Below, in pieces: positions 1 through 64,000 of a stretch of DNA of 64,000 nt (position 1 is the first letter of the stretch; the number at the start of each line of letters is the position of its first letter). The position numbers and the translations under genes are program-made. The notes beneath the pieces were generated by a model. It saw nothing but the letters and a program-made list of their open reading frames with translations. It searched no databases and was not told where the DNA came from. Location of the stretch: the NCBI RefSeq assembly GCF_030503435.1, contig NZ_JAUKPO010000009.1, positions 1-64,000 of the forward strand, read 5' to 3'. Origin of the DNA: Rhodocytophaga aerolata. Lineage in GTDB: Bacteria; Bacteroidota; Bacteroidia; Cytophagales; 172606-1.

Positions 1-167
1 TTTTTGTCATTGCCACAAAAAAGTAACAAAAAAAGTCTAGGAAAAACAATGCTTCGGCTCTCAAGGCTTACGCACACCCCGCTGTTTTTCCGGGCCAACG
101 CACTTGTTATAATTATTCTTAAAAGTTTAAACAGGTTCTATAAAGGGAAGAGAAGCAGCAGGAGTTT
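1..167. other. Non-coding stretch at window edge
   Basis: A 71-codon open frame crosses this stretch on the plus strand, but it runs into the end of the convergent lipoprotein gene, has a low-complexity Lys/Ser-rich start and matches no family I know. I see no hairpin with a T-run and no RNA gene. Treated as intergenic; a gene upstream of the window could end just outside. Confidence 0.4.
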
Positions 168-713
168 TCAGCGGAGCGAAATCAGGTTGCTGTTTGTAAA
201 CGCTTCGAACAGTTTATGAATAGATTTTCGGGCGGCTTGTTTGCTTTTCCACAATTCATCGGTTACTAGCTTCCCTTTCCAGATGATTTCATTCGTCTGA
301 TAGTTTTTGATTTCTATCAGGCAAACACGCCCATCGTTAACCATAAGCGGCGTATACATATCCGGAATTACTAACGGGGTAGTGGTTTTACGCAGCTCTT
401 TAAATTCCATGACCACCTGCGGATTAAATTCGGCAATCATTCTGGTAATATCTTCTTCTGTTTTCAAGGACAATTCGTCTATCGTCAGAATTTCGCTGCG
501 GATGGTGTTTGACAGCAGTTCTCTTCTCAACTCTGTTACCAGATTCCGGTAAAATCTAGTTTCATTGTAGTTGTTAATAATAATAAAAGCCTTGTCAAAC
601 GTAGGCAAATCCCCTTCTTTATGGTTGGTGGTCAGTTTGGTAGAATTGCAGCCAGTAAATAAAAGGATACACGTTAACAGGGCTGAAATAATCGATTTGA
701 CATAAGTTTGCAT
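168..713 (-). CDS. Hypothetical lipoprotein
   Basis: A 181-residue protein with a lipoprotein signal: a short basic N-terminus, a hydrophobic run and the lipobox LFTGC with Cys22 as the likely lipidated residue. The rest is a mixed alpha/beta soluble domain without a catalytic motif I recognise. The segment around residues 100-160, ending in a strand that reads EIIWKGKL, resembles small periplasmic lipoproteins of Bacteroidetes that report no known activity. It probably sits in the inner or outer membrane facing the periplasm. It stands alone, with pxpA 150 bp upstream on the same strand. Function unknown. Confidence 0.75.
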   Translation of the reverse strand: MQTYVKSIISALLTCILLFTGCNSTKLTTNHKEGDLPTFDKAFIIINNYNETRFYRNLVTELRRELLSNTIRSEILTIDELSLKTEEDITRMIAEFNPQVVMEFKELRKTTTPLVIPDMYTPLMVNDGRVCLIEIKNYQTNEIIWKGKLVTDELWKSKQAARKSIHKLFEAFTNSNLISLR

Positions 714-860
714 GGCGGTAACAGGTTAATGGTTTGAACGCATAGGAAGAAATGGATTCCGGTGATTTATACGAGAAGTTAATCTTTTCCGGCAAAAAAT
801 CCAATTAGCCAGGATGAATTTAGTGAAGCGGCAAGAAAAAGTTTCTACCGGTAATTTTGC

Positions 861-1646
861 TTAGTTAAAAGCTTGGATATATATTCCTTCCTGCCCGAAT
901 TGTTCGTGCAAATGCCTGGCAAAATCCAGGGCATGTGGCCCATCCCCATGAATACATATGGTATCTGCTTTTATGGATATTTCTTCGCCTGAAAGTGTCC
1001 GCACTTTCCCTGCATTCACCATTTGTACTACCTGCTTAATGGCTTCATTAGGGTCAGTAATAAGGGCATGAGGACTTCTGCGGGAGGTTAAAGTGCCATC
1101 TGGCTGGTAGGTACGGTCGGCAAACACTTCGCTGGCGGTCCGTATGCCTGCCTTTTCTCCTGCTTTAATCAACTCACTGCCAGATAAGCCATATAATATC
1201 AATTCAGGGTCTAGTTTGTATACCGCTTCTGCAATTGCCTGGGCGAGCATAGGATCAACAGAGGCCATGTTGTACAAGGCTCCATGGGGTTTTATATGGT
1301 GAAGTACTCCACCTTCCGCCTTTACAAAAGCCCACAAAGCACCTACCTGATATAGTACTAAGTCGTAAGCTTCTTCAGGGGAAATAGCTATATTCCGGCG
1401 GCCAAACCCCTGCAGGTCGGGCAAACCAGGATGAGCCCCCAGGGCTACCTTATTGGCTAACGCCAGTTTTACTGTTTTTTTCATCACCGAGGGATCACCA
1501 GCATGAAATCCACAGGCAATATTGGCAGAACTTACTAATGGAAGCAGCTTTTCATCGTCGCCCATCTGATATGCACCAAAACTTTCGCCAACATCTGCAT
1601 TCAAATCTATTGTCCGACTGGGTTGCATGCTTATTTTACTTAACAT
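861..1646 (-). CDS. pxpA: 5-oxoprolinase subunit A (LamB/YcsF family)
   Basis: PxpA acts with PxpB and PxpC in ATP-dependent opening of 5-oxoproline to glutamate. The family hallmarks are plain: [13 protein letters not shown] near the N-terminus, then [28 protein letters not shown], and [10 protein letters not shown] in the middle. The 261-residue length is normal for the family, about 250. Start choice is uncertain: a second Met seven codons in (start at 1628) sits closer to the conserved TIDLNADVG segment. No pxpB or pxpC lies next to it, whereas in many bacteria the three form an operon, so the partners must be elsewhere or absent. A divergent AraC-type regulator follows after about 150 bp. 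Confidence 0.92.
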
Positions 1647-1794
1647 AAATAATATATACTAACAAAATCCTTGTATAAGTTTCCTGGATCAAAATTCTTA
1701 AGCCAGGGGTACTTGCCGTGTGCTTTCACTTCGCTACCTTAGTAAAAGTAAGTAATTGTTGGGTAAAGCTTATTTCCCGTCTGTAGAGAAATTT

Positions 1795-2736
1795 ATGATC
1801 CGCAAAGATTTTCCAGACTTACAATGGCTAAAAAAGCAGATTGAAGCTGAACAGTTCAAAAAAACTGGTTGGCCGAATGTGGTGATTCATGCTATTGGGA
1901 AAAGAGAGTACCGTCCGGATATTAAAGGGACTTTATCTCTCTTTATGAATATGAGAGGGGAGAGCCGGTGCGGGGTTGGGAAAGGACTAGTGCGGATAGA
2001 ACCTGGTTATTTTTTTCTTACCAATCAGTATCAACCCTATACCCTGGAAATTGAAAATACACATACCGAAACATTTAATATCCACTTTGGGGAAAAATTA
2101 GTAAGTGAAGTTTTCGCCGGATTGGAGCATTCTCCGGAACAACTGACAGATAATCCACAAATCGAGCATTCTGCTGGCATAGCGTTTTACAACCGGTTAT
2201 ATCCTAAAGACGATCGTTTCAAAAGTCTGATGGCAGCTATCTATTGTCATAGTCGGCAAGGATGGCAGAATGCTTTGCTACTGGAAGAGCAATTGACAGA
2301 GGTGCTGGTGTATTTGCTTTCAATGCACCAGACGATAACCAGGCAAGTACACAAACTGGTTGCCGTAAAAAAATCTACCCAGGTAGAAGTATACAAACGT
2401 TTATGCCTGTCCTTGAATTATTTGCACAGTTATTACTCGGAGGAAATCAGTCTGGATGACTTGGCGCGGATTGCTTGTCTGTCTAAGTTTCATTACCTGC
2501 GCATGTTCAAGGCTGTATTCGGCCTTTCACCTTACCAATTTTTACTAACCCTCCGGCTGGAAAAAGCCCGAGAATTGTTAAAACACAGCCAGTTGCCGGT
2601 TACGGAGATCAGCACAGTTTTAGGTTTTCAGAATAGTAGTTCTTTTAGCCGTTTGTTCCATCAGCGCTTTGGGTATGCTCCTGTGCATTACCGGATGGAA
2701 AACACTTCCAGAAAAATAGCAATTTTAGTCAACTGA
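1795..2736 (+). CDS. AraC family transcriptional regulator
   Basis: A one-component regulator: an N-terminal cupin-like sensing half (about residues 20-150) and a C-terminal AraC/XylS double helix-turn-helix (about residues 205-305). The second HTH shows the usual signature, VTEISTVLGFQNSSSFSRLF followed by a Phe-Gly-x-x-P turn. I place the start at ATG 1795, giving 313 residues; an in-frame TTG at 1756 would add 13 residues that look like leader sequence. It is divergent from pxpA and lies 50 bp upstream of a membrane protein gene on the same strand, so either could be its target. The effector cannot be read from sequence. Confidence 0.88.
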   Translation: MIRKDFPDLQWLKKQIEAEQFKKTGWPNVVIHAIGKREYRPDIKGTLSLFMNMRGESRCGVGKGLVRIEPGYFFLTNQYQPYTLEIENTHTETFNIHFGEKLVSEVFAGLEHSPEQLTDNPQIEHSAGIAFYNRLYPKDDRFKSLMAAIYCHSRQGWQNALLLEEQLTEVLVYLLSMHQTITRQVHKLVAVKKSTQVEVYKRLCLSLNYLHSYYSEEISLDDLARIACLSKFHYLRMFKAVFGLSPYQFLLTLRLEKARELLKHSQLPVTEISTVLGFQNSSSFSRLFHQRFGYAPVHYRMENTSRKIAILVN

Positions 2737-2786
2737 AATTTAGCCCCGGCAAGCTAGTATTGTAGTATAAAATTTACGCTAATGTT

Positions 2787-3530
2787 ATGGAAACTAATCT
2801 TTATACAATCGCAAAAGTATTGTTTGTATTGCTTGTGCTTATACTTTTTGGCCTGCTGATGTACGGCTTGCAATATGCATTACAAAAAGTAGCGTGGGAG
2901 CAAAGTAGGAAGAGAAATTTATTTATATACACCCTGTGTGGCTTTATTGGTTGGTTTGCTTTTACAGGTATATTGGCAGCTAACGGCTTTTTTATGCAAT
3001 TTTCTGCGATGCCGCCCAGGTTGCCTGTACTTTTGTTGCCACCTCTTCTCTTTATCATCTGGCTGGCAAATTCGCCGACTTTTACTCATTTACTCAGGCA
3101 AATTCCTGAAAGCTGGTTAGTGTATTTGCAATCTTTTCGTGTAGGAATGGAAATTATTTTATGGATGGCTTTTCTAGACAACATCATTCCTGTGCAGATG
3201 ACTTTTGAAGGACGTAATTATGATATTCTGGTAGGGTTAACGGCTCCGGTGTTCGCCTATTATTGTTTCACCCGTAAAAAATGGCCCCGCATAGTAGCCA
3301 TCGGATGGAATATCATGGGTTTGCTTTTGCTCCTAAATATAGTTGTGGTTTCCATCTTGTCAGCCCCGGTACCTTTCCGGATGTTTATGAACGAACCTGC
3401 CAATACCTTTGTAGCGGAGGTGCCTTTTGTCTGGCTACCTGCCTTTGTGGTACCAGTGGCCTACTGGCTGCATATTTTATCGGTAAAGCAGTTGCTTGCC
3501 AAAAATAAAACACAGTATGCTCATTCCTGA
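2787..3530 (+). CDS. Multi-spanning membrane protein, unknown
   Basis: A 247-residue, very hydrophobic protein with about seven predicted membrane segments (near residues 8-30, 46-68, 78-96, 108-128, 138-158, 167-192 and 213-233). There is no cleaved signal peptide, and no transporter, enzyme or binding motif that I recognise. The gene follows the AraC regulator by 50 bp on the same strand, an arrangement often seen in Bacteroidetes, so it may be co-transcribed with it. Function unknown. Confidence 0.7.
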   Translation: METNLYTIAKVLFVLLVLILFGLLMYGLQYALQKVAWEQSRKRNLFIYTLCGFIGWFAFTGILAANGFFMQFSAMPPRLPVLLLPPLLFIIWLANSPTFTHLLRQIPESWLVYLQSFRVGMEIILWMAFLDNIIPVQMTFEGRNYDILVGLTAPVFAYYCFTRKKWPRIVAIGWNIMGLLLLLNIVVVSILSAPVPFRMFMNEPANTFVAEVPFVWLPAFVVPVAYWLHILSVKQLLAKNKTQYAHS

Positions 3531-3735
3531 TTTTGACTAAAACAATCTGATGAGGTAGAAAAATTTCCATAGGTAATGTGGCTATTTTGTTAGGTGCGAT
3601 GTAACTAAAACTATCATCCGGTAATGCTGTCATATTGGCCGGGAGTGGAAGGAACTCCGTCTTAGCCTGATTTTTGCATCCATCAAGCAAATCAAGATAG
3701 TAATTAATTTATATACATAAACAGCAGATTTGTCA

Positions 3736-4116
3736 ATGGAAGTTACAGCCCAAAATAAACTAAAGAAACTGATTATCGTAGGCGACCGGGTGCTGATAAA
3801 GCCCAAAACCCCGAATGAGCGGACGGAAAGTGGGTTATTTCTGCCGCCCGGCGTGCAGGAGCGGGAAAAAGTGCAAAGTGGCTATGTAATGAAGGTGGGA
3901 CCGGGGTATCCGATACCTATGGCTGGTGAAGAAGATGAACTTTGGCGGGAGCCGGAAGAAAAAGTAAAGTATATTCCGTTGCAGGTAAAAGAAGGTGACC
4001 TGGCCATATTCCTGCAAAAAAGTGCCATTGAGTTAGTGTATGAAGGGGAGAAGTACTTTATTGTTTCCCAGGCCGGTATTCTGATGATTGAGCGGCAAGA
4101 AGACTTATTTGATTAA
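3736..4116 (+). CDS. GroES/Cpn10-like co-chaperone
   Basis: The N-terminal third matches Cpn10: the strand IVGDRVLIKPKTP, the mobile-loop region ERTESGLFLPPG, and the return strand SGYVMKVGPG. The C-terminal strands (KEGDLAIFLQKSAIELVYEG and the final FIVSQAGIL) complete the barrel. It is 126 residues, clearly longer than a canonical GroES of about 95; the extra length is an acidic and aromatic insertion around residues 58-85. No groEL is adjacent, and the neighbour is htpG, convergent across a shared terminator. It is therefore likely a paralog and not the main GroES. I chose ATG 3736 over a TTG six bases upstream. Confidence 0.85.
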   Translation: MEVTAQNKLKKLIIVGDRVLIKPKTPNERTESGLFLPPGVQEREKVQSGYVMKVGPGYPIPMAGEEDELWREPEEKVKYIPLQVKEGDLAIFLQKSAIELVYEGEKYFIVSQAGILMIERQEDLFD

Positions 4117-4140
4117 TTAATAAAAATGGATGCAAAAAGA

Positions 4141-4165
4141 AAAGGCTGCCTTAAGGGCAGCCTTT
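4141..4165. terminator. Bidirectional terminator between GroES-like gene and htpG
   Basis: A perfect 10-bp stem AAAGGCTGCC/GGCAGCCTTT with a five-base loop TTAAG. T-rich flank lies on the plus side and an A-rich flank before it, so it can end transcription from both convergent genes. Confidence 0.9.
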
Positions 4166-4190
4166 TTAGCTTTATTGGGAAATCTGCGTT

Positions 4191-6020
4191 TTACTTGGTT
4201 AGCTCCAAGGTACGTTGAATAAATGAAGTCAGTTCTGCTCCGGAAAGCATGTTCTGAGAAAGTAATCCCAGATCATAGGTTTGTCTTACCAGTTTAGCTT
4301 TTTCGGCTTCATCTTCCGATTTCAAAATTTTATTAATTAAGGTATGGTTGGCATTAATAGCTACATTATAATTCATGGGCATTTCTCCAAACATAGCCAT
4401 TCCGCCGCCGCCGTTAGCTGCCATATCCCGCATGCGGCGCATAAACTCTGGCAAGGTAATCGTGACAGGCAACTCATCTACGGGAAGGGATTCTACGCTG
4501 AAGGTCAGATTTTTATTATTCAAGGTGTGTTCAAAAACTTCCTTCAGCTTTGTTTTTTCATCTTCTGAAAGTACACTTTCATTGGCAATACCTTTATCAA
4601 TTAACTTATCAATGGTATCAGAATCTACCCGTTTCAGGTTGGTTTTTTCCAGCTTGCGTTCCAGGGTATTAATAAAGTGGCTATCCAGCATCCCATCCAG
4701 TTTCAATACATCATAGCTGCGTTTTCTAGCAGACTGAACATAGGCATCTTGCTTACCAGGATCAGAAGTGTAAAGGAAGGTTACTGTGCCATCCTTATCT
4801 GTCTGGTTGGCTTGAACGTGTTCCCGGTATTCATTGAGTGTATAAAATTTGCTTTCTGTATTTTTCAACAGGCAGAAATCTTTGGCTTTGTCATAGAACT
4901 TGTCATCGGTAATCATTCCGTATTTAATAAACAAGCCAATATGATCAAACTTATCTTCAAACGACTTTCGGTCATTCTTAAATAGCTCCTGTAGTTTGTC
5001 GCCTACTTTTTTGGTAATGTGTGCATTGATCTTTTTTACATTGGCATCCGCCTGCAAGAAACTTCTGGACACATTCAGCGGAATATCAGGAGAATCAATA
5101 ACTCCATGCAGCAGCATCAAAAACTCTGGGACTACATCTTTTACTTCATCAGTAATAAACACCTGACGGGAATATAGCTGAATTTTATCTTTGTGCAGGT
5201 GCAATTCATTTTTTACTTTCGGGAAGTACAAAATACCAGTAAGGTTGAATGGATAGTCTACATTCAGATGAATCCAGAATAATGGATCTTCTGACATCGG
5301 ATACAGATCTTTATAGAACTTCAGGTAATCTTCGTCTTTCAGCTCAGAAGGAGATTTGGTCCAGAGAGGAGCCGTATTGTTAATAACATTTCCGTCAAAC
5401 TCGATAGGTACCGGAAGGAATTTACCATATTTATCCAGGATATTCTGGAGGCGGAATTTTTCCAGAAACTCTTTAGAGTCTTCGGCAATATGCAGCACGA
5501 TATCCGTGCCCCGTTCTTCTTTCGTAGTTTGGGTTATTTCAAACTCAGTGGTTCCAGCACTTACCCAACGGGCTGGTTCGGCATCTTCCCGGAAAGATTT
5601 GGTAATAATTTCCACTTTTTCAGCCACCATAAAGGCAGAGTAGAAGCCTAAGCCGAAATGCCCAATAATCTGCTGATCTTCTCCTTTGTCTTTGTATTTC
5701 TGCACAAATTCTGTAGCACCAGAAAAAGCAATCTGATTAATGTATTTTTTTATCTCTTCTGCCGTCATACCAATGCCATTGTCACTGACAGTAATTGTTT
5801 TGGCATTTTCATCGAGCTTTACTGTTACTTTTAGTTCGCCTAGCTCTCCATTAAACTCACCAATAGACGATAGTCTTTTCAACTTCTGGGTAGCATCTAC
5901 GGCATTCGACACCAGCTCACGTAAAAATATCTCATGGTCTGAATACAAGAACTTTTTAATGATCGGAAAAATGTTCTCGGTATGAATGGAAATGGTCCCT
6001 TTTTCTTCTGTAATTGCCAT
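4191..6020 (-). CDS. htpG: Molecular chaperone HtpG (Hsp90)
   Basis: Bacterial Hsp90, a cytosolic ATP-dependent homodimeric chaperone. GHKL-fold ATP site motifs are present in order: FLRELVSNAVDATQKL (the Glu and Asn that bind and activate water and Mg), VSDNGIGM, and GHFGLGFYSAFMVA. The middle domain carries the conserved PLNVSRSFLQ stretch with the Arg that contacts the ATP gamma-phosphate, and the C-terminal dimerization part follows. At 609 residues it is the short Bacteroidetes form, close to the usual 620-630. A TAnnTTTG promoter box lies about 40 bp upstream, and the gene ends at the bidirectional hairpin it shares with the GroES-like gene. Confidence 0.97.
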   Translation of the reverse strand: MAITEEKGTISIHTENIFPIIKKFLYSDHEIFLRELVSNAVDATQKLKRLSSIGEFNGELGELKVTVKLDENAKTITVSDNGIGMTAEEIKKYINQIAFSGATEFVQKYKDKGEDQQIIGHFGLGFYSAFMVAEKVEIITKSFREDAEPARWVSAGTTEFEITQTTKEERGTDIVLHIAEDSKEFLEKFRLQNILDKYGKFLPVPIEFDGNVINNTAPLWTKSPSELKDEDYLKFYKDLYPMSEDPLFWIHLNVDYPFNLTGILYFPKVKNELHLHKDKIQLYSRQVFITDEVKDVVPEFLMLLHGVIDSPDIPLNVSRSFLQADANVKKINAHITKKVGDKLQELFKNDRKSFEDKFDHIGLFIKYGMITDDKFYDKAKDFCLLKNTESKFYTLNEYREHVQANQTDKDGTVTFLYTSDPGKQDAYVQSARKRSYDVLKLDGMLDSHFINTLERKLEKTNLKRVDSDTIDKLIDKGIANESVLSEDEKTKLKEVFEHTLNNKNLTFSVESLPVDELPVTITLPEFMRRMRDMAANGGGGMAMFGEMPMNYNVAINANHTLINKILKSEDEAEKAKLVRQTYDLGLLSQNMLSGAELTSFIQRTLELTK

Positions 6021-6057
6021 AATCGTTTGTTATCTGTTGATTCTGTCAGTAGCTTTT

Positions 6058-6065
6058 CAAAAGTA
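6058..6065 (-). promoter_or_regulatory. Putative htpG promoter, -7 box
   Basis: The minus strand reads TACTTTTG, an exact match to the Bacteroidetes sigma-ABfr -7 consensus TAnnTTTG, 38 bp before the htpG start. A CAAA (TTTG on the minus strand) lies 23 bp further upstream, slightly more than the usual 19-21 spacing. Confidence 0.5.
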
Positions 6066-6249
6066 TTGCCAATACCTTACATTTCTGACAAACTGACAGG
6101 GATTACTTTTAGTGCAGGAAGTATACAAGCCACAAGTACTCCAGACACGTTCCTTTGTAAAAGCGCTGAATAAGCAACTATGTATTAGACGTACCTGCCA
6201 GTAAACCTACGGCTTTCTGAAAGTCGGTTTCAGTCATGTAAATCTTTTC

Positions 6250-6257
6250 TATATTTG
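6250..6257 (+). promoter_or_regulatory. Putative bshC operon promoter, -7 box
   Basis: TATATTTG matches TAnnTTTG exactly, 27 bp before the bshC ATG. A GTTTC at 6227-6231 could be a weak -33 element at roughly the right distance. Confidence 0.5.
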
Positions 6258-6283
6258 CAGGCATACCTACACAAGCCATTCTG

Positions 6284-7840
6284 ATGAACGTTACAAAAAT
6301 CAACCTGACAGATACCAAGCAATTCAATACATTTTTTACTGATTATATAACACACCATCCTTCTCTTTCTCCTTTCTATACCCATTACCCGAGTATTGAA
6401 AATTTTGCGAAGCTGTTAGAAAAGAAACGTTTTGCCAAGGCCAAGCGGGAAGTACTGCATGAAGTGCTTTCTGAGCAATATACGTCTGTTGCGCCGTTTC
6501 CTGAAAAGCAGCTTGCCTTGTTGTTGGAGGAAAATACGTTTACGGTGACTACTGGCCATCAGCTCAACATTTTTAGTGGCCCTTTATATCTGATCTACAA
6601 ACTGGTGACGACCGTGAATCTGGCAAAAGCCTTGAAACAAAAATACCCGGCTTACAATTTTGTGCCAGTATACTGGATGGCTACGGAAGATCATGATTTT
6701 GAAGAGATAAGTTATTTCTATTTGTTCGGGAAAAAATATACCTGGGAAAGCCAGCAAACCGGTGCGGTCGGAAGAATGCAGACGCAGGAGCTAAAGCAGA
6801 TTCTGGACGAATTGCCGGAAAAAACGGCGTTATTTGAAAAAGCTTATCTGGAGCATAAAACCTTGGCAGATGCCACCCGATGTTGGGCGCACGAGCTGTT
6901 TGGTGAACAGGGATTGCTTTGTATAGATGCTGACGATGCCCGGTTAAAAGCCCAGTTCAGAGAGGTAATCCGGCAGGATATTTTTGAACATACCACGTAT
7001 CATAAAGTTACCCAAACTTCCAATGAGCTGACAGAACTAGGGTACGAAACACAGGTAAATCCCCGGCAGATCAACTTTTTTTACCTGGATAAAGGGGTAC
7101 GTGAACGGATTGTCAGTACAGACAATGGGTTTGAAGTATTGAATACCGACCTGAAGTTCAGCCGGCAGGAACTAGAGAAACTCATTGAAACTCATCCTGA
7201 ACGTTTTAGCCCCAATGTACTGCTGCGGCCGGTTTTTCAGGAAACCATATTGCCTAACCTGGCCTATATTGGCGGCCCGGCAGAGCTCATTTACTGGTTG
7301 CAGTTGAAAGAGTTATTTGGCACATTACAGGTAGATTTTCCTCTGCTAATGCCCAGAAATTTTGCGTTGATTATAGGGAAAACGTACCATAAAAAACTAG
7401 AGAAGCTGGGTATAACACCAGAAGAATTATTTACTGAGGAAACTGCTCTAAAAAGAGTATTTGTAGAAAAAAATGTAACTGACCCAGTAACTGTAGACGA
7501 AGAGCAGCAGTTGATAACCAAAGCCTTTGATCTGTTAGTAGCCAAAGCCCTGCAATTAGATAAAACACTGGAAGGATTTATAAGAGCGGAGCAACAGAAA
7601 GCTGTTAAATCACTAGAAAACGTAGAAAAACGGTTGAAAAAAGCGGAAGAGAAAAACCAGGAGACGGGCATTACTCAACTACTGAATGTAAAAGCCAAAT
7701 TGTTTCCCAATGGTGGTTTGCAGGAACGGACAGACAATTTCCTGAACTTCTGCCTGAATAATCCACAGTTTATTGATAATCTACTGGAAGTATTTGATCC
7801 CTTCGACTACCGTTTTCAGATGCTGACGGAAGATGAATAA
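6284..7840 (+). CDS. bshC: Bacillithiol biosynthesis cysteine-adding enzyme BshC
   Basis: BshC adds cysteine to glucosaminyl-malate in the last step of bacillithiol synthesis, a low-molecular-weight thiol of many Firmicutes and Bacteroidetes. The diagnostic Rossmann-like segments are visible: VTTGHQLNIFSGPLY, the FVPVYWMATEDHDFEEI block, and FSPNVLLRPVFQETILPNLAYIGGPAE. A long coiled coil near residues 430-470 (EKRLKKAEEKNQETG) is also typical. At 518 residues it is slightly short of the usual 530-540. The next gene overlaps its end by 8 bp, so the two are translationally coupled. BshA and BshB are not in the window. Confidence 0.95.
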   Translation: MNVTKINLTDTKQFNTFFTDYITHHPSLSPFYTHYPSIENFAKLLEKKRFAKAKREVLHEVLSEQYTSVAPFPEKQLALLLEENTFTVTTGHQLNIFSGPLYLIYKLVTTVNLAKALKQKYPAYNFVPVYWMATEDHDFEEISYFYLFGKKYTWESQQTGAVGRMQTQELKQILDELPEKTALFEKAYLEHKTLADATRCWAHELFGEQGLLCIDADDARLKAQFREVIRQDIFEHTTYHKVTQTSNELTELGYETQVNPRQINFFYLDKGVRERIVSTDNGFEVLNTDLKFSRQELEKLIETHPERFSPNVLLRPVFQETILPNLAYIGGPAELIYWLQLKELFGTLQVDFPLLMPRNFALIIGKTYHKKLEKLGITPEELFTEETALKRVFVEKNVTDPVTVDEEQQLITKAFDLLVAKALQLDKTLEGFIRAEQQKAVKSLENVEKRLKKAEEKNQETGITQLLNVKAKLFPNGGLQERTDNFLNFCLNNPQFIDNLLEVFDPFDYRFQMLTEDE

Positions 7841-8408
7841 AGCTGATTTACGAAAATTATTTCTGGAAAAACGCAAAAGCTATACGGCCGAAGAAATACA
7901 GTGGAAGAGCCTGCAGATTGCTACCCATTTCTTTGCCAGGTTCATGTTAGCCGATGTACGGTACCTGCATATTTTTCTGCCCATTGTCAGGCAACAAGAA
8001 CTAGACACCTGGCCTATTATTCAGCGGATAACAAAAAATTATCCGTCCGTACAGCTAGTCATTCCCAAAACAGATATACCAAACTTGTCTATGGGAAGTT
8101 ATGTATATGAACCTGGTATAGCTTTACAAACCAACAAATGGGGCATGTCGGAGCCTGAAAACGGTCAGGTTGTCGACGCCTCTCAACTGGATATGATTCT
8201 CTTGCCACTATTGGCGTTTGATGAACAAGGATACCGCGTAGGCTATGGCAAAGGCTTTTACGACCGGTATTTGCAACGGTGCAAGCCAGCTGTAATTAAA
8301 GTTGGCCTGTCAATAGAAGCCCCGGTACCGCAAATAGCAGATATAGATCAGTACGACTATAAAATGGACTATTGTGTTACACCGGAAAAAGTGTGGGAGT
8401 TTGTCTAA
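7833..8408 (+). CDS. 5-formyltetrahydrofolate cyclo-ligase
   Basis: Converts 5-formyl-THF to 5,10-methenyl-THF with ATP in one-carbon metabolism. The family signature is the C-terminal GYGKGFYDRYL motif preceded by LPLLAFDEQGYRVG; the N-terminal KADLRKLFLEKRKSY helix is also typical. At 191 residues the length is normal. The ATG lies inside the last codons of bshC (8-bp overlap), indicating one transcript. The convergent mnmD gene ends only 19 bp away, with no hairpin between, so read-through antisense transcripts are possible. Confidence 0.93.
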   Translation: MNKADLRKLFLEKRKSYTAEEIQWKSLQIATHFFARFMLADVRYLHIFLPIVRQQELDTWPIIQRITKNYPSVQLVIPKTDIPNLSMGSYVYEPGIALQTNKWGMSEPENGQVVDASQLDMILLPLLAFDEQGYRVGYGKGFYDRYLQRCKPAVIKVGLSIEAPVPQIADIDQYDYKMDYCVTPEKVWEFV

Positions 8409-8427
8409 GTATTTACTGCATCTTGTA

Positions 8428-9105
8428 TTAGATGATGGGTTTCACAGCCCGCACCATTTCCCGTTTACCTGGTGGACCCGGCAGCGTTTCTACTTTCCAG
8501 CCTACTTCCTTTAAATCACGCTTAAATTGTCCTTTGGCGCTATAGGTCAATAAAATTCCTCCGGGTGCCGTAATGTCGTAAATTTTTTGCAGCATGTCTT
8601 TCTGCCAGATTTGGGGATGTTTGGAAGGAGCAAAGGCATCAAAATAAACCAAATCGAAAATCCATTGGCTACGGAAATCTTCTAAGGTATACGGCATTTT
8701 GCGAAGTTCAAATTCAGGGGTCAGGTGGATAAATTTCTCCCATTCTGCTTTGTGTAGCTGGTAAAACAACCGGCTCCGGTATTCGCTGCTATGCAGGTGT
8801 TCCGGGTAATTCAGCTTTTCGATGACACCCAGTTCTACCGGAAAAGGCTCAACGCCTACATAATGAATTCTGGCATCGCTATGCAATACCTGGTTCATGG
8901 TGAGCCAGGCATTTAGGCCAGTACCCAGGCCTACCTCCAGCACCCATATGTCTTTTTTTACTTCCAATAAATAATCCAGCCCCGCTTTTATAAACACATG
9001 CATCGATTCCTGCACAGCTCCATGAATGGAATGGTACGTTTCATCCAGGTCAGTGTTGTATAATGTATGCGAACCATCAGCTGTCGGGCGTAATTCTATG
9101 GGCAT
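8428..9105 (-). CDS. mnmD: tRNA mnm5s2U34 methyltransferase MnmD
   Basis: SAM-dependent methyltransferase that finishes 5-methylaminomethyl-2-thiouridine at the tRNA wobble position; this is the free-standing form of the MnmC N-terminal domain. Visible features are the SAM-binding WVLEVGLGTGLNAWL motif, the substrate-site segment LVYFDAFAPSKHPQIW, and the N-terminal PTADGSHTLYN typical of the family. I start it at ATG 9105 (225 residues); an upstream TTG at 9135 would overlap cysQ. The gene begins 14 bp after the cysQ stop, so the two form an operon. Confidence 0.93.
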   Translation of the reverse strand: MPIELRPTADGSHTLYNTDLDETYHSIHGAVQESMHVFIKAGLDYLLEVKKDIWVLEVGLGTGLNAWLTMNQVLHSDARIHYVGVEPFPVELGVIEKLNYPEHLHSSEYRSRLFYQLHKAEWEKFIHLTPEFELRKMPYTLEDFRSQWIFDLVYFDAFAPSKHPQIWQKDMLQKIYDITAPGGILLTYSAKGQFKRDLKEVGWKVETLPGPPGKREMVRAVKPII

Positions 9106-9119
9106 ATACAGTGAATAGG

Positions 9120-9896
9120 TTAAAAACCCTGACAAAGGAAACTGCTGTTTAGCAGAGATGGTTTATTGTAGGTGAAAATATTTCCTGAAGCATCCTGCAC
9201 TTGTCCACCTGCCGCGGTAACAATGGATTGTCCGGCGGCTGTATCCCATTCCATGGTTGGGCCATGCCGGTAATAAATATCGGCCTTCCCTTCGGCAATC
9301 AGGCAGAATTTCAGGGAACTGCCAATGCTGGTGGTTCCGGAAATATCGTATTTATTCAGCACCTCGGCTTCTGCCGGATCTGCGTGAGAACGGCTTCCCA
9401 CAGCGGTTAATAAGTTTTGTTTGTTGTTTACCTGCAACTTTACCGGCGTCTGTCCTGGCGTTTCCTTAAAAGCCCCCAGATGGTGTATGCCATAATACAA
9501 TAGATTCCACACTGGTGCGTAAATAACACCTAGGACTGGTACATTTTTCTCAATCAAAGCAATATTAACGGTAAACTCTCCATTCCGCTTAATAAACTCT
9601 TTTGTGCCATCTAAGGGATCTACCAGCCAGAACCTGTCCCATTCTTTGCGAATCTCATAAGCTGTATGCTTGCCTTCTTCCGACAGCAAGGGAATTTGCG
9701 GATATAAAGCCATTAATCTTTCCGAGATAATGGTATGAGAAGCCTGGTCTGCCAGAGTTAAGGGAGAATTATCAGCTTTGCGTTCTGTAATAGCCTCTAA
9801 ATCTGCGTACTTTTCATAGATTTCCAGGATCTTTCTGCCTGCTTCGATAGCTATTTGTTTAATGGGTTCTATGGATACATCTACCTGGGTTGTCAT
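9120..9896 (-). CDS. cysQ: 3'(2'),5'-bisphosphate nucleotidase CysQ
   Basis: Hydrolyses PAP (3'-phosphoadenosine 5'-phosphate) to AMP, clearing the product of PAPS-dependent reactions. It is a member of the inositol-monophosphatase superfamily: the metal-binding motifs LSEEGKH, LVDPLDGTKEF and the C-terminal MEWDTAAGQSIVTAAGG are intact. At 258 residues it is a normal CysQ. It is transcribed away from cysC-cysD, which make PAPS, so producer and scavenger are neighbours on opposite strands. mnmD follows in the same operon. Confidence 0.95.
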   Translation of the reverse strand: MTTQVDVSIEPIKQIAIEAGRKILEIYEKYADLEAITERKADNSPLTLADQASHTIISERLMALYPQIPLLSEEGKHTAYEIRKEWDRFWLVDPLDGTKEFIKRNGEFTVNIALIEKNVPVLGVIYAPVWNLLYYGIHHLGAFKETPGQTPVKLQVNNKQNLLTAVGSRSHADPAEAEVLNKYDISGTTSIGSSLKFCLIAEGKADIYYRHGPTMEWDTAAGQSIVTAAGGQVQDASGNIFTYNKPSLLNSSFLCQGF

Positions 9897-10074
9897 ATAC
9901 CTGTTGCTGATCTAAATGAGTTGGCTTAGCAAGAGCCCGGTAAATTACAGAAATGAAAACATATTCTAAAAGTTTTGCCTGCTTGAAAATAAAAAAATAC
10001 GCGGATGGTTGGCTACTCCCTTACTTGCAGGCTTGTCTGTCAGATACCTATTTCCAGATTTTCGTATTTCCAGG

Positions 10075-10104
10075 TTTGCTTGTTGGCTTTTTTTGATACT
10101 TTTG
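10075..10104 (+). promoter_or_regulatory. Putative cysCD promoter (TTTG-18 bp-TAnnTTTG)
   Basis: TTTG at 10075-10078 and TACTTTTG at 10097-10104, separated by 18 bp, make one of the best -33/-7 pairs in the window. The -7 box ends only 10 bp before the TTG start of cysC, so the transcript would have a leader of just a few bases. Confidence 0.6.
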
Positions 10105-10114
10105 CCTTTTTAAT

Positions 10115-10729
10115 TTGAATACCTTGCAACACATACATCCCATATTTGATACGATATTAAGCAGGCAGCACAAAGAAACCCTGCTCGGCCAGAAAGCCAC
10201 CGTACTCTGGATGCTGGGTTTATCCGGCTCAGGCAAAAGTACACTGGCCAGAGAAGTTGAAAAACAATTGCACGCACAAGGCTTTTTAACGCAGCTGCTC
10301 GACGGCGACAATTTGCGTACTGGCATTAACAATAACCTGGGTTTCAGTGAGGCAGACCGATTGGAGAACATTCGCCGGGCAGCAGAAACCGCTAAGTTAT
10401 TTCTTAATTGCGGAGTTATCACCATCTGTTCCTTTATCAGTCCGACACGGGAAATCCGCGACATAGCCAGAAACATTATCGGGGCAGATGATTTTCTGGA
10501 AGTATTTATTAATTGCCCAATAGAGGAGTGTGAACGGAGAGATGTAAAAGGATTATACGCCAAAGCAAGACGCGGAGAAATCAAACAATTCACTGGCATT
10601 GATTCGCCATTTGAAGAGCCGCAAAGCCCTTTTATCGAAATCCGGACAGATAAACAGGAACTATCAGCCTCATCGAATCAGTTATTGTCAGCAATACTAC
10701 CTAAAATTACCCTGAAAGCTACCCATTAA
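10115..10729 (+). CDS. cysC: Adenylylsulfate kinase CysC
   Basis: Phosphorylates adenosine 5'-phosphosulfate (APS) to PAPS. The P-loop GLSGSGKST, the APS-binding LDGDNLRTGIN and the lid segment RDVKGLYAKARRGEI-KQFTGID are all present. At 204 residues it has normal length for CysC. The only reasonable start is TTG 10115: the first in-frame ATG lies just before the P-loop and would remove the N-terminal helix found in homologs (HPIFDTIL). A promoter box lies immediately upstream, so the mRNA may be almost leaderless. cysD follows after 33 bp. Confidence 0.93.
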   Translation: MNTLQHIHPIFDTILSRQHKETLLGQKATVLWMLGLSGSGKSTLAREVEKQLHAQGFLTQLLDGDNLRTGINNNLGFSEADRLENIRRAAETAKLFLNCGVITICSFISPTREIRDIARNIIGADDFLEVFINCPIEECERRDVKGLYAKARRGEIKQFTGIDSPFEEPQSPFIEIRTDKQELSASSNQLLSAILPKITLKATH

Positions 10730-10762
10730 CCCATTACTTAGTAACTTACTTACGTTATATAC

Positions 10763-11668
10763 ATGCAATCCTATAATCTATCCCACTTAAAACAATTAGA
10801 ATCCGAAGCTATTTTTATTATGCGGGAAGTAGCTGCCCAGTTCGAAAAACCGGTGCTGCTATTCTCAGGTGGAAAAGATTCTATTGTGATGGTCCGGCTG
10901 GCGCAAAAAGCCTTCTGGCCTGCTAAATTCCCTTTTCCCTTGATGCATATTGACACCGGGCACAATTTTGAAGAAACTATTCAGTTCCGGGATGAACTGG
11001 TAGCCCAAACCGGGGCTAATCTGATTATCCGGTCAGTGCAGGACTCCATTGACAAAGGACGGGCAGTAGAAGAAAAAGGCCTGAACCCCAGCCGGAATTC
11101 GCTGCAAACAATAACGTTGCTGGATTCCATTGAAGAATTTAAGTTTGATGCTGCTTTTGGAGGTGCCCGCCGCGACGAAGAAAAAGCCAGAGCCAAAGAA
11201 AGATTTTTCTCTCACCGGGATGAATTCGGACAGTGGGACCCTAAAAACCAACGCCCAGAATTATGGAATCTATTTAATGGAAAAAAACAAGCCGGCGAAC
11301 ATTTCCGGGTGTTTCCGCTAAGTAACTGGACGGAGATGGATGTGTGGCAGTATATTTCGATGGAAGGCTTAAAAATACCCAGCATATATTTTACGCATAA
11401 GCGGACGATTGTTAATAGGGGAGGAATGTTGCTGGCAAAGTCAGACTATATTACCCTTATTGGCAACGAGCAATATGAGGAACGCCAGGTCCGTTTCCGT
11501 ACCGTAGGCGATATGACTTGTACAGGAGCCGTGGAGTCGGGTGCTGCCTCCCTGGAGGAAATTATCCAGGAAGTGGCTTCTGCCAGAGTAACGGAAAGAG
11601 GGACACGCGCCGATGACAAACGTTCAGAGGCAGCCATGGAAGACCGGAAAAAACAGGGATATTTCTAA
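10763..11668 (+). CDS. cysD: Sulfate adenylyltransferase subunit 2 CysD
   Basis: Catalytic subunit of ATP sulfurylase, making APS from sulfate and ATP. The PP-loop SGGKDSIVM near the N-terminus, the GGARRDEEKARAKER region and the C-terminal RGTRADDKRSEAAMEDRKK end are standard. At 301 residues it is full length. The GTPase partner CysN, usually directly downstream, is missing: a strong terminator follows after about 30 bp. It is co-transcribed with cysC, 33 bp apart. Confidence 0.95.
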   Translation: MQSYNLSHLKQLESEAIFIMREVAAQFEKPVLLFSGGKDSIVMVRLAQKAFWPAKFPFPLMHIDTGHNFEETIQFRDELVAQTGANLIIRSVQDSIDKGRAVEEKGLNPSRNSLQTITLLDSIEEFKFDAAFGGARRDEEKARAKERFFSHRDEFGQWDPKNQRPELWNLFNGKKQAGEHFRVFPLSNWTEMDVWQYISMEGLKIPSIYFTHKRTIVNRGGMLLAKSDYITLIGNEQYEERQVRFRTVGDMTCTGAVESGAASLEEIIQEVASARVTERGTRADDKRSEAAMEDRKKQGYF

Positions 11669-11700
11669 CAGTCCAACCATTTATTGCAGAAAGTATATCA

Positions 11701-11748
11701 GCCGCCGCTACTCGTTAACTAAGCATACATGCAACGAGTAGCGGCGGC
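11701..11748 (+). terminator. Strong terminator after cysD
   Basis: A perfect 16-bp stem GCCGCCGCTACTCGTT/AACGAGTAGCGGCGGC with a 16-base loop, followed by TTTTCT. It is the longest GC-rich terminator stem in the window and ends the cysC-cysD unit. Confidence 0.88.
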
Positions 11749-11888
11749 TTTTCTCTATCACTTCTCGTGTCTTATTCAATATTCATTACCCACACAGATT
11801 GAAATAAGATTTTAATATATCCTATCATTTAGCCGTATTCTGCGGCTACTAAATCTGGTTTTGAAGCATGCGAAGCGTAGGAAGAAAA

Positions 11889-12251
11889 TTACCTGATTTT
11901 TTCGGGAATATGTAGAGACTGGTAATCATCCGGAGAAAAACTTGTGCCAATGGCCAGGCCTTCCCACCGGCCGTTTGTTTTTTTGAGATACATAATGGCT
12001 TCATCTGCTTGCCCGGGGTCTGCCGGGCTTACGTGTACTCTGGCATACTCATCTACTACTTCCTCCAGTTCTACATTTACTTCAATATCAGAATTGGTTT
12101 TTGCATATTCTTGAGCAGCTTCCAGAATCCGGGTATCTTCCGGATCGCCACTACACGCAAAAATCAAAGACATCAGCATTACCAACATACATAGCTTGCC
12201 AAAAAAAGGCACTACAGAAAAAATCTTGTTTTGTAAGAAAGGATTGGGCAT
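11889..12251 (-). CDS. Small hypothetical lipoprotein
   Basis: A 120-residue protein with a lipoprotein-type signal: a basic region ending at Lys19, a Met/Leu-rich hydrophobic run and the lipobox LIFAC with Cys33. The mature part is acidic (repeated Glu/Asp/Val, EVNVELEEVVDEYARVHV) and predicted mainly beta, with a central KKTNGRWEG hairpin that resembles small periplasmic DUF4878-like or NTF2-like lipoproteins. That resemblance is weak. It stands alone between the cysCD terminator and the SRP RNA gene. Function unknown. Confidence 0.65.
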   Translation of the reverse strand: MPNPFLQNKIFSVVPFFGKLCMLVMLMSLIFACSGDPEDTRILEAAQEYAKTNSDIEVNVELEEVVDEYARVHVSPADPGQADEAIMYLKKTNGRWEGLAIGTSFSPDDYQSLHIPEKIR

Positions 12252-12434
12252 GGATAGTAATAAAAGTTTATACTCAGTAGCTATATAACTTCATCCGTCT
12301 GTAAGAAATTGCTTTACAGCAGCTAAGCATTCTTACGGTACGGATGGGGCTGTAAAGTAAGGAAAAAACCAGGGGGATGCACAAATATATTTTACAAAAA
12401 ATGCTTTTCCCTTTTCCAAATAAAGAAAATATGC

Positions 12435-12442
12435 TAAGTTTG
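12435..12442 (+). promoter_or_regulatory. -7 box of the SRP RNA gene
   Basis: TAAGTTTG is an exact TAnnTTTG match whose last base lies 5 bp before the predicted 5' end of the SRP RNA, the expected distance to a transcription start. No clear -33 TTTG is seen. Confidence 0.7.
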
Positions 12443-12446
12443 CAGG

Positions 12447-12535
12447 GCAAATCAATACGACCAGCTCCTATTGAACTCCTCCAGGTGCGGAAGCAAGCAA
12501 AGGTAAATAGTTGTAGCGGTGCGATATTGGTTTGC
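12447..12535 (+). ncRNA. ffs: Signal recognition particle RNA, small bacterial type
   Basis: The apical domain that binds Ffh is present: CCAGGTGCGGAAGCAAGCA, closely resembling the E. coli 4.5S core, with the GGAA tetraloop at 12489-12492 closed by TGC/GCA. The ends pair with each other (GCAAATCAATA near 12447 with TATTGGTTTGC ending at 12535, one G-U pair), giving a single long hairpin of about 89 nt. A T-run (12536-12541, then TATTTT) follows as terminator, and a sigma box sits just upstream. The RNA works with Ffh and FtsY to deliver nascent membrane proteins. Ends are by pairing and could be off by a few bases. Confidence 0.88.
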
Positions 12536-12689
12536 TTTTTTATTTTATAGGGTTTGATCCCTCATCCTTCCTGCTACTCGACCCAGCTTCTCTGTTTTTT
12601 ACATCTTTGTATACCCTCTTTTTTTCTTGCTTTGGTTTTTAACCAGGGAACAGATTGTTGTCCTTCACTAACTAATTGATGGGAATTGT

Positions 12690-12697
12690 TACCTTTG
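12690..12697 (+). promoter_or_regulatory. Putative promoter box upstream of the 67-aa gene
   Basis: TACCTTTG matches TAnnTTTG, 58 bp before the ATG at 12756. There is no good -33 element. The rest of 12548-12689 shows nothing recognisable. Confidence 0.35.
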
Positions 12698-12755
12698 CTG
12701 TGAGCTTACTTGCTTCCCTGCCGGTAAGTGCTGTATTAACCAGGCAAATGAATCT

Positions 12756-12959
12756 ATGTATATAATAAAAGTAAAAGGAAAAGCTAAAATTCCGGATTAC
12801 ATTCAGTTACGTGACGAAAATTTTGTGCTGATTGCCTACTTTCGTGCCGACAGGCCTCTGAAGAATATGGATAAATATGGTCTGGAAGGAAAAGAGGCAG
12901 CTTTGCAGGAATTAATCAGCAACTTGCCCTTTGGTAAATTACAAAAAATAGAATTGTGA
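12756..12959 (+). CDS. Small conserved hypothetical protein
   Basis: A 67-residue protein with no signal peptide or membrane segment. It reads as a compact beta-beta-alpha fold: strands YIIKVKGKAKI and NFVLIAYFRAD, then a helix EAALQELISNL and a last strand. Codon use looks like the neighbours. It lies 85 bp upstream of ftsE on the same strand. I recall similar short proteins in Cytophagales genomes but no known function. Confidence 0.65.
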   Translation: MYIIKVKGKAKIPDYIQLRDENFVLIAYFRADRPLKNMDKYGLEGKEAALQELISNLPFGKLQKIEL

Positions 12960-13044
12960 CAGGAACTGCCTACGGTTTTATATTTACTTCCATATTTATA
13001 TAGAATCTGAGTATTCCATGTGACCTTTAACCATCGTATTAAAC

Positions 13045-13752
13045 ATGAGTGTTTTTTCTGAAGAACCAGTAGTAGATGTTCAGAATGCCTATATCCTGCA
13101 AGAATATCAGACTGTATTGGGAAAAGTAACCTTTCAGATTACAAAGGGAGAGTTTGTTTATTTGATTGGCCGGACAGGAAGCGGCAAAAGTTCCCTGTTA
13201 AAAACCTTGTATGCGGATCTGCCTTTACGTTCAGGCGAAATGAAAGTAGCCGGATATAGTATACAAAAAATCAAACGGGCTGACATTCCTTTTTTACGCC
13301 GGAAAATAGGAATAATCTTTCAGGATTTTCAGCTGTTTCCCGACCGCTCTGTAGCGGATAACTTGTTGTTTGTGATGCGTGCCACCGGCTGGACAGACAG
13401 TGCCCGGATAAAATCCAGGCTGGCAGAAGTGTTAATGCGGGTAGGGTTGGGGGCTATCGGAACAAAAATGCCACATCAACTTTCCGGAGGTGAGCAGCAA
13501 CGCGTAGTTATTGCCCGTGCCTTACTGAATGAGCCACAAATTTTGTTTGCCGATGAACCCACCGGAAACCTGGACCCGGAAGTATCGGAAGGGATTTTGC
13601 AATTGTTTATGGAGATTAACAGGAGCGGCACTGCTGTGCTCATGGCAACACACAACCATAATTTTCTTAAACAACATCCGGCACGCATCTTAAAATGCCA
13701 GAGTGGTAAACTAATTGATTCCTTAACAGATGAAATCTCTCTGACCAGCTAA
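13045..13752 (+). CDS. ftsE: Cell-division ATP-binding protein FtsE
   Basis: ABC ATPase that pairs with the membrane protein FtsX to control peptidoglycan hydrolases at the division site. Walker A is GRTGSGKSS (about residues 43-51), the signature is LSGGEQQRV, and Walker B is ILFADEPTGNLD. The combination RKIGIIFQDFQLFPDRSVADNL is typical of FtsE. At 235 residues it is normal length. FtsX is not adjacent, which is the usual arrangement in Bacteroidetes, where ftsE and ftsX are often unlinked. A LolD-like role is a possible alternative. Confidence 0.88.
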   Translation: MSVFSEEPVVDVQNAYILQEYQTVLGKVTFQITKGEFVYLIGRTGSGKSSLLKTLYADLPLRSGEMKVAGYSIQKIKRADIPFLRRKIGIIFQDFQLFPDRSVADNLLFVMRATGWTDSARIKSRLAEVLMRVGLGAIGTKMPHQLSGGEQQRVVIARALLNEPQILFADEPTGNLDPEVSEGILQLFMEINRSGTAVLMATHNHNFLKQHPARILKCQSGKLIDSLTDEISLTS

Positions 13753-13815
13753 GGTAGCGCCATTCTGCTGAATGTATGTACCCGTTAAAATAAATACATT
13801 AACTCCCTATATCGT

Positions 13816-14349
13816 ATGAGAAGAATTTTAATCATTATTGCCATACTCGTAGTAGTTCTGGTAGCCGGATACTTTGGGTTGCGTACTTTCACCAAATCTG
13901 CCAGTCCGGAAACTACCACAAGCTTTCAGAAAAACGACTTTCAGATATCTGTAACCTACAGCCGGCCTTCCAAAAAAGGGCGGGTTATTTTTGGGGAGCT
14001 GGAACCGTATGGAAAAGTATGGCGGACCGGGGCAAACGAAGCTACAGAAATTACCTTTAGCCGCCCCGTACAATTTGGCGGCAAACCATTGCAAGCAGGT
14101 ACCTATACGTTATTTACCATTCCACAAAAAGATACCTGGACGGTAATTTTAAATAGTACGCTTGAGCAATGGGGAGCATTTACTTATGACGAAACGAAAG
14201 ATGTTTTGCGTGTTCAGGCAAAAGCAGACTCAACAGCTGAAGTAACAGAAGTATTTACAATCGATTTTCCACAACCTTCCAGCAACACCGTGCATATGCG
14301 CCTGATGTGGGACCATACAAAAGTGGAAGTACCCATCCAGATTCCTTAA
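13816..14349 (+). CDS. DUF2911 domain protein
   Basis: A 177-residue protein anchored by an N-terminal membrane segment (residues 4-23, ILIIIAILVVVLVAGYF). The following domain has the DUF2911 pattern: SVTYSRPSKKGRVIFGELEPYGKVWRTGANEATEI, then LQAGTYTLFTIP and WGAFTYDETKDVLRVQ. The family is widespread in Bacteroidetes and of unknown role, probably periplasmic. It lies 63 bp after ftsE on the same strand and may share its transcript. Confidence 0.88.
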   Translation: MRRILIIIAILVVVLVAGYFGLRTFTKSASPETTTSFQKNDFQISVTYSRPSKKGRVIFGELEPYGKVWRTGANEATEITFSRPVQFGGKPLQAGTYTLFTIPQKDTWTVILNSTLEQWGAFTYDETKDVLRVQAKADSTAEVTEVFTIDFPQPSSNTVHMRLMWDHTKVEVPIQIP

Positions 14350-14458
14350 TTGCCATAAAAAAGCAGGTAAAATGAAAAGAATAGATAAATTTTGCTAGCT
14401 GGCGTATCGGTCTATATCCAAATTGCGTAACATACCTAAAACCAGATAAACAGACGTT

Positions 14459-14818
14459 ATGCAAAATTCCCAGTTACCGCCCAGCGAAACCCGTTACGAC
14501 GATTTAATCGGCGTTGTTTCCGTAAACTTGCCCGAGGGAGAAAACCTGAATGCATTAGCTGCCAGAATGGCTATTTATGATCCTACGCGTTTTGAAGCCG
14601 TAGCCTTGCGAGTATTTATCCAACACCTCCCAGTGGTTACCTTATATGCCATAGATAAGCAAATGCAGCAACAAACCGATGAAAAAGGCAAATTGCTAGT
14701 GCACAAATTTAAAATGGAAATGAGTTTTGAGGAGCTGTTTTCAAAATTCAAAAATCTCAATTTTACCTTGGTTACCGGCCAACACCCGATAGAGAATATG
14801 GAAGTAATTAACCTGTAG
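14459..14818 (+). CDS. Conserved hypothetical protein
   Basis: A 119-residue soluble protein without signal peptide, membrane segments or Cys. It is predicted mixed alpha/beta, with a helix-rich C-terminal part EMSFEELFSKFKNLNFTLV. I recognise no family. It follows the DUF2911 gene by about 110 bp on the same strand. Confidence 0.6.
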   Translation: MQNSQLPPSETRYDDLIGVVSVNLPEGENLNALAARMAIYDPTRFEAVALRVFIQHLPVVTLYAIDKQMQQQTDEKGKLLVHKFKMEMSFEELFSKFKNLNFTLVTGQHPIENMEVINL

Positions 14819-15167
14819 GGTATGGGTAGGACGCTTGCTATTTCACAATCGGTGTAACCTCAAGCCACATTATCTGACACGAATGCAGATCCATTGTAAC
14901 AAGAAGACAGATTCGACTAAAACTATCATAAATTTTACCATTAACCGGAACTGAATTGTTGAAAAGGAGGGAAACTAATGTTGCCTAAACTCTTGCACTT
15001 AATACCATAGTTTACCAGTTTAAACAGAAACAGGGGGCTTGAGCCTTTATATGTCATTACAACTATGAAAAAGTATTGAGACAGGGTACCGCAAAAATTA
15101 GCAGTTCTAATGACTATGGAAAAATAATATAGTGCGATAAACGATAAATGGAAAATGTTAAAATAAA
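14819..15167. other. Intergenic region without a supported gene
   Basis: About 350 bp of AT-rich sequence between a plus-strand gene and the cold-shock terminator. It holds a purine run AAAAGGAGGGAAAC before a tiny 10-codon frame near 14978, too small to call. No RNA fold stands out. Confidence 0.4.
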
Positions 15168-15193
15168 AAAGCCGGGTGATTGCCCGGCTTTTA
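15168..15193 (-). terminator. Terminator after the cold-shock gene
   Basis: A 10-bp perfect stem AAAAGCCGGG/CCCGGCTTTT with a six-base loop. On the minus strand it is followed by a T-rich tract, about 90 bp after the csp stop. Confidence 0.85.
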
Positions 15194-15285
15194 GTCAAAT
15201 TTACTACGAATGTTAAAGACTAGATTTGTATAAACAATACTATATAAATGGGTATAGTTATAATCTGCATTAACTTTAAAAATTC

Positions 15286-15480
15286 TTAGTCAATTACTTT
15301 TACTTTTACAGCGTTCTTTCCCTTCTTACCCATCTCTACCTCATAGCTTACCTGATCGTTTTCACGGATCTCTTCAGCAAGAGCGCTTACATGAACAAAA
15401 ACATCTTCACCTCCATCAGAGGGCTTAATAAACCCAAATCCTTTTGAGTTATTAAAAAATTTAACGGTACCTTTTGGCAT
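15286..15480 (-). CDS. Cold-shock protein, CspA family
   Basis: A 64-residue single cold-shock domain that binds single-stranded nucleic acid as an RNA chaperone. Both RNA-binding motifs are present: KGFGFIKP (RNP1) and DVFVHVSAL (RNP2), with the opening MPKGTVKFFN. I start it at ATG 15480; the open frame extends upstream, but that extension is low-complexity Ile/Tyr-rich translation of an AT-rich leader. Such leaders often control csp expression by temperature, though no specific fold can be shown here. A terminator follows about 90 bp after the stop. Confidence 0.93.
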   Translation of the reverse strand: MPKGTVKFFNNSKGFGFIKPSDGGEDVFVHVSALAEEIRENDQVSYEVEMGKKGKNAVKVKVID

Positions 15481-16043
15481 TTTTATTTGAATTAAAAACA
15501 AATAAAGCCAGAATATCCTATATATCAAAAAAATATTGTAAATATTATAATAAATATATTTTCCCTCCAGATAAATTTTACCCAACTACTCTAATGTATC
15601 AAAAGAACCGCATGGTTGCTTTGCGTCTGTTCTGGTGACTACAGGAAAAATTAATTGGTGTAGATACATGAATAAAAAGTATTTGATAATTAGCTAATTA
15701 ACCGAATTTTTTAGAATAAATTATTGAAAATGAAAAAACAATCTACTGTTTGTTTGAAATAGTGCAAACTTTTTTAGTAGATTTAAACCTGTTTTTTCTT
15801 AAAAATACAGGTTTTGCCTGTCCCTTTATAAATTAATTGGCAAGTAACCGTTACCTATTTGATAAAAAAATTACCCAGCAGTTTGCTATTCGGCTTTGGA
15901 TCGTCTGGTCCTCTGCTGTATTCTGGCTAAATCCCTTCTTCCGTCGTGGGAAGTGTATTTAAGGGGCCATATGACCAACTATTTTTATCTGTTCATTCTT
16001 TAAACCAAGTAACACAAATTTTAACCACTAACTTTTTTACTTT
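15481..16043. other. Long AT-rich divergent region between csp and the subtilase
   Basis: About 560 bp between divergent genes, so it must hold both promoters. I find no exact TAnnTTTG match. The part next to csp is extremely A/T rich and likely the csp leader. Nothing else is recognisable. Confidence 0.4.
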
Positions 16044-17285
16044 ATGCGTAAACCTTTAATAGGATTACAGGTAACTTCTGTAAGAAGCTTTTCCCGTACT
16101 TTTGTTGCAGCAGTAGCCTTAGCTGTAACAGCATGTAGTGAGCCGTCGTCAACTGATGTAGCGCCAGACATTACTTCCGCACAGGCAAGAGTAAGTGCAG
16201 AAAAAGCTGGTAATAAATACATTGTTGTACTCAAAGCTGATCCAACTATTTCTTCAGAGGCTCCCTATCAGGAACGATTAGTAAAAGTGAAAGGCAGAGG
16301 TGCCGGTTTGCTTAAAGCACACGGAGCCAATGAGAATGCTATAGAACATGTGTATGGAAAAGCCCTGGAAGGTTTTTCAGCCACCTTGTCTGCTCAGGAA
16401 GTAAAGGCGCTGAAAAATGACAACCGGGTAGCTTATATAGAACCAGACCAGGTAGTTACGTTAGCTAAACCGGGAAGCAGCGGTGGGGGTAGCACAAGCC
16501 AGGAAATTCCCTGGGGTATTGCCAGGGTAAAAGGAGGCCTAGATGCCTCACAAAGCGGTAAAACAGCCTGGGTGATCGATACTGGAATAGACCTAACCCA
16601 TCCGGACTTAAATGTAGATGCTTCCAGAAGTGTTACATTTATCACTAGCGGCCGGGATGCAGACACACCCAATGATTTTAATGGACATGGATCACATGTA
16701 GCCGGAACTATCGGAGCCAAAAATAATAGTACCGGTGTTATTGGTGTAGCCGCAGGGGCAAAAGTAGCTGCCGTAAAAGTGCTAAATTCACAAGGCAGTG
16801 GCTCGTATTCTGGGGTAATTAAAGGGGTAGATTATGTAGCTGCCAACGGAAAAGCAGGGGATGTAGCCAATATGAGTCTGGGAGGTCCGGTTTCTACAGC
16901 CCTGGATGATGCTGTTCTACGGGCTTCAGCGAAGGGAATTCTCTTTGCACTGGCTGCAGGAAATGAGAGTGATCATACTAGCAACCATTCGCCTGGCCGG
17001 GTAAATGGCAGCAATATTTACACAGTTTCTGCCATGGGAAGCGGGGATAAATGGGCCTCCTTCTCAAACTTTGGGAACCCACCGGTAGACTACTGTGCGC
17101 CCGGTGTGGGAATCAAATCTACTTGGAAGAGTGGAGGCTACAACACAATTAGTGGTACGTCTATGGCTACTCCACACGTAGCCGGTATATTGTTGCTGAA
17201 GGGTAGAATAACCATAGATAAATATGTGCAAGGCGACCCGGATGGGAAGGCAGATCCAATTGCTTCTGCTGGTACGCTGCAATAA
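16044..17285 (+). CDS. Secreted S8 family serine peptidase (subtilase) with I9 propeptide
   Basis: A subtilisin-like protease. The N-terminus carries a lipoprotein-like signal ending in VTAC (Cys31). An inhibitor-I9 type propeptide follows (about residues 57-140, with YIVVLKAD and AYIEPDQVV). The catalytic triad is complete: Asp179 in VIDTGID, His215 in NGHGSHVAG and Ser373 in GTSMATPHVAG, with the oxyanion Asn307 in AAGNES. The sequence ends soon after the catalytic domain; there is no C-terminal sorting domain. It is probably exported and self-processed, acting on extracellular protein. A terminator lies 18 bp after the stop. Confidence 0.95.
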   Translation: MRKPLIGLQVTSVRSFSRTFVAAVALAVTACSEPSSTDVAPDITSAQARVSAEKAGNKYIVVLKADPTISSEAPYQERLVKVKGRGAGLLKAHGANENAIEHVYGKALEGFSATLSAQEVKALKNDNRVAYIEPDQVVTLAKPGSSGGGSTSQEIPWGIARVKGGLDASQSGKTAWVIDTGIDLTHPDLNVDASRSVTFITSGRDADTPNDFNGHGSHVAGTIGAKNNSTGVIGVAAGAKVAAVKVLNSQGSGSYSGVIKGVDYVAANGKAGDVANMSLGGPVSTALDDAVLRASAKGILFALAAGNESDHTSNHSPGRVNGSNIYTVSAMGSGDKWASFSNFGNPPVDYCAPGVGIKSTWKSGGYNTISGTSMATPHVAGILLLKGRITIDKYVQGDPDGKADPIASAGTLQ

Positions 17286-17302
17286 TAGATAGTAGAAACA
17301 AC

Positions 17303-17335
17303 AAAAAGCCTGTCATAAATCATGACAGGCTTTTT
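17303..17335. terminator. Bidirectional terminator, subtilase/DedA
   Basis: A perfect 14-bp stem AAAAAGCCTGTCAT/ATGACAGGCTTTTT with a five-base loop, between convergent genes. A-run on one side and T-run on the other suit both directions. Confidence 0.92.
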
Positions 17336-17359
17336 GCTTATATATGTATCCAGGATAGA

Positions 17360-18028
17360 CTAGAGTTTCTCAACAGAGCTTTTTGTTTGTCCACCAGCTC
17401 GGTTACGGCGCATGGTAATAAAGGTACGGATAAGGGCTACGGTAGTAATTCCAATAAAAAACAAGATAATGTATTCTACATAGTTGATAATTTGAGGAAA
17501 ACGTTCGCCCAGATAATAGCCGGCAACTGGCAAAGAGATACCCCAGGCCAGGGCTCCGGCAACATTAAATAATGTAAATGTGCGGAAAGGCATTCCCACA
17601 GTCCCAGCAATAATGGTTGAGAAAGTGCGGACAATCGGCATAAAACGGGCCAGTATCAGGGCTTTGCCCCCATATTTGGCAAAAAACGTCCGCGATTGAT
17701 CCATGTACCGCTTCTTAAAGAACAGAGAATCTTTCCGGGTATCCAGATTTTTTCCCAGCAGTTTCCCAAATAAATATCCGGTGTAACTCCCTAAGATTGC
17801 CGCTCCAACAATAGAAGAGGATACAGTGGTAATCGGGAAATTTAATTGGCCGGAACTGGCAAATAACCCTGCCAGGAAAAGCAGGTAATCGCCAGGCAGA
17901 AAAAAGGCAAAAAACAACCCGTTTTCTGCATACACAATTAGTACAATCAGAGCCAGGCCCCCATATTGAATTATTTCTTCAGAGTCTAATAAGAACTTAA
18001 AAAAATCAACTATGCTGGAGAAATCCAT
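17360..18028 (-). CDS. DedA family membrane protein
   Basis: An inner-membrane protein of the DedA/SNARE-associated family, linked to lipid transport (undecaprenyl-phosphate or phospholipid flipping) and membrane homeostasis. Family motifs are visible: ENGLFFAFFLPGDYLLFLAG with the re-entrant acidic region, the G-rich IVGAAILGSYTGYLFG stretch, and the diagnostic ARFMPIVRTFSTIIAGTVGM. About five hydrophobic segments over 222 residues, normal size. Which lipid it moves cannot be told. Confidence 0.9.
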   Translation of the reverse strand: MDFSSIVDFFKFLLDSEEIIQYGGLALIVLIVYAENGLFFAFFLPGDYLLFLAGLFASSGQLNFPITTVSSSIVGAAILGSYTGYLFGKLLGKNLDTRKDSLFFKKRYMDQSRTFFAKYGGKALILARFMPIVRTFSTIIAGTVGMPFRTFTLFNVAGALAWGISLPVAGYYLGERFPQIINYVEYIILFFIGITTVALIRTFITMRRNRAGGQTKSSVEKL

Positions 18029-18384
18029 GTCTAAAACGTTATTGCGTTGGGTCTGCGTTACTATTCTTTAAGGCTGTACGCTGAAAAGAATGAATTGTTT
18101 GTTATTTCACTATCTCAGTAAGCCTCCTCTACTAAAAGACGTACAATATTACTTTACATTTTATCTATAACCAATCCCGGATAAGCAAATTCTGATAAAC
18201 GGTTGTATAGCTAAATATGGTTTCACTTCTTTTAAATGATGGAAAAAAGTTATCTGGTTTTATTATCTGGCGGTTTAATGGTTTTTTTCTGCTTTTATAG
18301 CTATACTTGAGACAAAATAGCAGAGGCTTTGTAAACCTGTGTTATTTAGATAGTGTTGATAAAATAATATTAATAATTACTCTT
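18029..18384. other. Divergent intergenic region, DedA/aldolase
   Basis: About 355 bp carrying the promoters of two divergent genes. TATACTTG at 18302-18309, one base off TAnnTTTG, lies about 75 bp before the aldolase ATG and is a weak candidate. Otherwise AT-rich with no recognised structure. Confidence 0.35.
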
Positions 18385-19467
18385 ATGACTCAAGTTGCTT
18401 CAAGGTTTAAGCCAGGTGTATTAACCGGTGATGCGGTACATGAACTGTTGAATTATGCAAACGAAAATAATTTTGCATTGCCTGCCGTAAATGTGGTAGG
18501 TACCAATTCAGTAAATGCTGTGCTCGAAACGGCCAAAGCGGTAAATTCTCCGGTAATCATTCAGTTTTCCCATGGCGGTTCTCAATTTTTTGCCGGAAAA
18601 GGATTGTCTAATGATCAGCAAAAGGCTGCTATTGCAGGTGCTGTTTCCGGTGCACAACATGTACATACCGTGGCTGAATTATACGGAGTGCCAGTAATTC
18701 TGCATACCGATCATGCAGCTAAAAAATTGCTGCCCTGGATAGATGGCTTACTGGATGCCGGAGAAAAGTTTTATAAACAACACGGCAAACCTTTATACAG
18801 CTCTCATATGCTCGACTTATCAGAAGAGCCGCTGGAAGAAAATGTGCAGACTTGCAAAACCTACCTCAAACGCATGAGTAAACTAGGGATGACACTGGAG
18901 ATCGAACTAGGGGTAACCGGCGGTGAGGAAGATGGCGTAGACAACACTGGAGTAGATAGCACACACCTGTATACCCAGCCTGAACACGTAGCCTATGCCT
19001 ACGAAGAACTTGGCCAGGTAAGCGACCGGTTTACGGTGGCAGCGGCTTTTGGTAATGTACACGGCGTATATAAACCAGGCAACGTAACCCTGCGTCCGGA
19101 GATTCTGAAAAACTCCCAGGAATTTATCCGTAAAAAATATAATTTAAATTCGGCTACCCCGGTTAATTTTGTGTTCCATGGCGGGTCAGGCTCACCTCAA
19201 CACCAGATCAGAGAAGCCATCGAATACGGTGCCGTAAAAATGAATATTGATACCGATATGCAATGGGCATTCTGGGAGGGCATTAAGAATTATTATGAAG
19301 GCAAAAAAGCCTACCTGCAAGGCCAGATTGGTAATCCGGAAGGCGAAGATAGCCCGAATAAAAAGTATTACGACCCAAGAGTGTGGCTGCGTGAAGGCGA
19401 GAAAACCTTTATTGCCAGACTAAAACAAGCATTTGAAGACCTGAATGCTATGAACAGAAATATCTGA
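18385..19467 (+). CDS. fbaA: Class II fructose-bisphosphate aldolase
   Basis: Zn-dependent aldolase of glycolysis and gluconeogenesis, splitting fructose 1,6-bisphosphate. The start is ATG 18385; an in-frame TTG 78 bp upstream only adds leader-like sequence. With this start the catalytic Asp109 and Zn ligand His110 in LHTDHAAK fall at the same numbers as in the E. coli enzyme, and the protein is 360 residues against 359. Other marks are IQFSHGGSQFFAGKG, the phosphate-binding VFHGGSGS and the NIDTDMQWAFW segment. Long-chain FbaA type. It ends at its own terminator. Confidence 0.96.
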   Translation: MTQVASRFKPGVLTGDAVHELLNYANENNFALPAVNVVGTNSVNAVLETAKAVNSPVIIQFSHGGSQFFAGKGLSNDQQKAAIAGAVSGAQHVHTVAELYGVPVILHTDHAAKKLLPWIDGLLDAGEKFYKQHGKPLYSSHMLDLSEEPLEENVQTCKTYLKRMSKLGMTLEIELGVTGGEEDGVDNTGVDSTHLYTQPEHVAYAYEELGQVSDRFTVAAAFGNVHGVYKPGNVTLRPEILKNSQEFIRKKYNLNSATPVNFVFHGGSGSPQHQIREAIEYGAVKMNIDTDMQWAFWEGIKNYYEGKKAYLQGQIGNPEGEDSPNKKYYDPRVWLREGEKTFIARLKQAFEDLNAMNRNI

Positions 19468-19487
19468 TTGTAATAATTTAGTAGAAT

Positions 19488-19519
19488 AAAAAAAGCTGCC
19501 TGCCCGGGTGGCTTTTTTT
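19488..19519 (+). terminator. Terminator after fbaA
   Basis: A-run, then stem GCTGCC/GGTGGC (two G-U pairs) with loop TGCCCG, then seven T. It lies 20 bp after the aldolase stop. Confidence 0.8.
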
Positions 19520-19733
19520 ATTTCTATATTACATTATCCCTACAAATAAGGGAAAGCAATGGAAGAATAAAAATAGCCCCTGAATGCCTGAATAGGGATA
19601 ATTTATTCGGAAGTTTTGGCTTCCCTGCCAAGGTAACCACCGTTAGGCAAAATCTTCCCATGAGTGCCGGAGTGACTTTTGTTACTTTATTACATAGCAA
19701 TAAATAATCGTCCACGCAAGATCAATTTATAGC

Positions 19734-19741
19734 TACTTTTG
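19734..19741 (+). promoter_or_regulatory. Putative promoter box of the MscS gene
   Basis: TACTTTTG matches TAnnTTTG exactly, 30 bp before the ATG at 19772. No clear -33 element. The stretch 19520-19733 shows nothing else. Confidence 0.45.
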
Positions 19742-19771
19742 TGATCAACCACACAGTTTCCTTTACCCTTC

Positions 19772-20704
19772 ATGGATTCCAAAAGTAAGATCCTGAAAAT
19801 ACGTTTTGAAAAAATTTCTGCGGAAGAAAGCAGGAAACGGCTTCTCTTTGCCCTGCAACTAGTAGGATTTATTGCTGTTCTCTATATTACATTTCACTAC
19901 CAGCTGCTTGATTATTTAAATGGCGTAACCAGCCGCATTATTAGAGCAATTCTCTTTTACATTACCACCAGCCTGGTAATTACTTTTAGCAGACTAATAC
20001 TGGTCTACTGGTATATTAAGAAAAACCGCCGGCAAGAAGATTTTAAAGATAATTTTATCATTGGCATCAATAAGATCTCATCCATCTTATCGTTTCTGGC
20101 CCTTATTATTTCGTTGTTCGTGCTTTTTAATGTGGGAATTATTCAGTTTCTCACATCCATTAGTATCGTGGCTGCTGCCATAGCCCTGTTATCTAAAGAC
20201 TATATCTCGAACATGATCAACGGCATGATTCTGATGTTTTCAGATCAATTGTCCATCAACGATGATGTAAAGATAGGGGAGCATAAAGGTAAAATCGTCA
20301 ATATTACCCTTATCAACGTACATATGTTGAATGAGGACAACGACTTGATTTTTGTTCCCAACAATGCTGTTTTTACCACCGATGTCGTGAATTACACCAA
20401 GCATAATGGATATAAGGTAAGCATGGAATTTGAATTACAGAAGGACCAGGGTTGCCATGTGCCGGAAATGGAATTGTATATTAAAGAGTGCCTAAGAGCC
20501 TATGCTAAACTGATTGGCTACAGCACCATTGAGTTCAGAGTAACTAAAATCAGCTTGTATGCTATTTCGCTGAAACTTCAGTTTGCTTTGCTGGCTAACA
20601 ATAAGCAATTAGAAAAAGAAATAAAGAAATACGTATTTGAACAGATCATCCGGTTTATCAGCGAACGTCCGGCAAATAAAAAAGTGCTGGAAGATGAAGA
20701 ATAA
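19772..20704 (+). CDS. MscS-family mechanosensitive channel
   Basis: A small-conductance mechanosensitive channel that opens under membrane tension to release solutes in hypo-osmotic shock. About four membrane segments (near residues 27-47, 58-80, 100-120 and 123-145); the last carries the pore-lining helix pattern with small residues, SIVAAAIALLSKDYISNMING. The beta domain follows (INDDVKIGEHKGKIVNITL, then VFVPNNAVF-like FVPNNAVFTTDVVNYT), and then the C-terminal alpha/beta cage. At 310 residues it is close to E. coli MscS. Single gene with its own promoter box and terminator. Confidence 0.92.
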   Translation: MDSKSKILKIRFEKISAEESRKRLLFALQLVGFIAVLYITFHYQLLDYLNGVTSRIIRAILFYITTSLVITFSRLILVYWYIKKNRRQEDFKDNFIIGINKISSILSFLALIISLFVLFNVGIIQFLTSISIVAAAIALLSKDYISNMINGMILMFSDQLSINDDVKIGEHKGKIVNITLINVHMLNEDNDLIFVPNNAVFTTDVVNYTKHNGYKVSMEFELQKDQGCHVPEMELYIKECLRAYAKLIGYSTIEFRVTKISLYAISLKLQFALLANNKQLEKEIKKYVFEQIIRFISERPANKKVLEDEE

Positions 20705-21256
20705 TACCGGAAAATAAGAGATACCTAGTCTTCAACGGATCTTCCAGATCTCACCCTACCAACTCATCGTTATTTTATACAGCAAAAAGCCTGAGCCCAT
20801 AAGCCAGGCTTTTTGCTGTTAGCAAGCCTTCCAAATTGAATAGACTACATGGTGTAGGCAGCTTATTTTCAGCCGGAAGCAGGTGATATATAAGGGTATA
20901 CCTGAACCTCTACACAGCCTAAATACTCTTTTTGCTTCATCTCTTCAACCCAAAACTTAGTCAATGCTTTTCTATACCCTGCAAACCTATCTGGCAAGTA
21001 ACCTTACGTAGAAAAAAATCGCATGCGTAAAATGTAATTCCAGGAATTATTCTAAACATTTCAATAAGCTGTTTCTTCTTTCTGATCTAAAACTTACTTC
21101 ACTTTTTTCAGGTACACTTTCCTTACATGTCCTTACTCTAGTAATTTGCTTAGCCTGCCTGCCAAAAGGAATATTATTATTTAAATAAAATACATTTTAT
21201 GGATAATTAGTTAAAATGTTGGAAAAACTGGGATAAATGTAATATTTTTACGGGGT
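20705..21256. other. Intergenic region with terminator, otherwise empty
   Basis: About 550 bp. It holds the MscS terminator and then about 440 bp of AT-rich sequence with no gene, tRNA or promoter match that I can support. Confidence 0.4.
20781..20817 (+). terminator. Terminator after the MscS gene
   Basis: A perfect 13-bp stem AGCAAAAAGCCTG/CAGGCTTTTTGCT with an 11-base loop, about 75 bp after the stop. Confidence 0.85.
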
Positions 21257-21571
21257 ATGGTAGCAAAAATAATCTCCAGTCTTCCCAGTCCTTACAGGAC
21301 ATTCGAAACGTTATGCAAGTATTATGCATTTCTGCGTATTCATGGTTCGTATTCCGAGCAAGGTGAAAAAAAGTACAGTTACCAGCTGTTCAGCTTTGTT
21401 CCTGCCGGAGGAATATACAGCCAGCGTACCATCCAGGGTGTGAATGTTGAAAAGATAATGACTTACCTGGGCATTAAAAACGACTTTATTAAAGCCTATA
21501 ATCAGGCAGAAGGTTTGGGTAGTATTTATTTGCAAATAGAAGCGAATCAACTGCCTATGCTGCTGGATTAA
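21257..21571 (+). CDS. Hypothetical protein
   Basis: A 104-residue soluble protein, no signal peptide or membrane segment. It is rich in Tyr (CKYYAFLRIHGSYSE, YSYQLFSF) and ends in a leucine-rich tail. No recognised family. Codon use fits the neighbourhood and the start ATG is clear, but the gene is isolated and short, so it could also be a chance open frame. Confidence 0.5.
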   Translation: MVAKIISSLPSPYRTFETLCKYYAFLRIHGSYSEQGEKKYSYQLFSFVPAGGIYSQRTIQGVNVEKIMTYLGIKNDFIKAYNQAEGLGSIYLQIEANQLPMLLD

Positions 21572-21612
21572 ATAATTTTTTGCTACTCTACCACCCTACA
21601 CATACACCTTTT

Positions 21613-23484
21613 CTATTGATAACCTCTGGCTTGAAGCCGGAATAACTCTGCGTAGCGGCCATCGTTGGCCAGTAAATTTTCATGGCTGCCAATTTCCAGT
21701 AACTCTCCATTCTCTAATACTAATATGCGGTCGGCCATGCGCACGGTAGAGAAGCGGTGAGAAATCAATACAGCTGTTTTTCCTTTCGTAAGATCTGCAA
21801 ACCGCTGAAATACTTCATACTCTGCTCTGGCATCCAGGGCTGCTGTAGGCTCATCCAGAATCAACACTTGTGCATCACGCATATAGGCGCGGCCTAAGGC
21901 TATCTTTTGCCATTCGCCTCCGGATAGTTCTACGCCTTTGGCAAACCGGCGTCCCAGTACCTGCTCATATTTTCCAGGTAATCGGTCAATTACCGTGTCG
22001 GCCAGGCTTTGGTGAGCAGAGTGTTCTATTCGGTTTTTATTTTCTTTATCGGCAATCCGGCCAACGGCAATATTATTAGAGGCCGTCATCTGGAACTTTA
22101 CAAAATCCTGGAAGATTACACCAATTTCCTGCCGTAGTTCAGTTAAATCATATTCACGCAGATCATAGCCATCCAGCAGGATACGTCCTTCTGTAGGGTC
22201 ATATAAACGGGCAAGCAACTTGACTAACGTAGTTTTACCTGCACCATTTTCTCCGACTAGGGCTAGCTTCTCACCAGCTCGTAAATGGAAAGATAAATGT
22301 CTGTTGGCCCACTTATCCGAATTGGTGTATTTAAAGCCTACATCTTCGAATACAAACCCATGTTTAATTGGCCGGGGAAATGCCCGGGTCTTTTGGGGAG
22401 AATTAATTTTAGGCTGTATCTCAAAAAAGTCGAACAGATCACGCAAGTACAAAGCTCCCTGTGATACACTGACAAACCGGTTGAGCATGCTTTCTAACAA
22501 AGCCCGTAATTGCCGGAAGGAACCCGCCATAAAAGTTAAACTACCCAGTGTAATACTGCCGCTTACCGTTTGCCAGATAATGAAAACATAGGCTCCATAA
22601 TAGCCTGCGCTGCCAATAGCAGCAAATAAACTACCCCACGAGGCCCGTTTTACAGCCAGTTTCTTATTTGCATGGTAATATTGTGTGGATAAGCTACGGT
22701 ACCGGTCGGTAAGGAAGTTTGACAAACCAAATATCTTCACTTCTTTGGCTGTTTCATCACTGGCACCAGTATACCGCAAATAGTCCAGTTCCCGCCGTTC
22801 AGGTGTCCAGCCATGTACCAGCGAGTAGCTTTTTTCGTTGAAATGCGCTTCCCCTAAAAATGCAGGAACCACAGCCAGTACCAGCAATAATATCAGCCAT
22901 GGATTAAACACCACCAGACCGGTAGCCAGAAAAACCATGGTAATCATGTCTTGTACTTGCCCCAGTACCTGGGCTAGTAAAACTGTTCTGCCCAGCGTTT
23001 GCTGCCTGGCCCGTTCAAGTTTATCGTAAAACGTAGAATCTTCAAACTGATCCAGGTCTAGTTTGGCGGCATGCTCCATCAATTGGATAGATGTCTGGTT
23101 GGCAAACAAATCTCCCAATAAACTATCCAAAAGGGCAATAGCCCGGCTTAACGCATCGGACACAATAGCCAGTACCAGTTCCAGGCCCACCAGTTGCCAG
23201 AGGTAACTCAGGTCACGGGGGGCAGGCAGCTGCGTAACCTGTACAATTTCGTCTATAATCAACTTGCCAAGGTAGAGCATCAGCACTGGCAGGGCTGAAC
23301 GGACGATGCGGAGTATAATATTGCCGACAAACATCGGCGGACTGGTTTGCCATACAAGCCGGAAAAACTGCGGAAGGTTACGCAAAGCCCCCATTCTGTC
23401 TTGGAAGGTGAGGGGTTTATCTTTGTCGGAACGGCGGCTGCCATTTCCCTTTCCATTGTTCAAAAAACTGGAGAATATTGCCAT
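21613..23484 (-). CDS. ABC exporter, fused permease and ATPase
   Basis: A half-transporter that should dimerize to export a hydrophobic compound or peptide. The N-terminal membrane domain has about six segments over residues 45-340. The ATPase follows with Walker A GENGAGKTT, Q-loop VIFQDFVKF, signature LSGGEWQKIALGRA, Walker B VLILDEPTAALD and the switch His in ISHRFSTV. At 623 residues it is a normal type-I exporter of the MsbA/MDR class. No partner gene, peptidase domain or substrate gene is adjacent, so the cargo is unknown. Confidence 0.92.
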   Translation of the reverse strand: MAIFSSFLNNGKGNGSRRSDKDKPLTFQDRMGALRNLPQFFRLVWQTSPPMFVGNIILRIVRSALPVLMLYLGKLIIDEIVQVTQLPAPRDLSYLWQLVGLELVLAIVSDALSRAIALLDSLLGDLFANQTSIQLMEHAAKLDLDQFEDSTFYDKLERARQQTLGRTVLLAQVLGQVQDMITMVFLATGLVVFNPWLILLLVLAVVPAFLGEAHFNEKSYSLVHGWTPERRELDYLRYTGASDETAKEVKIFGLSNFLTDRYRSLSTQYYHANKKLAVKRASWGSLFAAIGSAGYYGAYVFIIWQTVSGSITLGSLTFMAGSFRQLRALLESMLNRFVSVSQGALYLRDLFDFFEIQPKINSPQKTRAFPRPIKHGFVFEDVGFKYTNSDKWANRHLSFHLRAGEKLALVGENGAGKTTLVKLLARLYDPTEGRILLDGYDLREYDLTELRQEIGVIFQDFVKFQMTASNNIAVGRIADKENKNRIEHSAHQSLADTVIDRLPGKYEQVLGRRFAKGVELSGGEWQKIALGRAYMRDAQVLILDEPTAALDARAEYEVFQRFADLTKGKTAVLISHRFSTVRMADRILVLENGELLEIGSHENLLANDGRYAELFRLQARGYQ

Positions 23485-23616
23485 GAAGAAATAACAGATA
23501 AAGATGGGGAAGCATGTAAGAGAACACTTGAAGGCTTCTTAAATTGATAAAGGTGAAAGCAGGAAATAAAGTTTCCGGACCAAGATACCATGTTTTCTTT
23601 TCTGCCTTCCAGATAC

Positions 23617-23624
23617 TATGTTTG
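23617..23624 (+). promoter_or_regulatory. Putative promoter box of the M28 peptidase
   Basis: TATGTTTG matches TAnnTTTG and ends 14 bp before the ATG at 23639. It overlaps an upstream in-frame ATG (23618), which supports the downstream start. Confidence 0.45.
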
Positions 23625-23638
23625 TAAAAACCAATTGT

Positions 23639-24946
23639 ATGAAAAAGGTATATTCCCTTATTTTTCTGCTCCTATTCACAGGTGCGGCTTTTGCCCAAAA
23701 GCAGGGCATAGAACAAGCCTATGTAGACCGTCTGATAAAAACCTTGTCAGCCGATGACATGCAAGGAAGAAAAACCTTTGAACCTTCTTCGGAAAAAGCA
23801 GCAGACTTTATTGCAAAAGAATTTAAAGCCATTGGCCTGAAAACCCTGCCTGGCCTGTCGGGCTATAAACAAACCTTTACTGTAAACCGCATAAAACCGG
23901 GCACGCCTGAAGTTAAAATTAACGATCAGGCCGTTGACCCGGGCAAGGTATTTATTATAACCGACCAGCCTGGCTTGCAATGGCAAAAATCTGGCGGTGC
24001 AGCTATTGATGTAGTAAGTATTGGTGCCCAGGATAGCTACTCTCAGAAAATGGGTGAGTTAATGAAAGCTCACAAAAACACGTTGGTATTGATCAACCCG
24101 GCTCATCAGGATATTTTTACCAAATACCGTAATTATTTTGGCAAAGGGAATACGAGTCTGGCAAGTACGGCTGCAGAACAAGGGTCACTGGTAGTAGTGC
24201 TGCATGAAACTGCCGAGCCTGCCAGCTATCAGGTAAAGGTAACTAACCAGGTACAAACCTCTCAGATCAGCAATGTGGTGGGCATAATTCCTGGAAAAAA
24301 GCAAAAAGACGAGAAAGTGGTTTTTTCAGCACATTACGATCATATAGGTATTTTAAAACCAGTGGATGGAGATTCTATAGCCAATGGTGCCGACGATGAC
24401 GCGTCCGGTACTACTGCCGTAATTACCCTGGCTAAACATTTTAAGAAACAAAAAGCCCCAGCCCGTAGCTTGATTTTTGTAGCTTTTACAGCCGAAGAAA
24501 TTGGCGGCTATGGTTCGCAATATTTCTCTAAGCAACTGGACCCGGAAAAGGTAGTGGCTATGTTTAATATTGAAATGATTGGCAAACCTTCAAAATTCGG
24601 AAAAAACACAGCTTGGATTACCGGTTATGAGAAATCTGACTTTGGTAAAATCCTGCAAAAGAACCTGGATGGTACACAGTTTACCTTCCATGCTGACCCA
24701 TATCCGGACCAGGACCTGTTTTACCGTTCCGACAATGCCACCTTAGCCAGATTAGGCGTACCGGCACACAGCATCTCCACCGATGAGATTGATATTGACA
24801 AACGTTACCACAGTGTAGACGACGAATACGATTCTCTGGATATTGCTAATATGACACAAGTAATCCGGGCAATTGCCCAAAGTGCCAGCAGTATTGTGGC
24901 CGGAAAGGATACGCCCAGTCGGGTAAATGCAGCCGCCTTGAGGTAA
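23639..24946 (+). CDS. Secreted M28 family Zn-aminopeptidase
   Basis: A two-zinc exopeptidase. The signal peptide is clear with the start at ATG 23639: MKKVYSLIFLLLFTGAAFA, cleaved before Gln. Metal and catalytic motifs are in order: SAHYDHIG, NGADDDASGTT, FTAEEIGGYGSQYF (catalytic Glu pair), the metal Asp after RSDNATL, and YHSVDDEYDSLD near the C-terminus with the last His. A PA-like insertion occupies about residues 90-210. Likely releases N-terminal amino acids from peptides in the periplasm. A long-stem terminator follows. Confidence 0.92.
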   Translation: MKKVYSLIFLLLFTGAAFAQKQGIEQAYVDRLIKTLSADDMQGRKTFEPSSEKAADFIAKEFKAIGLKTLPGLSGYKQTFTVNRIKPGTPEVKINDQAVDPGKVFIITDQPGLQWQKSGGAAIDVVSIGAQDSYSQKMGELMKAHKNTLVLINPAHQDIFTKYRNYFGKGNTSLASTAAEQGSLVVVLHETAEPASYQVKVTNQVQTSQISNVVGIIPGKKQKDEKVVFSAHYDHIGILKPVDGDSIANGADDDASGTTAVITLAKHFKKQKAPARSLIFVAFTAEEIGGYGSQYFSKQLDPEKVVAMFNIEMIGKPSKFGKNTAWITGYEKSDFGKILQKNLDGTQFTFHADPYPDQDLFYRSDNATLARLGVPAHSISTDEIDIDKRYHSVDDEYDSLDIANMTQVIRAIAQSASSIVAGKDTPSRVNAAALR

Positions 24947-24982
24947 TACAACGTTTTTTAGAAAGAGAAATGCTAATAAAAT

Positions 24983-25026
24983 AAACAACCCTCTCACAAA
25001 TTTAATTGGTTATGAGAGGGTTGTTT
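24983..25026. terminator. Bidirectional terminator, M28/WYL
   Basis: A perfect 14-bp stem AAACAACCCTCTCA/TGAGAGGGTTGTTT with a 16-base loop between convergent genes. The core AACAACCCTC recurs in the terminator at 30328. Confidence 0.88.
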
Positions 25027-25038
25027 ATCTTATGTAAA

Positions 25039-25998
25039 CTACAAATTCTCTACTTCCTGATGCAGATAGTGGCTCTGAACTTCTGAAGCCAGATCTATCA
25101 TGATGTCTTTCAGGCGTTCCGGTTTTTCAATCTGAACCGCATTTCCGTAACTGAGCAGCCATCTTCCCATAGATTGCAGGTAAGCCGTATTAAAAACAAC
25201 TCTAACTTTTTCGCCCTGCCGCTCTTCCGACTGGTAGCCGTACAAATGTTTTTGTTCTCCCAGAAACCGGCACATTTGCTGGTCGAAAAGGATTACTACT
25301 TCTTCCAGGTTCTGAGGGGTGCCATACTGCTGAAAATAATGTTGCAGCGAAAGGTGCTGAGTTTTGTACATCCGGCCAGTATTCGTTAGTTGAATAATCC
25401 GGTCGGCCCGGAAATCGCGGTAATCCTGCCGAAGATGGCAGAAAGCGATCAGGTGCCAGCCTTCTCCATAGTAACTAATGCCGATAGGATCTACTTCGCG
25501 TTTGGTGGTTGCTTCGTTGTAGTAAGAAAAATATTCCAGAAGTAAGGTGCATTTCTTAACAATGGCTTGCTGAATGGTGGTCAGAAAATCGTTTGAGAAT
25601 ACTTGCGATTTCACTGGCTTCAATACCTGTACCCGGTTCTCCAGGTCTTCTACATGTTCCTTATCTGCTGACTTCAATACCGATTTTATCTTATACAAAG
25701 CCGAATTAAACTCTTTATTAATGGATTGATCCGACATTTTTTCTATCAGCTTGGCTCCCAGCAGCAAGGCACTGGCCTCTTCAGTGGTGAACATAACTGG
25801 AGGCAGGTGATAATTTTCCAGAAAGTAGCCAATGCCAGCTTCTGCACCAATGGGTACGCCGGCTTCTTCCAGGGCACGTATATCGCGGTACACAGTGCGT
25901 AAGCTGATGTTGAAGCGGTCGGCAATTTCCTGAGCTTTTACTACTTTTTTTGTTTGTAGTTGAATAAGTATGGCCGTAAGTCTGTCTATCCGGTTCAA
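25039..25998 (-). CDS. YafY-type transcriptional regulator (HTH + WYL)
   Basis: A ligand-sensing repressor or activator. An N-terminal DeoR/HTH_11 helix-turn-helix (residues 3-55: KAQEIADRFNISLRTVYRDI) is followed by the effector WYL domain (about 140-210) and a C-terminal WCX domain. The WYL segment reads YHLIAFCHLRQDYRDFRADRI with a preceding ISYYGEGWHLI. At 319 residues it is normal size. The next gene upstream on the same strand is a methyltransferase (107 bp gap), so they may share a transcript. Such regulators often act on neighbours. The ligand is unknown. Confidence 0.9.
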   Translation of the reverse strand: MNRIDRLTAILIQLQTKKVVKAQEIADRFNISLRTVYRDIRALEEAGVPIGAEAGIGYFLENYHLPPVMFTTEEASALLLGAKLIEKMSDQSINKEFNSALYKIKSVLKSADKEHVEDLENRVQVLKPVKSQVFSNDFLTTIQQAIVKKCTLLLEYFSYYNEATTKREVDPIGISYYGEGWHLIAFCHLRQDYRDFRADRIIQLTNTGRMYKTQHLSLQHYFQQYGTPQNLEEVVILFDQQMCRFLGEQKHLYGYQSEERQGEKVRVVFNTAYLQSMGRWLLSYGNAVQIEKPERLKDIMIDLASEVQSHYLHQEVENL

Positions 25999-26105
25999 GG
26001 CTAAAAAGTTTGATGGAACAATCTATCTCCAATTACGCGAAATATCTGCTTAAAAACAATCATTTTATCGTCTTCCTTGCTTCAATGTGCCTTACGCATC
26101 CGGTG

Positions 26106-26858
26106 TTATTTCACTATTCTGCCTGCCCGCATAAATACCGGAAAACGGATTGATTTTCTGTCAGTAGGTGTTTGCCAGTGGGCTCGGAGCTGCTCAATAA
26201 ATGGTGTAACCGGATTGTGTTGATGCTTCGCCATGTATTTCTGCACACTAGACCAGGTATTGAAATAGCCTTCCAGTTCCGGTAAATTCCAGTTTACTTC
26301 GATAGCAAACATAGGGGTAGGTATTTCTTTAAATGGAAAAGGAATGGTTTGGTAGTCTTCATCAATGTATTTCCGCTCACTGTCCCAATAGTTGCCAATC
26401 TGGTCACTATAAAATGCTTCTATAATAGGGTCTAGTAGGGGATCTATATGCAGTAAGCCATATCCCCAAGCAGCAACTAGAGCATTAGGCTTGGCAGTTC
26501 TGTAGACTTCCTGGTAAAATTTCTCAAAGTCGAACCAGTGTATAGCCTGCGCAATGGTTATTAAGTTAAATGTATTGGAGGGAAAATCCGTTTGTTCTGC
26601 CCTGGTTTGTATATACGTAATGTTGGTAATGGCAGGGGCTTGTTTAAGCTGGTTTTCACTAATATCTGTCGCCCATACATGCGTCATTCTCCTGGAGAGT
26701 TCTACTGCTACTTGCCCATTACCGGTGCCACAATCCCAGGCAGCTTCTTTGCCGGAGATATGGCTATACAAAAACTCATATAACGCTTGCGGGTACCTGG
26801 GCCGGTACAAAGAATACTGGGCAGATTGTTTAGAAAAATTGTCTACAGGTGGTTTCAT
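26106..26858 (-). CDS. Class I SAM-dependent methyltransferase
   Basis: A 250-residue methyltransferase of the Methyltransf_11/25 type. SAM-binding motif I is AAWDCGTGNGQVAVEL, motif II VWATDISENQL, and motif III FNLITIAQAIHWFDFEKFY. The start at ATG 26858 (KPPVDNFSKQSAQYSLYRPRYP) fits the family, whose N-terminus carries the FS..A..Y...RP.YP pattern; an upstream Met would fall inside the promoter box at 26931. Substrate unknown; related proteins include trans-aconitate methyltransferase-like enzymes. The WYL regulator lies downstream on the same strand. Confidence 0.9.
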   Translation of the reverse strand: MKPPVDNFSKQSAQYSLYRPRYPQALYEFLYSHISGKEAAWDCGTGNGQVAVELSRRMTHVWATDISENQLKQAPAITNITYIQTRAEQTDFPSNTFNLITIAQAIHWFDFEKFYQEVYRTAKPNALVAAWGYGLLHIDPLLDPIIEAFYSDQIGNYWDSERKYIDEDYQTIPFPFKEIPTPMFAIEVNWNLPELEGYFNTWSSVQKYMAKHQHNPVTPFIEQLRAHWQTPTDRKSIRFPVFMRAGRIVK

Positions 26859-26930
26859 AAGCAAGGAATCTACTAACGGAGTGTCTGGCAAAAAAAGTAA
26901 ATCGGATATATATTTCCTTAAATACCCTAA

Positions 26931-26938
26931 CAAACATA
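26931..26938 (-). promoter_or_regulatory. Putative promoter box of the methyltransferase
   Basis: The minus strand reads TATGTTTG, an exact TAnnTTTG, about 70 bp before the methyltransferase ATG and only 23 bp from the opposing box at 26962, so the two divergent promoters nearly touch. Confidence 0.45.
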
Positions 26939-26961
26939 CCGTATTTTTACTCTTTTGTTGA

Positions 26962-26969
26962 TAAGTTTG
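26962..26969 (+). promoter_or_regulatory. Putative promoter box of the helicase gene
   Basis: TAAGTTTG matches TAnnTTTG exactly, 28 bp before the GTG start at 26998. Confidence 0.45.
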
Positions 26970-26997
26970 TTATTTTAGGCACAACCAACCTTTATCC

Positions 26998-29900
26998 GTG
27001 CAATATCCTTTCAAAATATATGCTTCTTCTGCCGGGTCAGGCAAAACCTATACGCTTACCAAAGAGTACCTGAAACTGGCTTTGCAAACGGATAATACCG
27101 CCTATTTCAAACAGATACTGGCCATTACTTTTACCAACGATGCAGCCAATGAAATGAAGGAACGGATACTTTTGGCACTGAAAGGGTTTGCGGATGAGGC
27201 TGCGTTACCTGAAAACAAACGGGCAGCCAACGTGCTGTTGCTACAAACAGTGGTGGAGGAACTCAACCAGCATAGTAATCAGGAGAAAGTAACTGCTGGC
27301 ATTTTGCGTAAACGGGCGGCCAAGGTGTTCCGCAATATTATTCACGACTATTCTGATTTTGCGGTAAGCACCATAGATAGTTTTGTTAACCGCCTGGTAG
27401 GTGCTTTTACCGAGGAATTAAATATTCCCTTCAACTATGAGGTAGACATGGAAGCAGCCGAACTGCTGGACAATGCGGTAGACCGGCTCCTGGAGAGAGT
27501 AGGAGAGGAGGAAGAAACCCTGTTGTCGGAGTTAATGGAGGGATATGCCCTGGAAAAAGCCGAAGATGGCAAAAGCTGGAATAATTTGTCTGGCGACCTG
27601 GCTAATTTCGGGCTGCACTTGCTAAATGAGAAAGTATTTAAAGCGGTAAATAAACTACAAACGCTGAGTCTGAAAGACTTTAAGGAGATAAATAAACAGC
27701 TGATCGAATCCAGAGAATTGCTAAAAGGACAGGTCGCTTCCCTGGCTGATGAAGCCCTGGAACTAATTGCCAGTAATGGCTTAGATAATAAGTCTTTTGT
27801 AGGAGGCATGAATGGGATATTTGGCTATTTCGACAAAATTAACGCAGACGTAGAAAGCCGCATTATCTGGGAGCCTACCGATGCTTTTAAAAATGGAATT
27901 GAAAATGCTGACTGGGCACCCAAAGCCATAAAGGAACCCCAACGCAAAGTAGTAAATGCTATATCTGAAACGCTTCTCACCTATTATAAAACGATTGAAA
28001 AGCTAAAAGGGGAATATATGCTGATGCAGGCGATTGGTCGGCATTTTTATAAACTATCGGTTATTCATGAGATCAACAAAGAAGTGGCGCAGATAAAGCA
28101 GGAAAAAAATGTGGTGCATATTTCCGACTTTAACAAAGCCATCATCAACATTGTATTGCAGGAACCAGTCCCTTTTATTTATGAACGCCTGGGAGAAAAA
28201 TACAACCATATCTTAATTGATGAATTTCAGGATACCTCGGTGCTGCAATGGAATAACCTGCTTCCACTGGTAGAGAACAGTGTAGCCAAAGGGCATTTTA
28301 ATATGCTGGTAGGAGATGCCAAACAGGCCATTTATGGCTGGCGGGGTGGCGAAATGGAGCAGATTGTTTTTCTTACCCAGAAACGTTTCCGCGAACTGGT
28401 GGCCAGGCACGATCAGGCAGAACTATTAAAGCTCCGCTACGAAACCTTTGAACACTCGCTGCTGGCTGAGCAACTCAACACTAATTACCGCAGTGCCAAG
28501 GAAATTATTACTTTCAACAACGAGCTTTTCCGCTTGCTGGTAGAACTCTACAAAGAAGAAAGAGCTTTATTAGCTGATGTCTATGATGCATACTTCGAGC
28601 AGCAGACACCAGCCAATCCGAAAACCGGCGGCCATATTGAGGTACGGTTTATAGAACGGACAGAAGAAGGCATAATTCCACTAACAGTCAGTGCGTTATC
28701 TCCCTATCAGCGGTTTACTTTAGAAGCTATTTGGAACATTATACAGGATGCGTTGGCCGCTGGCTACGAATACCGGGATATAGCCATCCTCAACCGCAGT
28801 AACACGTCCGGAAAACTGGTTGCTACTTTTCTGAAAGAGAATAACATAGAAGTAATTTCACAGGATTCTCTGGTGTTGCAATCGGCTCCTTCCATTCAAT
28901 TGCTTATTGCCCTGTTCCGGGTAATTTGCCTGCCCGACCATGTGCTGTACCGCTACGAAGCGCTACACCTGTTTCATACCTATATTTTGCAAACCTTGCC
29001 AGATGCCACTATCGACGAGGTAAAAAACGTATTGGAAAGCCCTTCGTTGGAGCCGCTTTATGAGTATCTGGCAAACAAAGGATATGCCCTGGAACCCTAT
29101 AAATTGCAACAGGCTGGCATCTATGAACTGGCAGAAAAACTCATACACCTGCTGCACGTATTTGATAAGCCCAGGCAACAGCCATACCTGTTCCGGTTTC
29201 TGGATGTGGTGCTGGAGTTCAGCATCAAGCAAAGCAACCATCTGGCTGATTTTATGGAATACTGGGAACGGAAAAAGGAAAGCATCAGCATTAACACACC
29301 CAAAGACTGGCAGGCGGTGACGGTTTCTTCCATTCACAAATCCAAGGGATTGGAGTACCCGGTAGTAATTGTGCCTTTTGCCGACTGGGAGTTTTCGCAT
29401 AACAAAAACGATCTGCTTTGGCTAAGCCTGGAAAACGAACAACTGGATCATAGCACCTTACAGCTTCAGTCTATTCCAATCAGCATGGCTACTGTTTCGC
29501 CGGTAAAAGAGTTGGGCCGTACACCCTTGAAAGGCCAGTTTGAGAAGGAATCAGAAAAAGTATTCATTGAAAGTTTAAATACCTTATATGTAGCCCTTAC
29601 CCGGGCAGCCGATCGGCTGTATTTACTCGCAAAAAAAGATGACTTTGAGAGGAAAACAGAAAAAGGACGGGTTACTGTGAGCTATTTATTATATCAGTAT
29701 CTGAAGCATAGGGGTATTTGGGAGACCGGAAAAGATGCGTATACAATCTGTGAAGGCAATAAAAATCAAAGAAAGGGAGAAGTGGCGGCTGAAGACCAAG
29801 ATTTTCTGCTGAACCAGATTATCAGCACCGACTGGCAAGAAAAAGCCAGGCTTAGCCGCAAAGCATCCACGGTGTTTGATCTGGAAAATTTTGACCAGAA

Positions 29901-30324
29901 AAAAGACTTACCCAATTTAGTAAGCTATGCTCTTTGCCAGCTAAGGTATGCCGATGAACTGGAAAAAATACTAACTACCTTGTCTGAAGAAGGCTTGCTG
30001 GAAACTGCAGAAGAAGCACTTTTTATGACTAAAGTCCAGGCCCTGTTGCAGAATGAGTTGTTACAGCCGCTCTTTTCCAGAAAAGCAATGCTTATTTCTA
30101 CAAAAGATATTATCTGTAAACAAGCAGTAAACCTGCAAGTGCCAGACCGGGTAGTGCTGCTCCAGCATACCATGTATATCATAAAATTTACTTCCTGCCC
30201 CCCAGAAGAAAAAGATAAGCGTCTGCTAAACCGCTATGGTAGATTCTTACATGAAATGGGCTATACTGCCGTAGAAAAGCTGATTGTTTGTACTGATGCG
30301 GACTTTATTGAAAGATGGTCATAA
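26998..30324 (+). CDS. UvrD/RecB-like helicase, AddA-type, with degenerate nuclease end
   Basis: A superfamily I DNA helicase of the AddA/RecB group, which unwinds broken DNA ends before recombination. Motifs: Walker A ASSAGSGKT at residues 9-17, ITFTNDAANEM (Ia), ILIDEFQDTS (II), GDAKQAIYGWRGG (III), LNTNYRSAKEI (IV), SIHKSKGLEYPVVIVPF (V) and LYVALTRAADRLYLL (VI). The start is GTG 26998, directly before the conserved KIYASSAGSGKT. At 1108 residues it has room for the RecB-type C-terminal nuclease, but its key residues look lost: Asp1050 remains in PDRVV, whereas the expected I-D-Y-K-T reads I-K-F-T-S at 1062-1066. The AddB partner is not in the window. Confidence 0.92.
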   Translation: MQYPFKIYASSAGSGKTYTLTKEYLKLALQTDNTAYFKQILAITFTNDAANEMKERILLALKGFADEAALPENKRAANVLLLQTVVEELNQHSNQEKVTAGILRKRAAKVFRNIIHDYSDFAVSTIDSFVNRLVGAFTEELNIPFNYEVDMEAAELLDNAVDRLLERVGEEEETLLSELMEGYALEKAEDGKSWNNLSGDLANFGLHLLNEKVFKAVNKLQTLSLKDFKEINKQLIESRELLKGQVASLADEALELIASNGLDNKSFVGGMNGIFGYFDKINADVESRIIWEPTDAFKNGIENADWAPKAIKEPQRKVVNAISETLLTYYKTIEKLKGEYMLMQAIGRHFYKLSVIHEINKEVAQIKQEKNVVHISDFNKAIINIVLQEPVPFIYERLGEKYNHILIDEFQDTSVLQWNNLLPLVENSVAKGHFNMLVGDAKQAIYGWRGGEMEQIVFLTQKRFRELVARHDQAELLKLRYETFEHSLLAEQLNTNYRSAKEIITFNNELFRLLVELYKEERALLADVYDAYFEQQTPANPKTGGHIEVRFIERTEEGIIPLTVSALSPYQRFTLEAIWNIIQDALAAGYEYRDIAILNRSNTSGKLVATFLKENNIEVISQDSLVLQSAPSIQLLIALFRVICLPDHVLYRYEALHLFHTYILQTLPDATIDEVKNVLESPSLEPLYEYLANKGYALEPYKLQQAGIYELAEKLIHLLHVFDKPRQQPYLFRFLDVVLEFSIKQSNHLADFMEYWERKKESISINTPKDWQAVTVSSIHKSKGLEYPVVIVPFADWEFSHNKNDLLWLSLENEQLDHSTLQLQSIPISMATVSPVKELGRTPLKGQFEKESEKVFIESLNTLYVALTRAADRLYLLAKKDDFERKTEKGRVTVSYLLYQYLKHRGIWETGKDAYTICEGNKNQRKGEVAAEDQDFLLNQIISTDWQEKARLSRKASTVFDLENFDQKKDLPNLVSYALCQLRYADELEKILTTLSEEGLLETAEEALFMTKVQALLQNELLQPLFSRKAMLISTKDIICKQAVNLQVPDRVVLLQHTMYIIKFTSCPPEEKDKRLLNRYGRFLHEMGYTAVEKLIVCTDADFIERWS

Positions 30325-30327
30325 AGC

Positions 30328-30364
30328 AACAACCCTCCCCAAGTTAAAATTAGAGAGGGTTGTT
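30328..30364. terminator. Bidirectional terminator, helicase/outer-membrane protein
   Basis: A perfect 10-bp stem AACAACCCTC/GAGGGTTGTT, loop of 17 bases, between convergent genes. Same stem sequence as the terminator at 24983. Confidence 0.82.
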
Positions 30365-30391
30365 ACTTTATTTTTTAGTTGCCAACATTTT

Positions 30392-31063
30392 TTACCAGGC
30401 TCCCATTGAGTTGAAGGGCATTCCAGGTGTGTAAATTCCAGGGTTACCGTATAATCCGTTTCTCAGGTAGTTGTTGCCATTAGATATCTGGGCTCCCGCG
30501 CCAATAGAAAAATGTTCCGAAACTTTGTACTCCGCATAAATGGAAGCACCTTTAGAAGTTAAGTTGGTAGCCTGTGGATTCATCCGGAGGGCAGGGCCAC
30601 TAAATTGATTCAGTTCATAGAAAGCGGTACCAGTTAACCGGAGACGCTCACTCGCCATATATTGTCCCTGCGTATAAACAAACGTCTGAAAGTTATTTAT
30701 CCGTCCGGTACCGGCACCTTCAGAAGCCATCATTGGAGAATTAAACTGGGTGTTTACAAACATAGTACCCACACTCAAATTCCACCTGGGGTGGAGGTTA
30801 TACCTCAAACTTGGCGCAGCATAATTGCTCCAGTAGCTTCCATTGCGGAAATTCGTACCGACACTGGTTCCTATCTGCAGATCGAAATCCGTTTTGTCGG
30901 GATTCTCTAAAAAAGATGTCTTTTTGCGTTCTTTGTATAATGGCGTATTAGCTGTTTGCTCCACAGCCGCCTGGTCATCGGAAACCGGCAAACCAGTTTG
31001 TTGGGCCTGTGCGGCAAAAGTAAAAGTAAATAAGGCTGAACAGAGAATAACTAATTTCTTCAT
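30392..31063 (-). CDS. Secreted outer-membrane beta-barrel-like protein
   Basis: A 223-residue protein with a clean signal peptide (MKKLVILCSALFTFTFAAQA, cut before QQ). The mature part alternates short strands ending in aromatic residues (SVGTNFRNGSYWSNYAAPSL, RYNLHPRWNLSVGTMF, TGTAFYELNQF, SIYAEYKVSEHFSIGAGAQI), the pattern of an outer-membrane barrel of perhaps eight strands. It ends in GAW, but the last strand is short, so the barrel assignment is an inference. Unknown function. A promoter with both boxes lies upstream. Confidence 0.7.
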   Translation of the reverse strand: MKKLVILCSALFTFTFAAQAQQTGLPVSDDQAAVEQTANTPLYKERKKTSFLENPDKTDFDLQIGTSVGTNFRNGSYWSNYAAPSLRYNLHPRWNLSVGTMFVNTQFNSPMMASEGAGTGRINNFQTFVYTQGQYMASERLRLTGTAFYELNQFSGPALRMNPQATNLTSKGASIYAEYKVSEHFSIGAGAQISNGNNYLRNGLYGNPGIYTPGMPFNSMGAW

Positions 31064-31103
31064 ATATATCTAGAACTTTATAAGCGTTGAACCAAAATAC
31101 CTG

Positions 31104-31135
31104 CAAAAATAGTTCTCAGGTGGCTAAATATACAA
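31104..31135 (-). promoter_or_regulatory. Putative promoter of the outer-membrane protein
   Basis: On the minus strand TTG (31135-31133), a 21-bp spacer, then TATTTTTG (31111-31104), an exact -7 box, 40 bp before the ATG. Confidence 0.55.
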
Positions 31136-31254
31136 TTTTACAGGCATTTTACCAATAGTCAAGGCTTGTTTAGTAAGGTTATCAACTCGACCAGATGTGT
31201 TTTTATCCGCAAGCTTTGACTAAAAAGCATTAATTTGCAAGTAAATTATTTTAT

Positions 31255-32034
31255 ATGTTACGGGTAGAAACATTCCTGGTTGCCGAGCAGATTAATGTAA
31301 AAAAATTCAGGGCTGAATTTACTGGTACGCCGCATTCGGCCAGTGCTTTCGAAGCGTTTTATGCCCAGGAAAACAACCGCTTTTTGTATGTGCTCAATTA
31401 TGGGGTAGTCGGCTTTGTAGGCTACAGCGACGTAGAGAAAAGTGATTTTATCAAGTTCCTGAAAAACTATACCGAAAAACCAGTAGATGGCGATTATAAA
31501 GAAGATCTGCTGGTAGATTATAACCCAAATGCCAGACTCACCTTCAGCTACAATTCCGTATCTGTGCCGGAGTGGAATGAAAATGTGGTAAAAATTATTA
31601 TTCTCAATATTGCCCAGTCGGTTGCCATGGACTTTTATGAAAAAATGGGAAGTGAAGTGCTGGATAGTACCCGCAAATTTACCGATGAGCTGGAAAAATA
31701 CGGCAAAATCCGCATCTCCAAAACCAACCTGATGAAGTACATTGGCCGGACCCTGAACGTAAAAAACAATATTTTTGATAACCTGTATGTGTTTAATTCA
31801 CCAGATTCGGTGTGGGAAAATGAGTTTCTCAGCAAGCTAGATCATGGTCTCAGAGATACATTCGACATCAATATGCGTTTCCGGGAGCTGGATTATGAAC
31901 TCAAAATTGTACAGGACAACCTGGCTCTTTTCACCGATCAGCTACAACACCGCGAAAGCAACCGCCTGGAGTGGATTATTATTTTACTCATCCTTTTTGA
32001 AGTAATAGACCTGCTTATCAGTAAAGTAATCTGA
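31255..32034 (+). CDS. RMD1/DUF155 family protein
   Basis: A 259-residue protein of the RMD1 family, whose eukaryotic members (yeast Rmd1, Rmd8; human RMND1) act in meiosis or mitochondrial translation; the bacterial role is unknown. Family features: an N-terminal beta-rich half with NRFLYVLNYGVVGFVGY, the central VVKIIILNIAQSVAMDFYE, a long helical stretch with RTLNVKNNIFDNLYVFNSPDSVWEN, and a C-terminal membrane anchor (about residues 240-257: IIILLILFEVIDLLISKVI). It is probably tail-anchored in the inner membrane with the bulk in the cytosol. Stand-alone gene. Confidence 0.88.
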   Translation: MLRVETFLVAEQINVKKFRAEFTGTPHSASAFEAFYAQENNRFLYVLNYGVVGFVGYSDVEKSDFIKFLKNYTEKPVDGDYKEDLLVDYNPNARLTFSYNSVSVPEWNENVVKIIILNIAQSVAMDFYEKMGSEVLDSTRKFTDELEKYGKIRISKTNLMKYIGRTLNVKNNIFDNLYVFNSPDSVWENEFLSKLDHGLRDTFDINMRFRELDYELKIVQDNLALFTDQLQHRESNRLEWIIILLILFEVIDLLISKVI

Positions 32035-32249
32035 GAGCCTTAACATTCAGTAATTTTGATGTAAAGATAAAATCCGGCAGATTGGCTATAAGAGAAAAAG
32101 TTACGAGTAGTTGATGACTATATAGCTACCTGCCGATAACTCTTTTGCCAGGTTTGCGTTTTGCTTTGCATGCACAGGTTGAAAATAAAGTACGTTTAGC
32201 AGAATTTTACAGGTAACCATTGCAACGTGCATAGTCCCAATCTACGGTC

Positions 32250-33401
32250 ATGAAGAAAGTATTAATTATACAACGGTTATTACCCCACTACAGAATTGAT
32301 TTTTTTAATAAACTGCGGACTACCCTGGCTGCCAACGGCGTAGAACTAAGTCTGGTGTACGGAAAGGATATACAATCTCAGAAAAATGACGAAGCCGACC
32401 TGGAATGGGCCACCTATATTGATACTCAGGAAATCAAGCTGGGTAATACGGAGCTTTACTGGCAACCCAGCCTTCCTTACTTACCAGGCAAAGATTTAGT
32501 GATTGTAGAGCAGGCCAATAAAAACCTCATTAATTATCTGTTGCTGGTACGCCGGCTGTTTTCAGGCCATAAAATAGCCTATTGGGGACATGGACTTAAC
32601 CGGCAGGCTAATCCAAATGATTTCCGGAATACCTTTAAAAAAGCCTTTCTTACCCGATGCGACTGGTGGTTTGCCTATACAAGCCAGGTAAAAGAATTTC
32701 TGGCAGAAAACGGCTTTCCCAGAGATAAAATCACTACGGTACAAAACGCTATTGATACTACCGAACTTACGAATCAATACAATTCACTTACGGCTTCTGA
32801 TGCAGAGGAGTTAAAAAACGAATTAGGCATCCAATCCGATAATATAGGTCTGTATGTGGGAGGTATTTACAAAGAAAAGCGGATCAATTTTTTGATTAAG
32901 GCCGCTGATTTGATCCGGGCGCAAGTCAAAGATTTTCACCTGATAGTAGTAGGCTCTGGGGTAGAGGCAAGCGTAGTAAAAGAAGCAGCTTCTACCAGAG
33001 AGTGGCTGCATTATGTAGGCCCAAAGTTTGGCTTAGAGAAGGTAAAGTATTTTAAGATAGCCAGGCTTTTTTTGATGCCGGGTTTGTTAGGACTGGCCGT
33101 ATTAGACTCATTTGCCCAGCAAACACCTACCGTTACGACAAACTTTCCTTTTCATAGCCCTGAGGTTGAGTACCTGGAAAATGGGGTGAATGGCGTCATG
33201 ACAGAAGATACAGTGGAAAGGTATGCTTACGAAGTAAGTCAACTTATGCAAGATGAAGCCAGAAGAGAGCAATTAGTAGAAGGGTGTAAAGTAGCTGCAA
33301 AAAAATATACATTAACCCATATGGTGCATAATTATGCAGAAGGTATTCTTAAGTGCCTTCATTTATCTCCGGTAGTTCAACTACCGGAGATAAATAGGTA
33401 A
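32250..33401 (+). CDS. Glycosyltransferase, GT4-like (GT-B fold)
   Basis: Transfers a sugar from a nucleotide donor, probably for a surface polysaccharide. The opening KVLIIQRLLPHYRIDFFNKL is the classic start of this group; the C-terminal half holds GLYVGGIYKEKRINFLIKAA and the donor-site region around residues 270-300 (FLMPGLLGLAVLDSFAQQTPTV, then a TTNFPFHSPEVEYLENGVNG loop with the conserved Glu). At 383 residues it is normal. It stands alone, not in an obvious polysaccharide cluster. The last ten or so codons lie inside a perfect inverted repeat. Confidence 0.88.
   Translation: MKKVLIIQRLLPHYRIDFFNKLRTTLAANGVELSLVYGKDIQSQKNDEADLEWATYIDTQEIKLGNTELYWQPSLPYLPGKDLVIVEQANKNLINYLLLVRRLFSGHKIAYWGHGLNRQANPNDFRNTFKKAFLTRCDWWFAYTSQVKEFLAENGFPRDKITTVQNAIDTTELTNQYNSLTASDAEELKNELGIQSDNIGLYVGGIYKEKRINFLIKAADLIRAQVKDFHLIVVGSGVEASVVKEAASTREWLHYVGPKFGLEKVKYFKIARLFLMPGLLGLAVLDSFAQQTPTVTTNFPFHSPEVEYLENGVNGVMTEDTVERYAYEVSQLMQDEARREQLVEGCKVAAKKYTLTHMVHNYAEGILKCLHLSPVVQLPEINR
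33361..33395. repeat. Perfect 15-bp inverted repeat over the end of the GT4 gene
   Basis: ATTTATCTCCGGTAG, loop TTCAA, then CTACCGGAGATAAAT. It is inside the reading frame, ending 3 codons before the end of the gene (stop at 33399-33401), and encodes the last residues LSPVVQLPEIN. No T-run follows, so it is not a typical terminator. Confidence 0.92.
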
Positions 33402-33508
33402 AAGGCAACAAATTCTAAATTTAAAGGTAGTTGTGCAGATGCTACAGAAAAGTGATTGGGCAAATATACTAACGTATTTCAAATATGTAACTATTGTACA
33501 GGTATATT

Positions 33509-34282
33509 TTATACATTTATTCCTAAACGGATGGCTTGTTCTACAGGTGAATAGGCTCCATCAGCCCTGTTAAGCATAAAAGGCCCGGCTGGTAGTAGAG
33601 GAGGCTGAGCCATAAACCTGGGCTGTTTGCCCTGGTGTGGCTGCGCTGCATGTACCAGAAAAGGATGACATAGATAGACGGTACCTGCCTCTCCGGTAGC
33701 CAGTTCCACAGGCCACTCCTGGCTTATAGAGATTTTTCCTGCCAGTTCCATAAATGACATACCTGCTTCTCCGGCAGGTAACAGCAGCTTAGCTACTTCC
33801 AGGTGTGAACCCACTGCAATACGGGTTGGTGCCTCTTGTTTACCTACATCTGAAAACAGAAATAACATAAGTAACGCCCTTCCCTGGGAATATATATTTA
33901 CCCGCCAGTTGAAAAAATCATTTGCATCTTCTCCGGGAAAGCCAGCATCCACATGCCAGCCATCATCTCCCGGCTTCTCCGCACTTGGAAAACGGACAGG
34001 AAACGTACCCAGACTATTCCTTGGTTGCCACCGGCCCACACCCACCAGTTGATCAAATGCTTGATGGAGTTGAGGGGTATTTACAGCTTGGGCAAAGGGT
34101 GGCTGTGCATATCCGCCAAGCCGGATCACTGGCTGGGTCCAGGTGGCGGGGTTATCCGGATCACAGCCAGTATCTTGCCATAAAATCTCCCGTCCCTGAG
34201 CAGCCAGCTCTCTGGAAAAGGCACCTTCAATTTTTACAAACCCTTTTTCAATAAACTGTTGGATGGAAGCTGGAGAAAGCAT
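33509..34282 (-). CDS. Phytanoyl-CoA dioxygenase (PhyH) family protein
   Basis: A non-heme Fe(II)/2-oxoglutarate oxygenase fold. The facial triad is visible: His110 and Asp112 in WHVDAGFPGE and the distal His211 in CHPFLVHAAQ, with Arg222 after it as the probable 2-oxoglutarate anchor. At 257 residues it is typical of bacterial PhyH-like enzymes, which hydroxylate diverse small molecules. The substrate is unknown; no biosynthetic cluster surrounds it. Confidence 0.88.
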   Translation of the reverse strand: MLSPASIQQFIEKGFVKIEGAFSRELAAQGREILWQDTGCDPDNPATWTQPVIRLGGYAQPPFAQAVNTPQLHQAFDQLVGVGRWQPRNSLGTFPVRFPSAEKPGDDGWHVDAGFPGEDANDFFNWRVNIYSQGRALLMLFLFSDVGKQEAPTRIAVGSHLEVAKLLLPAGEAGMSFMELAGKISISQEWPVELATGEAGTVYLCHPFLVHAAQPHQGKQPRFMAQPPLLPAGPFMLNRADGAYSPVEQAIRLGINV

Positions 34283-34360
34283 ATTGATTTTCTATATAAA
34301 ATAGTTTGTCAAGATTCCTTAGTAATTCGCCGATGATCGTGCTGCTGTTCAGGGGTAAAT

Positions 34361-34398
34361 TAAAAACCTGTTAGGTTTCTCATCCTAACAGGTTTTTA
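34361..34398 (-). terminator. Terminator of glnS
   Basis: A perfect 15-bp stem TAAAAACCTGTTAGG/CCTAACAGGTTTTTA with an eight-base loop, immediately after the glnS stop on the minus strand. Confidence 0.9.
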
Positions 34399-34399
34399 G

Positions 34400-36073
34400 T
34401 TACTTATTTGCTTCCTTGGCCCAGGTGTCTCTCAAGGTAACTGTCCGGTTAAAGATCAGGTTATCTGCTGTAGAATCCGGATCAATGCAGAAGTAGCCTT
34501 TTCTCAGGAACTGATACCGGTCTTCTGGCCTGGCCTCTTTCAAGGCAGGTTCCGCATAAACGGCTGGCAGTACTTGCAGGGAGTTCGGATTGATATGATC
34601 TTTAAAATCGCCTTCTGCCTCTGCTAAATCTTCCACTTTAAATAAGCGGTCGTATAGCCGTACTTCTACTGGTATGGCATGCTGAATACTTACCCAATGC
34701 AACGTGCCTTTTACATTAATGCCGCTGGTATCTGAGCCACTCTTACTTTCTGGAATGTAGGTACAACGGATTTCAGAAATATGGCCTGAAGCATCTTTAA
34801 TAACTTCCTCACATCTAATAATATAGGCACTTTTTAAGCGGACCATCTGACCTGGAGACAAGCGGAAATATTTCTTCGGTGGATTCTCCATAAAGTCTTC
34901 CTGCTCTATGTACAACTCACCACTGAACGGCATTTGCCTTTTGCCTGAATTAGGATCTTCCGGATTATCTTCACTCTCCATCATTTCTACCTTGCCTTCC
35001 GGATAATTGGTAATTACCACTTTTACAGGTTCAAACACCACCATGCGTCGGGTAGCAATCTTATTCAGGTGCTCCCGTACACAGAATTCCAGTAAGCCTA
35101 CATCTATCAGATTTTCCCGTTTGGCAATCCCTATTTTGTCACAAAATTCCCGGATACTATCTGGCGTGTAGCCTCTTCTGCGCATGCCGCTAATGGTAGG
35201 CATACGCGGGTCGTCCCATCCATTTACATGTTTTTCGTTCACCAGTTGCAGCAGTTTACGTTTGCTCATGGCCGTATAGGTCAGATTCAGCCTGGCAAAC
35301 TCTATTTGCTTGGATGGAAAAATTTCCAGATTCCGGATAAACCAGTCGTATAGCTCTCTGTGAGGTATAAACTCCAGCGTACAAATGCTATGCGTAATGT
35401 TTTCAATAGCATCGCTTTGTCCGTGGGCAAAGTCGTACATTGGATAAATACACCATTTATCGCCAGTGCGGTGGTGGTGGGCATGTTTAATGCGGTACAT
35501 AATCGGGTCACGCATGTGCATATTCAGATGCGCCATATCGATTTTAGCCCGCAATACTTTTGCGCCATCCTTGTATTTGCCGTCTTTCATCTCCTGAAAC
35601 AACCGCAGGTTTTCTTCGATGCTGCGGCTGCGGTAAGGACTATCGGTACCGGGCGTAGTGGGCGTGCCTTTCTGCTTGGCTATCTCCTCACTGGTGCTGT
35701 CGTCTACATAAGCCAGGCCTTTTTTAATCAACTTTACGGCATATTCATACAGCTGGTCAAAGTAATCGGAGGCATACAACTCTTCGGCCCACTCAAAACC
35801 CAGCCATTTCACATCATTTTTAATGCTTTCTACATACTCGGTTTCTTCAGTAACCGGGTTAGTATCGTCGAAACGCAAATTGGTTCTTCCGCCATACCGT
35901 TTGGTGAGGCCAAAGTTCAAGCATATACTTTTGGCATGGCCCAGGTGCAGATACCCATTGGGCTCTGGCGGAAACCTGGTGGCGATACTTGTATATTTGC
36001 CAGCTTTCAGGTCATTTTCAATAATTTCTTCGAGAAAGTTCAGACTTCTCTCTTCTTTCATGGGTATGTTCAT
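34400..36073 (-). CDS. glnS: Glutamine--tRNA ligase
   Basis: Class I aminoacyl-tRNA synthetase charging tRNA-Gln. The HIGH-type motif is HLGH at residues 43-46 in [15 protein letters not shown], and the KMSKS counterpart is the MSKR in [22 protein letters not shown] and the C-terminal beta-barrel anticodon-binding domains are in place. At 557 residues it matches the E. coli protein at 554. Its presence suggests that Gln-tRNA is made directly, not only through GatCAB. Alternative ATG five codons downstream is possible. The terminator sits right at the stop. Confidence 0.97.
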
Positions 36074-36407
36074 AATAAAAAGTTCAGTTAAAAGGCAAAT
36101 GCCAGAACCGCTATGATTGTTGGTGCAACCTAACGGTTGAAAAACAATAGATCTGGTTTTATAAGTTCATCTGCCATTTCTCTGCAAAATAAACAATCCT
36201 GCCTCAAAAGCAGGTAGTCAATCTTAAGAAAGTTGAGGAAAATAATTTTGCCAACGCATAAAGCTCTCAGGAAGCCAGACAAAGTAAAAGCTAACCGAAC
36301 AATTCCGCCATATTTCTGTTGAAGAACTATCATAGGAAAGCAAAAATAACGTTACAGAAGATAGTATAATACTTATTTTATTTACAACCATTTAAACATC
36401 CTAAAGT
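36074..36407. other. Divergent intergenic region glnS / 151-aa gene
   Basis: About 334 bp. A 67-codon open frame lies on the minus strand here, but it has no family, no credible start context and odd composition, so I treat it as chance. No exact promoter-box match. Confidence 0.4.
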
Positions 36408-36863
36408 ATGATTCAGGAAACCATTAATTCAATGAAAGGTGAGCTGACAGGGTTATTAACCCAGAAAACCGGCCTGACCGCCGACAAAGCCGGGCCAGCT
36501 GTAGATCTTGCCAAAGATAATATTCTGAGCGGCTTACAAAAAGAAGCTACTGGCGGAAATATAGGCGGACTGATGAGTATGCTGAAAGGCGGAAATACAG
36601 CCAGCAATCCTATTGTAACCAATATTGTGAACCAGTATGCTGGCAGCTTGATCTCCAAACTGGGTTTACCGGAAGCCATGTCCAAACAGGTAGCTACCTT
36701 TGCTGTACCTTTTATTCTCAGTAAATTTCAGTCGCAAACGGCCGGAAAATCGGATGGGGATATTGCCAGTATGCTAGGCGGTGACCTGGGGGGTGGTATG
36801 GGCGATATGCTCAAAAAAGGACTTGGCGGATTGGGTGGCCTAGGGGGGATGTTTGGTAAGTAA
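36408..36863 (+). CDS. Small Gly-rich hypothetical protein, DUF937/YidB-like
   Basis: A 151-residue protein without a signal peptide. It has a helical N-terminal half (LTGLLTQKTGLTADKAGPAV...), a middle segment ending in FAVPFILSKFQ, and a Gly/Met/Leu-rich tail (GGDLGGGMGDML, GLGGLGGLGGMFG). The arrangement resembles the DUF937/YidB group in having a helical bundle with a Gly-rich end, but I cannot confirm it. Isolated gene; a long hairpin follows. Confidence 0.6.
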   Translation: MIQETINSMKGELTGLLTQKTGLTADKAGPAVDLAKDNILSGLQKEATGGNIGGLMSMLKGGNTASNPIVTNIVNQYAGSLISKLGLPEAMSKQVATFAVPFILSKFQSQTAGKSDGDIASMLGGDLGGGMGDMLKKGLGGLGGLGGMFGK

Positions 36864-36905
36864 TTCTCCTTCAGGAAACTAGCAAGTAATTTATTACATA
36901 TGTGA

Positions 36906-36975
36906 AAAGGAATGAGAAACGGAAGAAACGTAGTATCTTATACAAGATATTACCTTCTGCGGTCTTCATTCCTTT
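36906..36975. terminator. Long bipartite hairpin between convergent genes
   Basis: An outer stem AAAGGAATGA/TCATTCCTTT (perfect, 10 bp) encloses GAAG/CTTC and an inner stem GTAGTATCTT/AAGATATTAC (one G-U pair) with loop ATAC. The plus side is followed by TTTCTTTTT. It most likely terminates the 151-aa gene, and possibly the opposing histidine kinase as well. Confidence 0.7.
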
Positions 36976-36984
36976 CTTTTTGGT

Positions 36985-38646
36985 TTATTGTTGGCTAGTC
37001 AGTTGTTCTATCCGGCTGATTAATACATCGGGTTGAAAAGGTTTGGGAAGGCAGTCATTGGCACCAGCTACGATATATTCCTGAATCTCTTCCTTCTGTA
37101 CATGGGCTGTGAGTGCAACAATGGGTATACTGTGGTAAGCTTCTGTAGAATTCCTGATGCGTTTAATGGCTTCAAACCCGTCCATGCCAGGCATTTGTAT
37201 ATCCATCAGGATTATATCGAATGCCTGCTGGGAAAGTTGCTCCAGCACTTGTCCGCCGTTAGTGGCAAATGTCAACCTGAATTTACCATCTCTGAGTACT
37301 TTACCAATAATAAGCTGATTTACTTCATTATCTTCGGCTACCAGCACCCGGATGATCTTTTCTGTTTGTTGAGATTGAGAAGTAGCTCTGTGTTCTGAGT
37401 GAGTCCCCATCGGAAACGAGAGTAAAAGCTGGCAATTCGTGCCTTTGCCAGGTTGGCTACTTAGCCAGATTTTGCCTCCCTGAGCTTCTACCAGACGTTT
37501 GGCAATGGCTAGTCCAAGACCTGTACCTCCATATCTGCGGTTATTCTTGTTATCAGCTTGCGTAAAGCTTTCAAATATATCCTTTACCTTGTCTTCTGCA
37601 ATGCCTATTCCAGTGTCTTGTACCGTGAAAAGCAAGGTAATCTGTTGCTCGTCTTGCGAATGTTTATCAACGCTTACCGTAATCTTGCCCGATTCAGTAA
37701 ATTTAACGGCATTGTCAATAATATTACTCAATACTTGCTGGAGTCTTACGGGATCGCCGATGAGGGTATCTGGTATTTCATCCGCATACGAGGCTATGAG
37801 TTGTAAGCCCTTCTGGTCGGCTTTGGCACTGAATAACTCAATAACTCTTTTAAAAAGCTGTTGAAGGCTGAAAGGCACTGCCTGAAGAGCCATACTGCCC
37901 GATTCGATTTTAGAATAATCAAGAATGTCGTTGACAATACCGAGCAGATTGTCTGCAGAACTTTTAATGTAGGTGAGAAATGTATGTTGTTCTCCGGAAA
38001 GCTGTGAGGCGAGGAGTAGATTCGTTAAACCCATAATGCCGTTGAGCGGTGTACGGATTTCGTGGCTCATGTTTGCCAAAAACTGTTCTTTCACTCTGGC
38101 CGATTGCAGGGCTTTTTCTTTTTCTTCTTCGAGCTTCTTTTTCTGCTCCCGCAATACCAGCTGGGTTACTACGGATTTTGCCAGAGTCTGCAAGGCATTT
38201 CGCTGTTCTGCATGTAAAGTATGTGGTTTTGTATCTAATATGCACAGGGTTCCTAAGGCATATCCGTCTGGCGTAATCAGCGGAGCTCCGGCATAAAACC
38301 GGATATGAGGATAGGTGGTAACGGATGGATTAGTAGCAAACCGTTTATCCTGCTGCAAATCGGGTATTTCCAGAATGTCACTGCCCATAATAGCGTACTG
38401 GCAAAAAGAAATACTTCTGGGAGATTCCGGCACTTCCATGCCTACTCTGGATTTAAACCATTGCCTGTTCCTATCAATCAAGCTGATAAGGGCAATTGGT
38501 ACCTGGCATATATAAGAAGCTAGTTTGGTAATGGCATCGTATTCTTCTTCCGGCAAGGTGTCTAAAATAGAATATATATTAAGAGCTTCTAACCTTTCCT
38601 GCTCATTTTCAGGGATAGGCAACTCATTTTTTATATCATTATTCAT
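36985..38646 (-). CDS. Hybrid sensor histidine kinase: GAF-HisKA-HATPase-REC
   Basis: A cytosolic two-component hybrid kinase of 553 residues with no membrane segment. Order of domains: GAF (about residues 25-160; ISFCQYAIMGSD and FYAGAPLITPDGYALGTLCI), a short coiled coil, HisKA with the phosphoacceptor His195 in ANMSHEIRTPLNG, HATPase_c (about 310-420, with DNAVKFTESG and GTGLGLAIAKRL), and a receiver (about 430-550) with phosphoacceptor Asp482 in ILMDIQMPGMDG and Lys535 in PKP. Signal unknown. No partner regulator is adjacent, so output must be through phosphotransfer or the kinase itself. It converges on the 151-aa gene. Confidence 0.95.
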   Translation of the reverse strand: MNNDIKNELPIPENEQERLEALNIYSILDTLPEEEYDAITKLASYICQVPIALISLIDRNRQWFKSRVGMEVPESPRSISFCQYAIMGSDILEIPDLQQDKRFATNPSVTTYPHIRFYAGAPLITPDGYALGTLCILDTKPHTLHAEQRNALQTLAKSVVTQLVLREQKKKLEEEKEKALQSARVKEQFLANMSHEIRTPLNGIMGLTNLLLASQLSGEQHTFLTYIKSSADNLLGIVNDILDYSKIESGSMALQAVPFSLQQLFKRVIELFSAKADQKGLQLIASYADEIPDTLIGDPVRLQQVLSNIIDNAVKFTESGKITVSVDKHSQDEQQITLLFTVQDTGIGIAEDKVKDIFESFTQADNKNNRRYGGTGLGLAIAKRLVEAQGGKIWLSSQPGKGTNCQLLLSFPMGTHSEHRATSQSQQTEKIIRVLVAEDNEVNQLIIGKVLRDGKFRLTFATNGGQVLEQLSQQAFDIILMDIQMPGMDGFEAIKRIRNSTEAYHSIPIVALTAHVQKEEIQEYIVAGANDCLPKPFQPDVLISRIEQLTSQQ

Positions 38647-39120
38647 AGTAATTAACGGGGTCGTAACTAGTATTTAACAACAGACCAGATTTATTTGCTT
38701 GTCTGATCAGAATTCGTTTCTGCCGGTCAGCTACTTGTGATGGCTCAACATCTGGCAGGCTGTGCTTGGCTGCCTGCATTCGCGATACATACATGCAAAA
38801 AGTGGTGTGTAGGAAAATAAGGCGTTGCTACATTGGCAGAAATTTCAAAATAGCCCAAGCTTGCTAACTTACTTAACTTTAACGTAAAATTGTGTACATC
38901 AGATAAGTAATGGATGAAAGTTTTTATCTGATTGTGGTGTAAATTTTAGGTGCAACTGCCTGATACACAAATAGCTTATTAGTTTCCACATAGTAGTAAT
39001 AACCGAGTAAAACAGCATGAAATCTTAACCAATGTATCTGCCAACTATCTGCTTTATTTGTATGAATTTTACGTTTGAATAAGTACATTGGCAGCTTAAA
39101 AATATTCAGGCATCAGACTT
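38647..39120. other. Divergent intergenic region histidine kinase / Anbu
   Basis: About 474 bp, AT-rich, carrying both promoters. Only one exact box is seen (39070, for the Anbu gene). I see no other gene or RNA. Confidence 0.4.
39070..39077 (+). promoter_or_regulatory. Putative promoter box of the Anbu gene
   Basis: TACGTTTG matches TAnnTTTG exactly, 43 bp before the ATG at 39121. Confidence 0.45.
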
Positions 39121-39843
39121 ATGACATATTGTTTAGGTGTAAAGGTGAAAGACGGACTCGTGGCTATTGCCGATACACGCATTACTTCCGGTACCGATAC
39201 CACAGTTAAAAAGAAAATTTTTGTCGAGCAAAAAGACCTCCATTCTCTTTTCATTATGACCAGCGGATTACGGTCTATCCGCGATAAAGCCCTTATTTAC
39301 TTTCAGGAACAGGTAGACGAAGGAGAGGGGTTTAATCGCCTATATAAAGCCGTAAATGCCCTGGGTGAGCAAGTACGTCGCGTAAGCCACGAAGACCGCC
39401 ACGCCCTTGAAAAATCCGGATTGAAATTTAACCTCAATACTATTGTTGGCGGGCAGCTGAAAGACGACGAAGAACATAAGTTGTTTTTATTGTACCCGGA
39501 AGGAAACTGGGTAGAGCTGGACCATGGATCACCTTTTGTGATTATTGGAAATTCCGGCTATGGCAAACCCATTCTGAACCGCACACTTAACAGTGATTCT
39601 TCCATGGCCCTTGCCCTAAAGGCTGGTTTCCTGTCTTTTGATTCTACCAGGGTAAGTGCCAACGATGTAGAGTTCCCCATAGATGTGGTGCTGTATAAGA
39701 AAAATACCTTTAACATGGTGGAACACCGCTACGAAAAAAAAGACCTGGAACAGATTTCTGCCCTCTGGGAAGAAGAGCTAAAAGCAGCCCTCAAACAAAT
39801 TCCCGAAGACTGGATGGAAGCAGCCCTAAAGAAATTACCATAA
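39121..39843 (+). CDS. Anbu-type proteasome-like peptidase
   Basis: A 240-residue member of the bacterial proteasome-like Anbu family (COG3484). The opening MTYCLGVKVKDGLVAIADTR is diagnostic: Thr2 would become the N-terminal nucleophile after Met removal, and the following DTRITSG and KKIFV strands are family-conserved. The NSGYGKPI and YKKNTF blocks near residues 143 and 201 are also typical. Anbu forms ring or lock-washer assemblies and is usually encoded in a four-gene cluster with a transglutaminase-like peptidase, an ATP-grasp protein and an alpha-E protein; none of these is next to it here. It has its own promoter box. Its substrate is unknown. Confidence 0.9.
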   Translation: MTYCLGVKVKDGLVAIADTRITSGTDTTVKKKIFVEQKDLHSLFIMTSGLRSIRDKALIYFQEQVDEGEGFNRLYKAVNALGEQVRRVSHEDRHALEKSGLKFNLNTIVGGQLKDDEEHKLFLLYPEGNWVELDHGSPFVIIGNSGYGKPILNRTLNSDSSMALALKAGFLSFDSTRVSANDVEFPIDVVLYKKNTFNMVEHRYEKKDLEQISALWEEELKAALKQIPEDWMEAALKKLP

Positions 39844-39908
39844 GCTTGTAAGCATACGCTGAACCAGGTTGATTGTTCCTGATTCAAAAACCCAAGCAGC
39901 CTTATTAC

Positions 39909-40652
39909 TCATTGCATCGCAGCCAAAGCCTTTTGCAGATCCTCCGGCGTGTCTATGCCCATGGTATCATAAGGAGTGATGGCCGCTTGTATGCGGTAGC
40001 CGTTTTCCAGCCAGCGGAGTTGTTCCAGAGCTTCGGCTTTCTCCAGGCTGGAAACTGGCAATTGTGTAAGTTGGGCTAATACATCGGTGCGGTAGGCGTA
40101 CATGCCGATGTGCTTGTAATAGGTATGCTTCTCCAGCCAGTGTTCTTTTTCTGCCCCCCGGATATAGGGCAAGGTTTGCCGGCTGAAATAAATAGCTTCT
40201 GCCCGTGTGTTTAACAGTACTTTGGGCTTATTAGGGTCTAGTAATGTTTGCAGGTCTTCTATCTTTTTTACCAAAGTGGCAATTTCCGTTTGCGAATCTT
40301 TTAAGCATTCAGCCAGAATATTGATCTGTTCGGGTTGAATAAACGGCTCATCGCCCTGTATATTGATCACGTAATCGCAAGAAAAATGGCTTTTCTGTAA
40401 GGCTTCAAAACAACGGTCGGTACCACTGGGATGATCCGGGCTGGTCATTACTACTTGCCCACCAATCTGGCGGATGTGATCATAAATTAGCTGGTGGTCG
40501 GTGGCTACTACTACTTGTTGAAGAGCACTGGCTTGTAGGGCCTGTTCGTATACCCGCTGAACCATCGTTTTGCCATTAATCAGCGCCAGGGCTTTTGCGG
40601 GAAACCTGGTGGATGCGTAACGGGCAGGAATAATTCCAAGGATTGTTGTCAT
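39909..40652 (-). CDS. kdsB: 3-deoxy-manno-octulosonate cytidylyltransferase
   Basis: Makes CMP-Kdo from Kdo and CTP for lipopolysaccharide. The opening GIIPARYASTRFPAKAL with the nucleotide-binding arginines and lysine, VVVATDHQLI, NIQGDEPFIQPEQI and the C-terminal AITPYDTMGIDTPEDL motif are all standard. At 247 residues it is normal. A TAnnTTTG box ends only four bases before the ATG, so the mRNA may be leaderless. No other Kdo gene is near. Confidence 0.96.
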   Translation of the reverse strand: MTTILGIIPARYASTRFPAKALALINGKTMVQRVYEQALQASALQQVVVATDHQLIYDHIRQIGGQVVMTSPDHPSGTDRCFEALQKSHFSCDYVINIQGDEPFIQPEQINILAECLKDSQTEIATLVKKIEDLQTLLDPNKPKVLLNTRAEAIYFSRQTLPYIRGAEKEHWLEKHTYYKHIGMYAYRTDVLAQLTQLPVSSLEKAEALEQLRWLENGYRIQAAITPYDTMGIDTPEDLQKALAAMQ

Positions 40653-40656
40653 TTGG

Positions 40657-40664
40657 CAAAGGTA
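40657..40664 (-). promoter_or_regulatory. Putative kdsB promoter box abutting the start
   Basis: The minus strand reads TACCTTTG (exact match), four bases before the kdsB ATG. A start site five to seven bases further would fall within the ATG or just after. No matching -33 element, so it could be chance. Confidence 0.35.
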
Positions 40665-40849
40665 AAAGAATGTGCCAATAAATTGGATAGTGATAGGGCA
40701 TATAGCCTAAAATAGCAGACAAAGGCTAGTGGGTATAGTCAAAATAGATAAATGCATACATGGTTACTATTTCTGTATAGTTTGAGAAAAAAATTACCCT
40801 CTCTATAGATACCTTGCTCTATTTGCAACACGTACAGTCAAAAAGTTTC

Positions 40850-41320
40850 TTAAGTAAACTTTTTCCATTCATTCCCTTCTGCCACTTTTTTGATAACCAG
40901 ATTCCGTTGAGCTAATAGAGTTGACATATACGATTTGAGAAACAGACCATTAGCCAGTTTACCGAGCAGACCCAAGGGTGATTCAAAATAAAAAACATCC
41001 TTCATACGCGTACCAGCTAGCTGTTGGATAAAATGGTGCTCATGCCGGAAGCTTTGGAAAGCTCCACTAATCATTTCATCGCAAAAGTAAGTGGGGTATT
41101 GATAGGCTGTAATTTTAGAAGTAAGCTGTTGCCAGATACCAAAATGCCTTGCCCGCCAGGTTACCGTATCTCCCAGTTTCATTCGACCTGACATGATCCC
41201 AGCTACAGCCCGCTCCTGAGTATGTGCCGTAGAAAGCGTATGCACATCTACACTCAGGGACAGCAAAAAACAACGTTCTATAGGTGCGTTAATTAAGGTA
41301 TCCAGTTCAATAACAGCCAT
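40850..41320 (-). CDS. SRPBCC (START-like) family protein
   Basis: A 156-residue ligand-binding fold protein. Family features: the opening strand IELDTLINAPIERCFLLSLSVDVH, the KLGDTVTWRARHFGIWQQL hairpin, FRHEHHFIQQLAGTRMKDVFYFESPLGLLG and the final long helix. It resembles the cell-division-inhibitor-like or SRPBCC cyclase-like group of the superfamily. Its start codon overlaps the nfeD stop (TAATG), so translation is coupled and the two likely act or are made together. Bound ligand unknown. Confidence 0.85.
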   Translation of the reverse strand: MAVIELDTLINAPIERCFLLSLSVDVHTLSTAHTQERAVAGIMSGRMKLGDTVTWRARHFGIWQQLTSKITAYQYPTYFCDEMISGAFQSFRHEHHFIQQLAGTRMKDVFYFESPLGLLGKLANGLFLKSYMSTLLAQRNLVIKKVAEGNEWKKFT

Positions 41321-42672
41321 TATTCCTGTACTTTGCGGACTTTTATGGAAGAGCCTTCCTGGTCAACTACTACTATTGTAGATCCTTTGTCAATATAATC
41401 TCCCCGGGTAAAGGCATCGTAAATGGTATCTTCAATAATAACTTTTCCACTGGGGCGGAGCACCGTATAGGCTTGTCCGGTTCTGCCAACCATGGGTTTT
41501 TCAAGGAAATTAGAGGTATATCCTTGATCTTTGTCCAGTTTGTGTTGCAAGGTCATTTTCTTGAACCGCTCAGATTTTACAAACTTCGCCCCTCCGAAAA
41601 TGATAGTCAGAATAGCTCCCATCATCCCAATGCCCACAGCCGTTAGCGAATCACGCAGAGAATAGGCAGGAATCCGGGAAAAATCGAACCAATCGTTGTC
41701 TACCATAATCAGAATTAAAGACCCAAAAATGCAGACCAGTCCGGCTACCCCAGCTACCCCAAAACCTGGCAGTACAAACATTTCAACGGCAAGCAATACC
41801 AGGCCAATAAAGAAAACAAGAATCTCCCAGTTTGCTGCTAGCCCGTTCAGGTAATAGGGTACAAAATATAGCACGGCCGCTACAATGGCAATTAGTAGCG
41901 GAAAGCCGATTCCCGGGGATTGCAGTTCAAAGTAAATACCCCCAATAATTGCCAGAATCAGCAGTCCGCTGATAAAGGGATTCAAGAATAAAGCAATAAT
42001 TTTTTCAACTGTAGAGAGTTCGTAGGTAGATATGCGGTAATTTTTGATATTGCTTTCTTTTAATACTTCGTCAATAGAGTTGGCGCGTCCTTCACAAAAA
42101 CCGTATTTGATGGCTTCTGTTGTGGTAAGGGTAATTACTTTCCCTTCCTGCTTAATACTGTCCAGTTGAATGGTTTGATCTACCATGGCTTCGGCTATGC
42201 GGGGATTGCGGCCATTGGCCTCTGCTGTAGACCGCATCAGCGAACGCATATACGACTGGTATTTATCAGGAGCGGCTTCTCCTCCTGCACCATTAACCAC
42301 AGTTGCTGCCCCAATACTTGCGCCATTACTCATATAGATGCTATCGCAGGCAATAGAAATCAGGGCTCCGGCAGAAGCGGCATTCGGATTAATAAACACC
42401 ATTACGGGTTTAGGAAAGTTGAGTAGCTTGGCCCGGATCATATCGGCATCGTTCAGGGTGCCTCCGTAGGTATCCATGTTGATGAGCAGGTAGTCAGCCT
42501 TGCTTTTGGTTGCCTCCTCCAGCGCCAGATTTACATACCTGGTCATGCGTGGGTCTATCTGGTCGCGTATTTCCATCACAAATACATGCACCTTAGCAGG
42601 CTGTGCCATGGAACTAAAGGCCGCTACCAGCAGATAAATAATCAGCAAACATTTTGTAAAACTGTTGTTCAT
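41320..42672 (-). CDS. NfeD family membrane serine protease
   Basis: A 450-residue protein: signal peptide at residues 1-24, a ClpP-like protease domain (about 28-220) with the serine in NPNAASAGALISIACD and the lysine region in MSNGASIGAATVVNGAG, then about four membrane segments (235-350) and a C-terminal OB-fold NfeD domain (about 370-450). Members cleave stomatin-type (SPFH) membrane proteins and influence membrane order. No stomatin/SPFH gene is adjacent, unlike in many genomes. The SRPBCC gene follows with a one-base overlap. Confidence 0.9.
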   Translation of the reverse strand: MNNSFTKCLLIIYLLVAAFSSMAQPAKVHVFVMEIRDQIDPRMTRYVNLALEEATKSKADYLLINMDTYGGTLNDADMIRAKLLNFPKPVMVFINPNAASAGALISIACDSIYMSNGASIGAATVVNGAGGEAAPDKYQSYMRSLMRSTAEANGRNPRIAEAMVDQTIQLDSIKQEGKVITLTTTEAIKYGFCEGRANSIDEVLKESNIKNYRISTYELSTVEKIIALFLNPFISGLLILAIIGGIYFELQSPGIGFPLLIAIVAAVLYFVPYYLNGLAANWEILVFFIGLVLLAVEMFVLPGFGVAGVAGLVCIFGSLILIMVDNDWFDFSRIPAYSLRDSLTAVGIGMMGAILTIIFGGAKFVKSERFKKMTLQHKLDKDQGYTSNFLEKPMVGRTGQAYTVLRPSGKVIIEDTIYDAFTRGDYIDKGSTIVVVDQEGSSIKVRKVQE

Positions 42673-42822
42673 AGCCCAATAAGCATGTAAATTGCCATAG
42701 AAAGATGTAGAAGTAAACCAAAAAGTCTTTTTTGCAAGCCCTTTGTATATTAAACCGCGGGTGTCAAAATCAGAAGACGTAATCTATCTACGCTTGAATT
42801 ACTTTAACTTACAACAAATTTT

Positions 42823-43617
42823 TTGGTAAAAAAATTATCATCGTACTTTTCCTTTACCCTGCCAGGCAATATCTGGCGGATGCTGGCCAGTGAACATTGG
42901 CTTGTGGCTGAGATCCGCGATGGCCAGACACGAAAGGCGAACTTTGCCGCTGTAGATATCCGGTCAGGCCGTTTACAATGGGATTATCTGGAGTTGCCCG
43001 AATCATGGTGGGTGAGTGGTACAACTATTCAGACAGATACCCTGCTAGTGCAGTTGTATCCCGACCCGCAGCAGCCACAAACCAAAGGCATTATTGCTAT
43101 TGATCTGCCAACAGGTACTATCCGCTGGCAACAACCACAACATAGTTTTCTCCGCTTAACAGAGCAAGGCATTTTAGCTGTGCAGGGCACTGAAGGTGAG
43201 TCTATTTTTCAACTGCTGTCGCTGGCTACGGGTGAAGTAGTATCAAGGATAGAGCCTGTACAACTAGATGATTTTTCTTCTCCGGCTCAGCCCTATCTAT
43301 TGCTTCCAACCCATTATACGCAGGAAAATACGTATTTTGGCAGCATTGTTTCTTTTATACATCATAAACTGGGTCTGCAGCCACAAAAAGCCGTTGATTA
43401 TGCAGAATTTCAGCAACTGATCAGTATTTCTTATTATATTTACGAACATAAAAACCTAACCAATTATTTACTAATACTCGATAAAGAAGGAAATGTGCGG
43501 CTGCATGAAAGGCTGGCTTCACAGCTTCCAGGTATCGGACTAGATACTTTTTTTATCATCCATCAGTATCTGATCGTTGTTAAAGACAAAAAAGATTTAA
43601 TTGCATATGAGTTATAA
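42823..43617 (+). CDS. DUF4905 domain protein
   Basis: A 264-residue protein rich in short repeated strands with W/G pairs (NIWRMLASEHWLVAEIRD, RSGRLQWDYLELPESWWV, TGTIRWQQPQHSFLRL), a beta-propeller-like pattern reminiscent of PQQ repeats; I recognise it as DUF4905. No signal peptide. The TTG at 42823 is the only start that retains the conserved N-terminal SFTLPGNIW segment. The following gene starts inside its last codons (11-bp overlap), so the two are translationally coupled. Function unknown. Confidence 0.8.
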   Translation: MVKKLSSYFSFTLPGNIWRMLASEHWLVAEIRDGQTRKANFAAVDIRSGRLQWDYLELPESWWVSGTTIQTDTLLVQLYPDPQQPQTKGIIAIDLPTGTIRWQQPQHSFLRLTEQGILAVQGTEGESIFQLLSLATGEVVSRIEPVQLDDFSSPAQPYLLLPTHYTQENTYFGSIVSFIHHKLGLQPQKAVDYAEFQQLISISYYIYEHKNLTNYLLILDKEGNVRLHERLASQLPGIGLDTFFIIHQYLIVVKDKKDLIAYEL

Positions 43618-44818
43618 ATTCCTTCCTTCTTTTTTCACTATTGCTGCTTTTAGTGCTTTCTTTTTACCTTCTCTCACTGCCAATGCTTTTATGAGTATGC
43701 CAGCAGATTCTATTGGTGTAGAACGTAAAGGGAATAAAGTGCTGGTATTATATAAAGTAGAGGCCGGCGAAACTTTAAGCTCTATTTCCCGGAAATACCG
43801 AACCACCGTGGATGCCATCAAAGCAGAGAATTCGTTAGGTGACAGTGGGCTGAAATTAGGCGACGTGATCCGCGTACCGTATTCGGCTAAACCTTCGGTA
43901 GCCGGAAGAAAAGTGCATACCGTAGAAGCTTCCCAAACCCTGTATGCCATTGCCAGAATGTATAATGTTACATCGGAAGACATAAAAAAGTGGAATAATT
44001 TGGCATCTAACGAAATAAGCCTTGGCCAGGAATTGATTGTCAGCGGAGACGGCCAGGCGGCTTCCTCTTCCACGCAAGCAATTACTGTTACTGAAAATAC
44101 AGCCGCCAATACGAAAACTCCCACTGTCTCTACCAATGCTGCCGGCCAAAAGGTGCACGTAGTAGAAGCATCGCAAGGGTTGTTTTCTATTGCCAGAATG
44201 TATAATGTCGCTATTGAGGATTTGCGTAAATGGAATAATCTGAAGGCCGATAATTTAAAAGTAGGGCAGGAGTTAATACTAGAAGCTCCGGCAAATGCCC
44301 CTGCGCCAACAGAGACGACCGTAGAAACGGTAGCCCAGGCAAGCACAGAACAACCGGCTAATGTTGCCGAAAGCAATAAGCCGGAAACCAAAGAAGACAT
44401 ATTCATCGAAGAACCGGAAACGGCTCCGGTGGCTGCGCAAACGACCAACGCAAAAACCGAAACTACCCGTCCTGAAAAGGGTACCCCAAAAAAGGAAGAG
44501 AAACCAGTAGAAAATACTAGCTATACCATATCCAATACCAGCGGCTATGTGAAAAAAGTAGAGAGCGGATTAGCCGAAGTAATTGCCGGAAATAGCAGCA
44601 GCGACATGTTTTTAGCTCTGCACCGCACGGCACCTGTCGGAACTATTATGCAGATTCGAAACCAAATGAATGATTTAAGTGTATTTGTAAAAGTGATAGG
44701 TAAACTGCCTGATACTGGCGCAAACGATAAGGTAGTGGTGAAGATTTCGCAAAAAGCCTATGAACGTTTAGCCGCAGTGGACAAACGTTTCCGGGTAGAA
44801 CTATCGTATATGCCGTAA
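43607..44818 (+). CDS. LysM (three repeats) and RlpA-like DPBB protein
   Basis: A secreted 403-residue protein. A signal peptide is followed by three LysM peptidoglycan-binding modules: about residues 49-95 (YKVEAGETLSSISRKY), 103-148 (HTVEASQTLYAIARMY) and 184-229 (HVVEASQGLFSIARMY). A Thr/Pro/Glu-rich linker follows, and the last 90 residues resemble the double-psi beta-barrel of RlpA (SGLAEVIAGNSSSDMFLALHRTAPVGT). I start it at ATG 43607, which overlaps the DUF4905 gene by 11 bp; a TTG two codons earlier is less likely. It probably acts on or binds the cell wall. The catalytic Asp/His pair of RlpA is not obvious, so binding only is possible. Confidence 0.88.
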   Translation: MSYKFLPSFFTIAAFSAFFLPSLTANAFMSMPADSIGVERKGNKVLVLYKVEAGETLSSISRKYRTTVDAIKAENSLGDSGLKLGDVIRVPYSAKPSVAGRKVHTVEASQTLYAIARMYNVTSEDIKKWNNLASNEISLGQELIVSGDGQAASSSTQAITVTENTAANTKTPTVSTNAAGQKVHVVEASQGLFSIARMYNVAIEDLRKWNNLKADNLKVGQELILEAPANAPAPTETTVETVAQASTEQPANVAESNKPETKEDIFIEEPETAPVAAQTTNAKTETTRPEKGTPKKEEKPVENTSYTISNTSGYVKKVESGLAEVIAGNSSSDMFLALHRTAPVGTIMQIRNQMNDLSVFVKVIGKLPDTGANDKVVVKISQKAYERLAAVDKRFRVELSYMP

Positions 44819-44908
44819 ATCAATCAGGTGAGGTGAAAATGTAAAAATTATCCATCTCGTTAGTTTATTTTCACGTTTCCAAAGCAATATATTTTCAACT
44901 TAAAGTCT

Positions 44909-45142
44909 ATGTCTCAGATCTCTCAACCGCCTGTAATTCTTAAGCACCTGTGGAATGTGCTGTTTGCCTTATTCTATCCGGTTCTGGTCATATTTTCACT
45001 GGTTTTTACAGGGATTCTGCTCGTTTTTTCAAACTTGTCCAGGCTGGCTTTTGCCATTATCCGCCTGTTCGGTAAAAAAAATGGGCAGGAACTAGGTTCA
45101 GTCAGACGTAAAGCGGCCCATTCACATCATCACCACCACTGA
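44909..45142 (+). CDS. Small membrane protein with poly-His tail
   Basis: A 77-residue protein with one long membrane region (about residues 14-52: LWNVLFALFYPVLVIFSLVFTGILLVFSNLSRLAFAI, which may be one or two segments). A short basic C-terminal tail ends in HSHHHHH, six His in the last seven residues, read from CATTCACATCATCACCACCAC. The tail could bind metal or nucleotide phosphate. No recognised family. It lies 90 bp after the LysM gene on the same strand. Confidence 0.7.
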   Translation: MSQISQPPVILKHLWNVLFALFYPVLVIFSLVFTGILLVFSNLSRLAFAIIRLFGKKNGQELGSVRRKAAHSHHHHH

Positions 45143-45249
45143 TTTTACTCCACCGCATTCTATAGTCATCCATCACATTTGCTTTTTGCAGGTAATGTGA
45201 TGGATGACTGTTTATATATTTTCTACTCCCCGATTGATTCATTTTATCC

Positions 45250-46017
45250 TTGCATAATCTTCAGGCTTTCCTCGACGAAAAAGTACAGCAATACAATCAG
45301 CCGGCATTTATTGAGAATGACCCCATTAGCATCCCACATCTTTTCAGCCGAAAACAAGATATTGAAATTACCGGGTTATGGGCTTCTGTCTTAGCCTGGG
45401 GGCAACGCAAAACGATTATTAATAAATGCCGGGAGTTAATCACCCTGATGGATCATGCCCCTTATGATTTTATCATCAATCACCAGGAAGAAGATTTAAA
45501 ACGGTTTTTACATTTCAAACACCGTACTTTTAATGCTACGGATACACTGTATTTTATTGCTTTTTTCAGGGAATTTTATAAGACCTATTCTTCCCTGGAA
45601 GAGGGCTTCGTACAGTTCATACAACCAGGTGACCAAACCATAGAGAATGGATTAAAAGGCTTCCGCAATTTATTTTTCAGCCTGGAGTATGCACCTGCCC
45701 GTACCCGCAAACACATTTCTACGCCGGCTGCTAACTCGGCCTGTAAACGCCTGAACATGTTTCTGCGGTGGATGGTGAGGAAAGATACAAATGGGGTGGA
45801 TTTTGGCATATGGAACAACATTCGTCCTGCTCAACTGGTCTGCCCCTGCGATGTACATGTAGACCGGGTAGCCCGCAGGTTAGGATTAATTAGCCGCAAA
45901 CAAACCGACTGGCTTACGGCCCTGGAACTTACCCAGAACCTTCGCCTGCTCGACCCTACGGACCCCGTTAAGTATGATTTTGCTCTATTCGGTTTAGGAA
46001 TAGAGGAAGGGTATTAA
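45250..46017 (+). CDS. TIGR02757 family protein
   Basis: A 255-residue conserved protein of Bacteroidetes and some other phyla (TIGR02757, DUF2400). Conserved blocks: ENDPISIPHLFSRKQDIEI near the start, KRFLHFKHRTFNATDTLYFI, and a C-terminal LVCPCDVHVDRVARRLGL with a helix-hairpin-helix flavour reminiscent of DNA glycosylase folds. Function unproven. The start is TTG 45250, since the first in-frame ATG is some 67 codons in and would lose the conserved block. A perfect terminator follows. Confidence 0.86.
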   Translation: MHNLQAFLDEKVQQYNQPAFIENDPISIPHLFSRKQDIEITGLWASVLAWGQRKTIINKCRELITLMDHAPYDFIINHQEEDLKRFLHFKHRTFNATDTLYFIAFFREFYKTYSSLEEGFVQFIQPGDQTIENGLKGFRNLFFSLEYAPARTRKHISTPAANSACKRLNMFLRWMVRKDTNGVDFGIWNNIRPAQLVCPCDVHVDRVARRLGLISRKQTDWLTALELTQNLRLLDPTDPVKYDFALFGLGIEEGY

Positions 46018-46020
46018 AAC

Positions 46021-46050
46021 AAAAGAACAAGCATTTGTGCTTGTTCTTTT
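46021..46050. terminator. Bidirectional terminator, TIGR02757/M14
   Basis: A perfect 13-bp stem AAAAGAACAAGCA/TGCTTGTTCTTTT with loop TTTG, between convergent genes. Confidence 0.9.
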
Positions 46051-46083
46051 ATATATGAATTGACTGTATAAGCTAAGCTTGAG

Positions 46084-48621
46084 TTAATTTCCTACCAGAA
46101 ATACAGCATTTCCAAATAGTAGCTTGCCACTTTGCCAGAATCCGCGGAACAAAGGATTGTCAGCCATATAGATAATGGTTCCTTTGCCTAAATCCTGTAC
46201 ACCTAGAATAAGGGCATCTTGCAAATTGGGCCTGGCTTTTTTGCCTACATAGCCACTGATGTAGCCATCTTTTTTGAGTATTCCTACATTCCAGCCGCTT
46301 TTCATAAATTCATAGCCTGGAGCTTCGCGAAGAAGGGCAAAGTAAGTGCCGTTGTAGCCAAAAGCGAGTGGATGCGTTTTATCTAAGGTTATCCGGTATA
46401 CACTGCCTAGTACTTCTTCGTTGATCTGTTCCCGTTCCCGGTTGCCATATATGGCCAAGGTATCATAGGGAGTAGCCGTTTTATCCTTAATGGCAGCCAC
46501 CTGGGTAGCTTTTTTCTTAGCCAGAGCTATGTCTGACTTTCCGGCAAGGAAAGAGGCTGCACTTTCCATAGCAATGAGTTTACCCCCGGCGCGAACCCAT
46601 TCTTTCAAACCTGCTACTGACCTGTCGTTGAAAAAACTATTGTAGGAACCGGCCGGCAGAATCAGCACATCAAATTCTGAAAGCGGAACTGTATTAAAAT
46701 AACTTGTCCGGATAACGGTAATCGGGTAGCCTATCTGCTGTTCAAAATAGTGCCATACTTCGCCGAAAGCGGAGGAAGAAATGCCTTCTCCGGCCAGAAC
46801 GGCTACTTTGGGCGCTTTTATGCCCCGTACACTATACGAACCAAAATCCGAACCTTTGGTGACAAATCCACTACTTACTGGCGTTAACGTTATCTTGAAT
46901 GTTGCTGCCTGTTCCGTTACTAGTTTATCAAAAGTATCTCCCAGTGCCTCGTTGCCAGTACGGGTAATAATTAACGAGCCAGGCTGAAAAGTTTGTCTGT
47001 TCACTTCAAAAGGGGTTTCTGTATACCTGGCTTTCACCTTTTTATTCAGCAGTGATGCCAGAAATTGTAGGTCCGCACTGGTTTGCCATTTGGCAACATA
47101 CGCATAAGGTTTGGTAATGGAAGAATTAGCCGCTGCTCCAGCTACGTTGGGTTCTTTATTCCCTTCAGGCAGCCGGCTGGTAAGAGCATAGGCTTCTACC
47201 CCAAACGCATAAGGGACGGCCCAGGAAGTAATGTCATAGGTTAAAGAATCTTCCAGTACCGGATTAGGTTCAAACAACACTTTGAGTAAGGTTGACTTTG
47301 GCTGATAGGCACTGATGAGGATGTCGTTTTCCTGGATGTTGAATGAGGCTGATTTGCCGGTAGTATAACTAAATCCTTTGGCTGAAGATCCTTTGCTGGC
47401 ATAGGTAAAGGTAATTCCCTGGTTCTGGAGATATTGCGTAATGGGTCCAAGGGTAGCTGGCTCGCCGCTGGCTTTAATTACATAACTTTTGTAGGTGCCT
47501 ATGGGTTTCTGGCGGGCATTAGTATAGTATTTTTCAAATTCTTGAACAGCTTGTGTACTGCGGGTAGCAATAGCTTCAATGGTGGCCAGGCTAGCTGTAT
47601 GGTGGTGGGCTACCCGCTGAACCAGGGTTAACGTATCTCCGGATTCTCTGGCTATGGCCAGGCCGGCTCGTCCGGAACCGCCTTGTTCATAAGTCATGCC
47701 GATAGCACCATTGAACGTGGGCCAGGTATCTCCGTAACTCGGGTAGAACAGATCGTACCGCTCGCGGGTAAAATACAGCCAGTTATTGGCATCGAAGTAT
47801 TTGCGGTTGTTTTCGCCGATAATGTCCTGAAACTGACGCTGCCAGGCAGTAATATCCTGATGATAGGGCTTGGCAGCCGGAGAAAAATAGTAGGGAGCCT
47901 CTACACCCATTTCATGAAAGTCGGCATGCAATTGTGGAAGCCACTGATTATAAAGAGCAATCCGGGCTTTGGTTTCTTTTTGTGTTTGCCAGGCCCAGTC
48001 GCGGTTCAGGTCGAACAGATAATGGTTAGGACGACCTCCAGGCCAGGGCTCATGGTGTTCCCAGGCTTGCGGCGAAACATTAGAAGGCTGTCCGGCAGTT
48101 TGTTTGTACCACTGCACATATCTTTCGCGTCCATCCGGATTTTCGCAAGGATCTATGATCAATACCGTATTTTGCAGCCAGCTTTGGGTTTGTTGGTTTT
48201 GCGGATTTAACACATCGTACATTACTTGCATAACGGCCTCTGACGAAACAGATTCATTGCCATGTACATTGTAACTTAGCCAGGCAAGCACAGGCTGGTT
48301 ACCAGCTGGCTGTCCGGAAAGCACACCTGCCCGCTTTAGATTGCTGGTACGGATCTCTTCTAACTGGCTAATGTTGGCTTCTGTGGAGACAAAGGCAACA
48401 ACGAGCGGCCGGCCTTCATACGTAGAGCCATAGGTCTGCATTTTGCATTTAGCAGGAGCCTGTTTACATAGATACTCCAGGTAATCGAGTATTTTATCAT
48501 GTGTGGTAAACTGAGTGCCAATCGGATAGCCTAAATATTGTTCAGGCGTTTGTAAGGCTTGTTGCGCCTGAACATAGGGTATGCCTACCAGGAAAAAGCA
48601 CACCTGTAGAAATTTCTTCAT
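46084..48621 (-). CDS. Secreted M14 zinc carboxypeptidase
   Basis: An exported 845-residue metallopeptidase. Signal peptide MKKFLQVCFFLVGIPYVQAQ. The M14 domain occupies about residues 35-350: the Zn pair HGNE in SYNVHGNESVSSEA, the Asn-Arg substrate site in FDLNRDWAWQTQ, the third Zn ligand in HADFHEMG and the catalytic Glu in YEQGGSG. A long C-terminal part (about 600-760) includes a GATase1-like segment (ISSSAFGEVWHYF, FDVLILPAGSYNSFF) without an apparent catalytic Cys. This architecture is common in Bacteroidetes. Substrate presumably peptides in the periplasm. Confidence 0.9.
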   Translation of the reverse strand: MKKFLQVCFFLVGIPYVQAQQALQTPEQYLGYPIGTQFTTHDKILDYLEYLCKQAPAKCKMQTYGSTYEGRPLVVAFVSTEANISQLEEIRTSNLKRAGVLSGQPAGNQPVLAWLSYNVHGNESVSSEAVMQVMYDVLNPQNQQTQSWLQNTVLIIDPCENPDGRERYVQWYKQTAGQPSNVSPQAWEHHEPWPGGRPNHYLFDLNRDWAWQTQKETKARIALYNQWLPQLHADFHEMGVEAPYYFSPAAKPYHQDITAWQRQFQDIIGENNRKYFDANNWLYFTRERYDLFYPSYGDTWPTFNGAIGMTYEQGGSGRAGLAIARESGDTLTLVQRVAHHHTASLATIEAIATRSTQAVQEFEKYYTNARQKPIGTYKSYVIKASGEPATLGPITQYLQNQGITFTYASKGSSAKGFSYTTGKSASFNIQENDILISAYQPKSTLLKVLFEPNPVLEDSLTYDITSWAVPYAFGVEAYALTSRLPEGNKEPNVAGAAANSSITKPYAYVAKWQTSADLQFLASLLNKKVKARYTETPFEVNRQTFQPGSLIITRTGNEALGDTFDKLVTEQAATFKITLTPVSSGFVTKGSDFGSYSVRGIKAPKVAVLAGEGISSSAFGEVWHYFEQQIGYPITVIRTSYFNTVPLSEFDVLILPAGSYNSFFNDRSVAGLKEWVRAGGKLIAMESAASFLAGKSDIALAKKKATQVAAIKDKTATPYDTLAIYGNREREQINEEVLGSVYRITLDKTHPLAFGYNGTYFALLREAPGYEFMKSGWNVGILKKDGYISGYVGKKARPNLQDALILGVQDLGKGTIIYMADNPLFRGFWQSGKLLFGNAVFLVGN

Positions 48622-48709
48622 AGAATACTGGAAAAGGAAAGGTCAAATAAGCTTACAAAATGAATCAAATACTTGAACTTTTCCAAGAGAATCCAGCTAG
48701 CAAGAAAAA

Positions 48710-50221
48710 CTACTGAGCTGTATATGCCAGTTTGCTAATTCTACCCCGGTCTAATACCAGATAGTTGTTAACAAACGTAGGAATTTCGTGGCTGTAGTGA
48801 CTAACAAAAATCAGGGTAGTAGCCGGTGTACAGTACATTTGCAGAAGTTTTGCCGAAAGATTAATATAGTACGCATCCAGTGCCTGGTAAGGTTCGTCCC
48901 AGATAATAACTTCCGGCTGCTTAATTAATGAACGGATAAGCAAAACAATGCGCTGCTGACCGGATGAAATACTCTGAAAGCTTTGCTCCATGAGATCTGC
49001 GAGATGAAAAAAAACGAAATGTTTCTGAATACTATCTTTCTGACTATCAGTAACTTTTTGGTTTAAGTATAAAGTATCAAAATATCCGGTAGCAACTACT
49101 TCCCAGCAAGGGATTTGCTGTTTGAAATACAGATGCAACTCTGGCGACACAAACCCGATTCGTTTCTTTATGTCCCAGATACTTTCGCCAGTTCCTCTGA
49201 TTTTATCAAACAAGACAATCGTATTCGCATACGCCTGCGGATGATCGGCGTTGATCAGGCTAAGAATGGTAGATTTACCGGAACCATTCGGCCCTAACAA
49301 AGCCCATTTTTCCCCCTTTTTCACTGTCCAGTTGATATGTTGCAAAGCCGGTTTATCACCATATTTCACTGATACATCTGTAAATTGGAAAGCTATGGTA
49401 AAATCAGGTTCTGGTTGTGATAGAAGCGAAAGAGTTGGTAGTATCTTTTCACCATCAGGCAGGGGATATTCATTAAATTGTTGCTTAAGGTACTCTTCTT
49501 TGGTATATACTCGGTTAATCTGAAAATTATCGAGCGCTAAAATATGCGTAATCTTTTGCGGAAATTCTTCAGAAGAAGTAGTCAGAATGACTTGTGTACC
49601 GGTTTCAATCAGATGGTTGATAATCTGGTTTAAATCGGCTCTTGTGGCTGTATCTAATCCAATAAATGGGTTGTCGAGGATTAATACCAACGGTTTCGCG
49701 AGTAATGCCTTCGCAATCCGGAGCTTTCTGGTCTGTCCGTTAGATAATTTAATGAACTCCAGAGGTAATACTTCTTCTATTCCCAGCAAGCGGCAAACCT
49801 GATTTATTTCACTTGCCACCGGGTCTTCAGACAAGCCTTTTTCCAGAAACTCCTGTGCCGTAATAATACCCTCCGATTGGGCTGCATTAAAGCGCTGCTG
49901 GTAATAAAAATTGGCATAATTGAGTAAGGCGGAATCTTCTCCAAAAGAGACTACGCGAATAAAATCATTCACTGGTAAGTAACTATCCGGCGTTGGCCGG
50001 TATTGTTCCAGGAAAGGATAGGAGAGTTGTCCATGCCGGAGTATAAATTTTCCGGTAAGTGCATTTATTAAACTGGTTTTACCCGAACCTGTGGGACCTA
50101 TAATGGCCCATTGTTCATTTTTCCTGATTTGCCAGGTTAGTTGATCGAAAAGCAAGTGCTGCCGGTGATAAAAACTGGCTTCTGTCAGCTCTACAATCGT
50201 TTCAGTGTGGGTTCTACTCAT
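48710..50221 (-). CDS. Twin-ATPase ABC protein, ModF-like
   Basis: A 503-residue protein with two ABC ATPase domains and no membrane part. First Walker A GPTGSGKTS at residues 41-49, signature LSNGQTRKL and Walker B VLILDNPFIG, with Asp-Asn in place of the usual Asp-Glu. Second Walker A GPNGSGKST (about 314-322), signature ISSGQQRIV and Walker B VIIWDEPYQAL. This resembles ModF/PhrA of molybdate regulons. The first site may be hydrolysis-poor because the catalytic Glu is Asn. No modA-B-C gene is near. Confidence 0.85.
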   Translation of the reverse strand: MSRTHTETIVELTEASFYHRQHLLFDQLTWQIRKNEQWAIIGPTGSGKTSLINALTGKFILRHGQLSYPFLEQYRPTPDSYLPVNDFIRVVSFGEDSALLNYANFYYQQRFNAAQSEGIITAQEFLEKGLSEDPVASEINQVCRLLGIEEVLPLEFIKLSNGQTRKLRIAKALLAKPLVLILDNPFIGLDTATRADLNQIINHLIETGTQVILTTSSEEFPQKITHILALDNFQINRVYTKEEYLKQQFNEYPLPDGEKILPTLSLLSQPEPDFTIAFQFTDVSVKYGDKPALQHINWTVKKGEKWALLGPNGSGKSTILSLINADHPQAYANTIVLFDKIRGTGESIWDIKKRIGFVSPELHLYFKQQIPCWEVVATGYFDTLYLNQKVTDSQKDSIQKHFVFFHLADLMEQSFQSISSGQQRIVLLIRSLIKQPEVIIWDEPYQALDAYYINLSAKLLQMYCTPATTLIFVSHYSHEIPTFVNNYLVLDRGRISKLAYTAQ

Positions 50222-50265
50222 GCGCTATCGTATGCCGCAGCTATGGGAGTTACCTGCGAAAGCTA

Positions 50266-50273
50266 CAAAGATA
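50266..50273 (-). promoter_or_regulatory. Putative promoter box of the ModF-like gene
   Basis: The minus strand reads TATCTTTG, exact TAnnTTTG, 45 bp before the ATG at 50221. Confidence 0.4.
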
Positions 50274-50363
50274 GGATTTCCCGTACAGGAATAGCCTTAC
50301 TAAATACGTGAATTTATATAGCTGGCAACACGTTACCCGTATGTACATTGGAATGAAATTTAC

Positions 50364-50927
50364 ATGACCTATATTCATCTCTTACTAGTAGTTCTAGTCA
50401 ATTTGCTTGTTGTTCCTTCTGCTATCGCACAAAGTAGTAAAGATAACCTTCAGCAAATCCAAGGCATTATAAAAGCGGAAGGCGAAGTATTCATTGCTAT
50501 CGACCGGATTAACCCCGGTGATTCTAAAGTTTGCCTGGAAGAAAACTCTTTTATTAATCATGTGCAGTTTAATGGCGATTCGGCTTTTGTAAATTATGTT
50601 AATTATACCGAGCTTTTCTGTGAGGCGTATGTGCTGCGCAGCCAGTATACTTATCAGTTTAACCTGCAAGCCATTGATCCGGCTACTTTGCGTTTGGTGG
50701 AGAAAAAATATACTATTGGCCAGGGAAAACTCCGGGAAGGCAATCCGGGGTGGTATGAAGTGCAGGCATTTACCAAGGAGAATAAACCATTGATTATAAA
50801 AAATGATCTGGATAGTAAGCAAACAGAAAAGGTAAATACCGTAAGTATGCTCGTAAAGGAAAAAGAGAAAGCAAAACAGGTGCTTAATTTACTTAAAACT
50901 GCTTTGCAAGATTTGCAACAGGAATAA
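50364..50927 (+). CDS. Secreted hypothetical protein
   Basis: A 187-residue protein with a signal peptide (MTYIHLLLVVLVNLLVVPSAIAQ, cut before SS). The mature part is beta-rich with two Cys (in KVCLEE and LFCEAYV) that could form a disulfide, and ends in a Lys/Glu-rich coiled coil (EKEKAKQVLNLLKTALQDLQ). No recognised family; probably periplasmic. Isolated gene. Confidence 0.65.
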   Translation: MTYIHLLLVVLVNLLVVPSAIAQSSKDNLQQIQGIIKAEGEVFIAIDRINPGDSKVCLEENSFINHVQFNGDSAFVNYVNYTELFCEAYVLRSQYTYQFNLQAIDPATLRLVEKKYTIGQGKLREGNPGWYEVQAFTKENKPLIIKNDLDSKQTEKVNTVSMLVKEKEKAKQVLNLLKTALQDLQQE

Positions 50928-50983
50928 CCCTGGGCACAGAAAGAGAGTAAACCCCTTTATTCATCTACCTGATAGGTTTAGGT

Positions 50984-50991
50984 AAGTTTGT
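50984..50991 (+). promoter_or_regulatory. Putative fadD promoter box
   Basis: TAAGTTTG matches TAnnTTTG exactly, about 80 bp before the fadD ATG, which leaves an AT-rich leader. Confidence 0.4.
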
Positions 50992-51072
50992 GCACTAAAT
51001 AATTTTATATTTTATTGTAAAATCGTTATATTTCACCTGTCTAAGATAGACTTCACTCTTACTCATAAATCT

Positions 51073-52767
51073 ATGGATACGAACTTGTCTGATACCCAGT
51101 CTAAAAAGCATATATGGCTCAATAATTATCCCAAAGGTGTTCCCAAGGAAATCAACCCAGATAGCTATCCATCTCTGGTAGAACTGATGGATGAAAGCTT
51201 TAAGAAGTTTGCCGGCAAACCTGCTTTTGCCAATATGGGTACGCAAATTACCTTTGGCGAACTGGACCGGCTGTCCAGGAATTTTGCTTCTTTTCTGCAA
51301 AACGACTTAGGGATGGTAAAAGGAGACCGTCTGGCCATACAAATGCCCAACTTGTTGCAATATCCCATAGCTATGTATGGGGCTTTCCGTGCAGGGCTTG
51401 TAGTGGTAAATACCAATCCCCTGTATACTCCCCGGGAAATGGAACATCAATTCAAGGATTCGGGAGCAAAAGCTATTGTGATACTGGCCAACTTTGCTTC
51501 GAATCTGGAGAAAATTATTGCTAAGACAGACATCAAGCATGTAATTGTGACAGAAATTGGCGATATGATGGGTTTTCCAAAGAAGTTTATCGTCAACAGT
51601 GTAGTGAAATATGTGAAGAAGATGGTGCCTGCTTATAACTTGCCGGGAGCAATACCCTTTAGCAAAACAATTGCTGCCAATGGATCAGCTTTGAAACCGG
51701 TAAGCCTGAAAAGCTCTGACATAGCCTATATTCAATATACCGGCGGCACTACTGGTGTATCGAAGGGAGCAATGCTTACTCACCGGAACGTGGTGGCCAA
51801 TGTTGAAATGAATTATGCCTGGATGTTGCCGCAGATGAATAAGATTAAGAATAATATTATGATTACGGCTCTTCCCTTATATCATATTTATTCATTAACC
51901 GTCAATGCGTTAAGTGCCTTGAAAAGCGGTTACCTCAACGTGCTGATTACCAATCCGCGGGATATGAAGGCTTTTATTAAAGATTTGAAAAAGTACCAGT
52001 TCTCCATCATTACCGGATTAAATACCCTGTACAATGGCCTGTTAAACCAGCCGGATTTTGCTACCTGCGATTTCAGCGACTTAAAAATTACGTCTGCCGG
52101 AGGTATGGCTTTACAAAATGCCGTAGCTGAAAAGTGGAAAAAAGTAACTGGTTGTCCGGCTTGCGAAGGATATGGACTTTCTGAAACATCGCCAGTGTTG
52201 AGCAGCAATCCTGTGGATGGAACAGGTAAAATAGGCTCTATTGGTATACCCTGGCCTAACACAGAATTAAAGATTGTAAAAGTTGATGGCACCGAAGCAG
52301 CTATTGGCGAAAGAGGGGAGATATGGGCCAAAGGGCCACAAGTGATGCCAGGCTACTGGAACCGCCCAGACGAAACTGCCATGGTACTAGAAGATGGCTG
52401 GTTCAAAACAGGAGATATCGGCATTATGGACGAGGATGGCTATTTTAAAATTGTAGACCGCAAAAAAGACATGATTCTGGTTTCCGGGTTTAATGTGTAT
52501 CCCAATGAAATAGAAGATGTGGTGGCCAAACATCCAGGGGTATTAGAGGTTGCCTGCATTGGTATCAAAGATGAGCGGTCAACAGAAGCAGTAAAAATAT
52601 TTGTGGTAAAAAAAGAGCCTGACTTAACGGAAGATGAATTAAAAAAATATTGCCGCGAAAACCTCACCGGGTATAAAATTCCAAAGCACATAGAGTTCCG
52701 GACTGATCTGCCCAAATCCAACGTGGGTAAAATCCTCCGGAGAATGCTGAAGGAAAATGCCGGATAA
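51073..52767 (+). CDS. fadD: Long-chain fatty acid--CoA ligase
   Basis: Activates fatty acids to acyl-CoA through an acyl-adenylate, at the inner face of the membrane. The P-loop YTGGTTGVSKGAMLTHRN (about residue 220), GYGLSETSP, the hinge DRKKDMILVSGFNVYPNEIE and the catalytic Lys in LPKSNVGKILRR are present. Much of the sequence is near-identical in pattern to E. coli FadD, including its opening WLNNYP and PLYTPREMEHQ segments, and the length (564) fits. It lies alone, without other beta-oxidation genes, and ends at its own terminator. Confidence 0.95.
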   Translation: MDTNLSDTQSKKHIWLNNYPKGVPKEINPDSYPSLVELMDESFKKFAGKPAFANMGTQITFGELDRLSRNFASFLQNDLGMVKGDRLAIQMPNLLQYPIAMYGAFRAGLVVVNTNPLYTPREMEHQFKDSGAKAIVILANFASNLEKIIAKTDIKHVIVTEIGDMMGFPKKFIVNSVVKYVKKMVPAYNLPGAIPFSKTIAANGSALKPVSLKSSDIAYIQYTGGTTGVSKGAMLTHRNVVANVEMNYAWMLPQMNKIKNNIMITALPLYHIYSLTVNALSALKSGYLNVLITNPRDMKAFIKDLKKYQFSIITGLNTLYNGLLNQPDFATCDFSDLKITSAGGMALQNAVAEKWKKVTGCPACEGYGLSETSPVLSSNPVDGTGKIGSIGIPWPNTELKIVKVDGTEAAIGERGEIWAKGPQVMPGYWNRPDETAMVLEDGWFKTGDIGIMDEDGYFKIVDRKKDMILVSGFNVYPNEIEDVVAKHPGVLEVACIGIKDERSTEAVKIFVVKKEPDLTEDELKKYCRENLTGYKIPKHIEFRTDLPKSNVGKILRRMLKENAG

Positions 52768-52790
52768 GAATTTGTAAAATTTGAAAAGTA

Positions 52791-52821
52791 AAAAAGCGTA
52801 GTCCAACAGGCTACGCTTTTT
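52791..52821 (+). terminator. Terminator after fadD
   Basis: A perfect 11-bp stem AAAAAGCGTAG/CTACGCTTTTT with a nine-base loop and a further T-run, 23 bp after the stop. Confidence 0.9.
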
Positions 52822-52843
52822 TTATGTCAGCAGTAGCAAATAG

Positions 52844-52851
52844 TATGTTTG
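52844..52851 (+). promoter_or_regulatory. Possible promoter box of the PadR operon
   Basis: TATGTTTG matches the -7 consensus but lies about 160 bp before the PadR ATG, so the assignment is tentative. Confidence 0.3.
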
Positions 52852-53013
52852 AACAAAAAATTTGTACCAAATATGAACGGCCTACTGTCCGTTTCCGGAC
52901 ACTTATTGTTCCTTGGTTTATTCAGAATAAAGCCCCCCGATAGAAATTAGGCTCCTTTTCAGAGCTGGCAAATGGTTTGTTTAGCAAATGTGAAGATAAT
53001 CCCTTCCTTTTTT

Positions 53014-53349
53014 ATGAACCGAAACTACCTGGGAGAATTTGAAGAACTCGTACTGCTCACTGTAGCCCACATGCATGGCGAAGCCTATGGAGCCGCCATC
53101 ACGCAAGATATCAAAGAACGTACCGGCCGCAGTGTAGTCCTGAGTGCGGTACATGTAGCCCTTTACCGCCTGGAGGAAAAGGGCCTGGTAAGCTCTGCAG
53201 TAGGTGGGGCAACCGCAGAAAGAGGAGGCCGCCGAAAAAGGCTGTTTACCATTACCACCTACGGAATGAACATTCTGTCGGAGATTCGCCAGGTACGGGA
53301 AGATTTATGGCAATTAATCTCCAAACCCATTCAACCGGCTGTTCTATGA
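53014..53349 (+). CDS. PadR family transcriptional regulator
   Basis: A 111-residue winged-helix regulator. The PadR pattern is clear: LGEFEELVLLTVAHMHGEAYGAAI, then VVLSAVHVALYRLEEKGLVSS with the recognition helix and the wing ERGGRRKRLFTITTYG. I start it at ATG 53014, since upstream codons add a hydrophobic stretch foreign to the family. Its stop overlaps the permease start (ATGA), so the permease is translated with it. It likely controls this operon in response to an unknown signal. Confidence 0.93.
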   Translation: MNRNYLGEFEELVLLTVAHMHGEAYGAAITQDIKERTGRSVVLSAVHVALYRLEEKGLVSSAVGGATAERGGRRKRLFTITTYGMNILSEIRQVREDLWQLISKPIQPAVL

Positions 53350-56021
53350 AAAATTTGAATCATCCACCGCCATGGCTAGACAAGTTTCTGCAGTGGCGTA
53401 TGCCGGAAGAGCAGTTTGAAGAAGTGCAAGGAGACATGCACGAGTTGTACGGGCAATGGGTAGAAGAAATGGGTGAAGGCAAAGCCCGCCGCCGCTACCT
53501 GTGGACGACCCTGACCTTTCTGCGGCCTTTACCTAAAGCTAAAAAATCTCTTTATCCAACATACAGTGATTATTCACAAGCAAATTTTTTCGATATGATC
53601 CGTAATTATTTTAAAATAGCCTACCGGAATTTGATCCGCCACAAAAGTTTTTCCTTTCTCAATATCCTAGGGCTTACCCTGGGGTTGACAGCCTGCCTGC
53701 TGATAGCCCTGTTTGTACGGGATGAAAAAAGCTTCGATACCTTCATTCCCGAAGGCGACCGTATATACCGGATTTACCTTCAGGTCACCAATAATGAAGG
53801 CACTAATAATTCGGCTGGTACGCCTCCCAGGTTTGCTACTACTTTACCCCAAGAGTTTCCGGAAGTAGAAAAAGCTCTGCGCTTATTGAAGCTACAAAGT
53901 AAAGACCTTTTTGAAGCCGGAGATAAAAAGATATATGAGGAAGGCGGTATTGCCGTTGACTCTACTTTTTTTGACTTCTTCCCTCTTTCCTTCGCTTATG
54001 GAACCACTACTGGCATATTTGACGATCCTACGTCTATCATTATATCAAAGGAAATGGCTGAGCGGTATTTTGGGAAAGAAAATCCCATAGGCAAACAAAT
54101 CTCCCGCAATAAAACGCCTTTTCAAGTTAAAGGAGTTTTTGAAAATAACCCCAAATTCCATTTACAGCTTACCTATATTCTTCCTTTACGCATAACCGGC
54201 ATCCCACAGGAACGGATGCAAAGCTGGGGATGGCAACAATTCAATACCTATGTGAAACTAAAACCAAATGCAACGATCAGTTCCCTGGAAACCAAATTCC
54301 AAGACTACATTAGAGAGAATGTTCATCCCATTCTCAAAGAGTCTAGTTTTACGTATTTACCCAGGTTTCAACCCTTACACAACGTTCATTTATATTCTTC
54401 CGACTTCAAGTTCGATAACCTGGCTGTACGGGGTAACATTACCTATGTAAATGCCTTGACCATTATTGCCCTGTTCATTCTGCTGATTGCCTGCTTCAAT
54501 TTTGTGAATCTGGCGACAGCCAAATCTTTGCAGCGGGCCAAAGAAGTAGGGGTACGGAAAACGGTAGGAGCCACAAGAAAACAGTTGATTATCCAGTACA
54601 TCAGCGAAACCGTGCTACTGGCATTTATTAGTATGAGTATATCGGTTATTCTCACCTTTTTGATTGTGCCCTGGCTTAACCGCTTTACTGAAAAACAGAT
54701 CACTTTTGACCTCTTTACTAATCCGCTGTTATTACCTTTGTTGCTTATCCTCACCATCGGAGTAGGAGTGCTGGCAGGTTTTTATCCGGCATTGGTCTTG
54801 TCTGGGTTTCAGCCAGTAAAAGTGTTGAAAGGGGCAGGTATGGCTGATTCAAAGCCTGGCCAAATACCCTGGCTACGGCATAGCTTAGTGGTGGTGCAAT
54901 TCTCCTTATCCGTTTTGCTTATTGTAAGCGCTATGGTAGTGATCAGGCAGGTGAACTATTTGCATAACAAGGATTTGGGCATAAATAAAGAACAGATCCT
55001 GTTTTTTCCCATGCGTGGCGATAACATGTTCAACAACTATGAAACTTTTAAAAACGAGTTATTGAAATCATCCACTGTTTCTTCCGTATCCATTGGCTAT
55101 GGTTTTCCGGGCGATATGGTGGCAGGCGATAACATCATTACAAGCAAAGAGGGCAAACGGGTTTCCCAACGGGCCATTCAGCTTATGGTAGACCATGATT
55201 ATGTAAAAACCCTGGATATTCAATTGATAGCTGGCCGGGACTTTTCTAAACAGATGTCTACTGACAAAGATGCTGCCTATATTATCAACGAAACAGCCGT
55301 TAGAGAACTGGGTTTTGGAACGCCTGATAATGCATTGGGCAAGACTTTGTGGTGGGAGGTATGGGGAGCAGAGAACTCAGATTCATTAAAGCAAGGTCAA
55401 GTAATTGGGGTGGTGAAAGATTTTCATTACAATAGTTTGTATGATAAAGTGGAAACCACCGTCTTACAGATATTCCCAGATGCCTACTGGAAAGTGGCTG
55501 TAAAGCTAAAAACAGCTCAAATGGCCACTGCCTTACCCCATGTGCAAGCTGTATGGAATAAGTTCTCTCCCGACTATCCGATCGAATACCGCTTTCTGGA
55601 TGAAAGCTTTGAGCAGATGTACAAAGCCGAAGATAAACTTAAATCTTTGTTATGGATCTTTACCTGTATCACTGTTTTTGTGGCTTGCCTGGGTTTGTTT
55701 GGCTTAGCAGCTTATGCAGCAGAACGACGGAAGAAAGAGATTGGCATCCGCAAAGTTTTGGGAGCCAGTGTAGAGAGCCTAGTGCTGCTCTTGTCTAAAG
55801 AGTTTGTTAAGCTGGTAGCCGTGGCTTTGCTGCTAGCCACCCCCTTAGCCTGGTATGCGATGGACAACTGGCTGCAAGATTTTGCTTACCGTATAGATTT
55901 AGACTGGTGGATCTTTGCGTTGGCCGGGGTGCTAGCTTTGCTGATAGCCTTGTTAACGGTCAGTTTTCAATCCATCAAAGCTGCCCTGATGAATCCTGTC
56001 AAGTCTTTACGCAGCGAGTAA
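53346..56021 (+). CDS. FtsX/MacB-like permease with prefix domain, copy 1
   Basis: An 891-residue ABC-type permease. A cytosolic prefix domain (residues 1-80, with PPPWLDKFLQWRMPEEQFEE) precedes TM1 (about 103-124) and a large extracytoplasmic MacB-like domain (125-360). A three-helix FtsX core follows (365-490), then TM5 near residues 515-535, a second extracytoplasmic domain (540-765) and the C-terminal FtsX core (775-890). It has no ATPase domain of its own and none is adjacent, so a separate ATPase must drive it. Start by ATGA overlap with padR. Four stretches are near-identical to copy 2. Confidence 0.92.
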   Translation: MKNLNHPPPWLDKFLQWRMPEEQFEEVQGDMHELYGQWVEEMGEGKARRRYLWTTLTFLRPLPKAKKSLYPTYSDYSQANFFDMIRNYFKIAYRNLIRHKSFSFLNILGLTLGLTACLLIALFVRDEKSFDTFIPEGDRIYRIYLQVTNNEGTNNSAGTPPRFATTLPQEFPEVEKALRLLKLQSKDLFEAGDKKIYEEGGIAVDSTFFDFFPLSFAYGTTTGIFDDPTSIIISKEMAERYFGKENPIGKQISRNKTPFQVKGVFENNPKFHLQLTYILPLRITGIPQERMQSWGWQQFNTYVKLKPNATISSLETKFQDYIRENVHPILKESSFTYLPRFQPLHNVHLYSSDFKFDNLAVRGNITYVNALTIIALFILLIACFNFVNLATAKSLQRAKEVGVRKTVGATRKQLIIQYISETVLLAFISMSISVILTFLIVPWLNRFTEKQITFDLFTNPLLLPLLLILTIGVGVLAGFYPALVLSGFQPVKVLKGAGMADSKPGQIPWLRHSLVVVQFSLSVLLIVSAMVVIRQVNYLHNKDLGINKEQILFFPMRGDNMFNNYETFKNELLKSSTVSSVSIGYGFPGDMVAGDNIITSKEGKRVSQRAIQLMVDHDYVKTLDIQLIAGRDFSKQMSTDKDAAYIINETAVRELGFGTPDNALGKTLWWEVWGAENSDSLKQGQVIGVVKDFHYNSLYDKVETTVLQIFPDAYWKVAVKLKTAQMATALPHVQAVWNKFSPDYPIEYRFLDESFEQMYKAEDKLKSLLWIFTCITVFVACLGLFGLAAYAAERRKKEIGIRKVLGASVESLVLLLSKEFVKLVAVALLLATPLAWYAMDNWLQDFAYRIDLDWWIFALAGVLALLIALLTVSFQSIKAALMNPVKSLRSE

Positions 56022-56055
56022 AGTTTCCATTTGCAAAGTGTGTAGCAAAGATTTA

Positions 56056-58728
56056 ATGGCATCTATGAGTAAAGATAGTAAAGGGCATCTGCCACCGCCA
56101 TGGATAGACAAGTTTCTGCAGTGGCGGCTACCCGAAGAGCAGTTTGAAGAGGTACAAGGCGATTTGCATGAGCTCTATGGGCAATGGGTAGAAGAAATGG
56201 GTGAAGGCAAAGCCCGCGGCCGCTACCTGTGGACAGCCCTGACCTTTCTGCGGCCCTTACCTAAAGCTAAAAAATCTCTTTATCCAACATACAGTGATTA
56301 TTCACAAGCAAATTTTTTCGATATGATCCGTAATTATTTCAAAATAGCTTACCGGAATTTAATCCGCCACAAAAGCTTTTCCTTTCTCAACATTTTAGGA
56401 CTCACCCTAGGTTTAACAGCCTGTTTGCTGATAGCTTTGTTTGTGCAGGATGAGAGAAGCTTTGATAAATTTGTGCCTGCAGGTGACCGCATCTACCGGG
56501 TGTATTATCAAGTGGACAACAATGAAGGAACCAGTGTTATTGCTACTACTCCTCCGGTATTTCCTACCATTTTGCAGCAAAATTTTGCAGAGGTGGAAAG
56601 TACGTTACGGGTCTTGAATCATTCGGGAAAAGAGTTGTTTGAGGTAGGGGATAGGGAGGCTTATGAAGAAAGAGGAATTTTCGCGGATTCTACTTTTTTC
56701 GACTTTTTTCCACTCTCTTTTACCTTCGGTAGTTCATTAAAAGCCTTGGATGGCCCGACTTCTATTGTGCTTTCTCAGCCAATGGCTCAAAAGTATTTTG
56801 GAAACGAAAATCCTGTTGGTAAACAAATTCTAATGGATAAGCAGCCCTTTCAGGTAGCAGGGGTTTTTGCAAGTAATCCCAAATTTCATCTTCAGGTAAA
56901 CTATATTCTACCTATGTCGGCAACCGGATTATCTGCTGAGCAATTGCAAAGCTGGAGTACCTATAGCCATAATAACTATATAAAATTGAAAGAAGGTACG
57001 AATGTAGCTACCTTAGAGACTCAGTTCAGGCAATATACCCAGCCGTATCTTAAGGATGAAGTTTCTACGTTTCTGCCTGTATTTCAACCGTTACATGACA
57101 TACACCTGTATTCTGCTTCATTTAAATATGATATGGCTGTACGGGGCAACATCACCTATGTAAATGCCTTAACCATTATTGCGCTGTTTATTCTGCTGAT
57201 CGCATGTTTTAATTTTGTGAATCTGGCGACAGCCAAATCTTTGCAGCGGGCCAAAGAAGTAGGGGTACGGAAAACGGTAGGAGCCACAAGAAAACAGTTG
57301 ATGGTACAATACATCAGTGAAACCGTGCTACTGGCATTTATCAGTATGATTTTATCGGCTTGCTTTAGCTATTTATTTCTTCCTTCTCTCAACCGTTTTG
57401 CCGAAAAGCAGATCTCTTTTGATTTATTTACCAATCCGCTTATGCCGCCTGTTCTTTTGCTATTAGCCTTAACTGTGGGTATACTGGCAGGTTTCTATCC
57501 GGCACTAGTCCTATCCGGTTACCAGCCAGTTCGCGTCTTGAAAGGAAATGTGGTGGGAGAGACTAACTTGGGAAAAACACCGTGGCTGCGGCATAGTTTG
57601 GTAGTCGTGCAATTTTCTCTGTCGGTACTGCTCATCATCAGCGCAATTGTGGTTATTACTCAGGTAAATTATTTGCACAACAAAAACCTGGGATTTACAA
57701 AAGAACAGATCTTGTTTTTCCCCATGCGTGGTGATAACATGTTCAACAACTATGAAACTTTTAAGAACGAGTTATTGAAATCATCCACTGTTTCTTCCGT
57801 ATCCATTGGCTATGGTTTTCCGGGCGATATGTTTGGCGATGGCTTAATGACAGCCCCTGTGGAAGGAGTGGAGAAAAAACTAAAGGCAACACAGCTAATG
57901 ATAGACCACGACTATATTCCCACCTTGGGATTACAATTAGTAGCCGGCAGAAATTTTTCCAAAGAGATGTCCACTGATAAAGATGCTGCTTATATCATTA
58001 ATGAAACCGCTGCCAAAGAGTTAGGATATGCTGTTGCCAGTCAAGCGATTGGGCAAACATTACTCTGGAATACCTGGCGGAAACCAGACTTGGTAAAAAG
58101 AGGGAAAGTGATAGGGGTGGTAAAGGATTTTCACTTTAAAAGCTTGTATGATAAAATGGAGCCTGCCGTACTACAAATCTATCCGGAAGCCTACTGGAAA
58201 GTAGCCGTAAAGCTAAAAACGGCTCATATGGCCACTGCCTTACCCCATGTGCAAGCTGTATGGAATAAGTTCTCTCCCGACTATCCGATCGAATACCGCT
58301 TTCTGGATGAAAGCTTTGAGCAGATGTACAAAGCCGAAGATAAACTTAAATCTTTGTTATGGATCTTTACCTGTATCACTGTTTTTGTGGCTTGCCTGGG
58401 TTTGTTTGGCTTAGCAGCTTATGCAGCAGAACGACGGAAGAAAGAGATTGGCATCCGCAAAGTTTTGGGAGCCAGTGTAGAGAGCCTAGTGCTGCTCTTG
58501 TCTAAAGAGTTTGTTAAGCTGGTAGCCGTGGCTTTGCTGCTAGCCACCCCCTTAGCCTGGTATGCGATGGACAACTGGCTGCAAGATTTTGCTTACCGTA
58601 TAGATTTAGACTGGTGGATTTTTGCGTTGGCCGGGGTGCTAGCTTTGCTGATAGCCTTGTTGACGGTCAGTTTTCAATCCATCAAAGCTGCCCTGATGAA
58701 TCCTGTCAAGTCTTTGCGTAGCGAGTAG
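56056..58728 (+). CDS. FtsX/MacB-like permease with prefix domain, copy 2
   Basis: A paralog of copy 1, 35 bp downstream on the same strand, with the same domain order (prefix, TM1, extracytoplasmic domain, FtsX core, second extracytoplasmic domain, FtsX core). Start at ATG 56056; ATG 56065 is equally possible. The extracytoplasmic parts differ strongly from copy 1 (for example the 125-360 region), while the prefix-to-TM1 segment and the last 500 bp are almost the same at DNA level. This suggests separate substrates or signals on a shared membrane engine. No ATPase adjacent. Confidence 0.92.
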   Translation: MASMSKDSKGHLPPPWIDKFLQWRLPEEQFEEVQGDLHELYGQWVEEMGEGKARGRYLWTALTFLRPLPKAKKSLYPTYSDYSQANFFDMIRNYFKIAYRNLIRHKSFSFLNILGLTLGLTACLLIALFVQDERSFDKFVPAGDRIYRVYYQVDNNEGTSVIATTPPVFPTILQQNFAEVESTLRVLNHSGKELFEVGDREAYEERGIFADSTFFDFFPLSFTFGSSLKALDGPTSIVLSQPMAQKYFGNENPVGKQILMDKQPFQVAGVFASNPKFHLQVNYILPMSATGLSAEQLQSWSTYSHNNYIKLKEGTNVATLETQFRQYTQPYLKDEVSTFLPVFQPLHDIHLYSASFKYDMAVRGNITYVNALTIIALFILLIACFNFVNLATAKSLQRAKEVGVRKTVGATRKQLMVQYISETVLLAFISMILSACFSYLFLPSLNRFAEKQISFDLFTNPLMPPVLLLLALTVGILAGFYPALVLSGYQPVRVLKGNVVGETNLGKTPWLRHSLVVVQFSLSVLLIISAIVVITQVNYLHNKNLGFTKEQILFFPMRGDNMFNNYETFKNELLKSSTVSSVSIGYGFPGDMFGDGLMTAPVEGVEKKLKATQLMIDHDYIPTLGLQLVAGRNFSKEMSTDKDAAYIINETAAKELGYAVASQAIGQTLLWNTWRKPDLVKRGKVIGVVKDFHFKSLYDKMEPAVLQIYPEAYWKVAVKLKTAHMATALPHVQAVWNKFSPDYPIEYRFLDESFEQMYKAEDKLKSLLWIFTCITVFVACLGLFGLAAYAAERRKKEIGIRKVLGASVESLVLLLSKEFVKLVAVALLLATPLAWYAMDNWLQDFAYRIDLDWWIFALAGVLALLIALLTVSFQSIKAALMNPVKSLRSE

Positions 58729-58818
58729 CGCCAATGCCAGATTGCTGAAAACTTAAACAATTGCTCTAAGGAAATAGATAGGTAAGAACAGGTAATAATC
58801 CGGTATGAAATCAATGAC

Positions 58819-58853
58819 AAAAACCGCTGCTGGTATCTGCAGCAGCGGTTTTT
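58819..58853. terminator. Bidirectional terminator, permease/lipoprotein
   Basis: A perfect 13-bp stem AAAAACCGCTGCT/AGCAGCGGTTTTT with a nine-base loop, between the permease operon and the convergent lipoprotein gene. Confidence 0.92.
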
Positions 58854-58864
58854 CTAAAAGACGT

Positions 58865-59302
58865 TTACTTGGTAACCACCTCTACCTGATAAGTTTTAAG
58901 AATGCGGCCTGGCCCTTCTTCTTCTTTTTGCTTTTCGGCGAAGGAAATTTTAACACTTCCGGGAGTCACTCCTTTTACCAGAAAAACCATGTTGCCCTTG
59001 TCTGGTACGGTGCTGGTAGTAGTTTCCTCGGTAGTATCTGCTTTATCGGTTACATCCACAATTTCCTTGTTTTCAGAAGAACTGGCTACCTGCCAGGTGC
59101 TGTCCCGCTGGCTGGTCAGGCGGATTTCTTTAATTTCCCCAACCGCAAGTTTAATTTTCTTGGAAGGTTCAGAAAATGTATAGCCATTTTTCGATGACAT
59201 GCCTCCACAGGCAGCCAGGCTACAGCAAAACAAGGTTAGTACGACAACAGATACTTGTTTCTGCAGCTTTTGGGTATAGGTAGTGACAAAGGAGTGATGC
59301 AT
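58865..59302 (-). CDS. Hypothetical lipoprotein
   Basis: A 145-residue lipoprotein with lipobox SLAAC. The start at ATG 59302 (MHHSFVTTYTQKLQ) puts the hydrophobic signal at a proper distance; the upstream in-frame ATG at 59356 adds 18 residues of no clear role. The mature part is rich in Thr/Glu/Lys, with two strand-like segments (VGEIKEIRLTSQRDSTWQV and GNMVFLVKGVTPGSVKISF), a pattern seen in Ig-like or proteinase-inhibitor (chagasin I42-like) folds. The chagasin idea is weak. Function unknown. Confidence 0.65.
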   Translation of the reverse strand: MHHSFVTTYTQKLQKQVSVVVLTLFCCSLAACGGMSSKNGYTFSEPSKKIKLAVGEIKEIRLTSQRDSTWQVASSSENKEIVDVTDKADTTEETTTSTVPDKGNMVFLVKGVTPGSVKISFAEKQKEEEGPGRILKTYQVEVVTK

Positions 59303-59558
59303 AGTTATGTAGTAAGGTCTACCCCTTATTCTATTGGCTTCCGAAAAAGGTTGCATCTATATGCTGTATTATTTAGCAATACAGGCTAAATTCATAGCAC
59401 ACTAGCTACGTATGTGAAAGAAATAGCTAGGTACCCTTACAGCAGAAGAAAGCAAAGATAACCCTTGTTCTCTCCAGGAGCTATTTATCGTAAGTCTGCG
59501 AACAAAATATTCCAGGTCTGCTGCTTTCTATGTAGTTTTAATAAATTATTTTTTAAAG

Positions 59559-62489
59559 ATGTTAGACCAGTTAAGAGATAAATTTTCAGGAGAACTTTAT
59601 TATCAGGATACCACACACCACCTGGCAATGAAAAATGTATATGCCACCGATGCATCCGTTTATCAGGAGCAGCCCCTGGCAGTGGCAATTCCCAGAACCG
59701 CAACAGACCTGCAACAACTAATACGCTTCGCCAGCGAACAATCCATCACACTAATACCTAGGGCAGCGGGCACCTCTCTGGCTGGTCAGGTGGTAGGGAA
59801 GGGTATTGTAACCGATATATCTAAGTATTTTACAAGCATTCTGGAAGTAAATAAAGCCCAAAAATGGGTACAGGTACAACCAGGCGTTATCCGCGACGAC
59901 CTGAATGCGTATTTAAAGGAGTATGGGTTGATGTTTGGCCCGGAAACTTCCACAGCCAGCCGGGCCATGATCGGCGGTATGATAGGCAATAACTCCTGTG
60001 GGCTGCACTCTATTATCTGGGGAGCCACCAGAGACAATCTGCTGGAAGTAAAAGGATTTCTGGCAGATGGCAGTGAGGTAGTTTTTGGTGAACTAACTAA
60101 GGAGCAGTTTCTGGAAAAATGCCGGCTGACTACAGCGGAAGGCAAAATTTACCAGGGGATTTATGCCTTGCTTAGCAAACCCGAAAATAAAGAAGCCATT
60201 AAAACAGGATTTCCTAAGGCCTCTATTACCCGACGCAATACCGGATATGCCCTGGATTGTCTGCTCCAGATGGTAGAGTTCCGGGAAGGCAAAACGTTTA
60301 ATATGTGCAAGCTAATTGCCGGGTCAGAAGGTACCTTGTTTTTTGTTACCGAAGCTAAGCTGAAACTGCTTGATTTGCCGCCCAAAGAAGCGGGCATGGT
60401 AGCCGTACATGCCCGCAGCCTGCATGAATCATTACTGGCCAATCTGGTGGCCTTGCGGCATCAGTGTTCCAGCTCCGAACTAGTAGATGACTTTGTGCTG
60501 GAGTTTACCAAAACCAATATTGAGCAATCAAAAAACCGCTTCTTCATTGAAGGGGAACCTAAAGCCATTCTGATGGTGGAGTTTTTTGATGATACAGCCA
60601 CTGGGCTCCTAGCCAAAGCCAATGCCTTAATTGCCGATTTGAAAAAAGAAGGGTTAGGCTATGCACATCCGATTTTGCTAGGAGAAGAATCTAAACGGGC
60701 ATGGGACCTGAGAAAAGCAGGCCTGGGTTTGTTGCGCAACCTGCCTGGCGATACGCAACCAGTAAACCTGATAGAAGATTGTGCCGTGGATACTCAGGAT
60801 TTGCCCTCCTATATTGCTGAGTTAGAAGCCTTACTCAAGAGCCATAATGTTACCTACTCCATGTATGCCCATGCCGGTGCCGGGGAATTGCATGTTGAAC
60901 CCATGATCAACCTGAAAACATCGGATGGAAAAAAACTATTCCGGACTATTCTGGCCGAGACGACGGCCTTGGTAAAAAAATACAATGGTTCCTTAAGCGG
61001 CGAGCATGGAGACGGCCGCCTGCGGGGTGAGTTTATCCCCTTTATGATGGGGGAAAAAAACTACGAACTGTTCAAACAGGTTAAAACGATTTTCGATGCT
61101 AAAGGCGTATTCAACCGCAACAAAATTGTGGATACGCCGCCTATGAATGAGTTTTTACGGTATGAACAAGATCAGCCGCAGCGGGAAATACCAACAACGC
61201 TTGATTTTTCAGAGCAGGAGGGAATTTTGCACTTAGCCGAAAAATGCAGTGGATCAGGCGATTGCCGCAAAACACACATCACTGGAGGTACTATGTGCCC
61301 CAGTTTTATGGCCACCCGCAGCGAACGGGATACTACCCGGGCCAGAGCCAACATGTTGAGGCATTTTTATACCAATAACGAGGCTACCAATGTAGAACGG
61401 GTAAGTATGGAACAGGTAAAAGATGTACTGGACTTATGCTTGTCTTGCAAAGGTTGCAAATCTGAATGCCCATCGAGTGTGGATGTGGGTAAAATGAAGG
61501 CAGAGTTTATGCAGCAATATCAGGAGAAATACGGCGTATCTATGCGGTCCAGGCTGGTGGCTGATTTTACCAAGCAAATGAAAAAAGCTTCCCTGGCTCC
61601 TTGGTCTTATAACTTTATATTCAGCAACCCAGCCTTGCGCCGGGCAGCCAATATGGCTGTTGGATTTCACCCGGACCGGACCATGCCGCTGCTGCATAAA
61701 ACTACGCTGCGTGCCTGGTGGAAAAAACATCACCAGAAAAACACAGGGCCGCGGCCAAAGGGTAAAGTATATATTTTCTGCGATGAATTTACTGATTACA
61801 ACGATGTAGAAATAGGCCAGAAGATGATCTTGCTGCTACAGAAACTGGGGTATCAGGTAGAATTACCAGAGCATTTGGAAAGTGGCCGTACCTACTTATC
61901 TAAAGGTTTAGTAAAAGAAGCAAAACTCATTGCATTACAGAATGTAGGCATGCTGCAAGGTCTGGTAAGTGATGCTACGCCAATCATCGGAATAGAGCCA
62001 TCGGCTATTTTAACCCTGCGGGATGAGTACCTGGATCTGATGCCTCCCGAACGTAGAGAGGATGCTTCCCGCCTGGCTACGCACACCTTTCTGTTCGATG
62101 AGTGGTTTGCCAGGGAAATAGACCGAGGGCATATAACAAAAGAGGTGTTTACTGATGCCAAACGGCTGATTAAACTGCATGGGCATTGTCATCAAAAAGC
62201 CTTATCTTCCCTTACATTCACGAAAAAAGCCTTGTCATTGCCTGCTAATTATGAAGTACACCTGATCCCTTCTGGCTGTTGCGGTATGGCAGGTTCGTTT
62301 GGCTATGAGAAAGAACATTATGAGGTATCTATGCAAATAGGCGAACTGGTCTTGTTCCCAACTGTCCGGAAACAACCGGCAGACGTAATCATTGCGGCAC
62401 CAGGTACCAGTTGCCGGCACCAGATAAAAGATGGTACCGGCAGAAAATCCATGCATCCGGCAGAAATTCTGTTTGAGGCATTGAAATAA
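59559..62489 (+). CDS. Fused FAD-linked oxidase/Fe-S protein (GlcD-GlcF or D-lactate dehydrogenase type)
   Basis: A 976-residue soluble oxidoreductase that oxidises a 2-hydroxy acid such as D-lactate or glycolate. The FAD-binding part is N-terminal (about residues 35-210, PRAAGTSLAGQVVGKGIVTDIS and GGMIGNNSCG), followed by the FAD-oxidase C domain with AHAGAGELHVEPM and GEHGDGRLRGEF. Fe-S motifs follow at about 563-583 (C-x5-C and a later CPSF) and 627-637 (CLSCKGCKSECP). The C-terminal half has two Cys-rich CCG-type segments, the second reading HGHCHQKALSS and SGCCGMAGSFGYE. Equivalent activities are often split over two or three genes. The MBL gene follows after 16 bp. Confidence 0.93.
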   Translation: MLDQLRDKFSGELYYQDTTHHLAMKNVYATDASVYQEQPLAVAIPRTATDLQQLIRFASEQSITLIPRAAGTSLAGQVVGKGIVTDISKYFTSILEVNKAQKWVQVQPGVIRDDLNAYLKEYGLMFGPETSTASRAMIGGMIGNNSCGLHSIIWGATRDNLLEVKGFLADGSEVVFGELTKEQFLEKCRLTTAEGKIYQGIYALLSKPENKEAIKTGFPKASITRRNTGYALDCLLQMVEFREGKTFNMCKLIAGSEGTLFFVTEAKLKLLDLPPKEAGMVAVHARSLHESLLANLVALRHQCSSSELVDDFVLEFTKTNIEQSKNRFFIEGEPKAILMVEFFDDTATGLLAKANALIADLKKEGLGYAHPILLGEESKRAWDLRKAGLGLLRNLPGDTQPVNLIEDCAVDTQDLPSYIAELEALLKSHNVTYSMYAHAGAGELHVEPMINLKTSDGKKLFRTILAETTALVKKYNGSLSGEHGDGRLRGEFIPFMMGEKNYELFKQVKTIFDAKGVFNRNKIVDTPPMNEFLRYEQDQPQREIPTTLDFSEQEGILHLAEKCSGSGDCRKTHITGGTMCPSFMATRSERDTTRARANMLRHFYTNNEATNVERVSMEQVKDVLDLCLSCKGCKSECPSSVDVGKMKAEFMQQYQEKYGVSMRSRLVADFTKQMKKASLAPWSYNFIFSNPALRRAANMAVGFHPDRTMPLLHKTTLRAWWKKHHQKNTGPRPKGKVYIFCDEFTDYNDVEIGQKMILLLQKLGYQVELPEHLESGRTYLSKGLVKEAKLIALQNVGMLQGLVSDATPIIGIEPSAILTLRDEYLDLMPPERREDASRLATHTFLFDEWFAREIDRGHITKEVFTDAKRLIKLHGHCHQKALSSLTFTKKALSLPANYEVHLIPSGCCGMAGSFGYEKEHYEVSMQIGELVLFPTVRKQPADVIIAAPGTSCRHQIKDGTGRKSMHPAEILFEALK

Positions 62490-62505
62490 CCAGAGAAAAT
62501 GTAGG

Positions 62506-63612
62506 ATGAACAGGAGAAAACTTATACGCCGGGTAGCTGCCGGAGGCATTGGCCTGGCCATAGCTCCATCGGTGTACTTTTACAACAAAGCAGAAAATTA
62601 TATGCCCACCGCTACCAGGTATACTTCCAATCCCGAGCTAAAAACCTTGCTTTCCTCCAAAGAGTGGCCAGGTACACCGCTGGACCAGAAAGGGTTATTT
62701 GTGAATGAAGAATATGTATTCTGGCCGAAGTTTGCCGATGTACTCAAGTGGCAAACGGAGAAAAACCCCTACAAAGAAGAAAAGAAAAATGATACCAGCA
62801 GGCTAGAGGTGATTAAACATACTTCCCCGGATGTGTTACCTGACAATAGTTTCACCTGGCTGGGTCATGCCTCTTTTCTGATGAAGCTGAACGGGACAAA
62901 AATACTGATTGACCCAGTGCTGGAATCACCATCTGTATTGATGAAAAGATACACTGACTTACCTTTTCCAGCAGAAACTTTAAAAGGTATGGACTATATT
63001 CTGGTCTCCCATGACCACCGCGACCATTGTGATGAAACTAGTATAAAACGTCTGGCTGGGCAAAACCCTGGAGCCACCTGGCTCTGCGGACTCAGTCTGG
63101 ATCTACTGCTTAAGAAGTGGACAGGTTCCGATCGAATACAGGCTGCGGGCTGGTACCAGCAATATTTCCTTCAAACTGCCGGATTAAGTATTTATTACTT
63201 GCCTTCCAGGCATTGGGCCAGGCGGGGGCTTACCGATACCAATACTACCTTGTGGGGTGCCTTTCTGATTGAATGTAACAACAAAAAAATATATTTTGGT
63301 GGCGACAGTGGCTATGGAAAACATGTAGGAATAGTACGCGAGCTTTTTGGTGAAGTAGACTATTATCTGGCTGGTATTGGGGCTTTTGCTCCCCGTTGGT
63401 TTATGGGGCCTTCCCACATGCATCCGGAAGAAGCTGTTCGGGCAAGTAACGATCTGCAACCTAAAAACTTGTTACCGATGCATTATGGAACGTTTGATTT
63501 ATCTGATGAGCCCTTACTAGAACCAGCCCGCATTATCAGGCAACTGAACGAAAATAAGCAGATTACCAGTAAGCTGCTGCTTCCGGCTGTGGGACAGGTA
63601 GTGCCTGTGTAA
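62506..63612 (+). CDS. MBL-fold metal-dependent hydrolase, NAPE-PLD/UlaG-like
   Basis: A 368-residue metallo-beta-lactamase-fold enzyme. The metal motif is complete: His169-Asp170-His171-x-Asp173-His174 in VSHDHRDHCDE, with WLGHASFLMKLNGTKILIDPV before it and GGDSGYGKH and MHYGTF for the later ligands. The N-terminus has a twin-arginine-like RRKLIRRVAAGGIG then a hydrophobic run, so export through Tat or simple membrane anchoring is possible. Relatives include NAPE-hydrolysing phospholipase D and UlaG lactonase; the substrate cannot be read. Spaced 16 bp after the FAD/Fe-S dehydrogenase and 30 bp before the next gene, so probably one operon. Confidence 0.9.
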   Translation: MNRRKLIRRVAAGGIGLAIAPSVYFYNKAENYMPTATRYTSNPELKTLLSSKEWPGTPLDQKGLFVNEEYVFWPKFADVLKWQTEKNPYKEEKKNDTSRLEVIKHTSPDVLPDNSFTWLGHASFLMKLNGTKILIDPVLESPSVLMKRYTDLPFPAETLKGMDYILVSHDHRDHCDETSIKRLAGQNPGATWLCGLSLDLLLKKWTGSDRIQAAGWYQQYFLQTAGLSIYYLPSRHWARRGLTDTNTTLWGAFLIECNNKKIYFGGDSGYGKHVGIVRELFGEVDYYLAGIGAFAPRWFMGPSHMHPEEAVRASNDLQPKNLLPMHYGTFDLSDEPLLEPARIIRQLNENKQITSKLLLPAVGQVVPV

Positions 63613-63642
63613 CGTTGTATACCATTTAAACTCCTTCAATTT

Positions 63643-64000
63643 ATGCATCTGCAAAAGTTACTGCTTTTTTGTTGTTGTTGGTTGCTTTCTATCAATCTGA
63701 TGGGACAGGAAAAATACCGCGTCGTGATTATGACCGACATGACGCATGATGATGGCAACTCCCTAATCCGGTACTTGTATTATACACCCTATTTTGATAC
63801 AGAGGCAATCATTGTAACTCAGCAACTGCCGGATTTCAACTATAACCAGGATGGTCCCTGGAACAAAGTGCAATCCATTTTGAGTGCATATAAACAAGAA
63901 TACAATCAGTTGAAAAAACACGATGCCCAGTTTCCTACCTATGAAAAGCTGGCAGGAATTACCAAGAAAGGGCGGGGAGCTTTACCGATTCTTTGGCTGA
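63643..64000 (+). CDS. DUF1593 (nucleoside hydrolase-like) protein, cut by window end
   Basis: The first 119 codons of a gene whose frame remains open at the last base of the window. Signal peptide (LLLFCCCWLLSINLMGQ) followed by the opening strand YRVVIMTDMTHDDGNSLIRYLYYTPYFDTEAII, matching the DUF1593 family of nucleoside-hydrolase-like secreted proteins; the DDGNS acidic cluster would bind metal. Usual proteins in this family act on polysaccharide-linked or glycoside substrates, but their activity is poorly known. Last gene of the FAD/MBL unit, 30 bp after it. Confidence 0.85.
   Translation, partial: MHLQKLLLFCCCWLLSINLMGQEKYRVVIMTDMTHDDGNSLIRYLYYTPYFDTEAIIVTQQLPDFNYNQDGPWNKVQSILSAYKQEYNQLKKHDAQFPTYEKLAGITKKGRGALPILWL

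Follow-up and report, generated by a model that had tools for sequence, protein, structure and literature searches.

Permeases of the ADOP type are defined by the absence of an ABC ATPase gene adjoining the permease gene. YbbP pairs with its own ATPase, YbbA, and is not known to have a prefix domain, and in MacB the ATPase is present in the same chain as a single permease half. For large permease families with ~60-70 full-length copies per genome, we know of no assigned function. As for recombination between gene copies, a study of 2026 (PMC13061034) reportedly found gene conversion in antigen loci of M. tuberculosis. Bacterial paralogs are generally known to undergo gene conversion and to evolve in concert (review cited in PMC4209131); for the gene families of Chlamydiae treated in PMC4209131, recombination among the members was tested and birth-and-death evolution, not concerted evolution, was concluded. 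In the only paper found to use the name 'duplicated orphan permease', copies were counted in Dyadobacter (PMC11573002). No report of gene conversion in FtsX-like permeases was found in the open-licence PMC literature.

In the window (the whole 64,000-nucleotide stretch of Rhodocytophaga aerolata DNA that was analysed), two tandem permease genes, A and B, follow a padR-like regulator gene (Table 1), and the ATG of gene A shares four bases (ATGA) with the padR stop. The two genes are 76.8% identical at the nucleotide and amino acid levels alike (894 aligned codons) and code for permeases resembling ADOP and YbbP, each with two periplasmic domains. The order of the parts in A, as given by an AlphaFold2 model (10-row alignment; mean pLDDT, 74; pTM, 0.64), is prefix helices, TM1, periplasmic domain 1, TM2-4, TM5, periplasmic domain 2, and TM6-8. 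No ATPase gene was found within the padR-A-B cluster. On the opposite strand, ~2.7 kb before padR, an open reading frame with two ABC ATPase-like halves was seen by eye (48710-50221). Also by eye, a hairpin followed by a T run was noticed at ~58819-58855, ~90 bases 3' of the stop of B; it resembles an intrinsic terminator and faces the convergent open reading frame at 58865-59356. In the genome of the same genus (G001), the synteny of the flanking genes was not found, the best matches of the left-hand and right-hand neighbours being ~3.6 Mb apart, and the match of the right-hand neighbour had no further open reading frame of at least 150 aa in flanks of ~1.5 kb on each side.

The ADOP profile (TIGR03434) is matched over its full length (in the 904-aa frame of A, residues 103-904 align with profile positions 6-803), and A and B share with ADOP the two FtsX-type halves with periplasmic domains and the large paralogous family; they differ in score, since A and B reach 328.3 and 334.4 bits, below the curated cut-off of 622.3. 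By record title, the named relatives are from genera or classes of Bacteroidota in 10 of 11 cases and from a Kapaibacterium in one, with none from Acidobacteria. The profile of prefix domain 2-containing transporters (NF038404) gave 68.1 and 69.2 bits (cut-off, 35). The scores for the DarB darobactin exporter permease (NF038008; 164.6 and 149.3 bits) and for MacB (PRK10535/NF007826; 38.7 and 55.4 bits) were below the respective cut-offs of 700 (curated) and 966, and no ATPase domain was found with the Pfam scan. With Foldseek, the best match was E. coli YbbAP (PDB 9ge6, 9ge7), a chain of ~800 residues matched over nearly the whole length (E = 1.7e-19), although the identity is 14% and the TM-score for 9ge6 is 0.42-0.46; MacB, LolCDE, and BceAB entries followed. 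By both sequence and fold, MacB (PDB 5lil and others) has the periplasmic core domain and the FtsX C-terminal permease domain in common with A and B, whereas A and B have two permease halves and no ATPase domain. By homology, A and B are probably MacB/YbbP-type permeases under PadR control, and the ATPase, if any, is probably encoded elsewhere. By motif, four ABC-like open reading frames were present in 599,708 bases of the fetched, partly overlapping loci. In one locus of the same genome (L073, contig C136), an ABC ATPase-like frame, likewise assigned by motif, starts right after a permease copy at about base 6018; this mostly orphan family therefore has exceptions, and some members may have a nearby partner.

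Table 1. Features of the padR-A-B cluster and blocks of the A-B comparison (positions in the window; same-aa codons are those encoding the same residue in both copies, Met and Trp excluded)
Feature	Position	Strand	Description
padR-like regulator	52972-53349	+	Leading gene of padR-A-B cluster; Pfam PF03551, 35.6 bits (cut-off 27)
Permease gene A	53346-56021	+	891 aa from ATG 53346; MacB_PCD, two FtsX stretches, perm_prefix_2
Permease gene B	56056-58728	+	890 aa from ATG 56056 (upstream GTG, alternative start); same families as A; tandem paralog
Prefix block in A	53356-53662	+	92.7% to B; graded shoulders flank identical core
TM2 block in A	54421-54636	+	93.1% to B; graded shoulders flank identical core
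Tract T1 in A	53451-53648	+	Covers latter half of prefix, the linker and an amphipathic helix; identical core at 53529-53611; partner in B, 56179-56376; 54/60 same-aa codons identical
Tract T2 in A	54498-54605	+	Covers latter half of TM2, the cytoplasmic loop and the beginning of TM3; identical core at 54498-54589; partner in B, 57211-57318; 32/34 same-aa codons identical
Tract T3 in A	54998-55118	+	Partner 57711-57831; start of periplasmic domain 2, not membrane; 33/37 same-aa codons identical
Tract T4 in A	55521-56021	+	Covers last part of periplasmic domain 2 and, up to the stop, TM6-8; partner in B, 58228-58728; 152/156 same-aa codons identical
Diverged block in A	53663-54420	+	Latter part of TM1 and periplasmic domain 1; 61.9% nt to B
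Diverged block in A	54637-54986	+	Later part of TM3, TM4, linker, TM5; 65.1% nt to B
Diverged block in A	55119-55481	+	Middle of periplasmic domain 2; 62.7% nt to B

The initial annotation of this DNA had described the two genes as a tandem mosaic of near-identical and diverged blocks, and all four blocks that it named were found exactly as described in ungapped comparison: 53529-53611 against 56257-56339 (0/83 mismatches), 54498-54589 against 57211-57302 (0/92), 55008-55118 against 57721-57831 (2/111, at 55019 and 55052), and 55521-56021 against 58228-58728 (5/501, at 55913, 55955, 56009, 56012, and 56021, the last being in the stop codon, TAA versus TAG). The longest stretch without a mismatch spans 392 bp (55521-55912), compared with at most 68 in 2,000 codon shuffles. 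With a three-state segmentation, three diverged stretches of 62-65% identity were placed between blocks of 90-99%, in addition to an unrelated start. The edges, which had been reported as sharp, are not equally so throughout: the left side of T4 lies at 55520/55521, preceded by a short shoulder of 90% identity (55482-55520), and the prefix and TM2 blocks grade off around their identical cores; the right edge of T4 coincides with the stop codon, past which there is no homology. Synonymous identity was counted over same-aa codons and amounted to 271/287 codons in the tracts versus 175/372 outside (the tract limits were picked from the data that were also used in the Fisher tests, so that the p-values are too small).

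The share of each part lying within the tracts was 65% for the prefix and linker, 6% for TM1, 0% for periplasmic domain 1, 44% for TM2, 100% for the next loop, 26% for TM3, 0% for TM4 and for TM5, 34% for periplasmic domain 2, and 100% for TM6-8. The proposal that the membrane and prefix parts are kept alike while the outer domains vary therefore stands for periplasmic domain 1, TM6-8, and most of the prefix and linker; it fails for TM1, TM4, TM5, most of TM3, and periplasmic domain 2. Likewise, the extracytoplasmic parts, described as clearly diverged, are so in domain 1, but T3 is located wholly inside domain 2. The tracts thus do not follow the division into membrane and outer parts, though domain 1 is tract-free.

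The search for further copies, which had been suggested along with the mosaic, gave 73 listed matches at E <= 0.001 in the genome of the window (G000), of which 61 full-length copies were surveyed. Full-length copies numbered 58 to 72 per genome, and the survey set comprised 250 of them from four genomes (G000, 61; G001, 72; G005, 58; G006, 59), taken from the 73 listed matches in G000 and from 76, 58, and 60 listed matches at E <= 1e-60 in G001, G005, and G006, respectively; open reading frames of at least 700 aa with no internal stop were taken, and shorter or stop-broken copies were left out. Among the latter, stops were seen inside the matched frame in several G000 copies (e.g., C136:72356-74857 and C180:22682-25201), which suggests decay of some, and a 148-residue match to the C-terminal part only (C148:2429-2872) suggests a decayed copy. 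Each of the 7,750 pairs within genomes was scored by a log-likelihood ratio (LLR) for its best stretch of synonymous identity, with a limit of 13 chosen after distant pairs were seen reaching 11.7; pairs on the same strand and within 30 kb were considered to be in the same array. Tracts above this limit were present in 7/119 adjacent pairs, 3/402 other same-array pairs, and 0/7,229 remaining pairs, and are thus confined to tandem arrays in the four genomes; note that the 10 strong pairs are not independent, owing to shared genes and corresponding arrays of G005 and G006. The A-B pair has the highest score (LLR, 48.8; maximum of 2,000 shuffles, 12.4), and two strong tracts occur in G001.

When genes over 840 aa were classed as long, and assumed from their length only to bear the prefix, strong tracts were found in 9/95 long-long, 1/39 mixed, and 0/387 short-short pairs (adjacent or array pairs), each of the 10 strong pairs including at least one long gene. 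Since long-long adjacent pairs are more alike (mean, 330 versus 278 same-aa codons), similarity may account for part of this excess. A PadR-like match was located directly upstream of 43/95 long genes and 2/146 short genes (four genomes; at least 700 bases upstream; 9/250 genes unclassed).

The comparison of paralogs with orthologs was performed on sister arrays, those of the close genomes G005 and G006; most counterpart copies of these genomes are 89-98.5% alike. In six of the seven strong tracts, the within-genome paralogs were more alike than both of the between-species comparisons, and in the remaining one, paralog identity beats only one of the two, a point against conversion. In the arrays on G005 C9 and G006 C7, the neighbours have no differences in either species and 7/78 between the species. 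In the G006 C7 tract, the two copies are 96.7% identical, versus 80.5% and 84.6% to the other species, and outside the tract the values are 64.4% versus 93.2% and 93.2%. The tandem copies on G005 C2 have 0/660 differences, versus 48/660 to the single G006 counterpart, which serves both copies, copy b being without a counterpart of its own; in the remainder of the gene, the identity of copy b to this counterpart (83.5%) is no closer than that to copy a (82.9%), which also counts against the explanation. In the same locus (G005 C2:539979-545171 and G006 C11:490173-492755; L105, L113), the G006 counterpart was nearer to one G005 copy in most windows and nearer to the other in a few, and this mixed affinity indicates that copy-number change and mosaicism go together. 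Within-genome paralogs that are closer than the copies of different species are a hallmark of gene conversion that postdates the species split; the sister arrays have thus evolved in concert since then.

Gene conversion had been put forward in the initial annotation, and it is supported by the synonymous sites of A and B, the scan of the four genomes, and the comparison of the sister genomes. Ectopic gene conversion between the tandem copies is very probably the best explanation for the A-B mosaic. A and B would derive from an old tandem duplication, with the synonymous sites beyond the tracts near saturation, and later recombination would have copied stretches of ~100-500 bp of one copy onto the other. 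This may have been conversion of the ordinary RecA type, in several events of differing ages, with the 3' tract perhaps the youngest; the similarity of the copies may help to decide the placement of the tracts, and selection may tolerate the homogenisation of the converted parts. As a point against the explanation, no ortholog of the pair was found, the best matches in seven other genomes of the bacterial family being only 45-46% identical. Similarity alone does not predict the tract sites well: the mean nucleotide identity of A to other paralogs is 0.59 in T2, 0.55 in T4, 0.51 in T1 (19 paralogs only), and 0.40 in T3, where the next-best paralog of the same genome is merely 36% identical in amino acids, and unconverted TM1 (0.54) and TM5 (0.50) are about equal to T1, contrary to what a purely similarity-seeded model predicts.

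In a stronger form of conversion, which we regard as possible but doubtful, homogenisation would itself be selected, being kept in the prefix, the coupling loop, and the C-terminal membrane part to fit shared partners and purged from the sensing domains. Mammalian TLR1/TLR6 offer a precedent (PMC2077338). The recurrence of tracts at corresponding sites is consistent with this form, since the main tract of the 10 strongest pairs was in the prefix/linker in six, TM2 and the loop in one, the end of TM4 and the linker in one, and the C-terminal part in two, and the excess among long genes points in the same direction, although the greater similarity of long-long adjacent pairs may make selection unnecessary for such recurrence. 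Against it are the periplasmic position of T3, the unconverted TM1, TM4, TM5, and most of TM3, and the G005 C2 tract, one of the two C-terminal ones and the longest in a sister genome, which takes in roughly half of periplasmic domain 2 as well (residues 636-867 of A). In 26 reciprocal-best G005/G006 pairs of the first batch (27 + 28 genes of 58 + 59), some of which carry conversion tracts, dN/dS was 0.071 for periplasmic domain 1, 0.059 for domain 2, 0.057 for TM1, 0.065 for TM2-4, 0.036 for TM5, and 0.048 for TM6-8, and no sign of diversification of the outer domains was found. Diversifying selection on these domains was accordingly rejected, as their values are similar to those of the membrane regions (0.036-0.065); the idea of the initial annotation that different signals might feed one engine has to be seen beside these values. 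The prefix had the highest value of the parts compared (0.132), and is thus the least constrained, yet it is the commonest site of the main tract.

A quite different history, in which the tandem duplication was recent and diverged cassettes of other paralogs or strains then took the place of the outer blocks, would likewise produce sharp edges, and its donors may lie outside the genomes searched. We regard this history as highly improbable. In each of the 10 non-tract blocks, the closest protein to A is B and vice versa, among 60 full-length copies compared from their genome, which indicates an old duplication rather than foreign cassettes; moreover, several intermediate identities occur among the blocks, and the sister arrays were homogenised after the separation of the species. 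The next-best relatives of B in its own genome are 43% identical, and third paralogs were rejected as the source of the outer blocks, since none of the 58 other copies compared matches an outer block better than the partner does.

Strong constraint on the protein or the codons, acting without conversion, can practically be dismissed. It is true that some blocks match conserved segments (mean amino acid identity of A to other paralogs, 0.56 in T2 and 0.48 in T4). However, the synonymous identity in T4 is 0.97 between A and B and 0.41 between A and other paralogs, and thus the DNA of T4 is not conserved across the permease family; conversely, TM5 is 82% alike in protein in its block, yet only 9/30 of its synonymous codons are identical. 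In periplasmic domain 1, 59/128 synonymous codons are identical, and over the non-tract blocks the A-B synonymous identity was 0.31-0.62, versus 0.34-0.52 for A against the other paralogs pooled. Since synonymous identity is near-complete in the blocks and paralog-like or somewhat higher outside, selection at the protein level cannot explain the blocks, and constraint alone is contradicted by synonymous sites that are unconserved in other paralogs. An artefact of the 202-contig draft, in which near-identical tandem copies are difficult to assemble, was rejected as well, because the flanks of A and B differ, five differences lie inside the long block, and the same pattern is present in G001, whose 8.98 Mb form one contig.

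With ectopic conversion as the preferred reading, the parts homogenised among array neighbours (the prefix, the coupling loop, and the C-terminal membrane part) may share a partner, and whole-sequence trees of such permeases blend parts of unlike history. In bacteria, conversion could be measured against sequence similarity with the G005 and G006 arrays. A conversion mosaic is a phenomenon of known kind (cf. TLR1/TLR6), for which we found no earlier report in this permease family. It is conceivable, though in our opinion unlikely, that the prefix-bearing, PadR-linked arrays of this bacterial family form a counterpart of TLR1/TLR6, in which maintained conversion would keep the cytoplasmic prefix and the engine common to the copies of an array, which could then share a single partner or regulator, and the sensing domains in the periplasm would diversify. 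TLR1 and TLR6 (PMC2077338) are likewise tandem receptor-like paralogs of which the C-terminal part, including the membrane domain, is closer between paralogs than between orthologs, the rest being diverged; they differ in being animal immune receptors in which independent conversions in nine species affected nearly one and the same region, whereas several sites and genes are involved here.
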